A DNA stretch of 64,000 nucleotides from Phoenicibacter congonensis (GTDB lineage Bacteria > Actinomycetota > Coriobacteriia > Coriobacteriales > Eggerthellaceae). The DNA lies in assembly GCF_900169485.1 (NCBI RefSeq), contig NZ_LT821227.1:1178001-1242000 (forward strand), read 5' to 3'. Below, in pieces: positions 1-64,000 of the stretch (positions are counted from its first letter, which is position 1; each line of letters starts with the position of its first letter). The notes beneath the pieces were generated by a model, which was not told the DNA's origin, did not search any database, and worked only from the letters and a program-made list of their open reading frames with translations. The translations under genes and the position numbers were made by a program.

Positions 1-69
1 ATTCTTTTCGTTATTGGCTTTTTCGTGATGCTGAAAGTGCCTGAACTAGATGACCTTAAAGCAGACTAG
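1..69 (+). CDS. C-terminal end of a probable membrane protein (truncated by window start)
   Basis: An open frame runs from base 1 to a TAG stop at 67-69, giving 22 residues. The first nine or so are strongly hydrophobic (ILFVIGFFV), followed by a polar tail ending LDDLKAD. This is how a polytopic membrane protein, for example a transporter, would end with its last transmembrane helix and a short cytoplasmic tail. Family and function cannot be told from so little. The gene converges on the flavodoxin gene at 95-718. Confidence 0.45.
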   Translation: MLFVIGFFVMLKVPELDDLKAD

Positions 70-94
70 GCACTAGCTGTTTAACAACTCTCTG

Positions 95-718
95 TTATCT
101 AATAAAGTTAAACCAGTTGCCACTTTCAAACTCAGGCGGTTTTATGCCTGCTTGCTTTCCCGCCTCAACACAGCGCATTATATAGGTCATGTTCAATGCA
201 AGATTATGCACTGTCTGGGTGCCCTCTTTGTCACTTAAGAATTGCTGATCAGCTTGGCCGAACCCAACGTTCCAATATGACGAGCCAGCGATAATCATTT
301 TCGAAATTCCGAAATATTTGTTCATTACATCGAAAGAAGAACAAGTTCCTGCACGCCTTGCAACAGCAAAACTAGCCCCAACCTTGCCAGCAAAGGCATT
401 GCTTGCACTGTAAAATGCTCTGTCTAGAAAAGACAAAACATGTCCAGATGGATGGGCATAGTAAACAGGTGTTCCAAAGATAAAACCATCAGATTTTCTA
501 GCTTTTGCGATAAATTCATTAACACCGTCATCATCACCAAAAACACACCCTTTTTCGCTACAGCCACCACAAGCTATACAGTCACGAGTTGGACCTTTTC
601 CGACTTGAAAAATCTCAAATTCGATGCCTTTGTTTTGAAACACCTTTCCTGCTTCAGTCAATGCAGCAAAGGTGTTTCCATTCTTGTGGGGGCTACCGTT
701 TAGTGCTAATACTTTCAT
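95..718 (-). CDS. Flavodoxin-family / iron-sulfur flavoprotein-like NAD(P)H-dependent reductase
   Basis: A 207-residue protein with the flavodoxin-like fold. The N-terminus MKVLALNGSPHKNGNT is the FMN-phosphate-binding loop typical of NADPH-dependent FMN reductases. Residues 47-58 carry CIACGGCSEKGC, a compact cysteine cluster (C-x2-C-x2-C-x4-C) like the 4Fe-4S site of archaeal and clostridial iron-sulfur flavoproteins. GTPVYYAHPSG (around residue 83) is the loop that contacts the flavin ring. The ATG at 718 has AGGAG seven bases upstream, so the start is secure. Likely a cytoplasmic electron-transfer flavoprotein; its physiological substrate cannot be inferred. No operon partner is evident, since the neighbours on both sides are separate. 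Confidence 0.8.
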   Translation of the reverse strand: MKVLALNGSPHKNGNTFAALTEAGKVFQNKGIEFEIFQVGKGPTRDCIACGGCSEKGCVFGDDDGVNEFIAKARKSDGFIFGTPVYYAHPSGHVLSFLDRAFYSASNAFAGKVGASFAVARRAGTCSSFDVMNKYFGISKMIIAGSSYWNVGFGQADQQFLSDKEGTQTVHNLALNMTYIMRCVEAGKQAGIKPPEFESGNWFNFIR

Positions 719-793
719 TTGAACTCCTAGATTATGAATTAAATTAGTCCTACAAAGAACATTTTAATACGCATAAATTAACGAATAGTTAAA

Positions 794-1003
794 ATGTTGT
801 AGCCACTTAACCAGCAATTTAGTGTGCTTCTAATTTGTGTCCAAGTCATTTTGACTACAACAACAATTTTTATCCAATTAGAACGACTAAAACTTGACTT
901 AAAAAAACCAAAACCAACAGCCTCACAAATAAAAACTGATTTGGAGGAACTAAGAAAAGATCCTAATAAACTATTTAACTCTAGCAAATTCTTTATTTCT
1001 TGA
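794..1003 (+). pseudogene. Possible small membrane protein remnant with in-frame TAG at codon 3
   Basis: On the plus strand an ATG at 794 is followed by TTG and then an in-frame TAG (800-802). After that, 66 sense codons run to a TGA at 1001-1003. The conceptual product has one hydrophobic segment (FSVLLICVQVILTTTTIFIQ) followed by a charged, helix-like stretch (SQIKTDLEELRKDPNKLF), which looks more protein-like than a random frame. No Shine-Dalgarno sequence precedes the ATG, and no in-frame ATG follows the TAG. A GTG at 824 is the only plausible alternative start. TAG is a normal terminator elsewhere in this window (secA, glyQ, rpmF), so it would block translation. A decayed gene is the best guess; chance is possible. 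The frame overlaps the metG end by 11 bases. Confidence 0.25.
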
Positions 1004-3017
1004 ATTGCGAAGGATGCTTTGGGAAAAAGTCGAAGCGAGGAGGCAAGTCTTTTACCTCATGAACACTAACATCTCCAAAAATTTCAGTTAAAGAAACAAA
1101 GTCTGAATTCCAAGAAAAGAAATCACTGGGGTCTGTGTTCATGCATTCACAAATCAAATCGCAACCAGATGGAGCGAAAGGATGCATCATTAGCGCGCTA
1201 ATCCACGTTAAATACAAGCAATCACAAAGAAGGTGTTGTCTCTCATCACTGCCAGAAGGTGAATCTTTAAGACTTTTTGCGCCATCTGCCCAATATTTTT
1301 GGGCATAACGAACAAACTCATCACACACGCCAAAAACGCTGTGAAGTTCAACTTTTTGCATTTTTTCATCATATGAAACTAGCGCTTGTTGCGCTCTTTC
1401 AACCACATCATCGCTGATCGGACAAATTGGAACATTAGAAGAAAATGAATTAGCAGCCTCGTAAAAGCAACTTCGAGCAAGTCTGTTAAAAACATTGTTA
1501 ATTAGAGCCGCCTCTTTTAGTGCAGGATCAGCAACTCGAGGATCCCTTCTTTTCTCTTCGGTCAAATTTGGGTCAAATGGTTTAGGAGAAAAAGCAACTG
1601 GCTTTAAACCTAGGCCAAGAGAACAAAAATGACATCTGAGCTGGTCGACCGTGTAGTGTTCAAGAAGCTCTTCACCACTTGGAGGTTTTACAGAACCAGA
1701 TGAAGAAGCTTTAGTTTTTCCGAAAAGCAAATGATAATTAGCAATTAGTCTTGTTTGCTTTAACTCTTTTTTAGAACCACCAAACAAGTTTTTATCTTTG
1801 ACTGCATCGAACATCGGAGTTTGAGCAACACCATAAAAATAAAGATTATCTTGGCCTAAAAATTGATAGACCTGTGCATCATCATCACACCAGAAATCTT
1901 GCCAAGCGTCATCAGGTAGTCCAAGTTGTTTGTTTCTTGCAATCGTAAACGAAATGGGTTGCCATAAACTCTCAGGCCAGCACCAAACTGTAAGCCCGTT
2001 GACATCGTCGATTACAGGTGCTTTTACACCCCATTCGATGTTTCCCGTTAGCCTAAAAGGAACAAGAGTTTTTGAAGTTCTGATGCGAATGTGCGCAGAA
2101 TTTAGAACTTCACGTGCGACATCGCGATCTTCGATTGTTTTAAACACGAGTTCAAATGATTGCTTGCCTTTTTGCGCCTCTCTAAATTCATGTTGAGGCA
2201 AATCAGCTGACACAGTTTTATATTCATCAAAAGCCTCATTTTTAACGAATATGATTGGGTCTCCCAAAAACTCCTCAAGTGTTGTGGGGACGATTGAGCG
2301 AACCAAATCATCGTCGCGCAATTCTTCACAATATTTTTTTAGAAACTCAAGATAACTAGGCAAATCGAAGTACCAGTTTTTAACAGGTCTCATCGTTGGA
2401 ACTTCGCCTGTGATTGTCGAGACTGGATTAATCAAATCAGTTGGGTCATATTGATGTCCCAGAGAACACTCATCAGCGTATGCTTCCTCAGATTTGCACC
2501 CCTGAACAGGGCAATGACCATGCACTTGCCGGCCATTTAAAAAGGTTTTTGCCTTTTCGTCATAAAACTGCATCGTCGACTCAAGGTGCAAAGTTCCTGA
2601 GTCATAGAGTGCAGATATGAAGTTTTTTGATAGTTGGGAATGTACTTCAGCAGAAGTTCCAATGTTTGAGCCTTCAAAAATGTCAAGTGAAATGTTGTAT
2701 GCCTTTAAAGTCTCGGCTTGAAGATTGTGATTTCTCATAACATAATCAGAAATTGAACCTTCAAAAGTGCCTGCCTCAACAGCTTTTCTGTAGCCTTCGT
2801 TAATTGGGGATCCAAAGCAGTCGGTTCCTCCAACAAATCTAACGTTGTCTTTTCCAAGCCTGTCGCGCAAGAAACGTGCAAAAGCATCGGCAGGAACAAA
2901 CACGCCACCAATGTGTCCAAAGTGAAGCGCTTTATTTCCATATGGTGTACCAGTCGTTACGACAGCTCTTTTTGGCCAATTGTTCGCTATATCTTGTTTG
3001 TTCCAGATATTTGTCAT
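993..3017 (-). CDS. metG: Methionyl-tRNA synthetase-like class I aminoacyl-tRNA synthetase
   Basis: A 674-residue class I synthetase. HFGHIGG (residues 33-39) is the HIGH signature and GGTDCFGSP is the adjoining MetRS motif. A single zinc knuckle, GHCPVQGCKSEEAYADEC, lies in the connective-peptide region. The position of the KMSKS loop is held by KASSSGSVKPP, so the catalytic second lysine is absent. From memory, a whole family of bacterial class I tRNA ligases annotated as methionyl-tRNA synthetase shares this KASSS loop and the C-terminal ending DFFPKHPSQF, so this is a family trait rather than decay. Whether it is the cell's main MetRS or a paralogue cannot be decided here. The gene starts two bases after the rho stop codon and is probably co-transcribed with rho. 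Confidence 0.78.
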   Translation of the reverse strand: MTNIWNKQDIANNWPKRAVVTTGTPYGNKALHFGHIGGVFVPADAFARFLRDRLGKDNVRFVGGTDCFGSPINEGYRKAVEAGTFEGSISDYVMRNHNLQAETLKAYNISLDIFEGSNIGTSAEVHSQLSKNFISALYDSGTLHLESTMQFYDEKAKTFLNGRQVHGHCPVQGCKSEEAYADECSLGHQYDPTDLINPVSTITGEVPTMRPVKNWYFDLPSYLEFLKKYCEELRDDDLVRSIVPTTLEEFLGDPIIFVKNEAFDEYKTVSADLPQHEFREAQKGKQSFELVFKTIEDRDVAREVLNSAHIRIRTSKTLVPFRLTGNIEWGVKAPVIDDVNGLTVWCWPESLWQPISFTIARNKQLGLPDDAWQDFWCDDDAQVYQFLGQDNLYFYGVAQTPMFDAVKDKNLFGGSKKELKQTRLIANYHLLFGKTKASSSGSVKPPSGEELLEHYTVDQLRCHFCSLGLGLKPVAFSPKPFDPNLTEEKRRDPRVADPALKEAALINNVFNRLARSCFYEAANSFSSNVPICPISDDVVERAQQALVSYDEKMQKVELHSVFGVCDEFVRYAQKYWADGAKSLKDSPSGSDERQHLLCDCLYLTWISALMMHPFAPSGCDLICECMNTDPSDFFSWNSDFVSLTEIFGDVSVHEVKDLPPRFDFFPKHPSQFKK

Positions 3018-3019
3018 AA

Positions 3020-4873
3020 TTACAACTCAAAATTGTCGCCAGAGATGTGTGTTTGTGCCTTCTTAGCTGAACGAATAATAAATTCTGCATTAGAACCAGT
3101 TTGCTTTAAAGACTTAATGAGAACCGACATCGCACGCTCAGTGCTTCCCAAATTAGCAAGAACGCTTCGAACGGCCCAAATCAAAGGCGCCTCTTGAGGA
3201 TCAAGCAAAATCTCTTCTTTACGAGTGCCCGAAGTAATTGGATCGATGGCAGGGAATATTCTCCTGTCGGCAAGATTGCGGTCGAGTTTAAGCTCCATGT
3301 TGCCCGTGCCCTTAAATTCCTCAAAGATAACTTCATCCATTTTAGAACCAGTATCGATGAGCGCAGAAGCAAGAATTGTTAGAGATCCGCCATTTTCAAT
3401 GTTTCTTGCTGCACCCAAAAATCTCTTTGGTGGATAAAGCGCGGTTGAATCAACACCGCCAGAAAGAACACGACCCGAAGCAGGTTGGCCAAGGTTGTAG
3501 GCTCGAGCCAAACGAGTGATGCTGTCAAGCAAAATCACAACGTCTCTTCCCTGCTCGACAAGACGCTTAGCCCTCTCTATCACGAGTTCGGAAACTTGAA
3601 TATGATTTTCACAAGGCATATCAAAAGTTGAAGAAATAACTTCGCCGTGAATTGATCGCTCCATGTCGGTGACTTCTTCAGGACGTTCGTCAACAAGCAA
3701 GCACATTAAATAAACCTCAGGATTGTTTGCATGAATCGAAGCTGCGATGTCCTTCAAAATTGTAGTTTTACCAGCCTTTGGAGGAGAAACAATCAATCCA
3801 CGTTGTCCCTTGCCAATTGGAGATACAAGATCAATGACTCGCGCTGTGATTGTGTCTTTGCCATGCTCCATCAAAAGTCTTTCATCTGGATAAACTGGCG
3901 TCAACTCAGAAAACTTAGGGCGGGAGCACAACTCGTCAACAGGAATTCCGTTGACGCTAATAACAGTTTGAATTGCAGCAAATTTTTCTCCGCTGCGTGC
4001 TGGGCGTGTCTGACCTGTTACGTTATCACCTTTTCTAAGGCCGTTTCTTCTAATCGTTGACAAAGAAACATAAACATCATGCTCACTTGGCAAATAGCCA
4101 TCCATGCGCAAAAAGCCATAGCCGTCAGGAAGAATATCAAGAATCCCTGTTACTTCCATAAAACCTTCAGCAATAGCTAAATTGACATAAATCTTCTCAA
4201 TCATTTCAGCCTTGCGCATGCCTGAAGCATCAATGTTTAATTGTGCTGCTTTTTCACGCAAATCTGACACAGTTAGCGCTTCGAGATCTTCACGCGAAGT
4301 GCTTGGTTCATATTGTGTTTGTTGGCGCTTGTTCCGCTTGCCTTGTTTATTATTTTTCCTGGCAGCATGCCGAGTTTGCGCATCAGAGTCTTGTTCTTTT
4401 TCTAAAGATTCACCCTTTTTTTCATGAGAAGTTTCAACTTCTTCAGTTTTAGACTCAGTGTCAACTTTCTCATCAACATCTGCCTTTTCCTCTTTTAAGT
4501 CTTTTAAAGAAGTGGAAGAGTCTTCACTATCAGAAGAAACCTTCGGGGCATCAGTTGCAGCTGCCTCTTCATCATCAACAGAAGCAGATGAAGTTTTTTT
4601 AGAAACGCGCCTTCTAGTAGGCTTCTTTTCAACTTCATCAGAAGCAGAAGATTTTTCGTCAACATCTTTTTTTGTTGCAGAAGCAGCCTTTTTAGTGCTT
4701 GTTCTTTTGGTAGTCTTCTCAGGCACAGCCGCCAAATCTTTCGCTACTGCCTCTTCGGTTGAAGGTGCTTCTGTGCTCTTGACATCAACCTTTTTTGGCC
4801 TGCCCCGACGCACAGTCTTAGGCTTTTCCTCGGCAACCACCTCTGTTGTTTCTTCTGCTTTTTTTCTAGGCAT
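3020..4873 (-). CDS. rho: Transcription termination factor Rho
   Basis: A 617-residue hexameric RNA helicase that ends transcription. The first ~195 residues are low-complexity, alternating Lys/Arg-rich (RRGRPKK) and Asp/Glu/Ser-rich, as in many actinobacterial Rho proteins. A Rho_N helical module follows ([16 protein letters not shown]), then the cold-shock-like RNA-binding domain ([14 protein letters not shown]), then the RecA-type ATPase with Walker [15 protein letters not shown] and the [11 protein letters not shown] segment. C-terminal residues such as [11 protein letters not shown] agree with the family. The usual length without the insertion is about 420 residues. The ATG at 4873 shares its first base with the stop of the upstream aldolase gene (TAATG), indicating translational coupling. 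Confidence 0.95.
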
Positions 4874-5553
4874 TATTTAACTTTCTCCCAATCGTTTAAA
4901 AACGATTCAATTCCAGCGTCGGTTAATGGATGTTTCACAAGTTTTTTCATGACAGCAAAAGGGACTGTGGCGATGTCCGCGCCAAATAAAGCGCATTGTG
5001 TTACATGATTTGCGCTACGAATGCTAGCTGCTATGATTTCTACCTGCTCTCCATTGACTGTGTTTTTTGTGAAATCATAATTTCCGATTGCTTGAACAAT
5101 TTGTTGCACCTGATCAAGGCCGTCTTCTGAAATGTCATCAAAACGACCAATAAAAGGTGAAATATAACGAGCACCCGCGCGAGCAGCTAATATTGCTTGC
5201 GGAACACTAAAACAAAGAGTCATGTTAACTCTAATTCCTTCGTCAGCAAGAGCTCTAGTTGCAGCTAATCCCTCAACGCAAGTTGGCACTTTAACGACAA
5301 CATTAGGAGCAATTGCAGCTAAAACGCGACCGTCAGCAACTATTTCATCTCGAGTCATAGCGACAGATTCGGCTGAAACTGGGCAATTTTCACCAACAAT
5401 ATCACATATCTTTTTGATGTGATTATGAAAGTCGTCAAGCTTTCCACCAATTCGCGAATAAAGTGTTGGGTTTGTTGTTACGCCAGCTAGAGCCCCCCAA
5501 CTGTTTGCCTCCTCAATTTCTGCAAGGTCGGCAGTGTCAAGAAAGAACTTCAA
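4873..5553 (-). CDS. Transaldolase / fructose-6-phosphate aldolase family protein
   Basis: A 226-residue TIM-barrel enzyme of the small transaldolase (TalC/FSA) family. The start is chosen at the TTG at 5553, giving LKFFLDTADLAEIEEA, which matches the family N-terminus. AGAGAGG lies upstream at good spacing, and the frame further upstream is unrelated leader. VTTNPTLYSR is the substrate loop; VVKVPTCVEGLAA contains the Schiff-base lysine; NMTLCFSVPQAILAARAGARYISPFIGR is the family signature region. It either transfers dihydroxyacetone units in the pentose phosphate pathway or cleaves fructose 6-phosphate; sequence alone does not settle this. With rpiB nearby and split transketolase in the window, a pentose-phosphate role is reasonable. 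It overlaps the rho start by one base. Confidence 0.88.
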   Translation of the reverse strand: MKFFLDTADLAEIEEANSWGALAGVTTNPTLYSRIGGKLDDFHNHIKKICDIVGENCPVSAESVAMTRDEIVADGRVLAAIAPNVVVKVPTCVEGLAATRALADEGIRVNMTLCFSVPQAILAARAGARYISPFIGRFDDISEDGLDQVQQIVQAIGNYDFTKNTVNGEQVEIIAASIRSANHVTQCALFGADIATVPFAVMKKLVKHPLTDAGIESFLNDWEKVK

Positions 5554-5663
5554 GATTTTCCTCTCTGCTAAAGATGTTTTGAGATTTATATTGAAACTAA
5601 GACAGTTAGATAACAAAAGTGAGTATATCACAGAATTTGTTAACTAAAGAAAGTAACTTCGCA

Positions 5664-5948
5664 CTAAGAGTGCTTAATTTGAAACCAAATTCCAAAACCA
5701 ATCGCTGTAATAATGAGTGTTATGGCCGCGCTCAACACAAAAGGCAAGATGTTTGAGTGGTTCAGATCATTAAAAATGAGCATCGAAACAATCATAATCG
5801 CAAGAGAAATTAAAATGCTGAAAATCATCACCGCGGCGTTTAGGCCAGTGCGTGTCGCAACAATTTTTTTAGAAATTTTTAGCGCACCTAAAAGAGGCAA
5901 AAAACCAACAATGCCAATTAAAATGCCAATAAGAATTGCAATTGCCAT
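5664..5948 (-). CDS. Small membrane protein of unknown function
   Basis: A 94-residue protein that I do not recognise. It has three hydrophobic segments: residues 1-22 (AIAILIGILIGIVGFLPLLG), 38-60 (AAVMIFSILISLAIMIVSML) and 68-88 (LPFVLSAAITLIITAIGFGI). A basic loop (KISKKIVATRTG) follows helix 1, which suggests a cytoplasmic loop there. It lies 24 bases downstream of the comEB stop and ends 110 bases before the aldolase start, so it is probably the last gene of the rpiB-comEB group. No motif gives a function. Confidence 0.6.
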   Translation of the reverse strand: MAIAILIGILIGIVGFLPLLGALKISKKIVATRTGLNAAVMIFSILISLAIMIVSMLIFNDLNHSNILPFVLSAAITLIITAIGFGIWFQIKHS

Positions 5949-5972
5949 AATAAGAATGTCCTCAAAAAAGAA

Positions 5973-6434
5973 TTAAAAATCGAAAACACGCATTTTGATG
6001 CCAGACTCTTGAAGTAACTCTCGCGCCAATTTATCATCATAGGGGTTTTGATAAATTATCTCTTCAATGCCTGCATTAATAATCATTTTGGCGCACACAA
6101 TGCAAGGTTGAGTGTTTACATAAATCTTAGAACCTTGAATGTTAATTCCATATTTTGCAGCTTGAATGATTGCATTTTGCTCGGCATGAAGACCTCTGCA
6201 AATCTCATGTCGCTGCCCACTTGGAACACCTAACTTTTCGCGCAAGCACCCTGTTTCGCAACAATGGCGAAGACCAGAAGGAACACCATTATATCCGGTT
6301 GCTAAAATGCGGTTGTCTTTCACAATAACACAACCAACTCCACGACGAAGACAAGTGGTTCTTGTTGCGACATCGTTAGCAAGCTTCATGAAATATTCAT
6401 CCCAGCTAGGACGAGTGTCGTGTTTTTCAGCCAT
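5973..6434 (-). CDS. comEB: Deoxycytidylate (dCMP) deaminase, ComEB type
   Basis: A 153-residue zinc deaminase that converts dCMP to dUMP, feeding dTMP synthesis. The zinc site is visible as HAEQNAI (the His ligand and the catalytic Glu) and PCIVCAKMI (two Cys ligands). The N-terminus [18 protein letters not shown] and the segment [21 protein letters not shown] are typical of dCMP deaminases rather than tRNA adenosine deaminase. Its length agrees with the family. The gene begins three bases after the rpiB stop codon, so the two are almost certainly in one transcript. Confidence 0.9.
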
Positions 6435-6436
6435 GA

Positions 6437-6874
6437 CTATTTCTCCAAATTCATAATTTTTTCAACTCGACCAGTGTGACGGCCGCCTCCAAACTCAGTT
6501 GAGAGAAAAGCGTTAACGCAAGCCAAGTTCTCGTCAAATCTAACAAAACGGCCCGATAACGTTAAAACATTAGCGTCGTTGTGCTCACGCGACAGCGCTG
6601 CGAAATCACTGCGAGTTACATTTGCTGCTCTAATTCCATCTATTTTATTTGCAGCAATCGCCATTCCAATGCCAGTTCCGCAAACTAAAACTCCAAACCT
6701 AGCACTACCATCTGCTACTGTGTGAGCAAGCCTTGCAGCATAGTCGGGGTAATCAACACGTGAATCGTTATTAGGTCCGAGGTCTAAAACCTCATAACCC
6801 TCTTTCTCTAAAGCCTCTTTTAGCTTCTCTTTCTGCTCAAAACCAGCATGATCGGAAGCAAATGCAATTTTCAA
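6437..6874 (-). CDS. rpiB: Ribose-5-phosphate isomerase B
   Basis: A 145-residue RpiB/LacAB-family sugar-phosphate isomerase that interconverts ribose 5-phosphate and ribulose 5-phosphate. The N-terminus [18 protein letters not shown] and the phosphate-binding segment [21 protein letters not shown], with its catalytic Cys, are diagnostic. The start is a TTG at 6874 preceded by AAGGAACTATC. It heads a tight cluster with comEB and lies 23 bases downstream of tsaC. The same arrangement (Sua5/tsaC followed by rpiB) is common in Gram-positive bacteria. A LacA/LacB subunit is unlikely because there is only one copy and no lac genes nearby. Confidence 0.92.
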
Positions 6875-6897
6875 GATAGTTCCTTATCCTAGATGTT

Positions 6898-7461
6898 TTA
6901 TCGAAGCGTCACAGGCACATCACCTGTGCAGTCAATTATAGTTGAAGGAATTCCACTAGCATCTTTGCATTGTCCATGCAAACAAGTCAAAGCATATCCC
7001 AAGTTGTCCAGAAAACCGCTTTGGACATCATCTAAAAATCTTGGAGGTTTTTCACCTGTGTAATTTGCTGAACTAGCAGCGATTGGACACCCCAGTGAAG
7101 TTATAACTTTTCTAACGCAAGCGCACTTAGGCAGCCTTAAAGCAATGGTGTCAAGTCCACACAAAAAACTTAATGGCACATTTTCTGAAGCCTCAAAAAT
7201 CAAGGTCATTGCACCAGGCCAGCCTGTAGCCATTAACTCATCGACGTAGTCAGGCACATTTTTTGCATAAACTTCAACTTCATCTTTGCTAGCAATTAGC
7301 CAGGCCACCGGCTTGTTCGGATCACGTCTCTTAAATTCATTGACGAGTGAAGCTGAGCTTGCATCGCGAACAGAAACTCCGCATCCATAAACTGTGTCAG
7401 TTGGAAAACCAACCACTTCCCCATCTCTCAAATGTTCAACAATAGTTTCTAAAGGTGACAT
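6898..7461 (-). CDS. tsaC: L-threonylcarbamoyladenylate synthase (Sua5/YrdC/YciO family)
   Basis: A 187-residue YrdC-domain protein, the enzyme that makes threonylcarbamoyl-AMP for the universal t6A37 modification of ANN-decoding tRNAs. GFPTDTVYGCGVSV (residues 18-31) is the substrate-binding loop, KRRDPNKPVAWLI carries the conserved Lys-Arg pair, and PGAMTLIF, IALRLP and AASSANYTGE are the remaining family blocks. It lacks the C-terminal Sua5 domain, so it is the short TsaC form. The ATG at 7461 has GGAG six bases upstream. It may be the first gene of the tsaC-rpiB-comEB group. Confidence 0.9.
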   Translation of the reverse strand: MSPLETIVEHLRDGEVVGFPTDTVYGCGVSVRDASSASLVNEFKRRDPNKPVAWLIASKDEVEVYAKNVPDYVDELMATGWPGAMTLIFEASENVPLSFLCGLDTIALRLPKCACVRKVITSLGCPIAASSANYTGEKPPRFLDDVQSGFLDNLGYALTCLHGQCKDASGIPSTIIDCTGDVPVTLR

Positions 7462-7588
7462 CTAAACTCCAAATATGATTGATTTAGTAAATAATACTTA
7501 TTTCTGTATAAATTGTGATGAGAGGAAAATCAACGAGTGATTAAGATTTGAAAAAATCAACTCTCACAACCCAAGAATCTAACCACCA

Positions 7589-8776
7589 CTAGACGAGCTG
7601 AGCTGTCGATTTGCCTGCTCTCCAACCACTTTCAAAACACCACGTGAGGTTATATCCACCACAAGGCCCATCAATGTCTAGCACTTCCCCACAAGCGAAA
7701 ATCTTATGATTAACAACTTTCTCTAAAGGCATTACTTCAAGAGTAGAAGGTGAAACATAATTAACATCTATTCCGCCGCGCGAAACTTGACTTAACTTCT
7801 CATCCTTAAAAACTTCATCAACGGTAAGCTCAAACGAGGTGACTAAATTAAAAACTTCTTCAAAAGAATCCTGTTTTTTGATCCTGGTCTTGATTAATCT
7901 TGCTAAATTTTCATGCAGAAAACCCTTGAAGAATAAATCAACATCTCCGCTACATTTTTCATAACGCGCCTGCAAATGGTTTTTAATGTCATCGGCCACA
8001 ATAGGCGAAGCAAAATCTAGAACAAGCTTATCACCTGATAAAACATAACGAGAGGCATTAAAAGTTACTATGCCAGAAATACCATATTTTCTAAATTGGA
8101 CTTCCCCATCTTCTTCAAAAACTAACTGTTCGAAATCTTTATCCTTGGCAGAATCACAAAAAACAGCGCTTTTGTTTGCTTCTTTTAAAGTGCGAATAAC
8201 TTTGAGGTTTACGCGAGAACGAACATTATCTGCAACTGAAACATTTTCCCTAGTTTTTATCGGGCACAAAACTCGCCTCATTGGAAAACATTTAATGCCT
8301 GATAAAAGATCAGTACAAGCTCTGTGCCCTGTTGCAATTATCACTGCATCAAAATCGCAAAGTTCACTGATGAAAGAAATTTGCCTATCTGCGACAACTT
8401 TTACATCTGATTTGCCAAGCGCCCCGACTAAAACATCTCTAACGCTGCTAGCTTTGTTCGAAAGCGGGAACATCAAGCCAGCATCATTAACCATCCATTC
8501 AAGCCCAAATGATTCAAGTATCGAAACAACGTCTTCTCCAAGGTCGCTAAATCTTCTGAATTCATTAACAAAATGCGGGTTGTTGAAACGATCAATATCT
8601 AGAACAACATTAGAGAAGTTGCAGCGCCCATTGCCAGTTGCCAAAATAGTTTTGCAAACATCTTTTAATGACTCAAATAAAAAAATATTACCGTCATGTT
8701 TAGAATGCAAAGAAGCAGAAATTGCCGCGACAATTCCTGCTGGACCAGAGCCAATTATGGCAATATTCTTTGACAT
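7589..8776 (-). CDS. HI0933/YhiN-family FAD-dependent oxidoreductase
   Basis: A 395-residue flavoprotein. The N-terminus IAIIGSGPAGIVAAISA is a Rossmann GxGxxG FAD-binding motif, TGNGRCNFSN is the hallmark of the HI0933/YhiN family, and the C-terminal FACGEVLDIDGPCGGYNLTWCFESGWRAG is the second FAD-binding block. The family is widespread but its reaction is not established, and nothing here narrows it. The gene starts five bases after the stop of a glutaredoxin gene, so the pair may act in one redox process (inference). No clear Shine-Dalgarno precedes the ATG, which suggests coupled translation. Confidence 0.85.
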   Translation of the reverse strand: MSKNIAIIGSGPAGIVAAISASLHSKHDGNIFLFESLKDVCKTILATGNGRCNFSNVVLDIDRFNNPHFVNEFRRFSDLGEDVVSILESFGLEWMVNDAGLMFPLSNKASSVRDVLVGALGKSDVKVVADRQISFISELCDFDAVIIATGHRACTDLLSGIKCFPMRRVLCPIKTRENVSVADNVRSRVNLKVIRTLKEANKSAVFCDSAKDKDFEQLVFEEDGEVQFRKYGISGIVTFNASRYVLSGDKLVLDFASPIVADDIKNHLQARYEKCSGDVDLFFKGFLHENLARLIKTRIKKQDSFEEVFNLVTSFELTVDEVFKDEKLSQVSRGGIDVNYVSPSTLEVMPLEKVVNHKIFACGEVLDIDGPCGGYNLTWCFESGWRAGKSTAQLV

Positions 8777-8781
8777 TTTAA

Positions 8782-9018
8782 TTAAAGTTTAGAATTCATA
8801 AATTGAATGATGTCCATTGACTCATACATTGCTTCACCATCAATAACAAGACAAGGGACTTGCTTTTTGCCGCCAATTTTCTCGAGCTCTAAAGCGTTAG
8901 TTTCTTCGTCGGTGCTTTTCATTTCACACTCAATGCCTGATTTGTTCATGAAACGAAGAACGCGCTGACAGAATGGACAGCCTTCACGATAGTAGAGAAC
9001 ACAATTTTCGAGTTTCAT
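8782..9018 (-). CDS. Glutaredoxin-like protein
   Basis: A 78-residue thioredoxin-fold protein. CPFC (residues 15-18) is the redox-active dithiol. KQVPCLVIDGEAMYESMDII contains the cis-proline and the glutathione- or partner-binding segment of glutaredoxins and of N-terminal GST-like domains. The length is that of a minimal glutaredoxin. AGGAGG lies just upstream of the ATG at 9018. It overlaps no gene but is tightly followed by the HI0933-type flavoprotein, and it lies ten bases downstream of the amino-acid symporter. Confidence 0.85.
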   Translation of the reverse strand: MKLENCVLYYREGCPFCQRVLRFMNKSGIECEMKSTDEETNALELEKIGGKKQVPCLVIDGEAMYESMDIIQFMNSKL

Positions 9019-9028
9019 AGTAGCCTCC

Positions 9029-10444
9029 TTAGGTCAAAGTTAAATCTTCCTCATCAAGGTTGCCATCCCAAACAAAATGCTTAGTTTCTTTTGCAACAAG
9101 GCCACTCAATGCCAACACTGCAATCAGGTTTGGAATAGCCATCAATGCGTTTGCAATATCTGAAACTGCCCAAGCAACATCGCCCACTCCAATGGCACCA
9201 AGCATGCAAGCTGCAAGGTAGAGCACTTGATAGACAGGCAAGGCTTTGCGCCCAAACAGATATGAAACGCATCTGTCTCCATAGTAATACCAACCAAGAA
9301 TTGTCGAAAGAGCAAACGTTACAATTCCAAGCGAAAGCAGCGGAGCACCAAGAAAAGGTATTTCATTGAATGCAGCATTCGTGAGTTGCGCCCCTGCAGT
9401 TATGTTGTTAGAAGTAACGTTTGAAATAATGTCAGGATATTTAATCATAGAGCTTGTTATTACAATGCCAGTTAAAAGGCACATAACAACAGTTGACCAA
9501 AATGTGCCTGTCATCGAAATCAAAGATTGTCTAGCAGGATTTTTTGTTTGAGCAGCAGATGAAACGATTGGTGCTGTACCAAGTCCCGACTCATTAGAGA
9601 AAAGACCACGTGCGCATCCATATTGCATTGCAACAATAATTCCTGAACCAAGAGCTCCACCGAACGCAGCACTAGGATCAAAGGCAGCAACAACGATCAT
9701 TTGTAGAGCTGGCCACAAAACATCAACATTCATAATCAAAATTGCAATGCATCCCAGCGCATATGCAAGAGCCATGAATGGAACTAACAACTCACAAACT
9801 CGAGAAATGTTTTTAATGCCTCCAACAACAACTAGTGCCACAACAACTGTAATAACTAACCCAACCATCCAATTCTCAAGACCAGGGATGTTAGAAGTGA
9901 GAATTGATGTGATAGCCTGCGACTGAACAGCATCGCCTGTCCCAAGCGTTGCAAGTGCACAGAAAAAAGCAAACGCACCAGCTCCAAATTTTGCCCACGA
10001 AGGAATCTCGCCCAAAGCAGTCTTGAATGCTTCTTTAAAAACAACCATGGTGCCACCCATGATGTTTCCATTCTCATCTCGCTTTCTAAACTTTACAGCC
10101 ATGTAGACTTCACAATATTTAGTGGCAATTCCAAAAACACCAGTGAGCCACATCCAAAAGACGGCACCAGGTCCACCAGCAAGAATAGCCGTTCCAACGC
10201 CAACAATGGCGCCAGTGCCAATAGTTCCAGCCAAAGTAGTGCAAAGGGCTGCAAACTGAGAAATGTCACCTTTTGCTCCCACATCTTCTTTAGTAATGCT
10301 CATTTTAATTGCAGTGAAAAGCTTTCTCTGAATTCCGCCTGTTCTCACCGTTAAATAAAGGTGAGTTCCAAGCAAAATGATAATCATCGGCGGTCCCCAC
10401 ACAAAACCATCAATACTGTTAATAATCGCTACTAATCCGTCCAT
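9029..10444 (-). CDS. Alanine/glycine:cation symporter (AGCS family)
   Basis: A 471-residue polytopic membrane protein with about eleven hydrophobic helices. The motif FAALCTTLAGTIGTGAIVGVGTAI and the block GPGAVFWMWLTGVFGIATKY are AGCS signatures. GLFSNESGLGTAPI is the second conserved element of the family. It would import alanine or glycine with Na+ (or H+) across the cytoplasmic membrane. The length agrees with family members (450-540 residues). It may be co-transcribed with the glutaredoxin gene ten bases downstream; 69 bases separate it from the lipid kinase gene upstream. Confidence 0.92.
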   Translation of the reverse strand: MDGLVAIINSIDGFVWGPPMIIILLGTHLYLTVRTGGIQRKLFTAIKMSITKEDVGAKGDISQFAALCTTLAGTIGTGAIVGVGTAILAGGPGAVFWMWLTGVFGIATKYCEVYMAVKFRKRDENGNIMGGTMVVFKEAFKTALGEIPSWAKFGAGAFAFFCALATLGTGDAVQSQAITSILTSNIPGLENWMVGLVITVVVALVVVGGIKNISRVCELLVPFMALAYALGCIAILIMNVDVLWPALQMIVVAAFDPSAAFGGALGSGIIVAMQYGCARGLFSNESGLGTAPIVSSAAQTKNPARQSLISMTGTFWSTVVMCLLTGIVITSSMIKYPDIISNVTSNNITAGAQLTNAAFNEIPFLGAPLLSLGIVTFALSTILGWYYYGDRCVSYLFGRKALPVYQVLYLAACMLGAIGVGDVAWAVSDIANALMAIPNLIAVLALSGLVAKETKHFVWDGNLDEEDLTLT

Positions 10445-10513
10445 AAATTAAACTCGCTAAATTGATAGATTACAAAAGAAACTCTAATTATAAAAAAGTA
10501 TTACTGCAATTAA

Positions 10514-11443
10514 TTAGGCGTTTTTATAAACGTTAATTGCCCCGCAAGCTAGCGTTAAATCAAGACACGAAGAAGAAAGTGGCTCACCGTCAATTTGAAT
10601 TTTTTGATCACCAGAAATTGATATATGCATCTCTTTTGCTTGAAAAGATTTGATGTTTTTAAACTGAGTGTGGTGTCCGTTTTTTGCAAGTAAAAATAGG
10701 CCTAGGGCAGATAAAAAAGAAAGATTTGGTGTCACATAACAAACATCAAAAAGCCCATTGTTTATTTCAGCATTTGGGCAAATCTCAAATCCGCCTCCAT
10801 ATGTTTTTCCAACCTGTGTGGCTAACATGTATGTTTGACCAGTAAAACTGTGTGGCTCACCTTGATTGTCTAGATAATTGCATGAAAATGGAATTAAATC
10901 CAAGTGGTTTTTTAGCTGATATAGCCCCTCTTCGAAAAAGACTCTCGTGCCAGTTTTGCCTGTTTTAATTCTTCGTTCAATTGTGCCCAATGCAATTGCA
11001 GCATCAAGACCAAATGACAATGTTTGAGCGAAATATTCGCCATTACAAACTCCAAGATCTGCCTTAGTTTGCCTAGTTTTCATTAGCTGCTCTAAAGCAT
11101 CTTTTGGCTTTAGCGACATTTTCAAACTTCTTGCATAATCGTTGCCTGTTCCAGCAGGTATTAACGCAAAACTCGAGCGATCTTGTTTTTTGAGTTTCAT
11201 TAAAGCGTTTACAATTTCATGAACGAGACCATCGCCGCCCACAGCCAAAACTATATCGGACTCAGAAGAGAAGCTAAAAACTAGCCTTTCTGCATCGCCT
11301 CTGCAACTCGTAAAATGAAAACTAACATCAAATCCACGGAGTTTTAGTTGACTATTCACAAACTCAGCAACAGCTTTAGCCTCCCCGTTTTGAGAAGTGG
11401 GGTTTGCAATGACAGTAATTTTTTTGTTATCCCGAAATTCCAT
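10514..11443 (-). CDS. Diacylglycerol kinase-family lipid kinase (DagK/YegS/BmrU type)
   Basis: A 309-residue soluble lipid kinase. AVGGDGLVHEIVNALM is the nucleotide-binding GGDG motif, IPAGTGNDYARSL the second conserved block, and QIDGEP near the C-terminus the family's last motif. Members phosphorylate diacylglycerol or related lipids using ATP at the membrane surface. TYGGGFEICPNAEINNGLFDVCYV matches the C-terminal beta-domain. The start at 11443 lacks a good Shine-Dalgarno. The gene is divergent from the ABC ATPase across 90 bases. Confidence 0.9.
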   Translation of the reverse strand: MEFRDNKKITVIANPTSQNGEAKAVAEFVNSQLKLRGFDVSFHFTSCRGDAERLVFSFSSESDIVLAVGGDGLVHEIVNALMKLKKQDRSSFALIPAGTGNDYARSLKMSLKPKDALEQLMKTRQTKADLGVCNGEYFAQTLSFGLDAAIALGTIERRIKTGKTGTRVFFEEGLYQLKNHLDLIPFSCNYLDNQGEPHSFTGQTYMLATQVGKTYGGGFEICPNAEINNGLFDVCYVTPNLSFLSALGLFLLAKNGHHTQFKNIKSFQAKEMHISISGDQKIQIDGEPLSSSCLDLTLACGAINVYKNA

Positions 11444-11533
11444 ATCTTCGAAATATTATGAAACAAATTCTGAAATTGCAAAACAGAGATGAAAATTTAG
11501 GAGATTAAACGCCTCCTCATTTACTATAAGTGC

Positions 11534-12175
11534 ATGAAAAACACTCTTGAGATAAAAAACATTACTTGCTCCTATGCAAAAAAACCAGTTGTAGAAAACT
11601 TCTCACTAAAACTAAAAGAAGGCGAACACATTGCTTTAACAGGCGAAAATGGTCGCGGAAAAACAACAGTTTTAAAAACCGCAGCAGGCTTGTTAAGGCC
11701 AGATGAAGGCTCGGTGAGAATCTTTGGAATTGAAATTAACAATGATTCCAAGCAAGAGAGCTCAAAAAGATATTTGCCAAAGCTATCTTTTGTTTTCCAG
11801 AACCCAAGCCTTCAAATAATTGGTTCAACACCCTTTGAAGATCTGATTTTTGGATTAAAAAACTTAAACATAAAAAGAAAAGAAGCTGAAACCAGAGCAG
11901 AAAAACAACTCATAGACCTTGAAATTACACACTTAAAAAACGTTGCATCGTTTTCACTCTCAGGCGGCGAAGCTCAATTAGTCGCGTTCGCAGGAGCAAT
12001 TATCACACGACCAAAGCTATTGTTTCTTGACGAGCCAACGTCAATGCTTGACGAGGAGCACAAAATCAAAATCACTAATTCAATAGATTGTTTAAAACAA
12101 GAAGGCACTGCAATTTTGAGCGTGTCCCATGACGCACATTTACTAAACTGCGCTGATGAGGTTATCTGTCTTTAA
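11534..12175 (+). CDS. Orphan ABC transporter ATP-binding protein (ECF/cobalt type)
   Basis: A 213-residue ABC ATPase. Walker A is GENGRGKTTVLK (residues 38-49), the Q-loop lies in VFQNPSLQI, the signature is SLSGGEAQLVA, Walker B is LLFLDEPTS, and the H-loop is SVSHDAH. The Q-loop and signature resemble energy-coupling-factor (CbiO/EcfA) ATPases. No permease or substrate-binding gene is adjacent, so the substrate is unknown. No Shine-Dalgarno precedes the ATG. A TACTAT hexamer ends seven bases before the A of the ATG, so the mRNA may be leaderless. GGAG and CTCC around 11501-11516 could form a small hairpin upstream. Confidence 0.85.
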   Translation: MKNTLEIKNITCSYAKKPVVENFSLKLKEGEHIALTGENGRGKTTVLKTAAGLLRPDEGSVRIFGIEINNDSKQESSKRYLPKLSFVFQNPSLQIIGSTPFEDLIFGLKNLNIKRKEAETRAEKQLIDLEITHLKNVASFSLSGGEAQLVAFAGAIITRPKLLFLDEPTSMLDEEHKIKITNSIDCLKQEGTAILSVSHDAHLLNCADEVICL

Positions 12176-12291
12176 ATGGTAAAATTTACTTTCGATAAAG
12201 TTAACTTGAAAACACGCATCGAAACAAACTAGCTATAGTTGCTTTAAATCACCAAAAAACAAAATAGGTACTTAAAGAAAGGTGTCTAGCA

Positions 12292-12924
12292 ATGCCCAGA
12301 AAAGTTATGATTATGGACCATCCTCTCATCGCGCATAAATTGAGCATTTTGCGCAATAAAAACACGCCTTCAAACCAATTCAGAACGCTGATTAATGAAA
12401 TTTCAGAATTGATGATTTTTGAAGCCACCCGTGATTTAGAAACAGAAGAAGTCGAGGTTGAAACACCTTGCGGCATTGCTAAATGCCGCCAGCTTGCAGG
12501 GAAAAAGCTTGCTTTTGTCCCAATACTTAGGGCAGGAATCGGTATGCTAGATGGGGCATTGACACTTGTTCCCGCAGCACGCGTTGGCCACATTGGTCTA
12601 TATCGCGATGAAAAAACACTAGAGCCACATGAATATTACTGCAAACTACCACACGACATAGAAGAGCGCGAGGTTTTTGTTGTAGACCCAATGCTTGCAA
12701 CTGGTGGCAGCGCATGTGATGCAATAAAGCTCATAAAGCAAAGAAAACCTAAAAAGATTTCCTTTCTTTGCACTGTAGCAGCCCCATCAGGCCTTGAAAG
12801 ACTGAAAGAAGAGCATCCTGACGTTGACATCTATTGCGCTGCCCTAGATGAACGCCTAAATGAAAACGGCTACATCGTTCCAGGTCTTGGAGATGCAGGC
12901 GACAGAATTTTTGGAACACTATAA
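12292..12924 (+). CDS. upp: Uracil phosphoribosyltransferase
   Basis: A 210-residue enzyme that converts uracil plus PRPP to UMP. The N-terminus [19 protein letters not shown] is highly typical. [15 protein letters not shown] is the next family block, [18 protein letters not shown] is the PRPP-binding motif, and [17 protein letters not shown] the conserved uracil-binding C-terminus. Length is standard (208-210). AAAGG lies upstream of the ATG. The uracil permease follows 27 bases downstream, giving a two-gene uracil uptake and salvage operon. The 116-base upstream region shows no PyrR-type attenuator that I can recognise. Confidence 0.96.
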
Positions 12925-12951
12925 ATACTTAGGGTTTAGAAAGGTTAAGTA

Positions 12952-14319
12952 ATGTCAGACAAACCAAAAGTTGGAGTCAATGAAATTCGAGACGCTCGCG
13001 AACTTGGAATGCCTAAGATGGTTACTCTTGGCTTCCAGCACATGTTTGCAATGTTTGGCGCCACAGTAACAGTTCCTCTTTTAACAGGATTAAGCGTTTC
13101 AACAACTCTTCTTTGTGCAGGCCTAGCGACAATCCTCTTCCACGTTTTAACTAAACGGAAAGTACCTGCTTTTCTTGGTTCATCATTTGCATTTCTTGCA
13201 GGATATGCAGCAATAGCTCCAATGATTGATGGACAACCAAACACCGAAATGCTTCCATATGCATGCCTAGGCGTCGCATTCGCAGGCATTCTCTATTTGG
13301 TTCTAGCTGCTTGTATTAAAATTGCAGGCATCAAAAGAATCATGAAATTCTTCCCTCCGGTAGTTACCGGCCCCATCATCATGGCCATTGGATTATCTTT
13401 ATCCCCTTCCGCTATAGCTAATTGCTCATCAAACTGGTGTCTAGCCGTGGTTGCCCTCGTGTTAGTAATCATTGCTAACGTTTTCGGAAAAGGAATGATA
13501 AAAATTATTCCTATCCTCATTGGAATCATTGGTTCCTATCTCGTTGCAGTAATTGCTGGTAATGTCCTGGGGATTGAAAGCTTTGCAATTGACTTTACAA
13601 ATGTTGAACAAGCTGCATGGATTGGTCTTCCGATTGAGTGGTCACACACCGTATTCGGTGGTGTTCATGATTCAGGAATAGCAATTGGCGCTATCATCGC
13701 AATTATGCCAATCGCTCTAGCTACCATGATGGAACACATCGGTGACATCAGCGCAATTTCAGCAACTTGCAACAGAAACTTCCTAACTGACCCTGGTCTT
13801 CACAGAACACTTCTTGGTGACGGACTAGGAACAATTCTTGCATCTCTCTTCGGAGGACCAGCTAACACTACATATGGTGAGAACACTGGCGTGCTTGCGC
13901 TATCAAGAGTATACGATCCAAGAGTTGTTCGCATTGCTGCCTACTTCGCAATTGCAATGTCTTTTTGTCCAAAATTTGCAGCTCTCATCACATCAATCCC
14001 GATGTCAATCGTTGGCGGCATTTCATTTGTTCTCTACGGAATGATTTCAGCTATTGGCGTTAGAAATGTTGTAGAAGCAAAAGTAGACTTCTCAAAGACA
14101 AGAAATACGCTCATTGCAGGTGTTATTCTTGTTGTCGCACTTGGTCTCACGGGCGGCATCACAATTGTTGTTGGCGAAATATCAATTACTTTAACAGCTC
14201 TTGCGATTGCCTCAATTGCTGGCATTGTTTTAAATGTGATCTTCCCAGAAAAAGACTTTAGTCCAGAAAACGCATTTGAATCAGTGACCGATTCAAAACA
14301 AATAAATTTTGACGAATAA
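12952..14319 (+). CDS. uraA: Uracil:cation symporter (NCS2 family)
   Basis: A 455-residue membrane protein of the nucleobase-cation-symporter-2 family with about 12-14 helices. GFQHMFAMFGATVTVPLLTG near the N-terminus and TMMEHIGDISAISATC are UraA/PyrP motifs; the Glu in MMEHIGD belongs to the substrate site. GPANTTYGENTGVLALS is the second signature. It brings uracil into the cell for Upp, encoded directly upstream. AAAGG precedes the ATG at 12952. Confidence 0.95.
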   Translation: MSDKPKVGVNEIRDARELGMPKMVTLGFQHMFAMFGATVTVPLLTGLSVSTTLLCAGLATILFHVLTKRKVPAFLGSSFAFLAGYAAIAPMIDGQPNTEMLPYACLGVAFAGILYLVLAACIKIAGIKRIMKFFPPVVTGPIIMAIGLSLSPSAIANCSSNWCLAVVALVLVIIANVFGKGMIKIIPILIGIIGSYLVAVIAGNVLGIESFAIDFTNVEQAAWIGLPIEWSHTVFGGVHDSGIAIGAIIAIMPIALATMMEHIGDISAISATCNRNFLTDPGLHRTLLGDGLGTILASLFGGPANTTYGENTGVLALSRVYDPRVVRIAAYFAIAMSFCPKFAALITSIPMSIVGGISFVLYGMISAIGVRNVVEAKVDFSKTRNTLIAGVILVVALGLTGGITIVVGEISITLTALAIASIAGIVLNVIFPEKDFSPENAFESVTDSKQINFDE

Positions 14320-14343
14320 ACTATTGAAATTTCGGAGTAATTT

Positions 14344-14889
14344 TTGATTGCTGAAATCCTCTTGATTTCGGTGTCCCTTGCAATGGATGCTTTTGCAGTG
14401 TCCATTGGCAAGGGCCTCACTACTCACAAGAACACACTAAAAGTAGCACTAGTTTGTGGGGTGTGGTTTGGTGCATTTCAGGCCATTATGCCAGTCGTAG
14501 GATTTGCTCTTGGGAGCACTGTCTCTGCGTTCATACAACAGTTTTCAGGGCCCATAGCATTGATGTTACTTGCTTTTGTTGGCATCAACATGATTCGCGA
14601 AGCAGTTTCAAATAAAGACGAAGAAATCACTAATTCTCTTGACGCAAAAGAAATGTTTATGCTTGCGATTGCCACTAGCATAGATGCCCTGGTTGTCGGA
14701 ATCAGCTATGTTGCGCTTCAGGTAAACATAATAATAGCATCGGCTATTATTGGTGTTATAACTTTTATAATTTGCTTTGCTGGCGCCTTAATAGGTAACA
14801 GAATTGGCAGCAAGTGGGAAATACCATCTGCCATCGCAGGAGGCATTGTTCTCATCATCATAGGACTTAAAGTCTGCCTTGTCGGATAA
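14344..14889 (+). CDS. mntP: Putative manganese efflux pump MntP
   Basis: A 181-residue protein with six hydrophobic helices and the MntP signature. SVSLAMDAFAVSIGKGL near the N-terminus and the repeat ATSIDALVVGISY in the second half place the conserved aspartates in helices 1 and 4. It exports Mn2+ from the cytoplasm. The start is a TTG at 14344 with CGGAG seven bases upstream. It lies 24 bases after uraA and is probably the last gene of the upp-uraA transcript, so no yybP-ykoY Mn riboswitch precedes it. It converges on rplW, with a shared terminator between. Confidence 0.9.
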   Translation: MIAEILLISVSLAMDAFAVSIGKGLTTHKNTLKVALVCGVWFGAFQAIMPVVGFALGSTVSAFIQQFSGPIALMLLAFVGINMIREAVSNKDEEITNSLDAKEMFMLAIATSIDALVVGISYVALQVNIIIASAIIGVITFIICFAGALIGNRIGSKWEIPSAIAGGIVLIIIGLKVCLVG

Positions 14890-15192
14890 CCTTTATCCCC
14901 AAATTAAAGAAAACATTTAGTGATAGGAAGACTTGCGGAGCAAACAGTCAAGATAAATCTGTCTACAGCAATCAATTCAACATTCATTTATGGTTGAATG
15001 AATGTATAAGATTATCTCCCATTCAACGCAGCCGTGACAAAACAAGCAAACCAATGACTAAACAAAAAAACAAAACAAACGATTTCGTAATTACAAAACT
15101 CATTAGTTAAAACAATTAAAAAAGCCGTGACGTAAATGTCACGGCTTTAGTTTATTTACAAGATTTAACTTTGAATCTATAAACTTCTCAGC
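14890..15192. other. Intergenic region between convergent mntP and rplW
   Basis: About 300 bases, AT-rich, between two converging transcription units. Apart from the strong symmetric terminator at 15117-15150 I find no gene, tRNA or repeat. ATTCAAC and GTTGAAT-like words recur around 14974-15023 (TCAACATTCATTTATGGTTGAATGAATG), a weak inverted repeat with no evident role. rplB, which normally follows rplW, is absent here. Confidence 0.6.
15117..15150. terminator. Bidirectional Rho-independent terminator between mntP and rplW
   Basis: Perfect 11-bp arms AAAGCCGTGAC (15121-15131) and GTCACGGCTTT (15138-15148) enclose a six-base loop. Read leftwards, for the ribosomal protein operon, the stem is followed by an unbroken T-run. 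Read rightwards, for mntP, it is followed by a T-rich tail. It ends both transcripts. Confidence 0.9.
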
Positions 15193-15480
15193 TTATGCAC
15201 CAAAAATCTCGATTGTGTCGCCTTCAGCGAGAGTTACCATCGCTTTTTTCCAAGTTCTGGTTAGACCTTGCTTGTAGCGAAGTCTCTTCGACTTAGGTTT
15301 GACATTTAAGGTGTTCACCTTTTCAACAGTTACACCAAAGATTTTCTCAACTGCCTGAGCAATCTCAATCTTGTTTGCTGATTTTGCAACCTCAAATGTG
15401 TAAACATTGTTCTCAATTTGATCATATGATTGCTCTGAAATAACAGGGCGAATAATGATTTGTCTTGCATCGAGCTGCAT
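15193..15480 (-). CDS. rplW: 50S ribosomal protein L23
   Basis: A 95-residue L23, located near the peptide exit tunnel and the docking site for SRP and trigger factor. The start is the ATG at 15480 (MQLDARQIIIRPVISE); it shares one base with the rplD stop (TAATG), and frame upstream of it is unrelated. ANKIEIAQAVEKIFGVTVEKVNTLN and KPKSKRLRYKQGLTRTWKKA are the family blocks. It is the last gene of the operon here, whereas in nearly all bacteria rplB follows directly. Confidence 0.95.
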   Translation of the reverse strand: MQLDARQIIIRPVISEQSYDQIENNVYTFEVAKSANKIEIAQAVEKIFGVTVEKVNTLNVKPKSKRLRYKQGLTRTWKKAMVTLAEGDTIEIFGA

Positions 15481-16106
15481 TATGCAAACACCTCCTCGAT
15501 ATATTTCAAGCATTCATCAACGATTACGAGCTTCTTGTTGTCAAGAACTTCATATGTGTTGATGTCGTTAACAGGCAAAATGTCTACATTTTGCAAGTTT
15601 CTGAATGAAAGATATGTGTCAATTGCATCGTTAGGAATAACAAGAGTGATTCTCACATCTTTACAATCAAGTGCGCTCAAAATGTCTGTAGCTTTCTTTG
15701 TAGAAGGCTTTTCAAATTCAAAAGGCTTTACAACAATAATTTCGTTGTCAGCAGCTTTTGCAGAAAGAGCACTCTTAAGAGCAAGCTTTATCTCTTTCTT
15801 GTTTACTTTTTGAGCATATGAACGAGGGGTTGGTCCAAATACTACACCACCGCCACGCCAAATTGGAGAGCGAGATGAACCAGCACGAGCACGACCAGTT
15901 CCTTTTTGTCTCCAAGGCTTTTTACCGCCGCCAGAAACTGCACTTCTATTCTTAACAGCTGCAGTTCCTTGTCTCCAGGCATTGCGCTGTGCTTTGACAG
16001 TGCGATGCATTACATGCATGTTAGGCTCGATGCCAAAAACAGCATCGGACAGCGTAGCTTCGCCACTTGCCTTGCCCGCAGCATCTTTAATTTCAATAGT
16101 TGCCAT
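15480..16106 (-). CDS. rplD: 50S ribosomal protein L4
   Basis: A 208-residue L4. NAWRQGTAAVKNRSAVSGGG and KPWRQKGTGRARAGSSRSP form the extended loop that lines the exit tunnel; WRGGGVVFGPTPRSYAQKVNKK follows. The N-terminus IEIKDAAGKASGEATLSDAVFG is typical. AGGAGAAGAAAATA precedes the ATG at 16106. In E. coli L4 represses its own operon; no comparable leader is visible here because rpsJ follows fusA directly. Confidence 0.97.
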   Translation of the reverse strand: MATIEIKDAAGKASGEATLSDAVFGIEPNMHVMHRTVKAQRNAWRQGTAAVKNRSAVSGGGKKPWRQKGTGRARAGSSRSPIWRGGGVVFGPTPRSYAQKVNKKEIKLALKSALSAKAADNEIIVVKPFEFEKPSTKKATDILSALDCKDVRITLVIPNDAIDTYLSFRNLQNVDILPVNDINTYEVLDNKKLVIVDECLKYIEEVFA

Positions 16107-16140
16107 TATTTTCTTCTCCTAAATGTCTCTTGAAATCCTA

Positions 16141-16767
16141 CTATGCGCGAGCAACTCTAACTCGAACAACAGAATTTACGCCACCAGGAACAGCTCCGCG
16201 AAGCAAAATGAGGTTTTGCTCAGCATCAACGCGCACAACCTTAAGGTTGCGTGTTGTAACGGTATCACAACCCATGTGACCAGGAAGTCTCTTACCTTTA
16301 AAAACACGAGCAGGGGTTGCGCACTGACCGACAGAAGCAGGTGCTCGGTGGAAGTGTGAACCATGTCCACCAGGGCCGCCTCTAAAGCCATATCTCTTCA
16401 TAACGCCAGCAAAACCTTTGCCTTTTGAAGTTGCAGTAACATCAACTTTAGCAACATCAGCAAATGCTTCGACAGTTTGTGTGTCACCTACATGATAGGC
16501 GCTTGCGTCTTCTACGCGAGTTTCACGAAGATATTTTTTAGGCTCAACACCTTGTGCCTTGAAATGGCCTGCAGCAGGCTTGTTTAATTTGCTTTCTTTA
16601 ACCTCGCCAAATCCGAGTTGCAAAGCATTGTAACCGTCGGTCTCAACAGTTTTTACTTGGCAAATTACATTTGGGTCAGCTTTAATGACTGTGACAGGAA
16701 CAAGTTTGTCTTCTTCATTGAAGATTTGTGTCATGCCAATTTTCTTACCAAAAATCTCATTAATCAT
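16141..16767 (-). CDS. rplC: 50S ribosomal protein L3
   Basis: A 208-residue L3. GKKIGMTQIFNEEDKLVPVTVI is the N-terminal signature. GKGFAGVMKRYGFRGGPGGHGSHFHRAPASVG is the loop reaching the peptidyl-transferase centre, and the GQCATPARVFKGKRLPGHMG region follows. A full AAAGGAGGTGA Shine-Dalgarno precedes the ATG at 16767, one of the strongest in the window. It lies 15 bases after rpsJ. Confidence 0.97.
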   Translation of the reverse strand: MINEIFGKKIGMTQIFNEEDKLVPVTVIKADPNVICQVKTVETDGYNALQLGFGEVKESKLNKPAAGHFKAQGVEPKKYLRETRVEDASAYHVGDTQTVEAFADVAKVDVTATSKGKGFAGVMKRYGFRGGPGGHGSHFHRAPASVGQCATPARVFKGKRLPGHMGCDTVTTRNLKVVRVDAEQNLILLRGAVPGGVNSVVRVRVARA

Positions 16768-16782
16768 GCTCTGTCACCTCCT

Positions 16783-17091
16783 TTAAAGTTTGATTTCGAT
16801 GTCAACACCAGCAGGAAGAGAAAGACGAATCAAAGAGTCAACTGTGTTTGGTGTTGGCTCAAGGATGTCAATCAGACGCTTGTGAGTTCTGATCTCAAAC
16901 TGCTCGCGAGAGTCTTTGTTTACATGCGGCGAACGAATAACGCAATAAAGGTTGCGCTCCGTTGGCAGCGGAATTGGTCCAGAAATTTTTGCACCAGTTT
17001 GCTCGACAGTTTCCACAATGAGTTTTGCTGATTGATCAACTAACTCGTGGTCATAGCCTTTCAAACGAATGCGTATGTTCTTTTCAGCCAC
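16783..17091 (-). CDS. rpsJ: 30S ribosomal protein S10
   Basis: A 102-residue S10 (NusE), which also takes part in transcription antitermination. The start is the GTG at 17091 ([16 protein letters not shown]): GGAGG lies five bases upstream, and an in-frame TTG at 17103 would overlap that Shine-Dalgarno. [22 protein letters not shown] and [15 protein letters not shown] are family hallmarks. It follows fusA after 35 bases, so the usual tuf gene between them is missing. Confidence 0.96.
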
Positions 17092-17126
17092 TTTATCCTC
17101 CAAATTTCTTGTTTAAAGCAAAACTC

Positions 17127-19244
17127 TTAAGCGTTTCCGCCAGCTTTTGAAATGATTTCAGTTGAAACGCTCTTTGGTACTGGCTCATATGAGTCAAACT
17201 GCATTGTGTAGGTTGCGCGGCCCTGCGTGCCACTGCGAAGATCGGTTGCATAACCAAACATCTCAGACAGAGGAACTTTTGCGTCAATTGCAACAGCATT
17301 GCCACGCTGTTCCTGACCAAGAATAACACCACGGCGTGATGGAATGTCTCCCATAACAAAGCCAGTGTATTCTTCTGGAGTTTCAACTTCTACCTTCATA
17401 ACAGGCTCAAGAATGACTGGATCTGATTTTTTCAAAGCATCTTTAATAGCCATAGAACCAGCTACCTTAAATGCCGCCTCAGAAGAGTCAACCTCGTGGA
17501 ATGATCCATCATAGAGTTCAACACGAACGTCTTCAACAGGATATCCTGCCAAAACACCGCTATTGAGAGCTTCTTTGATGCCCTTGTCAACTGCTGGGAT
17601 GAACTCTTTAGGGATTATGCCGCCAACAATCTTGTTCTCAAACAAATAACCTTTACCAGGCTCTTGTGGATACATGTTGATAACTGCATGGCCATATTGT
17701 CCATGTCCACCAGACTGACGAACAAATTTGCCCTCAGCACCCTTAACTTCATGACCAGGACGCTCACGATAGGCAACCTGTGGTTTGCCAACGTTTGCTT
17801 CAACATTAAACTCACGAAGCAGGCGGTCAACAATAATCTCAAGGTGAAGCTCACCCATTCCAGCAATGATTGTTTGTCCTGTTTCATGGTTTGTAGAAAC
17901 GCGGAATGTTGGGTCCTCTTCAGCGAGCTTTTGAAGAGCAATGCTCATTTTGTCTTGCTCAGCTTTAGTCTTTGGCTCAACAGCAATGTCGATAACTGGA
18001 TCAGCAAATTCCATTGATTCAAGAATGATTGGATGATCCTCGTCGCAAAGAGTGTCCCCAGTGCCAGTGTCTTTCAATCCAACAACGGCAACGATGTCGC
18101 CAGCAGAGCACTTGTCAACGTCTGTTCTTTGATTTGAGTGCATCTGAAGAAGACGGCCAATTCTTTCTTTCTTGTCTTTTGTCGCATTAAGAGCATATGA
18201 ACCTGACTCCAAAGTGCCAGAATAACAACGAAGATATGTGAGCTTTCCAACAAATGGGTCAGTCATAATCTTGAATGCAAGAGCACTAAATGGTGCTTTT
18301 GGATCAGCTGGGCGAGGCTCAGTCTCGCCAGTCTCTGGATTTGTTCCTTCAATTGCCTTAATGTCAGTTGGTGAAGGAAGATAGTCAACAACTGCGTCGA
18401 GAAGTTCCTGAACACCTTTGTTTTTGTAGGCTGAACCAACAAACACAGGATTCAATTTACAAGCGATAACAGCTTTGCGAATTGCAGCCTTAAACTCAGG
18501 GATAGTAACCTCTTGATCCTCAAGAATCTTTTCCATGAGTTCATCATCACAGTCAGCAGCTGCCTCGAGAAGTTCTTGGCGAAGTTCTTCCGCTTGTGCT
18601 TGGAATTCCTCAGGAATTGAATCCATTGGTTCAGGATATGTCATTCCTTTGTCGTCAGCTTTAAAGTCCCAAGCTGTCATTGTAACAAGGTCGATAACTC
18701 CCCAAAACTTGTCTTCAGCTCCCATTGGGATTTGAGCTGCATGAGCAGGAGCACCGAGACGATCGCGCATTGTGTCAATAGCATGGAAATAGTCAGCGCC
18801 AACGCGGTCATATTTGTTAATGAAAGCGATTCTTGGAACACCATAACGCTCTGCCTGACGCCAAACAGTCTCAGACTGTGGCTGAACGCCAGCAACTGCA
18901 TCAAAAACTGCAACAGTTCCATCAAGAACGCGCAGTGAACGCTCAACTTCTGCTGTGAAGTCTACGTGTCCTGGTGTGTCAATGATTTGGAAGCGATATT
19001 TATCACCGTCATGAGCCCCACCAGGGTAGCTCCAAAAGCAAGTAGTAGCAGCTGAAGTAATAGTTACACCACGCTCCTGCTCCTGAGCCATCCAGTCCAT
19101 GGTAGCAGCACCCTCATGAACCTCACCAATTTTGTGAGTTTTACCTGTGTAGTAAAGAATGCGCTCTGTTGTGGTAGTTTTGCCAGCATCGATGTGAGCC
19201 ATGATGCCGAAGTTGCGTGTGTGTTGTAGATCTGTTTTAGCCAT
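17127..19244 (-). CDS. fusA: Elongation factor G
   Basis: A 705-residue translocation GTPase. G1 is [19 protein letters not shown] (residues 16-34), with the effector region [18 protein letters not shown]-like (here [10 protein letters not shown]), G3 [16 protein letters not shown], and G4 NKYD (most family members have NKMD). Domain IV carries the AYRE and [13 protein letters not shown] segments, and domain [21 protein letters not shown]. Length is normal. It sits between rpsG (12 bases) and rpsJ (35 bases) in the str operon. Confidence 0.97.
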
Positions 19245-19256
19245 TTTCTCTCACTC

Positions 19257-19727
19257 CTAGAAACGATAATGAGAAAATGCTCTGTTGGCTTCTGCCATTT
19301 TGAACATATCTTCACGTTTTTTAACTGCAGCGCCAGTGTTTTGTGCTGCATCCATAATCTCTTTTGCGAGACGCTCAGCCATTGTGTGCTCTTTGCGCGC
19401 ACGGCTGTAATCAACAATCCAGCGAATGCCAAGAGTTGTGGAACGGCGAGAATCAACTTCCATAGGAACCTGATAGGTTGCACCGCCAACACGCTTTGGC
19501 TTGCACTCGAGTTGTGGTTTTACATTGTCCATTGCCTGCTTGAAAACATCAAGTGGTTTTTCACCAGTTTTCTCTGCAACAATGTCAAATGCATCGTAAA
19601 CAATTTTGACAGCAAGTGATTTCTTGCCGTCCAACATAATCTTGTTAATCAATTGAGTAACAGTCTTGTTGTTGTACTTTGCGTCCGGTTGTACTGGACG
19701 ATGTTGTGCTGGTGCACGACGTGGCAT
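19257..19727 (-). CDS. rpsG: 30S ribosomal protein S7
   Basis: A 156-residue S7, the primary binder of the 16S 3' domain. [20 protein letters not shown] is typical, as are [28 protein letters not shown] and the C-terminal [27 protein letters not shown] precedes the ATG. In E. coli S7 represses the operon by binding the rpsL-rpsG spacer; the spacer here is also structured (19751-19806). Confidence 0.97.
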
Positions 19728-19750
19728 TTTTGCTTATCCTTTCTTAATCT

Positions 19751-19806
19751 GCGCGCTTCGGCTGACCCAAACTTGTCAGCATTAGGCTAGATTCATAACC
19801 CGCGCG
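19751..19806 (-). promoter_or_regulatory. Structured rpsL-rpsG spacer, possible S7 operator
   Basis: Within the 94-base spacer, GCTGAC (19761-19766) pairs with GTCAGC (19775-19780). CGCGC (19752-19756) can pair with GCGCG (19802-19806), enclosing this hairpin. A structured intercistronic region at this place is the S7 autoregulatory site in E. coli; that this one does the same is inference from position. Confidence 0.4.
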
Positions 19807-19821
19807 ACTTACTCTTAGTCC

Positions 19822-20193
19822 CTATTTAGGTCGCTTTGCTCCATAACGGCTTCTTGCTTGTGAGCGGTTGTCAACAGCTGCACAGTCAAGAGCTGCTCTG
19901 ATGACCTTGTAACGAACACCTGGAAGGTCTTTTACACGTCCGCCACGGATGAGAACCATTGAGTGCTCTTGCAAATTGTGTCCAATACCAGGGATGTAGG
20001 CAGATACTTCCATGCCATTTACAAGACGAACACGGCAAACTTTACGAAGAGCCGAGTTAGGCTTTTTAGGTGTAGAAGTAAATACACGTGTGCAAACACC
20101 ACGTTTTTGTGGATTGCCCTTCAATGCAGGTGTCTTTTTCTTGTCAACCTGCTTTGCACGGCCTTTGCGTACTAATTGGTTTATTGTAGGCAC
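19822..20193 (-). CDS. rpsL: 30S ribosomal protein S12
   Basis: A 123-residue S12, the decoding-centre protein. The start is the GTG at 20193 ([11 protein letters not shown]) with AAGGAG six to eight bases upstream. The two streptomycin-related lysines are present in [12 protein letters not shown] and [13 protein letters not shown], so the sequence looks streptomycin sensitive at these sites. It opens the str operon and is preceded by a leader of about 170 bases from the promoter at 20373-20400. Confidence 0.97.
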
Positions 20194-20636
20194 GAATTTT
20201 CTCCTTCTTGGTTTTTAAATTAGTGCTTTCTTTTCGCTTATTCACAAATTCATTCTGAATTTAAGAAAAGCATTTGCTTTGCCTCTTACATAGAAAACTT
20301 ATTGTCAGCACGTCATGAATCAACACCAATGACCCATGAGAATTCAAGCTTCCTTCGAAGACGCGACTTTTTATTATAGATATTTTCCCAGTTCGGTTAA
20401 CGCAACCTACCCGGGAGTATCTATAACAAAGTAATTATACATTTTTATATATTTTTGTTTTTCAAATAATAAAAATATTTTTTCATCTCATCGAAGAAAA
20501 TCAAGTTTTTAAGACTCGAATCAGTAGTTCGAATTTCGTAATTTCAATTCAAATTAGTTTTATTTATCAAAAATCAACTAAAAGACATCAGGAAATGTGA
20601 AAGCATGAAAATGAAATAAAAAGGAATTAACGTGTT
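20194..20636. other. Divergent intergenic region between rpsL and the GH25 lysozyme gene
   Basis: About 440 AT-rich bases without a gene. They hold the rpsL leader (20194 to about 20365), the symmetric promoter region at 20373-20427, and about 200 bases of leader for the GH25 gene. That plus-strand leader includes a four-codon minicistron (ATGAAAATGAAATAA, 20604-20618) just before the GH25 Shine-Dalgarno. Confidence 0.6.
20373..20427. promoter_or_regulatory. Back-to-back divergent promoters within an inverted repeat (rpsL leftwards, GH25 rightwards)
   Basis: Leftwards, a perfect TATAAT (20373-20378 as ATTATA on the plus strand) lies 16 bases from TTAACC (20395-20400). Rightwards, TATAAC (20422-20427) lies about 19 bases from TTAACG (20397-20402). 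Both use the same central GTTAAC. The arms TATAGATATTTTCCC (20375-20389) and GGGAGTATCTATA (20413-20425) form an imperfect inverted repeat. The leftward promoter is convincing; the rightward one is weaker. Confidence 0.55.
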
Positions 20637-21509
20637 ATGTCTAGCATCGAAATTACAAGACGTCAGTTTATTAAAAGTTCAACTGTTGCAGGCGTTTTAT
20701 CACTAATTGGCAGTTCTTGCGTGATGTTTTCGGGATGTGCCCAAAATCAAGAAGAGCGTGATCCAAGCTATAAAAGCCCCTATGACTTTAATAGCTTGTC
20801 AATAAAGAATGGAAGGGCAACCTATTACGAAAACGGATCTCTTGGCTCTAGGCTAGGAATTGATGTTTCTGAAAACCAAGGTTTAATAGATTGGAACCAA
20901 GTTCAGGCAGACGGCATCGAGTTTGCATTTGTGAGAATTGGATATAGAGGCTCAACAAAAGGTGACCTGTATGATGACAAATTCTACATTCAAAACATTA
21001 TCAATGCGCGAAATGCTGGACTTGATGTTGGTGCATACTTCTATTCTCAAGCGACAGACGAAAATGAGGCAAAAGATGAAGCAGAGCTTTGCATAGATAG
21101 ATTATCTAACATTAGCAGTGATTTAAAAATCAATGGTTCTCCCCTGTCAATGCCTTTGGTTTTTGATCATGAACCAACTGCAAATGGTGCAGGACGAACA
21201 GATAATCTATCTCGCACTGACCTTACAAACTGCGCCATTGAATTCTGCAAAACAATAGCTCAATCTGGCTTGCGACCAATGATATATGGAAATGCTGGCG
21301 ACATAGGAAGATATGAGCGTGAAAGACTACTTAGTTCTGTGAGCAAACTTGGTCAGGACAAAATGCAGGTTTGGTATGCAGAATACAACTCAAACAAGCC
21401 CTCTGCTCAGTTCGACTTCTCAATTTGGCAATATGACAATCAAGGAGCAGTTGCAGGCATCGACACCGATGTCGACATGAACATACTATTCACAAAAACC
21501 TACAAATAG
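20637..21509 (+). CDS. Tat-exported GH25-family lysozyme lipoprotein
   Basis: A 290-residue secreted muramidase. The N-terminus has a twin-arginine motif (TRRQFIKSS, residues 7-15), a hydrophobic core and a lipobox-like FSGC with Cys 34, so export by Tat and lipid anchoring are both suggested. The GH25 domain starts at GIDVSENQGLIDWNQVQ (residues 77-93, first catalytic Asp); FAFVRIGYRG, GAYFYSQA, PLVFDHEP (acidic catalytic pair) and IWQYDNQGAVAGIDTDVDMN complete it. It cleaves the MurNAc-GlcNAc bond of peptidoglycan and may serve in wall remodelling. The ATG at 20637 is preceded by AAAAGGAATTAACGTGTT, a slightly long spacing. It stands alone and converges on ppdK. Confidence 0.9.
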   Translation: MSSIEITRRQFIKSSTVAGVLSLIGSSCVMFSGCAQNQEERDPSYKSPYDFNSLSIKNGRATYYENGSLGSRLGIDVSENQGLIDWNQVQADGIEFAFVRIGYRGSTKGDLYDDKFYIQNIINARNAGLDVGAYFYSQATDENEAKDEAELCIDRLSNISSDLKINGSPLSMPLVFDHEPTANGAGRTDNLSRTDLTNCAIEFCKTIAQSGLRPMIYGNAGDIGRYERERLLSSVSKLGQDKMQVWYAEYNSNKPSAQFDFSIWQYDNQGAVAGIDTDVDMNILFTKTYK

Positions 21510-21571
21510 CTCCCTTAACGATATCCAACTTTTTAAAATCTAGTGTTAACGCATCACTTCAGAATAATTAA

Positions 21572-24283
21572 CTAGTCAAGAGCAGCTTGTGCTGCTGCAA
21601 GACGAGCAACTGGCACTCGATAGGGCGAGCAAGAAACATAGTCAACTCCACAGTTCGCAAATGTGTGAATTGATTCCGGATCTCCGCCGTGTTCACCACA
21701 CACACCGCACAAAAGATTAGGATTTGTTTGTTTTCCTAATTCGGTTGCCATCCCCACAAGTTTGCCGACACCATTTCCATCAACTGTTGCAAATGGATTT
21801 CTGCTTAGCAGGTGTTTTTCAAGATAAAGCGGAATAAACTCACCCTCAACATCGTCGCGACTAAATCCAAATGTTGTTTGAGTGAGGTCATTAGTTCCAA
21901 AACTGAAGAAATCAGCCTGTGTCGCAATTTCATCTGCCGTCAAAGCAGCTCGTGGAAGTTCTATCATTGTGCCGATTTCCATGTTTAAATCAACAGCCTC
22001 AGCCTTTGACACCTCTGAAATAACACGCAATGCATCCTCTTTTGCATATGCAAGTTCATTTACGGTGCAAATAAGAGGCACCATAATCTCAGGCTTTGGA
22101 TTAAACCCTTCTTTTTTTAATTTGGCAGTTGCAGTTGCAATCGCGCGAACTTGAAGTTCTGTCAAAACAGGATAAACTATGCCTAATCTGCATCCACGCA
22201 ACCCCATCATTGGGTTTTGTTCATTAAAAGAATCAATCTTAGACAACAATTCACGTTTATTCGAAATTACCTTAGCTTCAGCGTCTCGCTCTTCTAAACG
22301 AGCAATTTCTACTTCTAACGTGCGTGGGTTGTCCAAAAACTCATGAAGTGGTGGGTCTAGCAGGCGAATTATCATTGGCAATCCGTCCATGACCTTTAGC
22401 ATCTCATAAAAATCTTCAACTTGAGCAAGATATAGCGACTCAGCTGCTGCTGAGCGAGATTTTTCGTCTTCATTAAGAATGAACGATTGAATAATCTTTT
22501 TTCTTTCACCTAAAAACATGTGCTCTGTTCTACAAAGACCAATGCCTTCTGCACCAAAATCTCTTGCGCATTTAGCATCCTTTGGATTGTCGGCATTAGC
22601 ACGAACGCCGAGTTTTCTAATGTTGTCGGCCCACTCCAAAATAGTGTCAAGATCCCCTGTGATTTCTGGTTCAACAAGGCTAACTTCCCCTTTAACAACA
22701 ATCCCTTCTGAGCCATCAAGAGAAATGATGTCATCTTCATGAATCACTAAATCTAGGCCTTGGATTTCAATCGTTTTGGCGTCTGCATCAATCCGCAGCG
22801 ATTCGCAACCACAAACACAAGGCGTCCCCATCCCTCTTGCAATAACTGCAGCATGGGAAGTTTTTCCACCATGAGAGGTTAGAATGCCTTCAGCTGCATA
22901 CATTCCAGCCAAATCATCGGGAGTCGTTTCCCAGCGGACAAGAATGCACTTTTCTCCTTTCTCAACCGCCGAGACGACTTCACCACTTGAAAATTTAACC
23001 TTTCCAACAGCAGCACCAGGAGATGCATTTAGCCCACTTGCAACCACTTCATATGTTGAGTTTTTGTCAAACTGTGGATGCAATAGCTGATCTAGTTGGT
23101 CAGGAGCTATTCGAGAAATGGCGGTTTCTTTGTCAATCAACCCTTCCTCGACCATGTCAATTGCGATTTTTAACGCAGCCGCAGCAGTTCTTTTGCCAGC
23201 ACGCGTCTGAAGCATCCAAAGTTTTCCCTGCTCAATCGTAAATTCAATGTCGCACATGTCGTGAAAATGATTTTCCAAAACGCTAAATATGTCCTCTAGC
23301 TCATGAGCTGCTTCTTTCAGTCCTGGCACATCTTTTAGATCTGCAATCGGAGTTGTGTTCCTGATGCCAGCAACAACATCTTCTCCTTGAGCGTTTACTA
23401 AAAAGTCTCCATAAAAAACTTTGTCTCCATTTGCAGGATTTCTTGTAAATGCAACGCCAGTGGCTGAAGTGTTACCTTTGTTTCCAAAAACCATTGACTG
23501 AACATTAACAGCAGTACCAAGGTCGTTGGCTATCTTATTTTTTTGACGATATAAAACAGCACGTGGATTATTCCAAGATCCAAAAACAGCTTCGATAGCA
23601 AGCCTCAATTGAACAGTTGGATCTTGAGGGAATGTAACTTTTCCATCCTTTACAAGCGATGGATAATCAACTGGAGAGACGTTATCGGAAAAAATTGTCT
23701 TGAACTCGCAAACCAAGTCCTCTAAATCTCGAGCATCAAGGTCGGTGTCAGACTCAACACCCAAAGCATCTTTTTTTACAGAAATTGCTTTTTCATACAA
23801 ATCGCCATCTAGCCCCATGACGACGTTGGAAAACATCTGAATAAAACGACGATAAGAATCCCACGCAAAACGAGGATTGTTTGTTTGCTCAATTAATCCA
23901 TAGATTGACTTATCGTTTAGACCAAGGTTTAAAACTGTGTCCATCATACCCGGCATCGACATAGGAGCGCCGCTTCGAACGCTAACCAAAAGTGGGTCTT
24001 TTTCATCCCCAATCTTTTTTCCCATGCGCGATTCCAGATTAAGACGATAACGCTCAATCTCAGCAAGGGCACCTTCAGGCCAAACGTTTCCTTCATTTGC
24101 ATATTCCATGCATGTTTGACAAGTTATCGTAAACCCAGGGGGAACGGGCAGGCCTAAATTAGACATTTCAGCAAGGTTAGCTCCCTTGCCGCCTAAAACG
24201 TAGCGCATTTGCGCATTTCCTTCGGTAATGTTTTGCCCATTGGAATCATTTCCGAATGCAAAAACTCTTTTTGTGTCAGACAT
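21572..24283 (-). CDS. ppdK: Pyruvate, phosphate dikinase
   Basis: A 903-residue enzyme that interconverts pyruvate + ATP + Pi and PEP + AMP + PPi. The N-terminal ATP-grasp part contains GGKGANLAEMSNLGLPVPPG and SVRSGAPMSMPGMMDTVLNLG. The phosphohistidine domain has LTSHGGKTSHAAVIARGMGTP with the catalytic His. The C-terminal PEP domain has GLCRTEHMF, GLRGCRLGI, GTMIELPRA and FSFGTNDLTQTTFGFSRDD. The start is the ATG at 24283, with AAGGAG nine bases upstream; the upstream ATG at 24316 has none. The preceding region carries an inverted repeat (24315-24344) and two interlocked hairpins (24379-24445). Confidence 0.96.
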   Translation of the reverse strand: MSDTKRVFAFGNDSNGQNITEGNAQMRYVLGGKGANLAEMSNLGLPVPPGFTITCQTCMEYANEGNVWPEGALAEIERYRLNLESRMGKKIGDEKDPLLVSVRSGAPMSMPGMMDTVLNLGLNDKSIYGLIEQTNNPRFAWDSYRRFIQMFSNVVMGLDGDLYEKAISVKKDALGVESDTDLDARDLEDLVCEFKTIFSDNVSPVDYPSLVKDGKVTFPQDPTVQLRLAIEAVFGSWNNPRAVLYRQKNKIANDLGTAVNVQSMVFGNKGNTSATGVAFTRNPANGDKVFYGDFLVNAQGEDVVAGIRNTTPIADLKDVPGLKEAAHELEDIFSVLENHFHDMCDIEFTIEQGKLWMLQTRAGKRTAAAALKIAIDMVEEGLIDKETAISRIAPDQLDQLLHPQFDKNSTYEVVASGLNASPGAAVGKVKFSSGEVVSAVEKGEKCILVRWETTPDDLAGMYAAEGILTSHGGKTSHAAVIARGMGTPCVCGCESLRIDADAKTIEIQGLDLVIHEDDIISLDGSEGIVVKGEVSLVEPEITGDLDTILEWADNIRKLGVRANADNPKDAKCARDFGAEGIGLCRTEHMFLGERKKIIQSFILNEDEKSRSAAAESLYLAQVEDFYEMLKVMDGLPMIIRLLDPPLHEFLDNPRTLEVEIARLEERDAEAKVISNKRELLSKIDSFNEQNPMMGLRGCRLGIVYPVLTELQVRAIATATAKLKKEGFNPKPEIMVPLICTVNELAYAKEDALRVISEVSKAEAVDLNMEIGTMIELPRAALTADEIATQADFFSFGTNDLTQTTFGFSRDDVEGEFIPLYLEKHLLSRNPFATVDGNGVGKLVGMATELGKQTNPNLLCGVCGEHGGDPESIHTFANCGVDYVSCSPYRVPVARLAAAQAALD

Positions 24284-24314
24284 GAGCTTGTCTCCTTCTG
24301 GCCAAAAAGTAGCC

Positions 24315-24344
24315 ATCGTTAGTTAGCATAATATAACTAATGAT
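24315..24344 (-). promoter_or_regulatory. Inverted repeat overlapping the probable ppdK promoter
   Basis: ATCGTTAGTTA (24315-24325) and TAACTAATGAT (24334-24344) are inverted with one mismatch and an eight-base spacer. Read on the minus strand, the spacer and inner arms contain TATATTATG, a plausible -10 region for ppdK. A dyad over a -10 is a typical repressor operator, but no cognate regulator is identifiable. Confidence 0.4.
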
Positions 24345-24378
24345 AACTGGTAAAAATGCTCAAATTTCAACTGAACAC

Positions 24379-24445
24379 AAAAATAACGACAAACACAAAA
24401 ACTCCTTACTTGCGTTGTCGTTAGCCCACAATCACAAGCAAGGAG
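24379..24445 (-). terminator. Two interlocked hairpins, each followed by a T-run, after glyS
   Basis: On the minus strand the order is A CTCCTTGCTTG (24445-24435), B TAACGACAA (24423-24415), A' CAAGTAAGGAG (24412-24402), TTTTTGTGT, B' TTGTCGTTA (24392-24384), TTTTTGTGTT. A pairs with A' over 11 bp (one G-T) and B with B' over 9 bp without mismatch. Each stem is followed directly by TTTTT, so each alone is a Rho-independent terminator. Because B lies in the A/A' loop and A' in the B/B' loop, simple hairpins exclude each other, or together they form an H-type pseudoknot. They at least terminate the glyQS transcript. Confidence 0.75.
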
Positions 24446-24479
24446 ACAAATAATTTTTTAAAGAAATAAGATTCGCTAG

Positions 24480-26558
24480 CTATTTAGAGAATTTAGCGAA
24501 ATCAGCAATGCCGGCAAAGCAATCGATAAAGTTGTTCAAAATCTTTATTCTGTTAACCTTGATTTTTTCATCTTTGTCCATAATCATTGTGCTTTCAAAG
24601 AAGTCATCAATTGGTGCGCGCAATGCTGCCAGGCACTTTAGGGCCGAGAAATAGTCACTATCGATCTGTTCAGTCGAGTCTTCCTTAGCCTTCAAAATCA
24701 CAGTATACAGTTCTCTTTCTTTGTCGCTCAGAAGGCTCTCGTCTAGGTCTAGGCCCAAAGATGGGTCAGAAAGGGAGTAGGCACGAGTAAATGCTGTGCT
24801 CAAATCATTGAAATCGTCTTTTAGCTCTTCTCTTGCTTTTTGCAAATCTAAAGCGCGTGAAATGATTGTCAAAGGTTCCTCGACACCCGAAGCCATAACA
24901 GCATCGATTGTTTCCTGTTCGCATCCGTTAGTTTTAGAAATCTGAGATGCGCGATCACAGAAGAAATCAACAATGTTCTTCTTAGCTTCGTCAATATCAA
25001 ACTCGATGCCTTGATTTTTCAACTGAGCCAAAGAATCATCAATTGCAGGCAGAAGCTCTATGTCGAGGCCTGATTGCATAATGGAAATGCAACCTAGTGC
25101 GGCGCGGCGCACCCCAAACGGGTCTTTAGAACCAGTAGGCTTTTCGCCAACAGCAATAAGCCCACAAACTGAGTCAAGCTTGTCAGCTAAAGCCACAACT
25201 TTACCAGTGATTTCTTGAGGGACATCATCTCCTGCAAACTTTGGACAATAGTGTTCTTTAATTGCAAGAGCAACGTGCTCATTTTCTCCACTTGCGGCAG
25301 CATAATAGCTTCCCATGATTCCTTGTACACTTGTAAACTCGATTACAGCTTGAGAAGGAAGGTCGGCCTTAGCAAGATATGCTGCACGAACAACATCTGT
25401 TTTTTCTTCTTCTGGCAAATTAGCTTTGCAAGCAATGTAGGTTGCGAGAGAAACGTTCCTGTCATTCTTGGCTTTAATTGTTCCAAGTTTTTCCTGATAA
25501 ATTACTTCGCTTAGTTTTTCAACATTGTCTTCTAGTGGATGCTTCAAGTCTTCCTCATAGAAGAACTTCGCGTCGTAGAGACGAGCAGCAACTACTCTCT
25601 CATTGCCATCTACAATAATTTCCTCATTTTCTGGATTGCCATTTGAAACAATAACAAACTTGTTTGAAAGTTTTCCATTTTGTTGATAAAGTGGGAAATA
25701 TCTTTGATGCATAAGCATCGCATCAACAATAATCTCTTCAGGAACTTTTAGGAACTCTTCATCAAAAGTTCCAACCATTGGAGTTGGGTATTCACCAAGG
25801 TTTGTGACTTCAACAAGTGTTTTTTGAGGAATTTGAGATGTATATCCTGTTTGTTCTTCAATCTTTTTTATTCCATCGAGAATAATCTGCTTGCGTTCTT
25901 CTTCCAAAGGAATAACACTTGCACTTCGCACTACATCAATCAAACTATCAGCAGAAGGTACTGTGTGTGGTCCAGGATTTAAGAATCTGTGCCCTATTGT
26001 CTTGTTTGAGCTCTCCAAGTTGGCCCACTTGACATCTACGACATCAGAACCAAACATTGCACAAAGCCATCTAACTGGGCGAGAATACACTTCACGAGTT
26101 GAGCCCCAGTTGCATGACTTTGGCCACTTAATTCCAGTGATTGTTTTTAGGCAAATATCACCCAAAAGTTCAATTACATTTACAGAAGGTGTTACAACAG
26201 TTGCACAATATGACGCTTTATCGCCCTCTCCCTCCAAAACGAGGTCTGCGACTTCAACGCCTTTAGAATGAGCAAAACCAAGAAGTGCCTTAGTTGGATT
26301 GCCATCTTCATCAAGTGCGATTTTTTTAGAAGGACCTCTAAACTTTTCAATCTTTTCATCAGTTGCTTCAGCAACATCATGAGCAATAAATATTTGACGT
26401 CGAGGAGAAGTGAAAATTTCTACCTCACCATGAACAATGCCCGCATCATCTAATAGCTTTGGAACAAGAGTTTTTAATTGAACTGTGGCATCTGCCAGGT
26501 CAAACGCAGGGATTTCTTCACTGCCAATTTCAAAAGCAAAAGTTCTAGTGTTTGCCAT
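24480..26558 (-). CDS. glyS: Glycyl-tRNA synthetase, beta subunit
   Basis: A 692-residue beta subunit of the alpha2beta2 glycyl-tRNA synthetase; it binds tRNA and is needed for aminoacylation. The start is the ATG at 26558 (MANTRTFAFEIGSEEIPA). AAGGAG spans the glyQ stop four bases earlier. MLMHQRYFPLYQQNGKLSNKFVIVSNG and KDPFGVRRAALGCI are hallmarks, as is the HD-like ADKLDSVCGLI segment; the C-terminal anticodon-binding region ends with FFESTMIMDKDEKIKVNRIKIL. Confidence 0.95.
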   Translation of the reverse strand: MANTRTFAFEIGSEEIPAFDLADATVQLKTLVPKLLDDAGIVHGEVEIFTSPRRQIFIAHDVAEATDEKIEKFRGPSKKIALDEDGNPTKALLGFAHSKGVEVADLVLEGEGDKASYCATVVTPSVNVIELLGDICLKTITGIKWPKSCNWGSTREVYSRPVRWLCAMFGSDVVDVKWANLESSNKTIGHRFLNPGPHTVPSADSLIDVVRSASVIPLEEERKQIILDGIKKIEEQTGYTSQIPQKTLVEVTNLGEYPTPMVGTFDEEFLKVPEEIIVDAMLMHQRYFPLYQQNGKLSNKFVIVSNGNPENEEIIVDGNERVVAARLYDAKFFYEEDLKHPLEDNVEKLSEVIYQEKLGTIKAKNDRNVSLATYIACKANLPEEEKTDVVRAAYLAKADLPSQAVIEFTSVQGIMGSYYAAASGENEHVALAIKEHYCPKFAGDDVPQEITGKVVALADKLDSVCGLIAVGEKPTGSKDPFGVRRAALGCISIMQSGLDIELLPAIDDSLAQLKNQGIEFDIDEAKKNIVDFFCDRASQISKTNGCEQETIDAVMASGVEEPLTIISRALDLQKAREELKDDFNDLSTAFTRAYSLSDPSLGLDLDESLLSDKERELYTVILKAKEDSTEQIDSDYFSALKCLAALRAPIDDFFESTMIMDKDEKIKVNRIKILNNFIDCFAGIADFAKFSK

Positions 26559-26562
26559 TTCC

Positions 26563-27468
26563 CTACTCCTTTCCATCTTTACCGCAAACGACTTTCATAT
26601 AGGACTCGCAACATCCCTTAGCAATTTCTCGAACACGGAGAATGTATGATTGACGCTCAGTTGCCGAAATCATTCCTCGGGCATCGAGCAAGTTAAATGT
26701 GTGGCAGCATTTCAAAACTGAATCATATGCTGGAAGTGGCAAATCTTTGCTCAAAAGATCGTTAGCCTCTTCTTCCCTTTTCTCAAATTCCTCTAGCAAG
26801 AACTGAGGATTTGATTCTTCAAAGTTATATCTTGAGAATTGTTTTTCGTTGTTTAGATAAACGTCTCCATAGGTGTAAACATGACCTTCGGCATCGCGAG
26901 CCCACTCAATATCAAACACGTTGTCGACACCTTGGACAAACATTGTGAGACGCTCAAGACCATAAGCAAGCTCCGCTGGAACAGGGAATGTCTCGAAGCC
27001 ACCAACTTGCTGGAAATAGGTAAACTGAGTTACCTCCATGCCGTCAATCCAAACTTCCCAACCAAGACCCCAAGCGCCAAGAGTTGGGCTTTCCCAGTCG
27101 TCTTCAACAAAACGAACGTCGTGCTTGTGAATGTCAATGCCAATAGCCTTTAAAGAACCAAGATACAAATCTTGTACATCATCTGGAGACGGCTGCAAGA
27201 TGACCTGGAATTGATAGTAAAACTGCAAGCGGTTTGGATTTTCGCCATAGCGTCCATCTGCAGGTCGTCTGCATCCTTGAACATAGGCAGTCTTCCATTT
27301 CTCTCCTGCTAAAGTGCGAAGTGTTGTTGCAGGAGCGTTGGTACCGGCGCCAACCTCGTTGTCGTATGGCTGCAAGATAACACAACCTTGCTCGGACCAA
27401 TACTTTTGAAGATTCATTACGACTTCTTGGAAAGTCAATGAACCCTCTCTGGCTTTTCTGCGCTCCAT
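26563..27468 (-). CDS. glyQ: Glycyl-tRNA synthetase, alpha subunit
   Basis: A 301-residue alpha subunit carrying the class II catalytic site that joins glycine to tRNA-Gly. [57 protein letters not shown] and [12 protein letters not shown] are invariant family blocks. The stop codon is TAG, and the glyS Shine-Dalgarno overlaps it. It follows lepB after 18 bases, so it belongs to the trmD-lepB transcript or one starting nearby. Confidence 0.96.
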
Positions 27469-27486
27469 AGCTCAAATTCCTTTCTT

Positions 27487-28053
27487 CTAAATTAAATGTA
27501 TGTGGTTAAGCGGCCAATACACTACAAACGCACGCGCTTGAATTGTTTCGACAGCAATAGCACCAAAATATCTCGAATCTTGCGAGTTAGTTCGGTTATC
27601 ACCCATCACAAACACATAACCATCAGGAACAACATATGGGTAGGAACTAATCGCAATTGAGTTCGCAAGCGGGCGAGACTCTTTTCCGTTAGTATAATCT
27701 TCTTCAACAACTTTTCCATCGACCACAAGGTTTCCATCAACAAAATTTACAGTTTGGCCACTTGTAGCAACTACTCTTTTTATAAGTAGTCTTGAAGGAG
27801 TTTGGGGGTCGTTAAAAGTCACAACATCACCAACTGCAGGCTCACGAAAGTGGTAGCTGACTTTTTCTCCGAAAACATTGTCTCCAGTCATGATTGTGTC
27901 TTCCATTGAACCAGTTGGAATTGTGAAAGGTTCGATGACAAATTGCCTAAGCAGCATGGAGAAGATAAAAATCAGCGCAGCGCACACCACCACCCAAACA
28001 ACAGAACCCAAAAAGTTAGTCGCTTTTGAATTTGCGTGATCGCCTTCAAACAA
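27487..28053 (-). CDS. lepB: Signal peptidase I
   Basis: A 188-residue type I signal peptidase that removes Sec signal peptides at the outer face of the membrane. One N-terminal transmembrane helix (VVWVVVCAALIFIFSMLL) is followed by the catalytic Ser in PTGSMEDTI, the catalytic Lys in RLLIKRVVA, and the box GDNRTNSQDSRYFG. The start is the TTG at 28053 with GGGAG seven bases upstream. The gene lies between trmD and glyQ. Confidence 0.95.
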   Translation of the reverse strand: MFEGDHANSKATNFLGSVVWVVVCAALIFIFSMLLRQFVIEPFTIPTGSMEDTIMTGDNVFGEKVSYHFREPAVGDVVTFNDPQTPSRLLIKRVVATSGQTVNFVDGNLVVDGKVVEEDYTNGKESRPLANSIAISSYPYVVPDGYVFVMGDNRTNSQDSRYFGAIAVETIQARAFVVYWPLNHIHLI

Positions 28054-28107
28054 TTAAATTCTCCCAGAGTGGAATATTTATCAAGATGAGAAAAAATTAT
28101 ACGTTAT

Positions 28108-28914
28108 TTAAACAGTGGGCGCATGCGCTACGTGCTTTACTTTATCGAGCATTTTTAGATCTTCAGTCGACAAAAGATTGTCTCTAAGTGCCCTCTCGAT
28201 TAAATCGGGCCTTGAATTCCATGTTCGTCTTATGCTTGATTCCCTATTAAATTTATCGATTTTACTGTCATTTCCGCTAAGGAGAACACTTGGCACATCC
28301 ATTCCTCGATAGGAGTCAGGACGTGTATATTGAGGTTGCTCAAGCAAATAATCAGAGAATGACTCATTGATAGCACCTGTTTCAGCACCCAAAACACCAG
28401 GAATTTTTCTCACCGTCGCGTCAATTATCACAGTTGAGGCGAGCTCACCAGAAGTTAGCACATAATCACCAATCGAAACGACATCATCAGCTAATGCATA
28501 AACCCGCTCATCAAGTCCCTCGTAATGACCACAGATAAAAAGAAGATGTTTTTCTAAAGACAATTCACACGCAAGCCTGTCATCAAATGTCCTTCCTTGA
28601 GGACCCGCAATAATAACTCTCACGTTTTTGTTAGCTGATTTCTTTCCAGACAAATAATCAGAAATTCGCAAAGAAACTTCTTCTTTACCAATGAGCTCTT
28701 CGGCCGCCTCATAAATGGGCTCGCACTTCATGAGCAAGCCAACACCACCGCCATAGACATAATCGTCAGTTGTCCTGTGAGCATCGTGTGTCCAATTTCG
28801 CAAGTTGTGCGCATGAAATTCGAGATAACCATTGTTTTGAGCGCGCATCATTATTGATTCGCTCATGTGTGAATCAAAAATGTGCGGAAATGTTGTCAGG
28901 CAATCAATTCTCAT
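28108..28914 (-). CDS. trmD: tRNA (guanine37-N1)-methyltransferase
   Basis: A 268-residue SPOUT-class methyltransferase that makes m1G37 and prevents frameshifting. The N-terminus MRIDCLTTFPHIFDSHMSES, YGGGVGLLMKCEPIY, the knot sequences AGPQGRTFDD and CGHYEGLDERVY, and SIGDYVLTSGELA are conserved. TRPDSYRGMDVPSVLLSG leads into the C-terminal domain. It lies in the classical rpsP-rimM-trmD order. Confidence 0.96.
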   Translation of the reverse strand: MRIDCLTTFPHIFDSHMSESIMMRAQNNGYLEFHAHNLRNWTHDAHRTTDDYVYGGGVGLLMKCEPIYEAAEELIGKEEVSLRISDYLSGKKSANKNVRVIIAGPQGRTFDDRLACELSLEKHLLFICGHYEGLDERVYALADDVVSIGDYVLTSGELASTVIIDATVRKIPGVLGAETGAINESFSDYLLEQPQYTRPDSYRGMDVPSVLLSGNDSKIDKFNRESSIRRTWNSRPDLIERALRDNLLSTEDLKMLDKVKHVAHAPTV

Positions 28915-28917
28915 TAA

Positions 28918-29439
28918 TTAAATAAAACTATCAGGCATAACTAAAGTGATGAGTTGTTTGTCGTCATCAATGTCAACTATTAAATCATCATGCAAAACAA
29001 TTTGAGTTTCTCTGCCACCTGTGTGAGAAATTGCCAATAGTTGCGTTGGCATTTCAATCACATCATCAATTTCTAAAATGTCTCCAGTTTTTGAATTTTT
29101 AACACTCCAGCCAACAAAACGTAAATTTTCAGGCTGTTTTAGGGAACATGCGTCAGCTTCGCTAACAATCAAATGCATTCCATCAAGCTCATGAAGAACA
29201 TCACAGGTCAAAGTTTCTTGAAAAGAAACACTAAAACTGCCTGAGAATTCACCGACTTTTCCAATATGCAGTTTTCTGGGGACATCTATTTTTGGAGGAA
29301 CTAAAAAAACTTCTAGCCCAACTTCTGGAACAAAAGAAATGTCTGTGCACTCAAGAGCACAGACATTTATAAATTTTTTTCTAAAACGAACAGTGCAAAT
29401 GTCACACCAATCGCTCTTTTGGAATTCTGAGTTAATCAA
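28918..29439 (-). CDS. rimM: Ribosome maturation factor RimM (divergent)
   Basis: A 173-residue protein placed as RimM by its position between rpsP-khpA and trmD and by fold-level matches. VGLEVFLVPP, SVSFQETLTCDVLHELDGMHLIVSEAD and the C-terminal PRC-like DILEIDDVIEMPTQLLAI with IVDIDDDKQLITLVMPD all fit. The usual N-terminal HGxRGE motif is not present: the corresponding segment reads ICTVRFRKKFINVCALECTD. The start is the TTG at 29439, overlapping the khpA end by eight bases. RimM aids 30S maturation by binding S19. Confidence 0.78.
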   Translation of the reverse strand: MINSEFQKSDWCDICTVRFRKKFINVCALECTDISFVPEVGLEVFLVPPKIDVPRKLHIGKVGEFSGSFSVSFQETLTCDVLHELDGMHLIVSEADACSLKQPENLRFVGWSVKNSKTGDILEIDDVIEMPTQLLAISHTGGRETQIVLHDDLIVDIDDDKQLITLVMPDSFI

Positions 29440-29686
29440 CTAACTCAACGTCCACGTGCACATCTGACTTTAAAGCGCAAGCACGTGCAAGCCTGCGAAT
29501 TGACTTAATAATGTGGCCTTCTTTTCCAATAATGTGACCGACATCTGATTCGTCCACATTGATTTCAATTGAAATGTCACCATTGTCGCTTTCTGACGAA
29601 ACAATGTTAACAGCGTCTTTATTGTCAACAATGCTTGTGACTAGATATTCAACAAGTCCACTAACGTTCTCACAAACGGAGGACAT
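29432..29686 (-). CDS. khpA: KH-domain RNA-binding protein KhpA
   Basis: An 84-residue single KH domain. VGHIIGKEGHIIKSIRRLARA (here a GxxGxxG-type GKEG loop) contacts single-stranded RNA; ISIEINVDESD is the preceding strand. KhpA proteins lie between rpsP and rimM in most Gram-positive bacteria and affect cell size and translation. The ATG at 29686 overlaps the rpsP stop by one base (TAATG). Confidence 0.92.
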   Translation of the reverse strand: MSSVCENVSGLVEYLVTSIVDNKDAVNIVSSESDNGDISIEINVDESDVGHIIGKEGHIIKSIRRLARACALKSDVHVDVELVD

Positions 29687-29931
29687 TATTTGTTGTCCTT
29701 TTTGTAATTCTCATAAAGGCTAGCAACAACGTCTGTCATTTGCGCACCTTGAGAGAGCCACTTGTCGATTGCATCAGTGTCAAATTGAATGACCTTTGGG
29801 CTTGAACAAGGATTATAGCGACCTACTTCCTCAATGAATTTTCCGTCGCGAGGGCAACGTGAGTCAGCAGCAACAATTCTGTAATATGGACGCTTTTTAG
29901 CACCATGTCTTGCGAGACGAATTTTTACCAT
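29686..29931 (-). CDS. rpsP: 30S ribosomal protein S16
   Basis: An 81-residue S16. [41 protein letters not shown] and [11 protein letters not shown] are fully typical. AAGGAGAACG lies 12 bases before the ATG. It opens the rpsP-khpA-rimM-trmD-lepB stretch and lies 96 bases after ffh; a TATAAA-like hexamer sits in that gap but no good -35 is visible. Confidence 0.96.
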
Positions 29932-30027
29932 TTTTTAAACGTTCTCCTTAAATTTGTTAAATCATAAGTTTGCAACTTTTATATGATACAAGAAAATCGT
30001 GTTAGGGAATAACAAAGTTTTCTTGCG

Positions 30028-31449
30028 TTAACCCATTTTGTTAGCAAGCTCCATAATATCTTTCATTGAAAGCCCACCTGGCAGTGTTGTGTTTGAAGCG
30101 CGATGCGCTCGCTTCTTCTGCTTTTTGCCACCTTTTCTTGGACGTTTAGACCTAGCTTGCTCTTGTGTGGCGGACATCTTTTTGATCATCTTGCGCATTT
30201 CATTAAAACGCTTTATTAAATTGTTGACATCGGTTACTGTAACACCAGCACCAGAGGCAATCCTTTGGCGCCGCGATGCATTTAGAACATCTGGCGTCAT
30301 GCGTTCTTTTTCTGTCATTGAATCAATAATCACAACCATGTTGTCGAGAGCATGATCATCGACTTGGCCTTGATTTAGATATTTGTCACCGCCAGGGAGT
30401 TGACCAATGAGTTTAGCAACGCCACCCATTTTATTGATTTGAGCGTTGATGGTTTTAAAATCATTGAGTGTGATGTTTCCACGAGCGATGTTTTCTGCTT
30501 CAATTGCTGCTTCTTCATCTTCTTGTGCTTTAACGGCTGCCTCAACAAGAGATACTACATCCCCCATTCCAAGAATTCTTTTTGCAATTCTGTCGGGATG
30601 AAATTCTTCCAACGAATCAGGTTTTTCGCCAGAAGAAATGAACTTAATTGGCTTGCCAGTTACTTCGCGGACAGAAAGAATGCCACCACCTCGTGCATCG
30701 CCGTCAATTTTCGTTAGGATAACGCCATCAAAATCAAGAGCTTCCGAGAAGGCAGAAACAACACCAACAACATCCTGACCGGTCATTGCATCTACGACCA
30801 TCAAAATGTATTCAGGCTTCACAGCCTCTTTGATAGCAATAGATTCATTCATCATGTCTTCATCAACGTGCAGGCGACCAGCAGTGTCGATGATGACTAC
30901 ATCTTTCATTGTGTCGATTGCGTGTTGGACGCCATGTTTTGCAATAACAACAGCATCATTGATGTCTTCCCTAAACACCTTGACACCAATCTCAGCACCT
31001 AAAGTTTCAAGTTGATCTTTAGCCGCTGGACGATAGATGTCGCAGGCAACAAGTAGTGGCGAATGGCCTTCATTTTTGAGCTTGTAGGCAAGTTTTGCAG
31101 CAGCAGTGGTTTTACCTGAGCCCTGCAATCCTGCAAGCATTATGACGTTTGGAATCCTTGAAGAAAATTCAATGCGAGAAGTGGAGGTTCCTAAAAGCTC
31201 AGTTAGCTGATCGAGAACAATTTTGACTACATTTTGAGCAGGAGTCAAAGAATCCATAACTTCGCTCGTCAAACAAAGTTCTTTAGTTTTATTCGTGAAA
31301 TTTTTGACAACTTTGTAGTTAACGTCTGCCTCAAGCAGAGCAAGGCGAATTTCTCGAACAGCAGCCTCAATGTCTTCTTCAGAAAGACGGCCCTTGCCAC
31401 GAAGATTATCAAAAACGGAGGTTAGTTTGTCACTTAAATTTTCAAGCAT
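30028..31449 (-). CDS. ffh: Signal recognition particle protein Ffh
   Basis: A 473-residue SRP GTPase. The N domain is followed by G1 GLQGSGKTTAAAKLA (about residue 106), DTAGRLHVDEDMM, TKIDGDARGGG and the GVTGKPIKF-like closing loop (here REVTGKPIKFISSGEKPD). The Met-rich M domain (MRKMIKKMSATQ) binds signal peptides and 4.5S RNA. A basic linker, RSKRPRKGGKKQKKRAHR, precedes the last helix. It acts with FtsY, encoded directly upstream, in co-translational membrane targeting. Confidence 0.96.
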   Translation of the reverse strand: MLENLSDKLTSVFDNLRGKGRLSEEDIEAAVREIRLALLEADVNYKVVKNFTNKTKELCLTSEVMDSLTPAQNVVKIVLDQLTELLGTSTSRIEFSSRIPNVIMLAGLQGSGKTTAAAKLAYKLKNEGHSPLLVACDIYRPAAKDQLETLGAEIGVKVFREDINDAVVIAKHGVQHAIDTMKDVVIIDTAGRLHVDEDMMNESIAIKEAVKPEYILMVVDAMTGQDVVGVVSAFSEALDFDGVILTKIDGDARGGGILSVREVTGKPIKFISSGEKPDSLEEFHPDRIAKRILGMGDVVSLVEAAVKAQEDEEAAIEAENIARGNITLNDFKTINAQINKMGGVAKLIGQLPGGDKYLNQGQVDDHALDNMVVIIDSMTEKERMTPDVLNASRRQRIASGAGVTVTDVNNLIKRFNEMRKMIKKMSATQEQARSKRPRKGGKKQKKRAHRASNTTLPGGLSMKDIMELANKMG

Positions 31450-31466
31450 AAAAACAAACCTTCTTT

Positions 31467-32393
31467 CTATTCGTTGAAGCGATCATCAAAAGAGCCAATG
31501 AGTGCTTTTGCAAATTCATCAGCTTTAAAGTCTTTTAAGTCATCAATCCCCTCACCCACACCAATTTTATAAATTGGAAGATTGAGTTTAGATGAAATTT
31601 GAACAGCGATGCCAGCCTTAGCAGTTCCATCAAGTTTAGTGATTATGAGGCCATCTAAATTGAGTGCCTGGTTAAACTTCTCTGCTTGAGTGAGGCCATT
31701 TTGTCCAGTTGTAGCATCGATTACAAGAATTGTGTAAACGTCCATGTTGGCTCGCTTGCGCACAACATTCACAACTTTTTCAAGTTCGCGCATCAAATCA
31801 TCGCTTGTGTGGAGGCGTCCCGCAGTATCAATCAAGACAAGATCACTACCAAGCTCATCAGCCGCTTCAAGAGTCGAATAGCAAACACTTGCAGGATCTG
31901 CCCCTCGTTTGCCAGAAATGATTTTTACATCTGCTCTTTCTGCCCACACCTCAAGCTGTTCAATGGCAGCAGCGCGAAATGTGTCAGCACTGCCCAAAAT
32001 GACACTTTTGCCAGCATATTTGGCCTCTTTAGCTAGCTTTCCGACAGTAGTTGTTTTTCCTGTGCCATTAATTCCAACAAACAAAACACATGCTTTAGGC
32101 AAGTTAAAGATGTCAACCTCAGGGGCACTAAACTGAGCAGCAATTCTTTTATCAAGCTCGTCTAAAACAGCATAGGCGTGAGGCAACCCCTTAGCTGTTG
32201 CGTCATAGCGAAGCTCCTCCACAATTTTCTCAGCAACATCAGCACCAAGATCACTTAAGATCAAAACCTCAAGCAAATCATCCCAAAAATCATCATTTAG
32301 CTCTGGTCCGCGATCGAGAAGAAAATTTACTTGTTCTTTAAAAGACTCTCTTGTTTTTTTAAGACCTCTTTGTAATGATTCAAAAAATGCCAT
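31467..32393 (-). CDS. ftsY: Signal recognition particle receptor FtsY
   Basis: A 308-residue SRP receptor GTPase: N domain, then G1 GINGTGKTTTVGKLA, DTFRAAAIEQLEVWAERA, DTAGRLHTSDDLM, TKLDGTAKAG and the closing GVGEGIDDLKDF. It lacks the long acidic A domain of E. coli FtsY, as in other short forms. It lies between smc (17 bases) and ffh (17 bases), a common Gram-positive arrangement. Confidence 0.96.
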   Translation of the reverse strand: MAFFESLQRGLKKTRESFKEQVNFLLDRGPELNDDFWDDLLEVLILSDLGADVAEKIVEELRYDATAKGLPHAYAVLDELDKRIAAQFSAPEVDIFNLPKACVLFVGINGTGKTTTVGKLAKEAKYAGKSVILGSADTFRAAAIEQLEVWAERADVKIISGKRGADPASVCYSTLEAADELGSDLVLIDTAGRLHTSDDLMRELEKVVNVVRKRANMDVYTILVIDATTGQNGLTQAEKFNQALNLDGLIITKLDGTAKAGIAVQISSKLNLPIYKIGVGEGIDDLKDFKADEFAKALIGSFDDRFNE

Positions 32394-32410
32394 GTAAAAC
32401 CCCCAGTAAT

Positions 32411-35400
32411 TTATTCATCATTAAGAGCAAAGGCACTAAGCTTCTGCGAAATTACTTTTGTGATGCCATCTTCTTGCATTGAGACACCAAACAAAACATC
32501 AGCCATTTCCATTGTCCGCCTTTGATGCGTTATGAAAATAAACTGTGTTTCTTCTCTCATATTATCAATGTATGAAAGCATTCTTGACAAGTTAGTGTCG
32601 TCTAGCGCTGCCTCAACCTCGTCAAGTACATAAAAAGGTGTGTGTCTTGTGCTATAGAGCGCAAACAAAAAAGACAGCGCAACAAGCGATTTCTCGCCTC
32701 CTGAAAGAAGCGATATTTTTTTAATTCGTTTACCAGCTGGATTTGCGGAAATCAAAACACCAGATTCGTCTATGTTCTCAGGATTCGTGAGCTTGAGTTC
32801 ACCAAACCCACCAGGGAACAGTTCTGTAAACACTTTTTTGAAATTCCGATTAACATTTTCAAAAGTCTTTTCGAACTGCTCTTTGAAACGCTTTTCAATT
32901 AATGCATTGATTTTTTCTATGGCTGAAATAGATTCTTTAATGTCTTCTAAATTTGAATTCATGAAGTCAAATCTGTCTTGCAATGCCTCATAATCGGCGC
33001 GTGCAGCAAGGTCAATAGAGCCAAGCTTTGTCATCTTTGTGTTAAGTTCATTTGCAACTGATTCAACTTCATCTCTGTTTTGCAACTCAGGCATTGAAAG
33101 CGCATCCATTAAAGAGCCTTCAAAATTCGACTCAATGCGTTCAGTAGCTGACTCAAGAGCTATGTCAATTTTTGTCAATTCAACTCTATTTGCACTAATT
33201 TTCTCGAAACATTCATCTTTTTTGTCAGTTTTTGCCGCAACTTCATTTCGACAATCAGAAAGTCTGGAAAAAAGAGAGGAAATGTGCTCTTCGTTTTTTG
33301 GATCATTAAAATCAAAAAGATGCGCCTTATTCCTAAATGTCGATTCAAGATTCGAAAGAATCTGTATCATATCTTGAATGTTTGCTGCTCTAAAGCCCAC
33401 ACCTCGTTTCTCACGTTCAAGATGAGAAATGCGTTTGTTGAGAGTGTGTTCACGTGATTTTTGAGAAGACTGAAGTCTGGAATAATAGGTACACCTCTCA
33501 TCAAGCACAGCAAGCTCGGGCTTGTGAATGTTAAGTTGTGAGTTAAATTCGCTAATGTCATCAGCAAGCGCATCTCGCGCAGCCATGAGACGACTCATTT
33601 CGCTATTAGCTGAGCTTTCAAGCTCTCCTTCACGAGAAAGTTCATCCCGAAGAATATCAATATCATCTGTTTTTAAAACAACAATTTCACTATCGGCTAT
33701 TTCTTTATTCAGATCGCCTAAAGTCTCAATGGTGTCTTCTAATTCCTTGCTTTTATTTTTATAGTCCGATTTGCTTGCATCAAGTTTGGCATTAACTTCT
33801 GCTAGTTTTTGAGAATAGCTTAAAGAATTTGCCTGGGCATCTCCAAGGGCACCTGCTGCAATTCTAGCTTTTTCAGTTAGTTCACAAACACACTTTTCGC
33901 TTTCTTTTAAAGCAGTTTTTATGTCTTCGATTTGGCGAGCACGATGCAAAATACCATTATCATGGGCAGCCGACTTTGAACTAAAGCTAACAACTCCATT
34001 TGCCCAAACAACGTCACATTCTTTTGTAGCAAACGTTAGGTTTTCATTTAATCTAGATTTTGCGATGCAATCCTCAATGCTCTCGCACACAAACACATTG
34101 CCAAGCAAGCAATTTATGATTTGCATTACGGCATCATTTCCTGAAATGTGACAGGTCAGCTTGTCGCACTTTTCACAATCGCCGTGAACAGACACACTTT
34201 TTGGTGCAATTAGAGATAGGGCAAAATCGGCATTTTGAGGAATCTCTCGCAACACTTGCAAAGCTTCATCTAAAGAACTAACTGTTAGAGAATCGGTGAG
34301 CTTGCTCAAAAGACCTTCACACAAACTCTCATAGCCTTTTTCAACATGAATTTGCTTGAACAAATAGTTGTTCTCAGTCAAGCTGTTGCTGGAGTCAACA
34401 AAGCGAGAAACAGACGAACTAACATCTTGTGATTTCGAAATCTTTTCCAAAGCTTTTAGCTGAGCTTGGCAAGAATCTTGCTCGATTCTTGCTTTTGAAA
34501 GCGCTTCTTCTGCAGCGATTTTAGCTTTGTTGCAACTAATGACAACCTGCTTTGCAGACTCATCACTTTGCCTTAAACTCTCCTGTAAATCGCTTGCGTT
34601 GTCAATGCTAGTTTTTTGAGTATTAAGAGTCTCTCTTAAAGACGATATCTTTTTCTCAAGAGAATCTTTTTTTTCATTTAAAAACTGAAGTCTTGCTTTT
34701 TCCCCTTCCATCTCAGCAATAGCCCGAGAGATTTGTTCTTGTAACAAACGAACCTGTTTTGAGTGAATAGACTGCTTTTCTTTTACTTGAGAAATTTCTT
34801 CGTCAAAGCATGCTTTCTTTTTATTAACTTCATCAAGACCTGCTTGAACTTCAGACACCTTCTGTGCAAGTTTTTCTTTTCTCTCGTTAGCTTCGTCAAA
34901 ATTTTTGATGGTGTCTGTCTGCTTTTTTTGCAGAACTGCCAATTCCACACACGCTGATTGAGCATCTCGAGAAATTCTCTGAGATTCATCACGCGTCTGA
35001 TCAAGAGATCGATCTAAAAGCATCAAAACGCTTTCAAGACGCGAAAGAAGTTCATTATATTTTCTAAATTCACCGCTTTGTTTGCCTCGAATTTCGTTTT
35101 CAGTTTTTATTTGTTCTGTTAGTTCTGTAATCTGAACATTAATCTTGCTAATGTCTTCATCAAGAGACTTGAGGCACAAATCGAGATTCGTTATGTTCGA
35201 CGCAACATCTTGTTTAGATTTTGTTGACCGACGATAATCATCAACAGCTAGTTCAAGGTTAGCACGCATCAAATCGTCTTTGATCTCAAGATAGGTGTCT
35301 GCCTTTTTAGCTCGACGACGCAAAGGGACAAGCTGACGTTCAATTTCGGTCGTCACGTCATTTATTCTGTCAAAATTAGCTTGCATAGAATCAAGCTTGC

Positions 35401-35935
35401 GCATTGACTTTTCTTTTTTCTGCTTGTCTTTTAGAATTCCTGCAACTTCCTCGATGATGCATTTTAGCTGCATCTCATCGAAAGAAAGAACGGAGTCAAG
35501 CGAGCCCTGAGAAATGATGGAATGAGTTCCTTCACCAAGACCTGAATCGTGCAATATGTTTAAAACATCGAGGCGGCGAACGGGCGCATCATTTAGCCAA
35601 TAGTCGCTCTCACCGCTTCTATACATCCTTCTTGTAATTTCAACTTGAGAATAATCGATGTTTAATGTGCCATCTGAATTGTCAAGACAAAGGCTAACTT
35701 CTGCCATTGCAGCACGTGATTTGTTTTTCGTACCAGCAAAAATAACATCTTGCATCGACTCGCCGCGAATGTTTTTAGCACTGCGCTCCCCTAAAACCCA
35801 CAAAATAGCATCTGAAATGTTTGATTTGCCTGATCCATTTGGGCCCACGACGCACGAAATTCCAGGCTCAAAATCGAGCGTAGTCTTCTTCGCAAAAGAC
35901 TTAAAACCTTTTAAAGTTAGTGACTTTAGATACAT
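32411..35935 (-). CDS. smc: Chromosome segregation ATPase Smc
   Basis: A 1174-residue SMC protein. The N-terminal head has Walker A GPNGSGKSNISDAI (residues 31-44). Two long coiled-coil arms flank a hinge at about residues 500-650 (SLCEGLLSKLTDSLTVSSLDEA onwards). The C-terminal head has the signature LSGGEKSLVALSFLFAL and Walker B PFYVLDEVEAALDD. It compacts and segregates the chromosome with ScpA/ScpB, which are not in this window. The rnc stop lies six bases upstream. Confidence 0.97.
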   Translation of the reverse strand: MYLKSLTLKGFKSFAKKTTLDFEPGISCVVGPNGSGKSNISDAILWVLGERSAKNIRGESMQDVIFAGTKNKSRAAMAEVSLCLDNSDGTLNIDYSQVEITRRMYRSGESDYWLNDAPVRRLDVLNILHDSGLGEGTHSIISQGSLDSVLSFDEMQLKCIIEEVAGILKDKQKKEKSMRKLDSMQANFDRINDVTTEIERQLVPLRRRAKKADTYLEIKDDLMRANLELAVDDYRRSTKSKQDVASNITNLDLCLKSLDEDISKINVQITELTEQIKTENEIRGKQSGEFRKYNELLSRLESVLMLLDRSLDQTRDESQRISRDAQSACVELAVLQKKQTDTIKNFDEANERKEKLAQKVSEVQAGLDEVNKKKACFDEEISQVKEKQSIHSKQVRLLQEQISRAIAEMEGEKARLQFLNEKKDSLEKKISSLRETLNTQKTSIDNASDLQESLRQSDESAKQVVISCNKAKIAAEEALSKARIEQDSCQAQLKALEKISKSQDVSSSVSRFVDSSNSLTENNYLFKQIHVEKGYESLCEGLLSKLTDSLTVSSLDEALQVLREIPQNADFALSLIAPKSVSVHGDCEKCDKLTCHISGNDAVMQIINCLLGNVFVCESIEDCIAKSRLNENLTFATKECDVVWANGVVSFSSKSAAHDNGILHRARQIEDIKTALKESEKCVCELTEKARIAAGALGDAQANSLSYSQKLAEVNAKLDASKSDYKNKSKELEDTIETLGDLNKEIADSEIVVLKTDDIDILRDELSREGELESSANSEMSRLMAARDALADDISEFNSQLNIHKPELAVLDERCTYYSRLQSSQKSREHTLNKRISHLEREKRGVGFRAANIQDMIQILSNLESTFRNKAHLFDFNDPKNEEHISSLFSRLSDCRNEVAAKTDKKDECFEKISANRVELTKIDIALESATERIESNFEGSLMDALSMPELQNRDEVESVANELNTKMTKLGSIDLAARADYEALQDRFDFMNSNLEDIKESISAIEKINALIEKRFKEQFEKTFENVNRNFKKVFTELFPGGFGELKLTNPENIDESGVLISANPAGKRIKKISLLSGGEKSLVALSFLFALYSTRHTPFYVLDEVEAALDDTNLSRMLSYIDNMREETQFIFITHQRRTMEMADVLFGVSMQEDGITKVISQKLSAFALNDE

Positions 35936-35941
35936 TGAGTT

Positions 35942-36745
35942 CTAATTTGAATCAGAAGAATCGTCTTTTTGCTTATCGAGCTTAAATAGCATTTCGGCCG
36001 GGAACTTAAAGCTCGACTTCTTCTTTTTCTTTTCGATTCGTGCAATGTGTTTGTCTAGCTGAGCCATCGAAGCACTAGCCGCATTAGCCTCAGCTTCTTT
36101 CTTCGATTTACCCTTGCCTTTTGCAAGAGCAATTTCTCCTGCAAAAACTTGAGTTACAAAAGTCCTGTCATGTGGAGGACCTTCCATTTTTATCAATTTA
36201 TAGGTTGGAGTAACACCATGAGCTTGCATTTTTTCCTGAAGCATACTCTTAGGATTTTCAGGCTTGTCAGCCATGTGTGCATCCATTTTTGGGATTAAAG
36301 TGTCCAACACAAACTTTTGTGCAGCTTGCATTCCCCCATCCAGAAAAAGCGCTCCGACAACTGCCTCATAGACATTTTCCAGAGCAGAATGCATTCCACG
36401 CTTGCCCGTCCCAGTTTCAGAGGAGCCAAAAACTATTACATTTTTAAATCCTAGGCTGTCGGACAAATCAGAAAGAGTAGACCCGCTAACAAGCGACACT
36501 TTAATTCGCGTGAGACCACCTTCATCCATTTCAGGGAATGACATGTAGGCTTGATGAACCACGATTGCCCCAAGGACAGCATCGCCTAAAAACTCAAGAC
36601 GTTCATAGGAATATTTTACAGGCTTGCCTTCTATGGCGCTTGGGTGCGTAATCGCGCTCAAGATTAAGTCCTGATCATTGAAATGATAGTCAATAATGTC
36701 TTGGACGAGATTGATTTTTTGTTCTTGTTCTGCGCTTAAACTCAT
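35942..36745 (-). CDS. rnc: Ribonuclease III
   Basis: A 267-residue RNase III. The catalytic domain has YERLEFLGDAVLGAIV (signature, acidic metal ligands) and ENVYEAVVGALFLDGG. The double-stranded RNA-binding domain runs from NPKSMLQEKMQAHG to SKKEAEANAA. A charged tail rich in Lys and Asp/Ser (EKKKKKSSFKF to KDDSSDSN) extends beyond the usual end. Start is taken as the ATG at 36745; an in-frame TTG at 36754 is also possible, and neither has a strong Shine-Dalgarno. It processes rRNA and structured mRNAs. Confidence 0.94.
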   Translation of the reverse strand: MSLSAEQEQKINLVQDIIDYHFNDQDLILSAITHPSAIEGKPVKYSYERLEFLGDAVLGAIVVHQAYMSFPEMDEGGLTRIKVSLVSGSTLSDLSDSLGFKNVIVFGSSETGTGKRGMHSALENVYEAVVGALFLDGGMQAAQKFVLDTLIPKMDAHMADKPENPKSMLQEKMQAHGVTPTYKLIKMEGPPHDRTFVTQVFAGEIALAKGKGKSKKEAEANAASASMAQLDKHIARIEKKKKKSSFKFPAEMLFKLDKQKDDSSDSN

Positions 36746-36782
36746 TTGATTCAATTCTTTAAATAACGCTAATCTATAACGT

Positions 36783-37775
36783 CTATTTTATCGCGTCCTC
36801 AATGGCTTTTGACAGATCACAGCGGACAGTTTTTGCTGCTTCAAGAATCCCATTCTTTATGCCTTTTGCACTAGAAGAACCATGTCCTATGACAAAGACA
36901 CCTTTCGTTCCAAGTAAAGGTGAGCCGCCCTGTTCATCTGGGTCAATTTTAATCTTGAGCTCCTTTAGTTTAGACCCAAGCAAAACGGCAGACAGTTTTT
37001 CCTTTGGTCCACTCATCAAAGCTTCCTTTAAGAGCTTGAACATAAGTTTTCCTGTGCCCTCAACAGTTTTTAGAGCCACATTGCCTGTAAAGCCATCGCA
37101 AACTACAACGTCAAAGTTGGAAAGCAAAAGGTCGCGTCCTTCGCAATTTCCATAAAAATTATCAAGTTTTTTCTTTAGCAACTTATTCGTTTCAATCGCA
37201 AATGCGCTGCCTTTTTCATCTTCTTCACCTATGTTTAAAAGTCCAACCCTTGGGTTTTCAACCCCATAAACTGAACGCATATACACAGTTCCGATTTTTG
37301 CAAATTGAAAAAGAAATTCTGGCTTGCAATCAGCATTAGCACCGACATCCATCAACAATGTAGGCTTGTTAAAACCAGGCAAAACAGAGCCTATAGCAGG
37401 TCGTTTAACTCCTCTTATTCTTCCTGTAATCAAAGTGGCAGCGCTAAGCATTGCTCCTGTGGAACCAGCTGAGAAAAAACCGTCAACCACTTCATCACGC
37501 ACTAATCTAGCAGCGACAGGAATTGATGCGGTTTTCTTTCTTCTTATTGCATCTACGGGGTGCTCCGCCATTCCAATTACCTCGTTAGCAACAACTGGAA
37601 CAATGCGGTCGTTTGCTTTTGCCATTTCGTTTACGACAGTTTCTTCCCCCACTGCATAAAGAATAATGTTTTTATCTTCAGATAGCGCTTGAAAAGCCCC
37701 CTGTATACACACGTCAGGAGCGTTATCCCCACCAAAGACATCGAGTGCAATTTTTACTGTTTTTGAATTATCCAT
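36783..37775 (-). CDS. plsX: Phosphate acyltransferase PlsX
   Basis: A 330-residue enzyme that makes acyl-phosphate from acyl-ACP for phosphatidic acid synthesis. KIALDVFGGDNAPDVCIQGA, ANDRIVPVVANEVIGMAEHP, RRKKTASIPVAA, FFSAGSTGAMLSAATL, VGANADCKPEFL and VVCDGFTGNVALK are family blocks. The ATG at 37775 has no Shine-Dalgarno and comes seven bases after the T-run of a strong terminator, so its expression must depend on read-through, processing or an unusual start. Confidence 0.95.
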   Translation of the reverse strand: MDNSKTVKIALDVFGGDNAPDVCIQGAFQALSEDKNIILYAVGEETVVNEMAKANDRIVPVVANEVIGMAEHPVDAIRRKKTASIPVAARLVRDEVVDGFFSAGSTGAMLSAATLITGRIRGVKRPAIGSVLPGFNKPTLLMDVGANADCKPEFLFQFAKIGTVYMRSVYGVENPRVGLLNIGEEDEKGSAFAIETNKLLKKKLDNFYGNCEGRDLLLSNFDVVVCDGFTGNVALKTVEGTGKLMFKLLKEALMSGPKEKLSAVLLGSKLKELKIKIDPDEQGGSPLLGTKGVFVIGHGSSSAKGIKNGILEAAKTVRCDLSKAIEDAIK

Positions 37776-37782
37776 ATTAACT

Positions 37783-37813
37783 AAAAAACCGCATGAACTT
37801 TAAATCCATGCGG
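37783..37813 (-). terminator. Rho-independent terminator between rpmF and plsX
   Basis: On the minus strand CCGCATG (37813-37807) and CATGCGG (37795-37789) form a perfect 7-bp stem with an 11-base loop, followed by TTTTTT (37788-37783). It ends the rpmF transcript. The plsX ATG follows seven bases later. Confidence 0.85.
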
Positions 37814-37851
37814 CCCCTACTAACAGTTTATTAAAAGCTTAACGTCGCAAA

Positions 37852-38031
37852 CTATTCAGTTACGATTACTTCGCGATCTTTGTATGTGCCGCAGTTAGGG
37901 CAGACATGATGTGGAAGTTTTGCATGTCCACACTTTGGGCATGTGCATTTTGCTGGCGCATCAACTCTGTCATTTGCGCTACGACGATGATGAGTGCTCA
38001 TTCTTCCTGTTCGTTGCTTTGGTACTGCCAT
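37852..38031 (-). CDS. rpmF: 50S ribosomal protein L32
   Basis: A 59-residue L32, translated directly from the bases. MAVPKQRTGRMSTHHRRS is the typical N-terminus. The zinc ribbon CTCPKCGHAKLPHHVCPNCG keeps all four zinc cysteines, so this is the zinc-binding form. AAGGAGACAGAC precedes the ATG at 38031 and a TAG ends the gene. It lies upstream of plsX, as in many bacteria, but DUF177 (usually its partner) is near rpmE here instead. Confidence 0.95.
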   Translation of the reverse strand: MAVPKQRTGRMSTHHRRSANDRVDAPAKCTCPKCGHAKLPHHVCPNCGTYKDREVIVTE

Positions 38032-38160
38032 GTCTGTCTCCTTGTACTATGTTAATAACTAAAATGTTTATGTTTATTTATGGCGCTTCACACGCGAAGA
38101 TTTATTTTACAACAAAGTTCCCAAATTTTTATAAGAAAAAAACTTTGGCTATGGCCCTGC

Positions 38161-39480
38161 CTAACGAGATGATATGCTAATTGCACTGTCAATTGCGCTT
38201 CTTAATGGCTCAGTATCGAAATCATAGTCATCAACGCCAGCAACATCAATGTCAGGGTCAATTCCATGATCCTGGATTGAGTTTCCATTAGGAGTTATAT
38301 ATTTAGCTGCTGTATATCGAACTGCTCCCCCAAATGAAAGCTCACTTGTGGCTGCAAAAATTCCCTTTCCAGCAGTTTTTTCACCCACAACACTTGCTCT
38401 ATTGTTGTCATGCAAAGCTGCAACAAAAACTTCTGCGGCCGCGGCGGTGTTAGAGTTTGTCAAAAGCACAACAGGCTTTTTTGTTATGGTTTCGCCTTCT
38501 GTTGTTCTATCTTGATTGCCATCAGCCGACTCTATTGTGACAAGTGTGCCAGTTTTTAGAAAATAGGATGCAGAGTCAAGTGCTCCACTCATATAACCAC
38601 CCGGATTGTTTCTAACGTCGATAACAAAAGCCTTTATGTCCTCGCTGTCTAGTTGCTTAACTAATGTAGACAAAATGCTAGCGGTGTCCTCGTTAAACTG
38701 ATGAATGTTAATGTAGGCAAGGCCGTCTGATATCTCAGATGTAACATTTGGGACATTCAAGCTGGCACATGTTAGGGAAACAGAATATTCATCTCCACTC
38801 TCGCCATATTTCGACAAGGGATGAACGAGGTTAATCATTAAACTTTCGTTAATTTTGTTAGCAATTAAATTGCGAACCTCAACGGCACTTTTGCCAACCT
38901 GGTTTTCACCATTTATGCTTTTAATATAGTCACCGGCTTTGACGCCTTTGAGTTCAGCTTCAGAACCATCAAAAACATCAGCTACATAAACGCGTCCGCT
39001 TGTTTCATTAAAGGTCACTCCAACTCCAGCATATGGATTAGCTTTTGATTCTGTAACAATTTTTGAATATTCAGCAGCTGAGTAATATTTAGCAAAACTG
39101 TCGCCAGTGCTTTTCAGCATCGCAGTTATCGCATCGGTCGTTGATTGCTCAATATCTATCGAATCAAAGCTGTTCTGAGACAACAAATCTTCAACTTCAT
39201 CGACTCTTTTGGAAAGCGAATTGTAAACAGACTTCATCGATTTATTGTTTCCAACATCAGAGTTGGCTTTACTTTGGAATCTATTTAGAGTTGATTCCTC
39301 GCCAATTGGCACTCCAATAGACTCCATCAAAGAAACTTGTGATCTGAAAGCAAATCCAAGGAAAAAAGCAATACAGAAGCCTACAAAACAAGCAAGGACG
39401 ACAACAATTCGTCTCGTCCTTGCCTTTTCTTTTAATAGTTTTGATAGCTTCGATTTTTCGTTTTTTGAAGCTGTGTCCAT
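38161..39480 (-). CDS. ctpA: S41-family C-terminal processing protease (CtpA-like)
   Basis: A 439-residue membrane-anchored protease. One N-terminal helix (IVVVLACFVGFCIAFFLGFAF, about residues 25-45) would leave the enzyme outside the cell. A PDZ domain (YAGVGVTFNETSGRVYVADV to GVKAGDYIKSINGE) is followed by the S41 catalytic domain, with IDVRNNPGGYMSG, the nucleophile Ser in TNSNTAAAAEVFVAAL and the catalytic Lys in GEKTAGKGIF. It trims extracytoplasmic proteins at their C-terminus. It directly follows ftsX (three bases), so cell-envelope or division substrates are plausible. Confidence 0.93.
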   Translation of the reverse strand: MDTASKNEKSKLSKLLKEKARTRRIVVVLACFVGFCIAFFLGFAFRSQVSLMESIGVPIGEESTLNRFQSKANSDVGNNKSMKSVYNSLSKRVDEVEDLLSQNSFDSIDIEQSTTDAITAMLKSTGDSFAKYYSAAEYSKIVTESKANPYAGVGVTFNETSGRVYVADVFDGSEAELKGVKAGDYIKSINGENQVGKSAVEVRNLIANKINESLMINLVHPLSKYGESGDEYSVSLTCASLNVPNVTSEISDGLAYINIHQFNEDTASILSTLVKQLDSEDIKAFVIDVRNNPGGYMSGALDSASYFLKTGTLVTIESADGNQDRTTEGETITKKPVVLLTNSNTAAAAEVFVAALHDNNRASVVGEKTAGKGIFAATSELSFGGAVRYTAAKYITPNGNSIQDHGIDPDIDVAGVDDYDFDTEPLRSAIDSAISISSR

Positions 39481-39483
39481 TAG

Positions 39484-40398
39484 TTAAACCTTTAGGTATC
39501 TCCTCATCGCCAGCAATGAACCTATGATACCGATAATTAGACCAAATGCTACAAGCGAAATATAAATCAATGTATAAACCGAGCCGTCAACATTAAAGTT
39601 CAGAAACTTAATCATGTTCTGCAACTGAGGAATCGCAAAACGACGCAGAAGCTCAATACACAAAATAGCAAGCGCAGAGCCTATGAGCGCATGCAGCGCG
39701 CCCTCCATCAAAAATGGCCCTCGAATGTAGCCATTTGACGCACCAACCAACCTCATAATAGCAATCTCTTTTCTTCTCGCAAGAATTGCCAGACGAATTG
39801 TGTTGTTGATAAAAATGAGAGCGATAAAAACAAGCACCAAGATTATAGCAATGCCTGCAATTCTAACGTAATTAGTTATCTGGAACAAACGCTCAACAGT
39901 TCCTTGCCCATACTTAACCGATTCACTCGAATCCTTTTCGTTGTCGCAAATCTTTTTAAAATCAGAATCATTAGCAATTTGCTTCGCTACAAGAGCCACG
40001 TTCTGGGAATCTACGAGCTCAACATTAATAGAGGCAGGAAGTGGGTTGCTTCCATCAAGACCCTCGATGATATCAGGGTTTGAAGAATTCGTTTTCTTAA
40101 AGTTTTCCATTGCCTGCTCTTTAGAAGTGAAACTGACACTTTTGACGCTATCAAACTTTTGAATCTTTTGCATCATTGCGGTGTAGTCGGCCTCACTGGC
40201 ATCATCTTTGATATAGCAAGTAATTGAAACTTCATCTTCAACAGAAGACATTAACGAATCAAGCATTGATCCTGCTGCAATAAAAATGCCGATTATCAAC
40301 AACGACAAAAAGATCGTAATAATCGAACCAACCGCAGTTGAAGCGTTGCGGGTGAAGCCCTGAATGGCTTCGCGGAAAAATCTAGCAATATTAGTCAT
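39484..40398 (-). CDS. ftsX: Cell division protein FtsX
   Basis: A 304-residue permease-like subunit of FtsEX, which couples cytoplasmic ATP hydrolysis to peptidoglycan hydrolase activation at the septum. There are four helices: one N-terminal ([20 protein letters not shown]), a large extracellular domain, then three C-terminal helices ([50 protein letters not shown]). [22 protein letters not shown] is the FtsX coupling segment. The ATG at 40398 overlaps the ftsE end; an in-frame ATG at 40407 is also possible. Confidence 0.95.
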
Positions 40399-41290
40399 CG
40401 AAACCATACACTCCTCTGTCTTGGTCGCGTGTCAATTTGCCTCTATCAAGAGCAATAACACGACGACGCATGTTGTCGACCATCTCACGATCATGCGTTG
40501 CCACCAAAACTGTGGTTCCTGTTCTGTTAATTCTTTCGAGAAGGTCCATAATGCCGCGGGAAGTTTGTGGATCGAGATTTCCTGTTGGCTCATCGCAAAT
40601 CAAAAGCGGCGGGCGATTGACGATTGCTCGAGCGATGCTCACCCTTTGCTGTTCACCGCCAGAAAGTTGATCTGGCTTTTTGTTCATTTTTTCTTGCAGA
40701 CCAACAAGTCTCAAAACTTCAGGAACTTGCGTTTTTACAACATGACGAGATTTACCGATAGCCTCAAGCGCAAATGCAACGTTCTCAAAAACGGTTTTGT
40801 TTGGAAGAAGTTTAAAGTCTTGGAAAACACATCCTATGTTTCTTCTGAGATATGGCACACGCCAGTTTCTCATAGAAGATAGGTCTTCATTAGCAATGGT
40901 AATTTTACCTTGAGTTGCACGAAGCTCTCGAGTTATCAGTTTTATAAAAGTTGATTTACCAGATCCTGAATGACCTACCAAAAACAAAAACTCGCCCGCA
41001 AAAATCTTCAATGAAATGTCAGACAAAGCTGGTTTGTTAGGTTGAGCTGGATAAATGTGTGTCACATGCTCAAAAGTAATGACAGGCTTGCCAACTGACT
41101 CTGTTTGTTCCCCTGTCTCAACTTGAGGAAGAGAAATGTCAAGTTGCTGTGTCGCACTTGGACGGTCGGCAACCTGCTGCCTAGCTGACCCGGGTCTTGT
41201 TGTTCTTGGGTTAGATGCAACCGCAGAATCGGCGGTGTCGGCACCATGTCTTGCATGACGAGAGCGCCTTGGGTTACCTTCTAATGCCAC
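40391..41290 (-). CDS. ftsE: Cell division ATP-binding protein FtsE with N-terminal extension
   Basis: A 299-residue ABC ATPase, about 70 residues longer than usual FtsE. Residues 1-70 are polar and rich in Arg, Ser, Thr and Gln ([18 protein letters not shown]) and look disordered. The start is the GTG at 41290 with GGAG seven bases upstream, and no good internal start lies near the domain border, so the extension seems real. The ABC domain has [52 protein letters not shown] and [13 protein letters not shown]. It works with FtsX. Confidence 0.95.
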
Positions 41291-41383
41291 GTTTTAGCTC
41301 CATTTCTAAATTATCTGATAACACCTTGGAAACATAAATTATAAAGCTAACAAATATAGTTCGCAATAAACCATAGAGATTAT

Positions 41384-42340
41384 TTACATGAGTGCGCGAG
41401 CAGCTTCTACAATTGCAGAAGAGTTTAGCCCAAACGCTTCCAGCAACTCATCAAATTCTGCACTCGTCCCAAAATGGTCCTTTACTGCAACAAAATTGCA
41501 TTTGCATGGGCAAGCATGCGCAAGAGTTTGTGAAACAACTGAGCAAAGTCCGCCAAAAATTGAATGTTCTTCACACACTACAACCCTGCCAGTTTTTTTA
41601 GCACTGTTAACAACTGCGTCTACATCAAGTGGTTTTACACTGTAGAGGTCGATGACTTCAGCACTAATGCCAGACCGATCAAGCTCTTCAGCTGCCAAAA
41701 TAGCTTCGTTAACCTCGACTCCGTTTGCAAAAATAGAAACGTCTGTGCCCTCTTTAATTAAATGAGACCCACCAAGTCTGAGATCAACATCTTCCGAATA
41801 AACCTGAGGAACTTTAGCACGTCCCATGCGAACATAGGCGGGCCCTTCAGTTTTTTCGACGAGTTTTAAAGCTGCCTTGCAAGAATTGAAATCAGATGGA
41901 ACAACCACTTTCATCCTAGGCAAAACTTGCATTAGTGCAATGTCCTCAAGCATCTGGTGAGACCCTCCATCAGGCCCAACTGAAATGCCTGCATGAGTCG
42001 GACAAACTTTAACATTGAGGTCAGAATAACAAACAGTGTTTCTGATTTGGTCATAGCAACGACCAGTTCCAAATACAGCAAATGATCCAGTAAAAGCCAC
42101 AGCACCAGTGAGTGACAAACCAGCGGCAACATCAATCATGTTCTGTTCCGCGATGCCAACATTAATTAGCCTGTCGGCGTGATTTGCTTTTAGCTTTTTT
42201 AAAGTTGTAGAGCCAGTTAAATCGGCATCTACTGCAACGATGTTTTCGCCCTGTTCAAGCAATTCAAGGAGAGTTTCTCCAAATGCTTCACGAGTGGCTC
42301 TTTTTTTAGAAGGTTTTGGGTTTAAGTAATTCTTGGTCAT
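41384..42340 (-). CDS. Transketolase, C-terminal (pyrimidine-binding) subunit
   Basis: A 318-residue half-transketolase. The start is the ATG at 42340 (MTKNYLNPKPSKKRATREAFG); the frame upstream overlaps the other subunit and is not coding. LINVGIAEQNMIDVAAGLSLTG contains the catalytic Glu that activates thiamine diphosphate, and GDGGSHQMLEDIALM-like THAGISVGPDGGSHQ follows. The C-terminal domain has VDLYSVKPLDVDAV-like sequence (IDLYSVKPLD). It forms the active enzyme with the N-terminal subunit encoded just upstream. Confidence 0.92.
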   Translation of the reverse strand: MTKNYLNPKPSKKRATREAFGETLLELLEQGENIVAVDADLTGSTTLKKLKANHADRLINVGIAEQNMIDVAAGLSLTGAVAFTGSFAVFGTGRCYDQIRNTVCYSDLNVKVCPTHAGISVGPDGGSHQMLEDIALMQVLPRMKVVVPSDFNSCKAALKLVEKTEGPAYVRMGRAKVPQVYSEDVDLRLGGSHLIKEGTDVSIFANGVEVNEAILAAEELDRSGISAEVIDLYSVKPLDVDAVVNSAKKTGRVVVCEEHSIFGGLCSVVSQTLAHACPCKCNFVAVKDHFGTSAEFDELLEAFGLNSSAIVEAARALM

Positions 42341-42356
42341 GTGTTTCACTTTACCT

Positions 42357-43181
42357 TTATGCAAGTTCATTAAGAGCAATTTCAAGTTCTTCGTCGTTTG
42401 GGGCTTTGCCATGCCAGCCAGCTTGGTTCTCCATAAAAGAAACACCTTTGCCTTTAATTGTGTTCGCGATGATGCACTTCGGTTTGCCTTCACGTTTCTT
42501 TTTAGCATCTAGCAACACTTCTTTGAGCTTGTCAATGTTGTGGCCATCGACGCTAACAACATCCCAGCCAAAAGCAGATGCTTTTGCGCTCAAGTCGCCA
42601 AGACTCATGACATCATTTACGTTTCCATCGATTTGGAGGTTGTTTCTGTCAATTATTGCAACAAGGTTATCGAGACCATATTGAGAAGCAAACATGAAGG
42701 CTTCCCAAACTTGACCTTCTTGACACTCACCATCGCCAAGAAGAGCAAAGACAGAATTTTTGTCATCGCCTTTAAGTTCTAGACCCAAAGCCTCACCACA
42801 AGCGATTGATAGGCCTTGCCCAAGAGATCCCGTTGAAACCTCAACGCCAGGGCACTTTAATCTGTCAGGATGCCCTTGTAAAATAGATTTATATTTTCTA
42901 AGTGTCGGAAGAGATGCTTTATCAACGTAGCCAGCATTGGCCAAAACTGCATAAAGAGCAGGTGCTGCATGCCCCTTCGCAAGAATGAAACGATCGCGCT
43001 CATCGCTTTTTGCATCATTTGGGTCGTGTTTTAAAACTTCACCAAAATAGAGCGTAACGAGTATATCGATGCACGAAAGGCTTCCGCCAGGATGACCACT
43101 TTTAGCGTTGTGAATCATCTTTACAATGTCACGACGACACTCTCTTGCAATGGCCTGCAATTCTTCTGTTGTAGTGTTCAA
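42357..43181 (-). CDS. Transketolase, N-terminal (thiamine diphosphate-binding) subunit
   Basis: A 274-residue half-transketolase. RRDIVKMIHNAKSGHPGGSLS and FILAKGHAAPALYAVLA are conserved substrate-site elements. GSLGQGLSIACGEALG, LLGDGECQEGQVWEA and the following ...DRNNLQIDG form the GDG-x-N thiamine diphosphate/Mg motif. The start is the TTG at 43181 with AAGGA upstream. Two-subunit transketolases are usual in archaea, Clostridia and many anaerobes. It serves the non-oxidative pentose phosphate pathway with RpiB and perhaps the aldolase at 4873-5553. Confidence 0.93.
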   Translation of the reverse strand: MNTTTEELQAIARECRRDIVKMIHNAKSGHPGGSLSCIDILVTLYFGEVLKHDPNDAKSDERDRFILAKGHAAPALYAVLANAGYVDKASLPTLRKYKSILQGHPDRLKCPGVEVSTGSLGQGLSIACGEALGLELKGDDKNSVFALLGDGECQEGQVWEAFMFASQYGLDNLVAIIDRNNLQIDGNVNDVMSLGDLSAKASAFGWDVVSVDGHNIDKLKEVLLDAKKKREGKPKCIIANTIKGKGVSFMENQAGWHGKAPNDEELEIALNELA

Positions 43182-43226
43182 GTTTGATTTCCTTAAAAAA
43201 ATTATTTAAATAGTTAAAAGCTCCCA

Positions 43227-44312
43227 TTAAAGCGAAGCAATGTATTTATGATAACCGATAACAAAATCATCAATATCGCCGTTAAGAACTGCAGTTGTGT
43301 TGGAAGTTTCAATGTTAGTTCTAGTGTCTTTGACTAGCTGAAAAGGATACAGCACATAGTTTCTAATTTGAGAACCAAATGATGAATCCTGTTTTTCTCC
43401 ACGCAATTCATCGATCTCTTCACGCCGCTTTAATTCTTCAATTTCATAGAGCTTTGATTTCAGAACGCTCAGTGCAGCCTCTTTGTTCAAAAGCTGGCTT
43501 TTTTCGTTTTGGCACGTAACAACTATACCAGTTGGAATGTGAGTTAAACGAACAGCGGAGTCTGTAGTGTTAACGCATTGTCCACCAGGCCCACTTGACC
43601 GATAAACATCAACTCTAACATCATTCATGTCAAGATCAACTTCAATGTCATCAGGCAAAACTGGCAAAACCTCTACACTAGCAAACGTGGTGTGTCTTCT
43701 CTTTTTTATGTCTGTTGGAGAAATTCGCACAAGACGGTGAACACCAATCTCGCTTCGTAACATTCCATATGCATTATGCCCAGAAATTTGCATAGTCACA
43801 CGGTCAAGGCCAATTCGCTCGCCCTTAACGATGTCGAGAACGCTATATTTCCAACCCTTGTTTTCGCAATAATGAGCATACATTTTATAAAGCATCTCGG
43901 TCCAGTCTTGCGCCTCAAGACCCCCTTGGCCAGGATTAATGGTTAATATTGCATCTTCCTTGTCGAACTTCCCTGAAAACCACGATTCAAGCTCTAGCTG
44001 TGTTAGCTCTTCATCAAGTCTTTCAGCCAAACTATCTAAAAGCGGCTCACAGGCTGAATCCTCAAGCGCTAAGTCATGAGCACAGACAACATCATCATAG
44101 AGCTTACACGCACTTGCATAGGAGTCGATTGTGTTCTGCACTTCAGCTATCTCTTTTGAAAGCCTGCTTGCACGTTGCGCATCATCCCACACATCAGGTT
44201 TTTTAAACTCATTGTCAAGTTCAATCCGTCGCCCAAACAAATCGTTAATGTGTGAGCTCGCACGAACTTCATCTAGTCTCTTTTTTATTCCGGTAATATC
44301 TCTAGGCGCCAT
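43227..44312 (-). CDS. prfB: Peptide chain release factor 2, with SPT instead of SPF
   Basis: A 361-residue class I release factor. The start is the ATG at 44312 (MAPRDITGIKKRLDEVRAS), overlapping secA by 11 bases. GGQ lies at 243-245 in SSGPGGQCVNTTDSAVR, and the ...HRLVRIS / RRHTTFASVEV context is that of RF2, not RF1. The codon-recognition tripeptide at 198-200 reads SPT (codons TCT CCA ACA); E. coli RF2 has SPF and RF1 PAT or PVT. The frame is uninterrupted, so the programmed +1 frameshift found in many prfB genes is absent. It recognises UGA and UAA; UAG recognition is possible (see findings). Confidence 0.93.
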   Translation of the reverse strand: MAPRDITGIKKRLDEVRASSHINDLFGRRIELDNEFKKPDVWDDAQRASRLSKEIAEVQNTIDSYASACKLYDDVVCAHDLALEDSACEPLLDSLAERLDEELTQLELESWFSGKFDKEDAILTINPGQGGLEAQDWTEMLYKMYAHYCENKGWKYSVLDIVKGERIGLDRVTMQISGHNAYGMLRSEIGVHRLVRISPTDIKKRRHTTFASVEVLPVLPDDIEVDLDMNDVRVDVYRSSGPGGQCVNTTDSAVRLTHIPTGIVVTCQNEKSQLLNKEAALSVLKSKLYEIEELKRREEIDELRGEKQDSSFGSQIRNYVLYPFQLVKDTRTNIETSNTTAVLNGDIDDFVIGYHKYIASL

Positions 44313-47079
44313 GACACTTTTTAAACTTTTTTCCACTGCCACAAGGGCAAGGATCATTTCTGCCAACATTAGCAAAAATATCATCCTTGTCTTTTACATA
44401 TGTTTCAACTTTGCCTGTCTGGAGACGAGGAGGAGCCCCAGCACCCTGAGCTCGCATTTGTGCCTCTGCGTTAGCGCTTCGCAAACCCGGCTCATTTAAC
44501 GACTCCTCAGGAGACGAATAGGACATCTCTCTTTCCTCTACAACATCATCTTCAGGCTTCGGCGCGACTGCGATTTGAATGCGCAACAGAGTCTTTAGAT
44601 AGTCGTCATACATCGTCGCTGTCATATTCTCAAAAGCGTTATACGCTTCATTTTTGTACTCAACCAAAGGATCTCTTTGTCCAATTGCACGAAGTCCAAT
44701 GCCTGTCTTCAGATAATCCATGTCAGAGAGGTGCTGCATCCAGCGAACGTCAATCATTCTAAGCATAACCTGGCTTGAGAGGTGCTTAATCCCATCTTCA
44801 CCAAGCAAATTTTTCTTTTCATCGAGAATCGAAGAGAAATAATCATTCAAAGAATCTGCAACAACTTCTGGGTCATCGTCATGGTCAATCTCTTCAACCG
44901 ACCAATCATCACGACCAGTTTGGTCTTGTACCCAAAGTTCTAGTGCATGCACATCCCACTCGCGAGAATCGTCTCCGACTAGGCACTCTTCAACATGCGC
45001 AGTAACAGCATCGTCAATGATTTCAGGAAGTTTCTCTGAAACATCCTTGCCATCTAGAATTGCATTTCTTTCTTCATAAATTGCTTTTCTTTGCAAGTTC
45101 ATGACGTCGTCATATTCGAGAACATTTTTTCTAGCAGCAAAATGCATTGTTTCGACTTGACGCTGTGCCGACTCAATGGCTTTTGAAACCATGGATGCTT
45201 GAATTGGCATGTCGTCTTCCATTCCAGTTTTTTCCATCATGCGAGAAATGGAATCCATTCTGTTCCCACCAAAAAGACGCATTAAGTCATCTTGAAGAGA
45301 TAAGTAAAATTGCGTTGTACCAGGATCCCCCTGACGACCAGAACGGCCACGAAGCTGATTGTCGATTCTTCGAGATTCATGTCTCTCAGTGCCAATAACG
45401 CACAAACCACCTGCCTCGAGCACTTCTTTTTGCTCTTTATCGCAGGTTTTTTTAGCTAATTTAAAAGCTTTATCTCTTTCATCCTGAGATGCAAACAAGT
45501 CGTTTTTATTCCCATCTTCGTCAAATTCAGGAGCATCAGGATCAAAGCCATCAAGCCGAATAATGTCTTGTGCTAATACATCAGGATTACCACCTAAAAT
45601 GATGTCAGTTCCACGACCAGCCATGTTGGTAGCAATAGTGACAGCACCGACGCGTCCAGCTTGTGCAATTATGTGAGCTTCACGCTCGTGGTTTTTAGCA
45701 TTGAGGGTTTCATGTTTGATTCCGCGCTTATCAAGCAAGCGCGAGAGCTTCTCACTCGTTTCAATTGACACAGTGCCAATCAAGCAAGGCTGACCATTTG
45801 CATGACGCTCAGCAATGTCATTTGCAACGGCATTAAACTTCGCATCTACTGTTTTATAAATCAAATCGTTTCTGTCATCACGAATAACAGGCTTGTTAGG
45901 CGGAATGGAAAACACTGGAAGTTTATAAATTTGTCTGAACTCAGCATCTTCAGTCATAGCCGTGCCAGTCATGCCAGACAACTTGTCATAAAGTCTAAAG
46001 TAGTTCTGAAGCGTGATTGTAGCAAGTGTTTGGTTTTCATCAAGAACCTTAACGTGTTCCTTTGCCTCAATTGCCTGGTGAAGGCCTTCAGAATAGCGCC
46101 TACCTTCCATGATTCGGCCAGTAAATTCATCGACAATTTTAACCTGGCCATCAACAACGACATAATCAACATCGCGCTTGAACAAGAATTGCGCTTTAAG
46201 AGCCTGTTGCAAGTGATTAGCAAGCACACCTGTCGTGTCAGAATAAATATCATCGACCCCAAGCATGTTTTCTACCTTTGCAAGACCAGCTTCGGTAGTC
46301 GCAATCGTCTTCTTTGCCTCATCCATCTCAAAATCAACATCTCTTTCGAGATTTGGCATAACTGAAGCAAACTTGCGATAGGTCTCCGCTGCATGCATGC
46401 CTGGACCTGAAATGATGAGAGGAGTTCTTGCCTCGTCGATGAGAATGGAGTCAACTTCGTCAACCACGCAGAAAGAATGGCCACGCTGAACTCGAAGCTC
46501 TGGCCGTGTAACCATGTTATCTCTCAAATAGTCAAAACCAAACTCAGAGTTGGTCCCATATGTTACATCGGCTTTATATGCAGGAATTTTTGTTTTTTGA
46601 TTCATTCCATTTTGGATGAGTCCAACCCTCATTCCCAAAAGCTCATAAACTTTTCCCATCCATTCGCAGTCGCGCTTTGCAAGGTAATCATTAACGGTAA
46701 CGATGTGAACATTGTTGCCAGGTATCGCATTTAAGTAACCAGCAAGTGTTGACACGAGAGTCTTGCCTTCACCAGTTTTCATTTCGGCGATTTCGCCAGC
46801 ATGCAAAGACATTCCACCAATCAACTGAACATCAAAATGTCGAAGCCCAATGGTTCGCTTTGAAGCCTCACGAACTGTTGCAAATGCCTCACACAACAAA
46901 TCGTCTAGGGTCTCACCATCTGCAAATCTCTTTTTGAATTCCACAGTTTTTTGCGCAAGCTCCGCATCTGTTAGTGCAACAATTGAACTTTCAAGCTCGT
47001 TGATTCGATTGACTTTTCCTTGATATTTTTTTAGCTGTTTTCCTTCACCTGCAGAAAACAACTTAGACAACAAACTCAT
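44302..47079 (-). CDS. secA: Protein translocase ATPase SecA
   Basis: A 925-residue motor for Sec export. Walker A is EMKTGEGKTLVSTLAGYLNA (about residue 104), DYLAKRDCEWMGKVYELLG follows, Walker B is VVDEVDSILIDEARTPLIISG, and GRGTDIILGGNPD and QLRGRSGRQGDPG are helicase motifs. The C-terminal CPCGSGKKFKKCHG is the zinc-binding SEC-C motif that contacts SecB or ribosomes. It ends in TAG overlapping the prfB start, as in many Gram-positive secA-prfB pairs. A promoter is proposed at 47131-47159. Confidence 0.97.
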   Translation of the reverse strand: MSLLSKLFSAGEGKQLKKYQGKVNRINELESSIVALTDAELAQKTVEFKKRFADGETLDDLLCEAFATVREASKRTIGLRHFDVQLIGGMSLHAGEIAEMKTGEGKTLVSTLAGYLNAIPGNNVHIVTVNDYLAKRDCEWMGKVYELLGMRVGLIQNGMNQKTKIPAYKADVTYGTNSEFGFDYLRDNMVTRPELRVQRGHSFCVVDEVDSILIDEARTPLIISGPGMHAAETYRKFASVMPNLERDVDFEMDEAKKTIATTEAGLAKVENMLGVDDIYSDTTGVLANHLQQALKAQFLFKRDVDYVVVDGQVKIVDEFTGRIMEGRRYSEGLHQAIEAKEHVKVLDENQTLATITLQNYFRLYDKLSGMTGTAMTEDAEFRQIYKLPVFSIPPNKPVIRDDRNDLIYKTVDAKFNAVANDIAERHANGQPCLIGTVSIETSEKLSRLLDKRGIKHETLNAKNHEREAHIIAQAGRVGAVTIATNMAGRGTDIILGGNPDVLAQDIIRLDGFDPDAPEFDEDGNKNDLFASQDERDKAFKLAKKTCDKEQKEVLEAGGLCVIGTERHESRRIDNQLRGRSGRQGDPGTTQFYLSLQDDLMRLFGGNRMDSISRMMEKTGMEDDMPIQASMVSKAIESAQRQVETMHFAARKNVLEYDDVMNLQRKAIYEERNAILDGKDVSEKLPEIIDDAVTAHVEECLVGDDSREWDVHALELWVQDQTGRDDWSVEEIDHDDDPEVVADSLNDYFSSILDEKKNLLGEDGIKHLSSQVMLRMIDVRWMQHLSDMDYLKTGIGLRAIGQRDPLVEYKNEAYNAFENMTATMYDDYLKTLLRIQIAVAPKPEDDVVEEREMSYSSPEESLNEPGLRSANAEAQMRAQGAGAPPRLQTGKVETYVKDKDDIFANVGRNDPCPCGSGKKFKKCHGA

Positions 47080-47130
47080 CTAAATTCCACCTCAGTTTTT
47101 AAAGAAACAATTGAGTCATACAAACTATAA

Positions 47131-47159
47131 ATTTTACTACACTAGCTTTTAGGGGTAAA
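47131..47159 (-). promoter_or_regulatory. Probable secA-prfB promoter
   Basis: On the minus strand TTTACC (47159-47154) and TAAAAT (47136-47131) are separated by 17 bases, about 45 bases before the secA start. A small stem GCTTTT/AAAAGC (47145-47162) overlaps the -35 region and may also help end the upstream regulator transcript. Confidence 0.5.
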
Positions 47160-47205
47160 AGCCCAAAAGGTGAGCTAAGCATTTATAAAGGTGTGAGCGG
47201 TTAGC

Positions 47206-49773
47206 CTAGGTCAACAGCGACTTGTAGATTGACTGCAAACCATCAGAGGGTTTGATTCCATAGGAAACATCTAATGCATCACGACATTCAAAATAGGTCG
47301 AAAATGCAGAAGATCGAAGATGAAGTGCACTTTGGGCTTTCATAATCAATTCGTAGGCATCTTCTCTGTTTCTATCAATTTCTTTTGCCTGTTTTGCAAA
47401 CCATAGAGCATTTCGATATTCTTCTTTTTGCATGAAGTTAACAGCAGCTAATATCAAAGAATCGATTAGTTGCTGCTCATAGGCATATCTAAGCTCAGGC
47501 AAATTGATTTTATTGCGAATCATAGGGATGAGAGGACGCGAGAAACGTGCTACATCAGCTGAAAGCTTATCCATGTCACGAAGCAGAACTTCCGGCTCGA
47601 AGCATAGCTTATTACAAAAAGAATCGAACTCCAGTAAATCACTTTCACAATGTTTGGCATCAAGGTAATATCCAACAGAGCTTTTCTTTATAAAGTCGAA
47701 ACCAGATTTGAAATTTAATTCTTTCTTTAAGTGAGATAGCGTGGAATAAAAGTTTCTGTGTTTGCACTCGATGCTGGGCGCGTCTTCCCATATCTTTTCA
47801 ACAAGTTCATCGCGTCCAAGTTCTCTTCCCAGGTTTTTGGAAAGCCAAAACAACATGTAGCAGGGGTTTTTCTTCCTTAAAATGTCGCTTTCAAAATAGT
47901 GGCCATTTAACTCTATTTGTGCGCAACCAAAAAATGTGAGACGCAATTTGTAGGAAGGCTTTTCACGACGAGGCTCAACTGGCTTTACAACAGAAGGTTT
48001 CTTTTGATTTAAAGCTAAGGTCGAACAGCAGGCAATTGCATCTTTCGCTCGAGCAGAATGCATTTCTTCAATAATAGATTTTGCTGATTTATCAATTTTT
48101 TTCAAAGCTTTATCATTTAGGTGGTCACAATATCTGATTACCTCGCGAACTGCGTCTACAAGCTCAAAATAAAACTTATCTTCGACACCTGCAACATTGG
48201 CTTCGTTGATGACAAACTCAATCAAACACTCAAACAAATCACGAACAAAGTTTAGGTCTTCGACATTACCAAACAGTCTCTTATAACAAACTTCTAAATC
48301 GTCTGCTCCGTTTAAAAAGAACAAAAAATCGCTAATAACTAGTCTTGAACAAATTAATAGAGCACACAGATTTGAATCGTCTAGCCGTGATGAACTGTAA
48401 ACGTTGATCTCGTCTAACAGAACAACAAAACCTCGGTAGCGGTTATCAACATAGGTTAACAATATGTCATTAAGCAAGAGCAGCGACTCACCCTTGATTC
48501 GACAACCAGAAAAAACATCTTCGCTCAAAATTTGAGCTTCATAAAGACCTGTGCACTCTAGCGCTTGCTTTGCATATTCATATCTATCTTCAACTCCACA
48601 TGATGCAATAGAAAGCAAACTTGCCAAAAGGCGCTGAGAAGGTAGAGAATTATGTGACCTAAATAGTTTTAAATTAAACTCTTCTGTGCCCACCTGGTTA
48701 GAAGTAGCATAATTTGCAACTAAGTTGATTGTGTTGACCTCGTCACGTAATTCCTTTAGCTGTTGAGGAGTTATGCATGTTGCTTTTACAAAAAGACCAA
48801 TTTGGCCAGCGTCAATTAAAGTAATGCCATTATTTATTGCCCATCTAACGACATCATTAACTTTACAAAAAGCAGAAACTAACTCATAGGCCCTCAAATA
48901 TTGTTTTCTTTCAACAAGAATACCAGCCAGTCCAAACAAAAATTCTGTTTCATCTGAAAACACACTTGACCTAACAATTTCGCTCATTGCATAATTTAGA
49001 CCCTGTTTCATGAGTGATGCATCAATTTTGCAAGAGCTAAAAGCTCCTTTTTTGCAATCAATTCCAAGATGTGGATAGAATAGTGAAAATTTGTTAAAGA
49101 TGCTTGCAACATTTTTAGCAGTCGACAATCCTTCTATATCTTTAACATTTCCTACCTGCAATGCAAGAATGCTGAAATAGACAAGCAGTTCAGAGCGCCT
49201 TAAGCCATAGTCTCTAATCGAATTAAAGAATTTTTCAAAATGATTATTAGAGTAACAAAGAATTGGAACACTTTTGTCTTCAGCATCTTCTCTGTCTTGA
49301 AACACGAATTCCTCTGGACGCAAAACAGCTAGACTCAACTGCTTAAGAAAAGAAGGGTTTGCCTCGGGGGCAGTGGTGATCAGGATTTCAACGCCAGACT
49401 CACTGATTGTTTCCACGATTTGTTCAAACTCACACAAATCCTCTCCAACAAGCTTTGGTACGTTATCAAAAACGCAAATCGCAGCGCCATTAGCTTGATT
49501 GCTGAAGTGATTAAGCATTTCTGAATTTTGCAAATCACGAAAAAAGCAAGGAGAAGAGCAATCACACCAAAACACGGTTGAATCCGAAAACATCATTTTT
49601 ACATACTGCGAGCACACAGTAGTTTTGCCATAACCAGAAGGAGCAACGAGCAAGCGAGGTCTTCGACGCTCTTGCACAAGCTTGCTCAATAAAGTGCTTC
49701 TCTCGATTAGACTGTCATCAATTTTTGGGAGACTACAGACTTCTAAAACGCATCTTTCGACAAAAACTGACAT
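47206..49773 (-). CDS. Large STAND NTPase transcriptional regulator with C-terminal SARP/BTAD module
   Basis: An 855-residue regulator. Near the N-terminus is a MalT-like NTPase: LPKIDDSLIERSTLLSKL, Walker A APSGYGKTTVC (about residues 44-54) and Walker B-like ICVFDNVPKL. The middle ~450 residues are helical with no recognised repeat. The last ~240 residues hold an OmpR/SARP-type winged helix (LRLTFFGCAQIELNG, GRDELVEKIWEDAP, NFYSTLSHLKKEL, SSVGYYLDA) and a bacterial transcriptional activation domain ending AFSTYFECRDALDVSYGIKPSDG. In classical SARPs the winged helix is N-terminal, so the order is reversed, as MalT has its DNA-binding part last. The start is the ATG at 49773; an in-frame GTG is at 49782. 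Target and inducer are unknown. Confidence 0.85.
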   Translation of the reverse strand: MSVFVERCVLEVCSLPKIDDSLIERSTLLSKLVQERRRPRLLVAPSGYGKTTVCSQYVKMMFSDSTVFWCDCSSPCFFRDLQNSEMLNHFSNQANGAAICVFDNVPKLVGEDLCEFEQIVETISESGVEILITTAPEANPSFLKQLSLAVLRPEEFVFQDREDAEDKSVPILCYSNNHFEKFFNSIRDYGLRRSELLVYFSILALQVGNVKDIEGLSTAKNVASIFNKFSLFYPHLGIDCKKGAFSSCKIDASLMKQGLNYAMSEIVRSSVFSDETEFLFGLAGILVERKQYLRAYELVSAFCKVNDVVRWAINNGITLIDAGQIGLFVKATCITPQQLKELRDEVNTINLVANYATSNQVGTEEFNLKLFRSHNSLPSQRLLASLLSIASCGVEDRYEYAKQALECTGLYEAQILSEDVFSGCRIKGESLLLLNDILLTYVDNRYRGFVVLLDEINVYSSSRLDDSNLCALLICSRLVISDFLFFLNGADDLEVCYKRLFGNVEDLNFVRDLFECLIEFVINEANVAGVEDKFYFELVDAVREVIRYCDHLNDKALKKIDKSAKSIIEEMHSARAKDAIACCSTLALNQKKPSVVKPVEPRREKPSYKLRLTFFGCAQIELNGHYFESDILRKKNPCYMLFWLSKNLGRELGRDELVEKIWEDAPSIECKHRNFYSTLSHLKKELNFKSGFDFIKKSSVGYYLDAKHCESDLLEFDSFCNKLCFEPEVLLRDMDKLSADVARFSRPLIPMIRNKINLPELRYAYEQQLIDSLILAAVNFMQKEEYRNALWFAKQAKEIDRNREDAYELIMKAQSALHLRSSAFSTYFECRDALDVSYGIKPSDGLQSIYKSLLT

Positions 49774-49803
49774 ACCAACCACCCTTCAATCAGTTTTTTA
49801 AGG

Positions 49804-49848
49804 AAGAAGATAATTGCGCTAATTTTCGATTTTGTCAAAAGAAGATAA
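49804..49848 (-). promoter_or_regulatory. Promoter of the SARP/STAND regulator with flanking direct repeats
   Basis: On the minus strand a perfect TTGACA (49838-49833) and AATTAT (49815-49810) have 17-base spacing, about 37 bases before the ATG. The decamer TTATCTTCTT occurs twice: at 49848-49839, just before the -35, and at 49813-49804, overlapping the -10. The two copies are 35 bases apart. SARPs bind direct repeats near promoters, so autoregulation is possible (inference). Confidence 0.55.
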
Positions 49849-49896
49849 CGTGCAGCACAAAAGCAATAAACCACAAGCTAAAAGCCTTGTTTTTTT

Positions 49897-49935
49897 AATT
49901 ATTGGTGAAAAAGTTACTAAATAATGGGTGAATTA
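49897..49935. repeat. Pair of direct repeats with 23-base period upstream of the regulator
   Basis: The sequences AATTATTGGTGAA (about 49897-49909) and AAATAATGGGTGAA (about 49919-49932) share their WATKGGTGAA core, with the GGTGAA parts 23 bases apart, about two helical turns. They lie between the yqeK stop and the regulator promoter. They could be a protein-binding site; they may also be chance in AT-rich DNA. Confidence 0.3.
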
Positions 49936-49952
49936 TTGTCAAAAAATGAGAA

Positions 49953-50555
49953 CTATTTTTGCTTTTTCATTACAAGAGAGTTGTAAACCTTTAAAGTGTT
50001 TGGCTCAACATATCTTCTATTTAAAATGAGCTTTGCAGTCCACAAGCAAAACACCGATTCAAACAATTCTTCAAGCGTAGCCTTCCCGACCATAGCTCGC
50101 AGTTGTCCCAATTCGTCATATTTTCGATTAGGCTCTATTGCATCAGAAACATACAAACAAATATCAAGGTCGCTCATGTCTACACAACCTGTAGTGTGCA
50201 CATAAATAGCATGGGCAACGTCTTGGGGAAAACCTTTAAAATTCTTAAGAAAATCAGCAGCTGCAGTTGGTCCATGAAGCAAGTGCGGCAAGTTGTTGAT
50301 TGTCCACTCATCAATTTCTTTATCAAGTCCATATTCATAGGCCTTCTCAATTTCCTGCTGGGGAGTGAGTCCCTTGTCCCAATCATGCAATATGCCGGCA
50401 AGAGATGCCTTTCTAACATCAAGACCATAGGTCACGGCGACCAATTCGCAAGTTTTGGCAACACTTAAAATGTGGTTATATCTTTTCTTTGAAACACGTT
50501 GCTCTACATCATGCTTCATTTTTTCATAAAAATCTTTAGTCAGGTAATCAATCAT
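49953..50555 (-). CDS. yqeK: HD-domain nucleotide phosphohydrolase YqeK
   Basis: A 200-residue HD-superfamily protein. RYNHILSVAKTCELVAVTYGLD contains the first metal His, LAGILHDWDKGL the HD pair, PHLLHGPTAAADFL a third His, and IYVHTTGCVDMSDLDICLYVSDAIEPNR the last ligands. Members of the YqeK family hydrolyse diadenosine tetraphosphate symmetrically to ADP. The family usually follows nadD; here it follows the obg-nadD fusion by 18 bases. rsfS, often the next gene, is absent. Confidence 0.92.
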   Translation of the reverse strand: MIDYLTKDFYEKMKHDVEQRVSKKRYNHILSVAKTCELVAVTYGLDVRKASLAGILHDWDKGLTPQQEIEKAYEYGLDKEIDEWTINNLPHLLHGPTAAADFLKNFKGFPQDVAHAIYVHTTGCVDMSDLDICLYVSDAIEPNRKYDELGQLRAMVGKATLEELFESVFCLWTAKLILNRRYVEPNTLKVYNSLVMKKQK

Positions 50556-50573
50556 GTTTTGTTTATCGTTTTA

Positions 50574-52562
50574 CTAGTTGTTTCTTTTTGACATGAAATC
50601 TTTAAGCAACTTAAGCGTTTCATCTGGAACAAGACCTGTGACGTCTTCGCCAGCTTTTAGCATCTCTCTGATTTGTGTCGAAGAAACATCAACATTAGGG
50701 CTTTTAATGAAGTTAACTTTAAATCCAAGCTCTCTAACTTTCTCCGGAAGCATTTTTTCATTGTAGCCAGGTCGCATAATGCAAACTACATTTGCCATTT
50801 GGGCAATCCTACTGGCATTTTTCCATCTATCAAGCTCATTTGCCAAGTCAGACCCAATAATGAGCGTTAAGTTTGCATCAATTCCCTCATCACGATAGAA
50901 CTTTGTAAAGAAATGAAGAGTGTCACAAGTGTAGGAAATTCCTTGCTTCTCGATTTCACAGTCACTTACTTCAAAACAGTCTGATTCACACAAAGCGGCC
51001 TGCAAAAGCTCAAATCGTTCATCGTCACTAAACATAATGTCGTCAACTTCTTCGGCTTTAAAAGGGGAAATGTGTGTTGGAACAAATATGACCCTATCTA
51101 AACGCGCAGCCTCTTTTGCAAATTCAGCGCAAGCCATGTGGCCTAGGTGCACAGGATCAAAAGAGCCGCCAAAAATCCCAACGTTTAGCTTTCCAACTTG
51201 TCTTGTTGAATAAAGATCAAAAGAAACATCGGCGATTCTCACTTCGTCGCCATTTTTGGCTCCAGCGGCAAAAAGCTTGTCTTCAATTCCCATTTTCCTA
51301 AATCGCTTTTGGAAGTGATCAACTGCTTCTTCGTTGTCCCAATCAGTTTGGATGACTGCCCTAACAATTGCGTCACCACCGACACGCCAAGCATCATCTT
51401 CTCTCTCAATAGAAGTTCCTCCAGCAGAAGTTGGCACATATTCATAAACGCTGTCATAGCTCTCATTTTGTTGAGATTCAACTTCCAAAGCATGACGATT
51501 GTTCTCTACAACTGTGAGAATTTGAGCTTTCAGTTGGTCAATGCCTTGAGTTGTCACAGCACTAACAAGAATCACTTTGTCTGATTGATAAATTCTATTT
51601 CCCTCGTTATCTAAAACTTCGTCGAAGTCTTGTTTGACTCGGTTTTGAAGACGCTCTAAATTTTCACGGGCGATTTCATCATAATCTGCGACATCAACTT
51701 TATTAGCAACAATCAAACGCGGCTTGTGTGCAAGTTCTAATGAATAATCTTTAAGCTCTTTTGAAATGATTTCATAGTCATCAATTGGATCACGCTGTTC
51801 AAGTCCACCAGTGATGTCGACAACGTGGACAATGGTGCTAGCACGTTCAATGTGACGCAAAAACTCGTGCCCTAAACCTTTGCCTTCACTTGCGCCTTCA
51901 ATCAATCCTGGAATGTCTGCCACAACAAAAGCTTTGTCGTTATATGTAGCAACACCCAAATTTGGGACTAATGTAGTGAAAGGATAATCGGCAATTTTTG
52001 GCTTTGCTTTGCTCATAACAGAAATCAAAGAAGACTTCCCAACGCTAGGCATGCCGACGAGTGCACAGTCTGCAATTAACTTTAACTCAAGCTCGACTTC
52101 TGTTTCTTGACCTGGTTCACCCAATTCAGCAAAAGCAGGCGCACGATGAGTCGGTGTAACAAAATGGGTGTTTCCCAAACCCCCTCTGCCACCTCTAGCT
52201 ATCATGCACTTTTGCCCTTCAACCGACAAATCAGCGATGTCATCTCCAGCAATTCCCATTTCAGAATTGTAGAACCTAACAACCGTTCCGACTGGCACTC
52301 TTAAGACAACGTCATCTCCAGACCTGCCTGATTTTTTTGAACCCTGCCCATGCATTCCTCTGTCGGCCTTGAAATGATGAGAAAAACGGAATTCAATCAA
52401 AGAAGAAATTGACGAATCAGCAACTAAAACAACGTTTCCGCCATCGCCACCGTCTCCTCCATCAGGGCCACCTTTTGGAACATGAGCCTCACGGCGAAAC
52501 GAAACACATCCGCTTCCACCATCGCCACCTTTTGCAAATATGTGTACTTTATCTATAAACAA
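50574..52562 (-). CDS. obg-nadD: Fusion of GTPase Obg and nicotinate-nucleotide adenylyltransferase NadD
   Basis: A 662-residue fusion in one open frame. Residues 1-~155 form the glycine-rich Obg domain (KGGDGGSGCVSFRREAHVPKG, ARGGRGGLGNTHF). The GTPase domain follows with P-loop VGMPSVGKSS (169-178), DYPFTTLVPNLG, ADIPGLIEGASEGKGLGHEF and NKVD. The OCT domain (DDAWRVGGDAIVRAV to YSTRQVGK) runs directly into NadD at residue 459. NadD has GIFGGSFDPVHLGHMACAEF (nucleotidyltransferase HxGH) and the C-terminal VSSTQIREMLKAG. Obg acts in 50S assembly; NadD makes nicotinate adenine dinucleotide for NAD. The start is a TTG at 52562 after AAGGA. obg and nadD are neighbours in many genomes, which explains the fusion. 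Confidence 0.95.
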   Translation of the reverse strand: MFIDKVHIFAKGGDGGSGCVSFRREAHVPKGGPDGGDGGDGGNVVLVADSSISSLIEFRFSHHFKADRGMHGQGSKKSGRSGDDVVLRVPVGTVVRFYNSEMGIAGDDIADLSVEGQKCMIARGGRGGLGNTHFVTPTHRAPAFAELGEPGQETEVELELKLIADCALVGMPSVGKSSLISVMSKAKPKIADYPFTTLVPNLGVATYNDKAFVVADIPGLIEGASEGKGLGHEFLRHIERASTIVHVVDITGGLEQRDPIDDYEIISKELKDYSLELAHKPRLIVANKVDVADYDEIARENLERLQNRVKQDFDEVLDNEGNRIYQSDKVILVSAVTTQGIDQLKAQILTVVENNRHALEVESQQNESYDSVYEYVPTSAGGTSIEREDDAWRVGGDAIVRAVIQTDWDNEEAVDHFQKRFRKMGIEDKLFAAGAKNGDEVRIADVSFDLYSTRQVGKLNVGIFGGSFDPVHLGHMACAEFAKEAARLDRVIFVPTHISPFKAEEVDDIMFSDDERFELLQAALCESDCFEVSDCEIEKQGISYTCDTLHFFTKFYRDEGIDANLTLIIGSDLANELDRWKNASRIAQMANVVCIMRPGYNEKMLPEKVRELGFKVNFIKSPNVDVSSTQIREMLKAGEDVTGLVPDETLKLLKDFMSKRNN

Positions 52563-52581
52563 ATTTGTTCCTTAAAAAAAC

Positions 52582-52605
52582 AAAAAAGCCCTGCGTAACA
52601 GGGCT
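52582..52605 (-). terminator. Rho-independent terminator between rpmA and obg-nadD
   Basis: On the minus strand AGCCCTG (52605-52599) and CAGGGCT (52593-52587) form a perfect 7-bp stem with a five-base loop, followed by TTTTTT and a second T7. It lies 20 bases before the obg start codon. It should end most rplU-rpmA transcripts. Confidence 0.88.
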
Positions 52606-52631
52606 AATATTAACATATCTGTCGAGTCAAA

Positions 52632-52883
52632 CTAAGCAGCAGGAATGACGTGCACTTTTCGTTTATCGCCCTTAGTGTATTGAATAGTGCCATCGCACAA
52701 TGCGAAGAGGGTGTCGTCTTTACCTCTTCCAACATTGTTGCCTGGATGAAATTTTGTTCCACGTTGACGGACAATAATCATGCCAGTTTTAACTTCTTGG
52801 CCACCGAACATTTTGCATCCAAGTCTTTGAGCTCTAGAATCGCGACCGTTGCGAATCGAGCCCTGTCCTTTCTTGTGTGCCAT
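52632..52883 (-). CDS. rpmA: 50S ribosomal protein L27
   Basis: An 83-residue L27, whose N-terminus reaches the peptidyl-transferase centre. [20 protein letters not shown] starts directly with the mature AHKK sequence, so the cleaved N-terminal extension of Firmicutes L27 is missing. [21 protein letters not shown] and [18 protein letters not shown] are typical. It is followed by a strong terminator. Confidence 0.97.
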
Positions 52884-52940
52884 ATCAATATCTCCTTACG
52901 AATGAATTATCTAACTTGCTTTTTTGCAGAACAAAATAAC

Positions 52941-53249
52941 CTATGCGCCAATTGAAACAATTTTGACACGTGTCAATTGTTGTCTGTGACCAACTTTGCG
53001 CTGATAATTCTTGCGCTTCTTAAATTTGAAGACGATTACTTTTTTGTCTTTAAATTGCTCAACAATTTCAGCAACTACCTTCGTTGCAGCAGCTTTTGCT
53101 GGATCAGAAACAATTTTTCCATTATCTGAAACAAAAATTGTATCTAACTCAACTTTGTCGCCGGCTTCTCCTGCAATCTTTTCAATGTTGATGAAGTCGC
53201 CTTCGCTAACTCTGTATTGTTTAGAGCCTGTATTTACGATTGCATACAT
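52941..53249 (-). CDS. rplU: 50S ribosomal protein L21
   Basis: A 102-residue L21. The start is the ATG at 53249 (MYAIVNTGSKQYRVSEGDFI) with GGGAG eight bases upstream; the frame further upstream is leader. FKFKKRKNYQRKVGHRQQLTRVKI is the RNA-binding C-terminus. It opens the rplU-rpmA pair, driven by the promoter at 53289-53316. Confidence 0.96.
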   Translation of the reverse strand: MYAIVNTGSKQYRVSEGDFINIEKIAGEAGDKVELDTIFVSDNGKIVSDPAKAAATKVVAEIVEQFKDKKVIVFKFKKRKNYQRKVGHRQQLTRVKIVSIGA

Positions 53250-53288
53250 TAGTTTAACTCCCATATTCGTTAATAGACACGATTGACT

Positions 53289-53316
53289 ATTATACACGTG
53301 TCAGTCTTTAAGTCAA
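53289..53316 (-). promoter_or_regulatory. Strong sigma-70-type promoter of rplU-rpmA
   Basis: On the minus strand TTGACT (53316-53311) and a perfect TATAAT (53294-53289) are separated by 16 bases. It sits just after the polA stop and about 40 bases before the rplU start. It is among the closest consensus matches in the window. Confidence 0.8.
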
Positions 53317-53323
53317 GAAAAAA

Positions 53324-55984
53324 TTAATGTGCTTCCGACCAGTTTTTCCCACACGACACATCTGAAATTAGCGGGACTTTCAATTGTGCCACATTTTCCA
53401 TGACATCTTTCACAAGCGCTTTTACTGTTTCTAGTTCGTCGGGCGGAACACTAAGGTCTAGTTCGTCGTGCACTTGAATTAGAATTTTTGATTTTAGTCC
53501 ACGACCAATTAGCGCTGATTGCAGTTTCACCATTGCTTTTTTGATGATGTCTGCAGCACTTCCCTGCATAGGATGATTCATGGCTGTTCGCTGACCAAAA
53601 GCCTGCGTCATTCTGTTCGAAGAAGAAAGCTCTGGAATAACTCGTCTGCGCCCAAACATAGTTTGCGCATATCCAACTTCACTCGCACTTTTCACTGTGT
53701 CATCCAAAAACACCCTGACTTGCGGGTAAGAAAAATAATATCTGTCGATAATATCTTTTGCTTCTCCAAAAGAGATGCCTAATTGTTTTCCGAGCGTAAA
53801 AGCCTGCTGGCCATAAATTATTCCAAAGTTTACGGCCTTTGCCGAAGACCTCATCGTCTGTGTGACATCGCTTTCATCAACACCAAAAATTCTCGCCGCA
53901 GTTTGAGTGTGAAAATCTCGTCCTGAGTTAAACGCAGCAATCAAGTGTTCATCTCCAGAAAGATGTGCCAAAAGTCGAAGCTCAATTTGAGAATAGTCGG
54001 CACTTAAGAAATAGTCATCATCATTAAGTGGCAAAAAAGCTTCTCTAATTTTCCTGCCAAGCTCAGTTCTAACAGGAATATTTTGCAAATTTGGATCACT
54101 TGAACTCAATCGACCAGTTGCAGTTGCTGCTTGATTAAAATCAGTGTGCACAAGAGCATCTTTCAATCGAATTTTCGGAAGAGCATCAATGTAGGTTGAC
54201 TTTAATTTCGCAAGCTCTCGATATTTGATTACATGCGTACAAATCTCATGTTCAGCGGAAAGTTCCTGCAAGACCTTGGCATCTGTCGAAAAGCCACTCT
54301 TTGTCTTCTTTAAAGGTTTAATGCCCATCTCTGCAAACAAGACGACAGAGAGCTGAGCTGGCGACTCTATGCTAAATTCGTGACCTGCCAATTCAAAAAT
54401 TTTCGTCCTAATTTGATCGAGCTCATGCTCACAGTAGTCGTTAAGTGAAACTAAGATGTCGTCATCAAGACGACAACCATTTCTCTCAATTAAAGAAAGA
54501 ACGCACGTTAGAGGCTTTTCTGTTTCATAGAATAGATTTTTAACATCCACTCCACATTGCAACAAAGATTCGTCTTGTCTCTTTGCAGAAACTAAAGAAA
54601 GAAACGCAAATTCTTGAGCTCTTTTTTCTAGATCATCGTCGGTAGAGTAATTCGTGTTAAGCAACGAGAAGAAGTCTTCCTGTGTTTTAAAAACAACCGA
54701 CGAATTGAGCATGTTTTCACATACATGAACATCAAACACTTGTGCGCCAAGCATCTCAGATTCAGTCAATAAAGCTAAAGTATTGTTGTCATGAGGATAG
54801 GCAAGCTTGATTATTTCTTTTGCGTCATATGCACAAACTTCAGTGTTTTTTAGTGCATGTGCCACAACATAAGCAACTTCAGAAGGTTCAGCTACCGTCA
54901 TAAAAGAAGCCCCAGAGACACCAACAAGAGTTCTATTGTCACCGTGTTTTTTAGCATATGTTTTTGTGGGCACAACTATGCTAAATGCGATTCGCTCCTT
55001 CGCCTCAATCGCCTCTATTGCAAGCTGTCTAGCTTCGTCAAAAGGCACAAAGTTAGGAAAGACAATCTTTTCAAGAGTGTCGTCCTTGCGCGAATCGCTT
55101 TTTAAAGAGGCCATTGTTTTTTTGAAATTAGCAGAAGTTGAACGAAGCCCATATTCGCTAAAAACCTCTTCGAGTTTGACCAAATCACAGTGGAAGCTTT
55201 CAACAGTTCTTAGATCAACTTCGATGTTTAGATGTGTGTTGATTGTTGCAAGTGTTTGGCTTAGATAGGCGTCGTCTTTACCTTCTATCAAGTGCTCAAG
55301 TTTCTTTCCCTTAAAGTCACTTAAGTTCTCATAAACGCCATCAAGCGAGCCATATTTTGCAAGCAAATCGGCGGCACCCTTGCTTCCAATCCCATCAATG
55401 CCAGGAATGTTGTCAGATTTGTCGCCGACGATGGCCAAATAGTCAACTATCTGAGTTGGCTCAACGCCAAAACGATCTTTAACAGCATCGGCATCACGAA
55501 TAATCACATTTTTATTTTTGACGTCAGATGTGACAGTGAACACATCTTGTTTGACAAGCTGGTTCATGTCTTTGTCTCCAGTGACAAGATAGCAAGTGCA
55601 GTTTTCTTGGCTACAACGCACTGACAAACTTCCCATCACATCGTCGCCTTCCCAACCTTCTTCAATGAAAATTGGAACATCCATCGCCTGAAGAATGCGC
55701 TCAACAACTGGAAATTGCACTCTCAATTTATCATCCATTTTAGGACGATTGGCTTTGTATTTGTCATAAAGGTCGATGCGATGAGTTGCCTTTCCATGAT
55801 CGAAAGTGCAAATTGTAGCGTCAGGATGAAGGTCTGAGACATACTTAAAAAACATGTTAAAGAAGCCAAAAACAGCATTTGTGGGTGTTCCATCAGGTGC
55901 GGTAAAAGGCCCATTGATTGCATGAAAAGCCCTGTGCATCAAGGCATTTCCATCAAATACGCAAATTTTTCTCTTATCACTCAT
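53324..55984 (-). CDS. polA: DNA polymerase I
   Basis: An 886-residue polymerase for repair and Okazaki fragment processing. The 5'-nuclease domain runs from KICVFDGNALMHRAFHA to about residue 290 (TFDHGKATHRIDLYDKYKANR, DNIPGIDGIGSKGAADLL). The middle domain aligns with the 3'-5' exonuclease but lacks the DxE motif, as in other actinobacterial PolA. The polymerase domain has TATGRLSSSDPNLQNIPVR, SADYSQIELRLLAHLSGD (motif A), RSSAKAVNFGIIYG (motif B) and LIQVHDELDLSVP (motif C). The ATG at 55984 lacks a Shine-Dalgarno and follows a terminator closely. Confidence 0.96.
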   Translation of the reverse strand: MSDKRKICVFDGNALMHRAFHAINGPFTAPDGTPTNAVFGFFNMFFKYVSDLHPDATICTFDHGKATHRIDLYDKYKANRPKMDDKLRVQFPVVERILQAMDVPIFIEEGWEGDDVMGSLSVRCSQENCTCYLVTGDKDMNQLVKQDVFTVTSDVKNKNVIIRDADAVKDRFGVEPTQIVDYLAIVGDKSDNIPGIDGIGSKGAADLLAKYGSLDGVYENLSDFKGKKLEHLIEGKDDAYLSQTLATINTHLNIEVDLRTVESFHCDLVKLEEVFSEYGLRSTSANFKKTMASLKSDSRKDDTLEKIVFPNFVPFDEARQLAIEAIEAKERIAFSIVVPTKTYAKKHGDNRTLVGVSGASFMTVAEPSEVAYVVAHALKNTEVCAYDAKEIIKLAYPHDNNTLALLTESEMLGAQVFDVHVCENMLNSSVVFKTQEDFFSLLNTNYSTDDDLEKRAQEFAFLSLVSAKRQDESLLQCGVDVKNLFYETEKPLTCVLSLIERNGCRLDDDILVSLNDYCEHELDQIRTKIFELAGHEFSIESPAQLSVVLFAEMGIKPLKKTKSGFSTDAKVLQELSAEHEICTHVIKYRELAKLKSTYIDALPKIRLKDALVHTDFNQAATATGRLSSSDPNLQNIPVRTELGRKIREAFLPLNDDDYFLSADYSQIELRLLAHLSGDEHLIAAFNSGRDFHTQTAARIFGVDESDVTQTMRSSAKAVNFGIIYGQQAFTLGKQLGISFGEAKDIIDRYYFSYPQVRVFLDDTVKSASEVGYAQTMFGRRRVIPELSSSNRMTQAFGQRTAMNHPMQGSAADIIKKAMVKLQSALIGRGLKSKILIQVHDELDLSVPPDELETVKALVKDVMENVAQLKVPLISDVSCGKNWSEAH

Positions 55985-55994
55985 AATGCATAAA

Positions 55995-56024
55995 ATTATA
56001 AAAAAGGCGGGATAAGCTCCCGCC
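55995..56024 (-). terminator. Rho-independent terminator between rpmE and polA
   Basis: On the minus strand GGCGGGA (56024-56018) and TCCCGCC (56012-56006) form a perfect 7-bp GC-rich stem with a five-base loop, followed by TTTTTTATAATTTT. It ends the rpmE transcript 32 bases after its stop codon. The T-run contains TATAAT (56000-55995), which could serve as a -10 for polA. Confidence 0.85.
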
Positions 56025-56056
56025 CATTAATCTGAAAAATTATTTGAACAGAAAAT

Positions 56057-56488
56057 CTATTCAGCGCTCTCCTCTGAAGAGTCTTCTGATTCTTTAGCAG
56101 GTGTTGCTTCCTCAGCAGCAGCTGCTGCCTCAGCTTCTTTCTTTGCGTTTTCTGCAGCAAACTTTGCAGCACGCTCTTCTTTAAGCTTTGCTTTCTCAGC
56201 TTTTGCTTCTGCTTTTGCTTTTGCTTCTGCTTCGAGCTTAGCAGCGCGATCTGCCTTCTTCTTTGCCTCGCGCTCTTTAACAAGATCAGTAGCACTTCCG
56301 AAACGATCTGAGAAGCGTTGAACACGTCCACCAGTGTCAATGAGTTTTTGTGTTCCTGTGTAGAATGGATGGCATACGTTGCAGATGTCAATCTTTAACT
56401 CTGGTTTTGTAGCGCGAGTTTTAAATGTGTTGCCGCAGCTGCAAGTTACAGTGCACTCAACATATTCTGGATGGATATTTTTTTTCAT
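56057..56488 (-). CDS. rpmE: 50S ribosomal protein L31 with long charged C-terminal tail
   Basis: A 143-residue L31. The start is the ATG at 56488 ([16 protein letters not shown]), with AGGAG six bases upstream. The zinc-binding cysteines CSCG and CNVC (16, 18, 36, 39) are kept, so it is the zinc form. The core ends near residue 66 at [13 protein letters not shown]. The rest is a tail first rich in Lys, Ala and Glu ([20 protein letters not shown]), probably a single charged helix, then acidic ([11 protein letters not shown]). Usual L31 has 65-90 residues. A promoter and leader hairpin lie upstream. Confidence 0.94.
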
Positions 56489-56512
56489 TGTTTCTCCTAA
56501 TTGGTTAGTGTT

Positions 56513-56552
56513 TCCCTTGGTTTCCGACCAAGGCACGAGGACTAATTATAGC
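56513..56552 (-). promoter_or_regulatory. rpmE promoter and leader hairpin (possible L31 leader RNA)
   Basis: On the minus strand an extended -10 (TGCTATAAT, core at 56550-56545) lies about 60 bases before the start. Its transcript begins with CCTTGG (56533-56528) and CCAAGG (56520-56515), a perfect 6-bp stem with loop TCGGAAA, followed by the Shine-Dalgarno. Autoregulatory L31 leaders are described from several bacterial groups; whether this matches one of them needs a covariance search. Confidence 0.5.
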
Positions 56553-56563
56553 AAAGAAATAAA

Positions 56564-57070
56564 CTAAAACTCATAATTTTTGAGCACTTCAAAAGGTGTT
56601 TGCAAAGGCTCTTCGTTCAGTTCATCATGATCGCAAAATTCAAACAAACCTACGCAGTTTTCGCTACATAGAGGTTGCATTGGCAAATCCAGACAAACGG
56701 CACCTTCAATGAATCGAGAAATGTCAATAACGTTGTTGTGAACAAAAACGCACTCATCTTCCTCTACATCGGCAGGAAGCTTAACGTCTTCCTTAAGCTT
56801 GGCATACCCCTCTATCTCAGAATCCACCTCAAAAAATGCATCTTCAAGGCATCTTACGCATTCGGTTTTTAATGTAGCTTTTACCTTACCCTCTATAAAC
56901 AAGAAACCTTCACCGCCATTAACAACACTAACTCTCCATTTAACAGGCTCTGTTGAGACAAATTTATTCCCTGCAAACGTCAAAGCGATTAAGTCAACCA
57001 CTCCATCGAAACGCTCGGTGCATGAAGGAGTCAACAGGTTGTTAGATATGCGAATTTTTACTGGGTTCAA
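56564..57070 (-). CDS. DUF177 (YceD-like) protein
   Basis: A 168-residue DUF177 protein. The family signature is GKVKATLKTECVRCLEDAFFEVDSEIEGYA, with its CxxC. The C-terminal part has DECVFVHNNVIDISRFIEGAVCLDLPMQPLCSENC. DUF177 proteins are tied to ribosomal genes, usually rpmF, and affect rRNA accumulation in plants and bacteria; here rpmE lies downstream instead. The SepIVA-like gene is two bases upstream, the same order as in Mycobacterium. Confidence 0.88.
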   Translation of the reverse strand: MNPVKIRISNNLLTPSCTERFDGVVDLIALTFAGNKFVSTEPVKWRVSVVNGGEGFLFIEGKVKATLKTECVRCLEDAFFEVDSEIEGYAKLKEDVKLPADVEEDECVFVHNNVIDISRFIEGAVCLDLPMQPLCSENCVGLFEFCDHDELNEEPLQTPFEVLKNYEF

Positions 57071-57072
57071 AA

Positions 57073-57546
57073 CTACTGCTTAGGAACGGTAGAAGTTGCA
57101 TTCAGGCGATCACGCACACGCTGAACTTGGGACAAAACATTTTCTAATGTCTGTTCTACATGACCAAAGACCTCATCAGCATAATCTTCAGCACCAGCAC
57201 GTGTTTCGCGCTCCATTTCACGTGCCTCTTGCATAATCGACTCTGATTCTTTTTGAGCAATTCTCACGACCTCTTGCTCAGAAGCAACAGTTAGTGCTTG
57301 ATTTTTAGCGTCCTCGATGATTCTTGCCGCCTGGGCTTCAGCATCATCAATTAGTGCTTCACGCTCGCGCATAATCTGTCGAGCTTGCGCAAACTCAGAA
57401 GGAAAAATATCATGAATTTCATCGAGAATATCTAGAGCCTCATCGGTGTTAACTTGACGCAAATTTGGTCTGCCAAGACAAGGCTTTGCATCTTCTAACA
57501 AAATCTGTAGCTCTTCTAGCCTATCAAGAACTCCGCTCTCGTCCAT
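57073..57546 (-). CDS. DivIVA/SepIVA-like coiled-coil protein
   Basis: A 157-residue protein, almost wholly helical. The N-terminal 55 residues (LDRLEELQILLEDAKPCLG, VNTDEALDILDEIHDIFP) are followed by a long coiled coil (residues 58-150: AQARQIMREREALIDDAEAQ, RETRAGAEDYADEVFGHVEQ). The GAEDYADEVFGHVE segment is typical of actinobacterial DivIVA-domain proteins. Its place next to DUF177 corresponds to mycobacterial SepIVA, an essential septation protein. Function in division is therefore likely but inferred from position and type. Confidence 0.75.
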   Translation of the reverse strand: MDESGVLDRLEELQILLEDAKPCLGRPNLRQVNTDEALDILDEIHDIFPSEFAQARQIMREREALIDDAEAQAARIIEDAKNQALTVASEQEVVRIAQKESESIMQEAREMERETRAGAEDYADEVFGHVEQTLENVLSQVQRVRDRLNATSTVPKQ

Positions 57547-57611
57547 TTAAATCTCCTTTTCAAGTTCTTTTGACGCTATTCTTATAAATTCTAACACAGC
57601 CAAAAAAGTAG

Positions 57612-58223
57612 CTACAAGTTCTGACCATGTGTGCTCTTGTCAGAAATTCTTAGGATGGTCGAACCAACTTCTCCAAAAGACTTGTCATAGAGAACCTCAA
57701 ATTCAACACCCAAGCAACCAAAAATAGTTTTATTTGAATGTTCATAATATAAAAGAGCATCTTTTGCCACTAAACCAAAATTTCTAAATCTTTCAACATA
57801 AGAAAAAACTACTAGAGGGGAAAAAGCATATGGAGGGTCTAAAAACACGAGGTCAAAAGGAGCAAATGGAAGAAGTTTTTCAGATATATTCTCACTTTTA
57901 AAATCAGTTTTAACTATCGAGCAATTCGTACTACTAACCTTTAGCACCGATGTATTCTTTTTTAATGTTGAAATAGCCTTCGCATTAACGTCACAAAAAA
58001 CACAATGATTAGCACCACGCGACAAAGCTTCAAAACCGAGTGCTCCCGATCCAGCAAACAAATCAAGAACTTTAGCTCCTTCTAATGTCAGGTTACAACT
58101 GTAGTTAGAGCAAAGAGAATTAAAAACAGCTTCTCTAACTCTGTTAGTTGTGGGTCGGGTGCTCTTTCCCTCGGGAGTTTCGATAAAGCGCCCACCATAG
58201 ATTCCAGAAACAATCTTAATCAT
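57612..58223 (-). CDS. rsmD: 16S rRNA (guanine966-N2)-methyltransferase RsmD
   Basis: A 203-residue methyltransferase. The start is the ATG at 58223 (MIKIVSGIYGGRFIETPEGK), overlapping the RecG-like gene by eight bases. STRPTTNRVREAVFNSL, the SAM site VLDLFAGSGALGFEALSRGA and the catalytic DLVFLDPPYAFSP are visible. coaD, which usually follows rsmD, is absent; the next gene is the SepIVA-like one. Confidence 0.94.
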   Translation of the reverse strand: MIKIVSGIYGGRFIETPEGKSTRPTTNRVREAVFNSLCSNYSCNLTLEGAKVLDLFAGSGALGFEALSRGANHCVFCDVNAKAISTLKKNTSVLKVSSTNCSIVKTDFKSENISEKLLPFAPFDLVFLDPPYAFSPLVVFSYVERFRNFGLVAKDALLYYEHSNKTIFGCLGVEFEVLYDKSFGEVGSTILRISDKSTHGQNL

Positions 58224-59499
58224 TTGGGGCAAAACCTCCAAGCAAATCATGGGCAACAAACGACTCGGCTTTTTTCAAAAGAGCTTCATCTCTAACAAAA
58301 TTTACAAGCCTACAGATTTTGAAAATGTCATTTGTGCAGCCAAGGATGTCTCCCTCTCTTCTGTATCGCAATTCATTTTTCAAAATATCAATCTGATTTG
58401 TAGAATTACCTAATATTTCAAGCCGTTTTTTATGATTGATTGCATTTGATTTGCTAATTAAAAAACAGTCGCAACAGGCCAGTTTTCGCATCCTGTCTAT
58501 TACAAGAGAAGATATGCGGTTAGCGTCTTCTACGATTAACATTCCACACTTAAATTTTTCGCTTCTCCTAAATGAATAATCTAAATGCAGATGTTGAGAA
58601 ATTTCAAAACCCAATGCATGAAGATAATAACAATATCTTGCCTTAAGTCCTTGCAAGTTTTTTTGCAGGCCTTGCATGCATTCAACAGAGATTAAAGTTT
58701 GTGGCTGTCTTGCTGGAACTTTTAAGAAATCTGGATAACCCCAAACAAGTCGATCTCGCTGCTCAGCTGAAACACCAGCTAACGGAGACACAACACAAAC
58801 GTCCCCCTTCCCAAAATCATGCTTTCGAATTGCGTCAAATACATCTCCTGCATCATCTTGTTTATATAGAAAAACAGAACCCACACTCCCACTAGATTCT
58901 TCAACGAGGCCGAATGGTTGAAGCAGCAAATCGCTGAGTGTAACATTTCTCTTTTGACATTGCATCAAAACTTCAATGATTGAGTGAAGTTTAAGAGCCA
59001 TCCTTGATTTCTTTAGTTCAACCTTCCCTTCAAAGCCATGAACACCAATCAAAGCTTGCCGCCATGAATAGAATGTGTCACCTAACAGCATTTCGTCATA
59101 TTTAGCGTAGCTAAAACATTTCTTTGTGATTGACATATCATGCGCATAAACAGGCAAAACTTCTCGCGCCTCAGAATCTGAAATTAAAGAGATTAAAGGA
59201 TTGGTGAATGACTTCATTGAGTCATGCTCAATCAAAACTCCACCAGCGACGACCACATCGCCAGTCTCAAAATGTGTAGACAATACATAGGGTTCATAAA
59301 ACCGCGCTATCAAACAAGCCGAACCATCGCCTAAAAGATAGTCACAAAAAATAGCGTTATTGCTCGTTTTTCCTTCCGAAACGCTCAAAACTCGAGCGCG
59401 TATAGTACAAAAAAAACCTGTCCTTGCTTCCCCTATCTCACAAACTGATGTGAGATCAAGATATCTAACGGGGAGATAATTTAGGCAATCAAGTTCCAA
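58216..59499 (-). CDS. RecG-like protein without helicase motifs
   Basis: A 427-residue protein at the recG locus (fakA-recG-rsmD order). It is collinear with RecG. N-terminal wedge: LPVRYLD (9-15), IARFYEPYVLSTHFETGDVV (64-83), LPVYAHDMSITKKCFSY (115-131). C-terminal part: LIVEDANRISSLVIDRM (321-337), CFLISKSNA (345-353), ELRYRREGDILG (376-387), LVNFVRDEALL (398-408). RecG has about 690 residues and the motifs GDVGSGKT, DEQHRFG, SATPIPRTL and QLRGRVGRG. Here no Walker A exists; the DEQHRFG region reads SPLAGVSAEQRDRL (238-251), SATPIPRTL reads VPARQPQTL (261-269) and QLRGRVGRG reads RMRKLACCD. ATPase activity is therefore very unlikely. The frame is intact and tightly packed between fakA and rsmD. 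Confidence 0.8.
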   Translation of the reverse strand: MELDCLNYLPVRYLDLTSVCEIGEARTGFFCTIRARVLSVSEGKTSNNAIFCDYLLGDGSACLIARFYEPYVLSTHFETGDVVVAGGVLIEHDSMKSFTNPLISLISDSEAREVLPVYAHDMSITKKCFSYAKYDEMLLGDTFYSWRQALIGVHGFEGKVELKKSRMALKLHSIIEVLMQCQKRNVTLSDLLLQPFGLVEESSGSVGSVFLYKQDDAGDVFDAIRKHDFGKGDVCVVSPLAGVSAEQRDRLVWGYPDFLKVPARQPQTLISVECMQGLQKNLQGLKARYCYYLHALGFEISQHLHLDYSFRRSEKFKCGMLIVEDANRISSLVIDRMRKLACCDCFLISKSNAINHKKRLEILGNSTNQIDILKNELRYRREGDILGCTNDIFKICRLVNFVRDEALLKKAESFVAHDLLGGFAPND

Positions 59500-59501
59500 A
59501 T

Positions 59502-61115
59502 TTATTCAAGAGAGAAAATCACTGGATAGAGAGGCTGGCCACCAACATGCGGGTCAACTTCTAAATCTGGATAGGCATCTTCAATTTTCTCGACGAGGTG
59601 TTCACTGTCTTCTTCACTAAAACCTTCGCCAGAAAGCAAAGTGAATGTGTCATAATCGTCAGTATCTTTTTTTGCAATCAAATCAAGAACAACCTGGCTA
59701 ATGTCATCTCCAACTGCAAGGATTTCTCCATCGAGAATGCCAATCACATCTCCCTCTTTAATGCAATTGCCGTTTGCATCGTGAGAATCTTTAATGGCGC
59801 AAGTCACCTCACCAGTAACAACAGAACCCAAAACATCACTCATTACATCAAGGTTTTCTTGTGCAGATTTTGTTTTATCTAATTCAAAAAGTGCGCTAAA
59901 AGCCTCAGGAACACTTTTTGTCGGAAGAACACAAGCATCATCGCCGATTAGCTCAGCAGCAGCTCCTGCAGCCATAATAATGTTTGAATTGTTAGGAAGG
60001 AACAAATAGCTCTTCGCTGGGACAGATATCGCTGCATCGTAGAGATCTTTAGTGGAAGGATTCATTGTCTGACCACCAGAAACAACGACGTCAACATCGA
60101 GGCTTCTTAAAATGTCAGCATTGCCATCACCTGCTGCCACAGCCACCACACAAAGCTCTTGCTCTTCCTGCTCGTTTGCAAGTTTTTCAGCACGATCCAT
60201 GGATTGCAATTGCATGTTGTGAATGTGCACTTCTGCAATTTGACCTCTGTCTAGGAAGTATTTTAAAACCTGATCAGGAGTGTTTGAATGAACATGAACC
60301 TTAAACTTTGGTGTTGCTCCAACGCAGAGTTCACAATCACCCATTGTCGACAAGAAGTTCAAGGCATCCTCAATTACAAGCTCGTCAGAATCAACCAAAA
60401 ACTCGTTACAGTAACGATATTTAGAACCCTCCCAGTCATTAATTTGTTCAATCTCAACTTTAGGAGCGCTCATTTTTGATGCGTCAAATTTAAGAGATAG
60501 TTCCTCGCCTTTTTCAAGGAATGAAGTGACAAATCCGTCGAGAAGAATAGAAAAACCATATCCACCAGCGTCGACCACGTTATTTTCTTTTAACACTGGA
60601 AGATATTCAGGGGTCGTCTTTACCGACTCATATCCTGCTTCTACAAGCCCTGTTAGCGTTTTTTCTACAGAAAGTCCAGCATCGCGAGAGGCTCTTGCAG
60701 CTTGTGCAATATCAGAAAGAACTGTGAGAATCGTTCCTTTTACAGGTTTTCTCACAGCAGAATATGCTACATCTTCAGCAGAATCAAAAACAAATGCAAT
60801 TGACTCACTAGTCAACTCATCGCACTTCTTAATTCCTTCGCAAATACCTCTCAGAATTTGTGATGTGATAACGCCAGAATTACCACGAGCTCCCATCAAT
60901 GCGCCAGTTGTGATTGCGCGACAAACAGATTCTTTGTTTAAATTGGAGCCAAGGGCACTAAGGTTATCTTCGACGCTCCTCATTGTGAGAGACATGTTGG
61001 TTCCTGTGTCTCCATCGGGTACAGGAAAAACATTTAAACGATTGACTTCTTCTTCTTTCTCGGCTAGTGAATGTGCGGCAAAAACCACAGCGCTCACAAA
61101 CTTAGAAATTTCCAT
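59502..61115 (-). CDS. fakA: DAK2-domain fatty-acid kinase subunit FakA (YloV-like)
   Basis: A 537-residue kinase. The N-terminal DhaL/DAK2 domain has NVFPVPDGDTGTNMSLTMRS (ATP/Mg-binding aspartates, about residues 27-46), GALMGARGNSGVITSQILRG and KPVKGTILTVLSD. The middle and C-terminal parts (VDAGGYGFSILLDGF; VVSGGQTMNPSTKDLYDAA; FLPNNSNIIMAA) match YloV/FakA. It phosphorylates fatty acids bound to a FakB (DegV-family) partner, which is not in this window. asp23 (yloU) lies just upstream, the standard pairing. Confidence 0.92.
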   Translation of the reverse strand: MEISKFVSAVVFAAHSLAEKEEEVNRLNVFPVPDGDTGTNMSLTMRSVEDNLSALGSNLNKESVCRAITTGALMGARGNSGVITSQILRGICEGIKKCDELTSESIAFVFDSAEDVAYSAVRKPVKGTILTVLSDIAQAARASRDAGLSVEKTLTGLVEAGYESVKTTPEYLPVLKENNVVDAGGYGFSILLDGFVTSFLEKGEELSLKFDASKMSAPKVEIEQINDWEGSKYRYCNEFLVDSDELVIEDALNFLSTMGDCELCVGATPKFKVHVHSNTPDQVLKYFLDRGQIAEVHIHNMQLQSMDRAEKLANEQEEQELCVVAVAAGDGNADILRSLDVDVVVSGGQTMNPSTKDLYDAAISVPAKSYLFLPNNSNIIMAAGAAAELIGDDACVLPTKSVPEAFSALFELDKTKSAQENLDVMSDVLGSVVTGEVTCAIKDSHDANGNCIKEGDVIGILDGEILAVGDDISQVVLDLIAKKDTDDYDTFTLLSGEGFSEEDSEHLVEKIEDAYPDLEVDPHVGGQPLYPVIFSLE

Positions 61116-61174
61116 TATTGACCTTCGATTCTTTCATTTGTGCATATAGACTTATGAAGTTGCCTTCAAATAAA

Positions 61175-61519
61175 TTACCTAACGTTCACATCGCAAACGT
61201 TTACGTTAACGCAAACATCGTCAACACCTGCATATTCCTTCAAGATGAACTGAATTCTCTCGCGCAAGTTATCACAGACCACTGCAATGTTAGTGCCATA
61301 TTCAACAACAACATTAACTTCAACAAAAACTCCAGAGTCAGTGACATCAATTCTGATTCCACGGCGCAAACGAGTCTGAGGAAGAATTTTTAAAAAAGCG
61401 TCTCTTTTACTTGCGTCTGCAACGCCAACTATGCCATAGCATTCAAGGGCTGCATATCCAACAAGATCGGCAAGAACGCCATTAGATATTTCAAGTGAAC
61501 CATCAATTCTATTATTCAC
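61175..61519 (-). CDS. Asp23/Gls24-family envelope stress protein (YloU-like)
   Basis: A 114-residue Asp23-family protein. The start is taken as the GTG at 61519 (VNNRIDGSLEISNGVLADLVGYAALECYG), with AGAGAGG eight bases upstream; longer frames begin without a Shine-Dalgarno. GVADASKRDAF, RGIRIDVTDSGVFVEVNVVVEYG and NLRERIQFILKEYAG are family blocks. Asp23 proteins lie at the membrane and affect cell-envelope homeostasis; the YloU type is paired with fakA, as here. Confidence 0.88.
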   Translation of the reverse strand: MNNRIDGSLEISNGVLADLVGYAALECYGIVGVADASKRDAFLKILPQTRLRRGIRIDVTDSGVFVEVNVVVEYGTNIAVVCDNLRERIQFILKEYAGVDDVCVNVNVCDVNVR

Positions 61520-61682
61520 AATGAGTCCTCTCTCTAAATTTGCCAAAACCTGTTGCGGGTTTTTGCGATTTTTTATTTTATCAAAACACCACTTAGCAAA
61601 CAACATCACGAACAAATGGCGAGGTATGGGGTGCATTTGTGGTATATTTTTTTAATCTTTTGGGCTTTAGAAAAGGAAAATT

Positions 61683-63080
61683 ATGGCTGAAATTAAAAGC
61701 CGTGAGAAATTTAAATCACGATTTGGTTTTATCATGATTAGCGCTGGTTGCGCAATCGGTCTTGGAAACGTCTGGAGATTTCCCTACATTACTGGTGAAT
61801 ATGGCGGAGCCGCTTTTCTTATTCTCTATTTGATTTTCCTTGTTATATTTGGACTACCAATCCTAGTAATGGAATTCTCGATTGGGCGAGCCGCACGTTC
61901 AGGCGCAGGGCAAGCTTTTAACACTCTTGAAAAGCCGGGCTCAAAATGGCATCTTCACAAATGGGCTTGCCTCATTGGAAATTACTGCCTGTTGATGTTC
62001 TATACAACTGTAACGGGTTGGTTTTTAGCCTATATTTGTTACTCATTAACTGGCACTTTCAACAAAGTTGACACCAGCGAGATTCCAAACATTTTCGCCG
62101 GGCTTTTAGCCGACCCAGTTCAACTGACTCTTTTTATGTTGATAGTTGTTTTTATTGGCTTTATTGTGTGTAAGGCAGGAATACAAAACGGAGTTGAAAG
62201 AATTACAAAATGGATGATGACAGCTCTTTTTGCAATTATGATTTTGCTCTGTATCCATTCTCTAACTCTTAAAGGCGCAGGAGAAGGACTTGCTTTTTAT
62301 TTAATGCCAGACTTCGGAAAAATCTTTGATGGCGGCTGGCAAAAAGTAATTGAAGTATGCTTTGCTGCAATGGGTCAAGCATTTTTTACTCTTTCAATTG
62401 GCATTGGGTCTATGCTTATATTTGGTTCATACATTGAAAAAGAAAGAGCATTACCAGGTGAGGCAGTTCGCATTTGTGCACTTGACACCGCAGTTGCATT
62501 TATGGCTGGGCTCATCATATTCCCTGCTTGCTTTACCTATGGAATAACTCCTGATTCTGGTCCTGGCCTTGTGTTTATCACTCTTCCAACTGTGTTTTCA
62601 CAAATGCCCCTCGGGCAACTGTGGGGAAGCTTGTTCTTCTTGTTTATGGCGTTTGCTGCATTGTCAACGATTATCGCCGTGTTCGAAACAATAATCGCAT
62701 GGGGCATGGACCACTTTGGCTGGAGCCGCTCGAAGTCATGCATTATTAACAGCACACTGATTGCTCTACTCTCTATGCCTTGTATTTTGGGCTTTAACGT
62801 TTGGGCTGGCTTTACAATCCCTGGAATTGGCGACATCCAAGCAATCGAAGACTTTTTGGTTTCAAATAATCTACTTCCAATTGGTTCTCTCGTGATTCTA
62901 CTTTTCTGCACCAAAAGATCCGGTTGGGGTTGGGATAATTTCATCAAAGAGGCTGACACTGGAAAAGGATTAAAATTCCCTAAATGGATCAAAGGTTACA
63001 TTACCTACTTTGTTCCAATTTTTGTACTGCTTGTGATTATTTCTGGATACATTCCAATTGTCACAAAATGGTTCGCATAG
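61683..63080 (+). CDS. Na+-dependent transporter of the NSS (SNF) family
   Basis: A 465-residue membrane protein with about 11-12 helices. The N-terminus FGFIMISAGCAIGLGNVWRFPYITGEYGGA is the NSS signature with the Na+-binding helix 1; LPILVMEFSIGRAARSG follows. CFAAMGQAFFTLSIGIGSML is the conserved helix 6 region. It takes up amino acids or related amines with Na+ in the LeuT manner; the substrate is unknown. AAAAGG precedes the ATG. It stands alone, 23 bases before the glycosyltransferase gene. Confidence 0.93.
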   Translation: MAEIKSREKFKSRFGFIMISAGCAIGLGNVWRFPYITGEYGGAAFLILYLIFLVIFGLPILVMEFSIGRAARSGAGQAFNTLEKPGSKWHLHKWACLIGNYCLLMFYTTVTGWFLAYICYSLTGTFNKVDTSEIPNIFAGLLADPVQLTLFMLIVVFIGFIVCKAGIQNGVERITKWMMTALFAIMILLCIHSLTLKGAGEGLAFYLMPDFGKIFDGGWQKVIEVCFAAMGQAFFTLSIGIGSMLIFGSYIEKERALPGEAVRICALDTAVAFMAGLIIFPACFTYGITPDSGPGLVFITLPTVFSQMPLGQLWGSLFFLFMAFAALSTIIAVFETIIAWGMDHFGWSRSKSCIINSTLIALLSMPCILGFNVWAGFTIPGIGDIQAIEDFLVSNNLLPIGSLVILLFCTKRSGWGWDNFIKEADTGKGLKFPKWIKGYITYFVPIFVLLVIISGYIPIVTKWFA

Positions 63081-63103
63081 AGGCTAAAACAAAAGAGAAT
63101 AAC

Positions 63104-64000
63104 AATGAGAATTCTGTCGATTACTGCCCAAAAACCAACGTCTACAGGAAGTGGAGTTTATCTGACGGAAGTCATAAAGTCGTTTAAAAAAAGGGGTCAT
63201 GATCAGGCAATAATTTATGGAAGAATGCCAGACGATCAGCAAATGAAAGTTGAGGAGGAAGTGCAGGCTTCTTATCCTGTAACATTCATGCAGAGAGACC
63301 TTAACTTCCCAATCGCAGGCATGAGCGACAACATGCCCTATCGTTCCACAAGATATTGTGATTTCACAGATGAGATGACAGCAAATTTCGTTAGTGCCTA
63401 TTTCTCTCAAATCACTAAAGCCATAGCAGAATTTAAGCCCGACTTAATAATTTGTCATCATCTCTACCTTGTAACTGCAATTGCGTCACACGTAAACAAG
63501 GCTATGATGAGCAAATCAAAAATCATAGCAATCTGTCACGGCACTGACATTCGTCAAATGAAGAAGCATCAGCTTTGCAAAAACTACATCAAAGACGGAA
63601 TATGCAACCTTGATCAGGTGTTTGTCTTACACACTGACCAAATTGATGAAATTAACAATGTATATGGCATGGATCTCTCAAAAATCGACATCATCGGAAC
63701 TGGTTTTAACTCCGATGTGTTTAAAAGTCCAACAGAAGAGTGCAAAAGAGACGATAAAACAATCATATATGCCGGAAAGATTTGTAAACAAAAAGGTGTG
63801 CGAGAACTCATAGAGGCTTGCGAAGAAATATCACAAGAAATCTCAGGGATAAAACTCGTTTTAGCAGGCGGATATAGCAACAAAGAAGAGTATGACGAAA
63901 TAGCCGCACTTGCAAAAGATGCAAATGCTGACATCACTTTTACAGGGCAAGTCCATCAAGGAGATCTTGCTAAACTTTACTCCACGTCTAAAGTGTTTTG
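63104..64000 (+). CDS. Family-4 glycosyltransferase, N-terminal part (cut by window end)
   Basis: An open frame of 299 codons runs from the ATG at 63104 to the end of the window without a stop. MRILSITAQKPTSTGSGVYLTEVIKSFKKRGH is the N-terminal nucleotide-sugar/acceptor fold of GT4 enzymes. KPDLIICHHLYLVT and AICHGTDIRQMKK are typical of the first domain. GTGFNSDVFKS and IIYAGKICKQKGVRELIEA begin the donor-binding second domain. It transfers a sugar to an unknown acceptor. Its closeness to the NSS transporter (23 bases) suggests a shared transcript, but the functional tie is unclear. Confidence 0.85.

Follow-up and report, generated by a model that had tools for sequence, protein, structure and literature searches.

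The 64,000-nt window of DNA from the gut bacterium Phoenicibacter congonensis (Eggerthellaceae) analysed here (G+C ∼41%), part of a complete genome of 1,447,956 bp in one contig, contains a recG gene that has lost its motor. By its locus and profile matches the gene (58216..59499, minus strand) is the recG orthologue of Phoenicibacter, and on balance its product is probably a functional RecG pseudohelicase. The frame is intact (427 codons, a TTG start and zero internal stops), and no ribosome-binding site for the TTG is evident in the window. It lies between fakA (59502..61115, minus strand; synteny conserved), which we also use as a rate yardstick, and rsmD (57612..58223, minus strand); the gap from the end of fakA is 3 bases, and the stop overlaps the rsmD ATG by 8 nt (58216–58223), bearing out the tight packing of an intact frame given in the preliminary description. 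The GGAGG of rsmD sits in codons of the recG 3′ end, so that a careless deletion in recG would affect rsmD. Because fakA is followed by recG in 66 relatives, of which 59 also have rsmD, the locus can be taken as the place of recG.

The profile matches are confined to the two ends of the protein. RecG_wedge (PF17191; residues 4–128, E 5.7e-10) is its sole Pfam domain, the DEAD and Helicase_C domains being absent in the Pfam search, and the NCBIfam RecG models match at the N-terminus (residues 4–129) and C-terminus (about 341–415) with scores of 18–60 bits, none close to the cut-offs of at least 555. For TIGR00643, the score of 54.6 bits is below the curated cut-off of 659.4, which intact family RecGs also miss (best 642 among the matches listed). 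Together with the fakA–recG–rsmD order, the wedge and C-terminal matches agree with the earlier assignment as a RecG homologue at the usual locus.

Alignment with 39 intact family RecGs shows which parts remain. The wedge domain, an OB fold (residues 4–128; 59116..59490, minus strand), is recognised by PF17191, AlphaFold2 (AF2), and Foldseek. It is followed by a helical linker that joins wedge to motor (residues 159–193; 58921..59025, minus strand; model helices 159–183 and 188–196) and a Q-motif-like remnant, PFGLVEES (residues 194–201; 58897..58920, minus strand), after which the first motor lobe, RecA1, would be expected. The alignment instead resumes at the start of the second lobe, RecA2: residues 208–250 (58750..58878, minus strand; SVFLYKQDDAGDVFDAIRKHDFGKGDVCVVSPLAGVSAEQRDRL) align with the intact lobe 2 start (THVVSKADQGRAYDAAREALARGEQVYVVCPLIGQDAEARDKR) at a median z of 6.1 versus shuffles, and SPLAGVSAEQRDRL corresponds to the RecG lobe 2 sequence CPLIGxxAExRD. 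Since PFGLVEES precedes the lobe 2 start, RecA1 has been deleted as a block from Walker A to TATPIPRTL. This departs from the preliminary description, which had Walker A, the DEQH box, and SATPIPRTL replaced in place; almost the entire RecA1 lobe is deleted, and the candidate reading of SPLAGVSAEQRDRL as a degenerate Walker A is ruled out by its alignment with lobe 2. Nor does VPARQPQTL (261–269), previously placed at SATPIPRTL, correspond to TATPIPRTL: it falls in an unalignable middle (residues 251–319; 58543..58749, minus strand) with mostly low pLDDT, where motifs IV and V are unrecognisable.

Beyond this middle, the RecA2 strand LIVEDANR and an eroded motif VI, RMRKLAC, are found at 58453..58542 (minus strand), and motif V is missing according to the family alignment. 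RMRKLAC does fill the place of motif VI (QLRGRVGRG in intact RecGs), as was proposed for RMRKLACCD (335–343) against LRGRVGRG. In the remnant of the TRG region (58255..58371, minus strand), RREGDILG is retained and the loop NRQHG has become CTNDI, losing an invariant Gln; Gln640 of E. coli RecG is reported to be essential (PMC6213257). Overall the protein is ∼300 residues short, including ∼50 at the N-terminus, where the preliminary description gave a loss of ∼260 residues of the helicase part. Because the motor motifs are lost, the protein as read from its sequence cannot bind or hydrolyse ATP in the way RecA-fold helicases do.

A search of viral and genome collections with the protein returned no relatives; the one other Phoenicibacter that we could compare was found through FakA. 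It is the metagenome-assembled genome (MAG) Phoenicibacter congonensis S12M_St_49 (Eggerthellaceae, 84% complete; G001), which groups with P. congonensis on one long stem in the FakA tree. At the same locus it has a recG that starts right after fakA, is open for all 242 codons to the contig end, and lacks the N-terminal 50 residues as well as a recognisable Q motif. That these 50 residues are missing in both species suggests that degeneration predates their split. The two proteins share 44% identity over 188 aligned codons (codons 6–193), with identity by codon position of 0.56/0.62/0.32 against a third-position chance level of 0.28 (p 1.7e-9). By LWL85, dN is 0.57 and dS is saturated at ∼2.6, compared to a dN of 0.14, a dS of 1.4, and 82% identity for fakA of the same genome pair. 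The 44% identity of the wedge region is below that of all 157 control pairs of similar FakA distance (49–83%). In a neutral simulation, the 427-codon frame stayed open in 0.75% of runs at 10% divergence and in 0 of 2000 at 20%.

Open frames, saturated third positions, and conserved first and second positions together argue for purifying selection; judged by this comparison, which covers codons 6–193 between two species, the N-terminal half has been under relaxed purifying selection for most of their separation. The signs of a neutral pseudogene (stops, frameshifts, and dN/dS near 1) are not seen. Queries with the C-terminal part and with rsmD did not find the other half of the G001 gene on another contig, which is uninformative in a MAG 84% complete. 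The G001 tail aligns with the P. congonensis protein no better than shuffles do, and AF2 predicts the G001 wedge with confidence and the tail without it; because the tail is not significantly alignable, the RecA1 deletion is likely, though not proven, to be common to both Phoenicibacter species.

A second RecG without a motor comes from the MAG Coriobacteriia bacterium S38M_St_18 (G037), also at the fakA–recG–rsmD locus (contig L110:6539-8473; 645 aa with TGA as Trp). In this protein Walker A has become CEFCSDKI, DEQQRFG has become DEKDQFS, and TATPIPRTL appears as TTRPLTKSL, while nothing remains of motifs V and VI or of the TRG loop; Pfam still detects weakened remnants of the motor fold. 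The wedge retains 25 of 29 strongly conserved columns. The wedge has an identity of 0.48 to that of the closest intact relative (L107), compared to 0.29 for RecA1 and 0.36 for RecA2, as against a RecA1/wedge conservation ratio that is always at least 0.90 in pairs of intact RecGs. Since the L107 protein still has its motor and Phoenicibacter lies far away in the FakA tree, this motor loss is independent of that in Phoenicibacter. Such a second, independent case hints that RecG may be of use even without a motor.

The same MAG (JAUNQF01; contigs L110 and L175–L238) appears to read TGA as Trp. In-frame TGA stands opposite W in 47 of 91 comparisons, as TGG does in 59 of 91, and at 37 of 66 distinct TGA codons a relative carries W. 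Release factor RF1 was found (L207) and RF2 was not in ∼1.03 Mb. A 96-nt tRNA with anticodon UCA (L178 c4024-4119), which ARAGORN calls tRNA-SeC, lies beside tRNA-Trp(CCA). In the literature searched, UGA recoding is not reported for Coriobacteriia.

RecG and RuvAB are partly redundant branch-migration motors of bacteria. The complete P. congonensis genome contains no second recG, which answers a check proposed in the preliminary description: the best TIGR00643 match is a 1143-aa frame that we read as Mfd, and the next RecG-profile matches are PriA and other helicases. Likewise, no intact recG was found elsewhere in G001, where the best family match is again an Mfd-like frame. Among the matches listed for 138 family genomes, most are full-length RecGs; a lone degraded copy beside intact relatives, named beforehand as the contrary pattern, is found at the level of the family and not within the genus. 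The recG of Gordonibacter pamelaeae 7-10-1-b (L141:6304-9514) comes as two overlapping frames of 610 and 718 aa, either through a frameshift or through an error of sequencing. P. congonensis has intact PriA and RecA. Profile searches found neither RuvA nor RuvB in P. congonensis (G000), G001, or the family MAGs G013, G014, and G015, an absent match being strong evidence for the complete genome only and not for the MAGs; at least two of the latter three have a long recG frame. RuvA and RuvB were not found in the 1.03 Mb read of S38M_St_18 either. RadA, a candidate substitute motor, was found in none of nine family members.

For the Phoenicibacter gene, the reading as a functional pseudohelicase would run as follows. 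With its ATP-binding lobe lost by deletion, and with lobe 2 and the TRG loop eroded, the protein would consist of its OB-fold wedge, the linker helix, and a smaller lobe-2/TRG body. Such a protein would act without ATP and be kept by relaxed purifying selection on its N-terminal half. Its job would be passive: the wedge may recognise or cap branched DNA, or may dock a partner at stalled forks, while the work is done by PriA and Mfd, two other motors that the genome encodes. Fast wedge evolution, the acidic wedge described below, and the TTG with no evident ribosome-binding site count against this reading.

Some of the same observations would be expected if the gene were a slow vestige, its function lost once the genus had dispensed with branch migration by RuvAB and RecG, its remnant decaying, and its N-terminal conservation mostly predating a motor loss that possibly took place separately in both species. 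This account, which we consider unlikely without being far-fetched, draws on the fast evolution and the loss of basic wedge residues, on the absence of RuvA and RuvB matches in either Phoenicibacter species, on the weak start region, and on the unalignable G001 tail, which leaves a common deletion unproven. It fits poorly with frames that are open in two species despite saturated third positions, with the conservation at codon positions 1 and 2, with the same shortened start after fakA in both species, and with the parallel case of S38M_St_18, in which the wedge is kept selectively. The preliminary description had left a choice between a repurposed, ATP-independent protein and recent decay; the two-species frames, the codon positions, and the S38M_St_18 protein favour a retained protein.

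What the retained wedge might do can be approached from its predicted fold. The AF2 model of the P. congonensis protein (41 sequences) has a mean pLDDT of 70 and a pTM of 0.59, and the wedge is its best part, mostly 75–95 across residues 11–110 with blocks up to 95. Its best Foldseek match in the PDB is Thermotoga maritima RecG (1gm5, E 4.9e-13), and the next are ssDNA-binding proteins with an OB fold; the fold and profile comparisons suggested earlier both lead to RecG. At the wedge tip, R66-F67-Y68 (59296..59304, minus strand) align by phmmer and in the family alignment with the branch-contact residues R95-F96-F97 of E. coli RecG, in which changes harm DNA binding or ATPase (PMC10164576). 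Candidate counterparts of the wedge aromatics in T. maritima were Phe204 and Tyr208. The ungapped alignment supports the places of Phe204 (and Trp203) only; Tyr208 was rejected, as Val stands where other RecGs have Tyr208/Trp. The Phoenicibacter wedges retain 11–12 of the 29 strongly conserved columns, and their net charges are −5 and −4, with −6 in S38M_St_18, intact RecGs ranging from −2 to +7. On its own, a RecG wedge domain is able to bind Holliday junctions (PMC7889586); the acidic turn of all three motor-less wedges makes plain DNA binding less likely here.

These charges, and an OB fold predicted with confidence, would suit a sub-case of the pseudohelicase reading in which the protein does not bind DNA and is instead an adaptor, the OB-fold partner of, for example, a replisome or ribosome-biogenesis protein. 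We regard this as rather improbable, given that the aromatic wedge tip is retained and no partner is known. The SSB-tip pocket was likewise set aside as a retained function, because the places of the E. coli arginines 474, 467, and 614 do not align with arginine in the P. congonensis protein or the family. Very improbable is a purely translational role, in which the frame is kept only because ribosomes crossing it feed rsmD: the 8-nt overlap and the rsmD ribosome-binding site inside recG would select against stops whatever the protein does, but such coupling predicts neither the excess conservation at codon positions 1 and 2 nor the preference for wedge over motor seen in S38M_St_18, and rsmD has its own GGAGG.

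Compared to known RecGs (T. maritima 1gm5 and E. coli 9wm0; TIGR00643, PF17191), the Phoenicibacter protein is alike in locus, wedge, linker, and lobe 2/TRG parts, and RecG is its best structural match; it differs in having no RecA1 lobe, Walker A, DExx, TATP, motif V, or N-terminal 50 residues, and in its eroded motif VI and TRG loop. The S38M_St_18 protein resembles it in having lost all motor motifs at fakA–recG–rsmD, in its kept, acidic wedge, and in coming from a genome where RuvAB was not found, and differs in its greater length, far better conserved wedge, independent origin, and apparent use of TGA as Trp. A precedent is PriA of Deinococcus radiodurans, a pseudohelicase that has lost its motor and keeps DNA binding and partner contact (PMC4504706). 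Both are bacterial fork-remodelling SF2 proteins whose motor function is lost and whose gene is kept; in the Deinococcus protein the motor motifs have decayed and DNA binding has been measured, whereas in Phoenicibacter a whole lobe is gone and any DNA binding is putative. In the open literature searched, the term pseudohelicase was applied only to Deinococcus PriA and Utp25, apart from one passing mention, and the RecG literature searched contains no motor-less RecG, an absence that is not proof. Pseudohelicases as such are already known.

We suggest, as a possibility to which we give somewhat less than even weight, that in Coriobacteriia without RuvAB and RadA, RecG has more than once been turned into an acidic wedge protein that lacks a motor and has its own task, which would leave these RecA-positive cells without a known branch-migration motor. 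Two independent motor-less RecGs separate wedge from motor in nature, making the wedge's own role directly testable, and a RecA-positive genus with neither RuvAB nor a RecG motor raises the question of how it deals with recombination intermediates and stalled forks.
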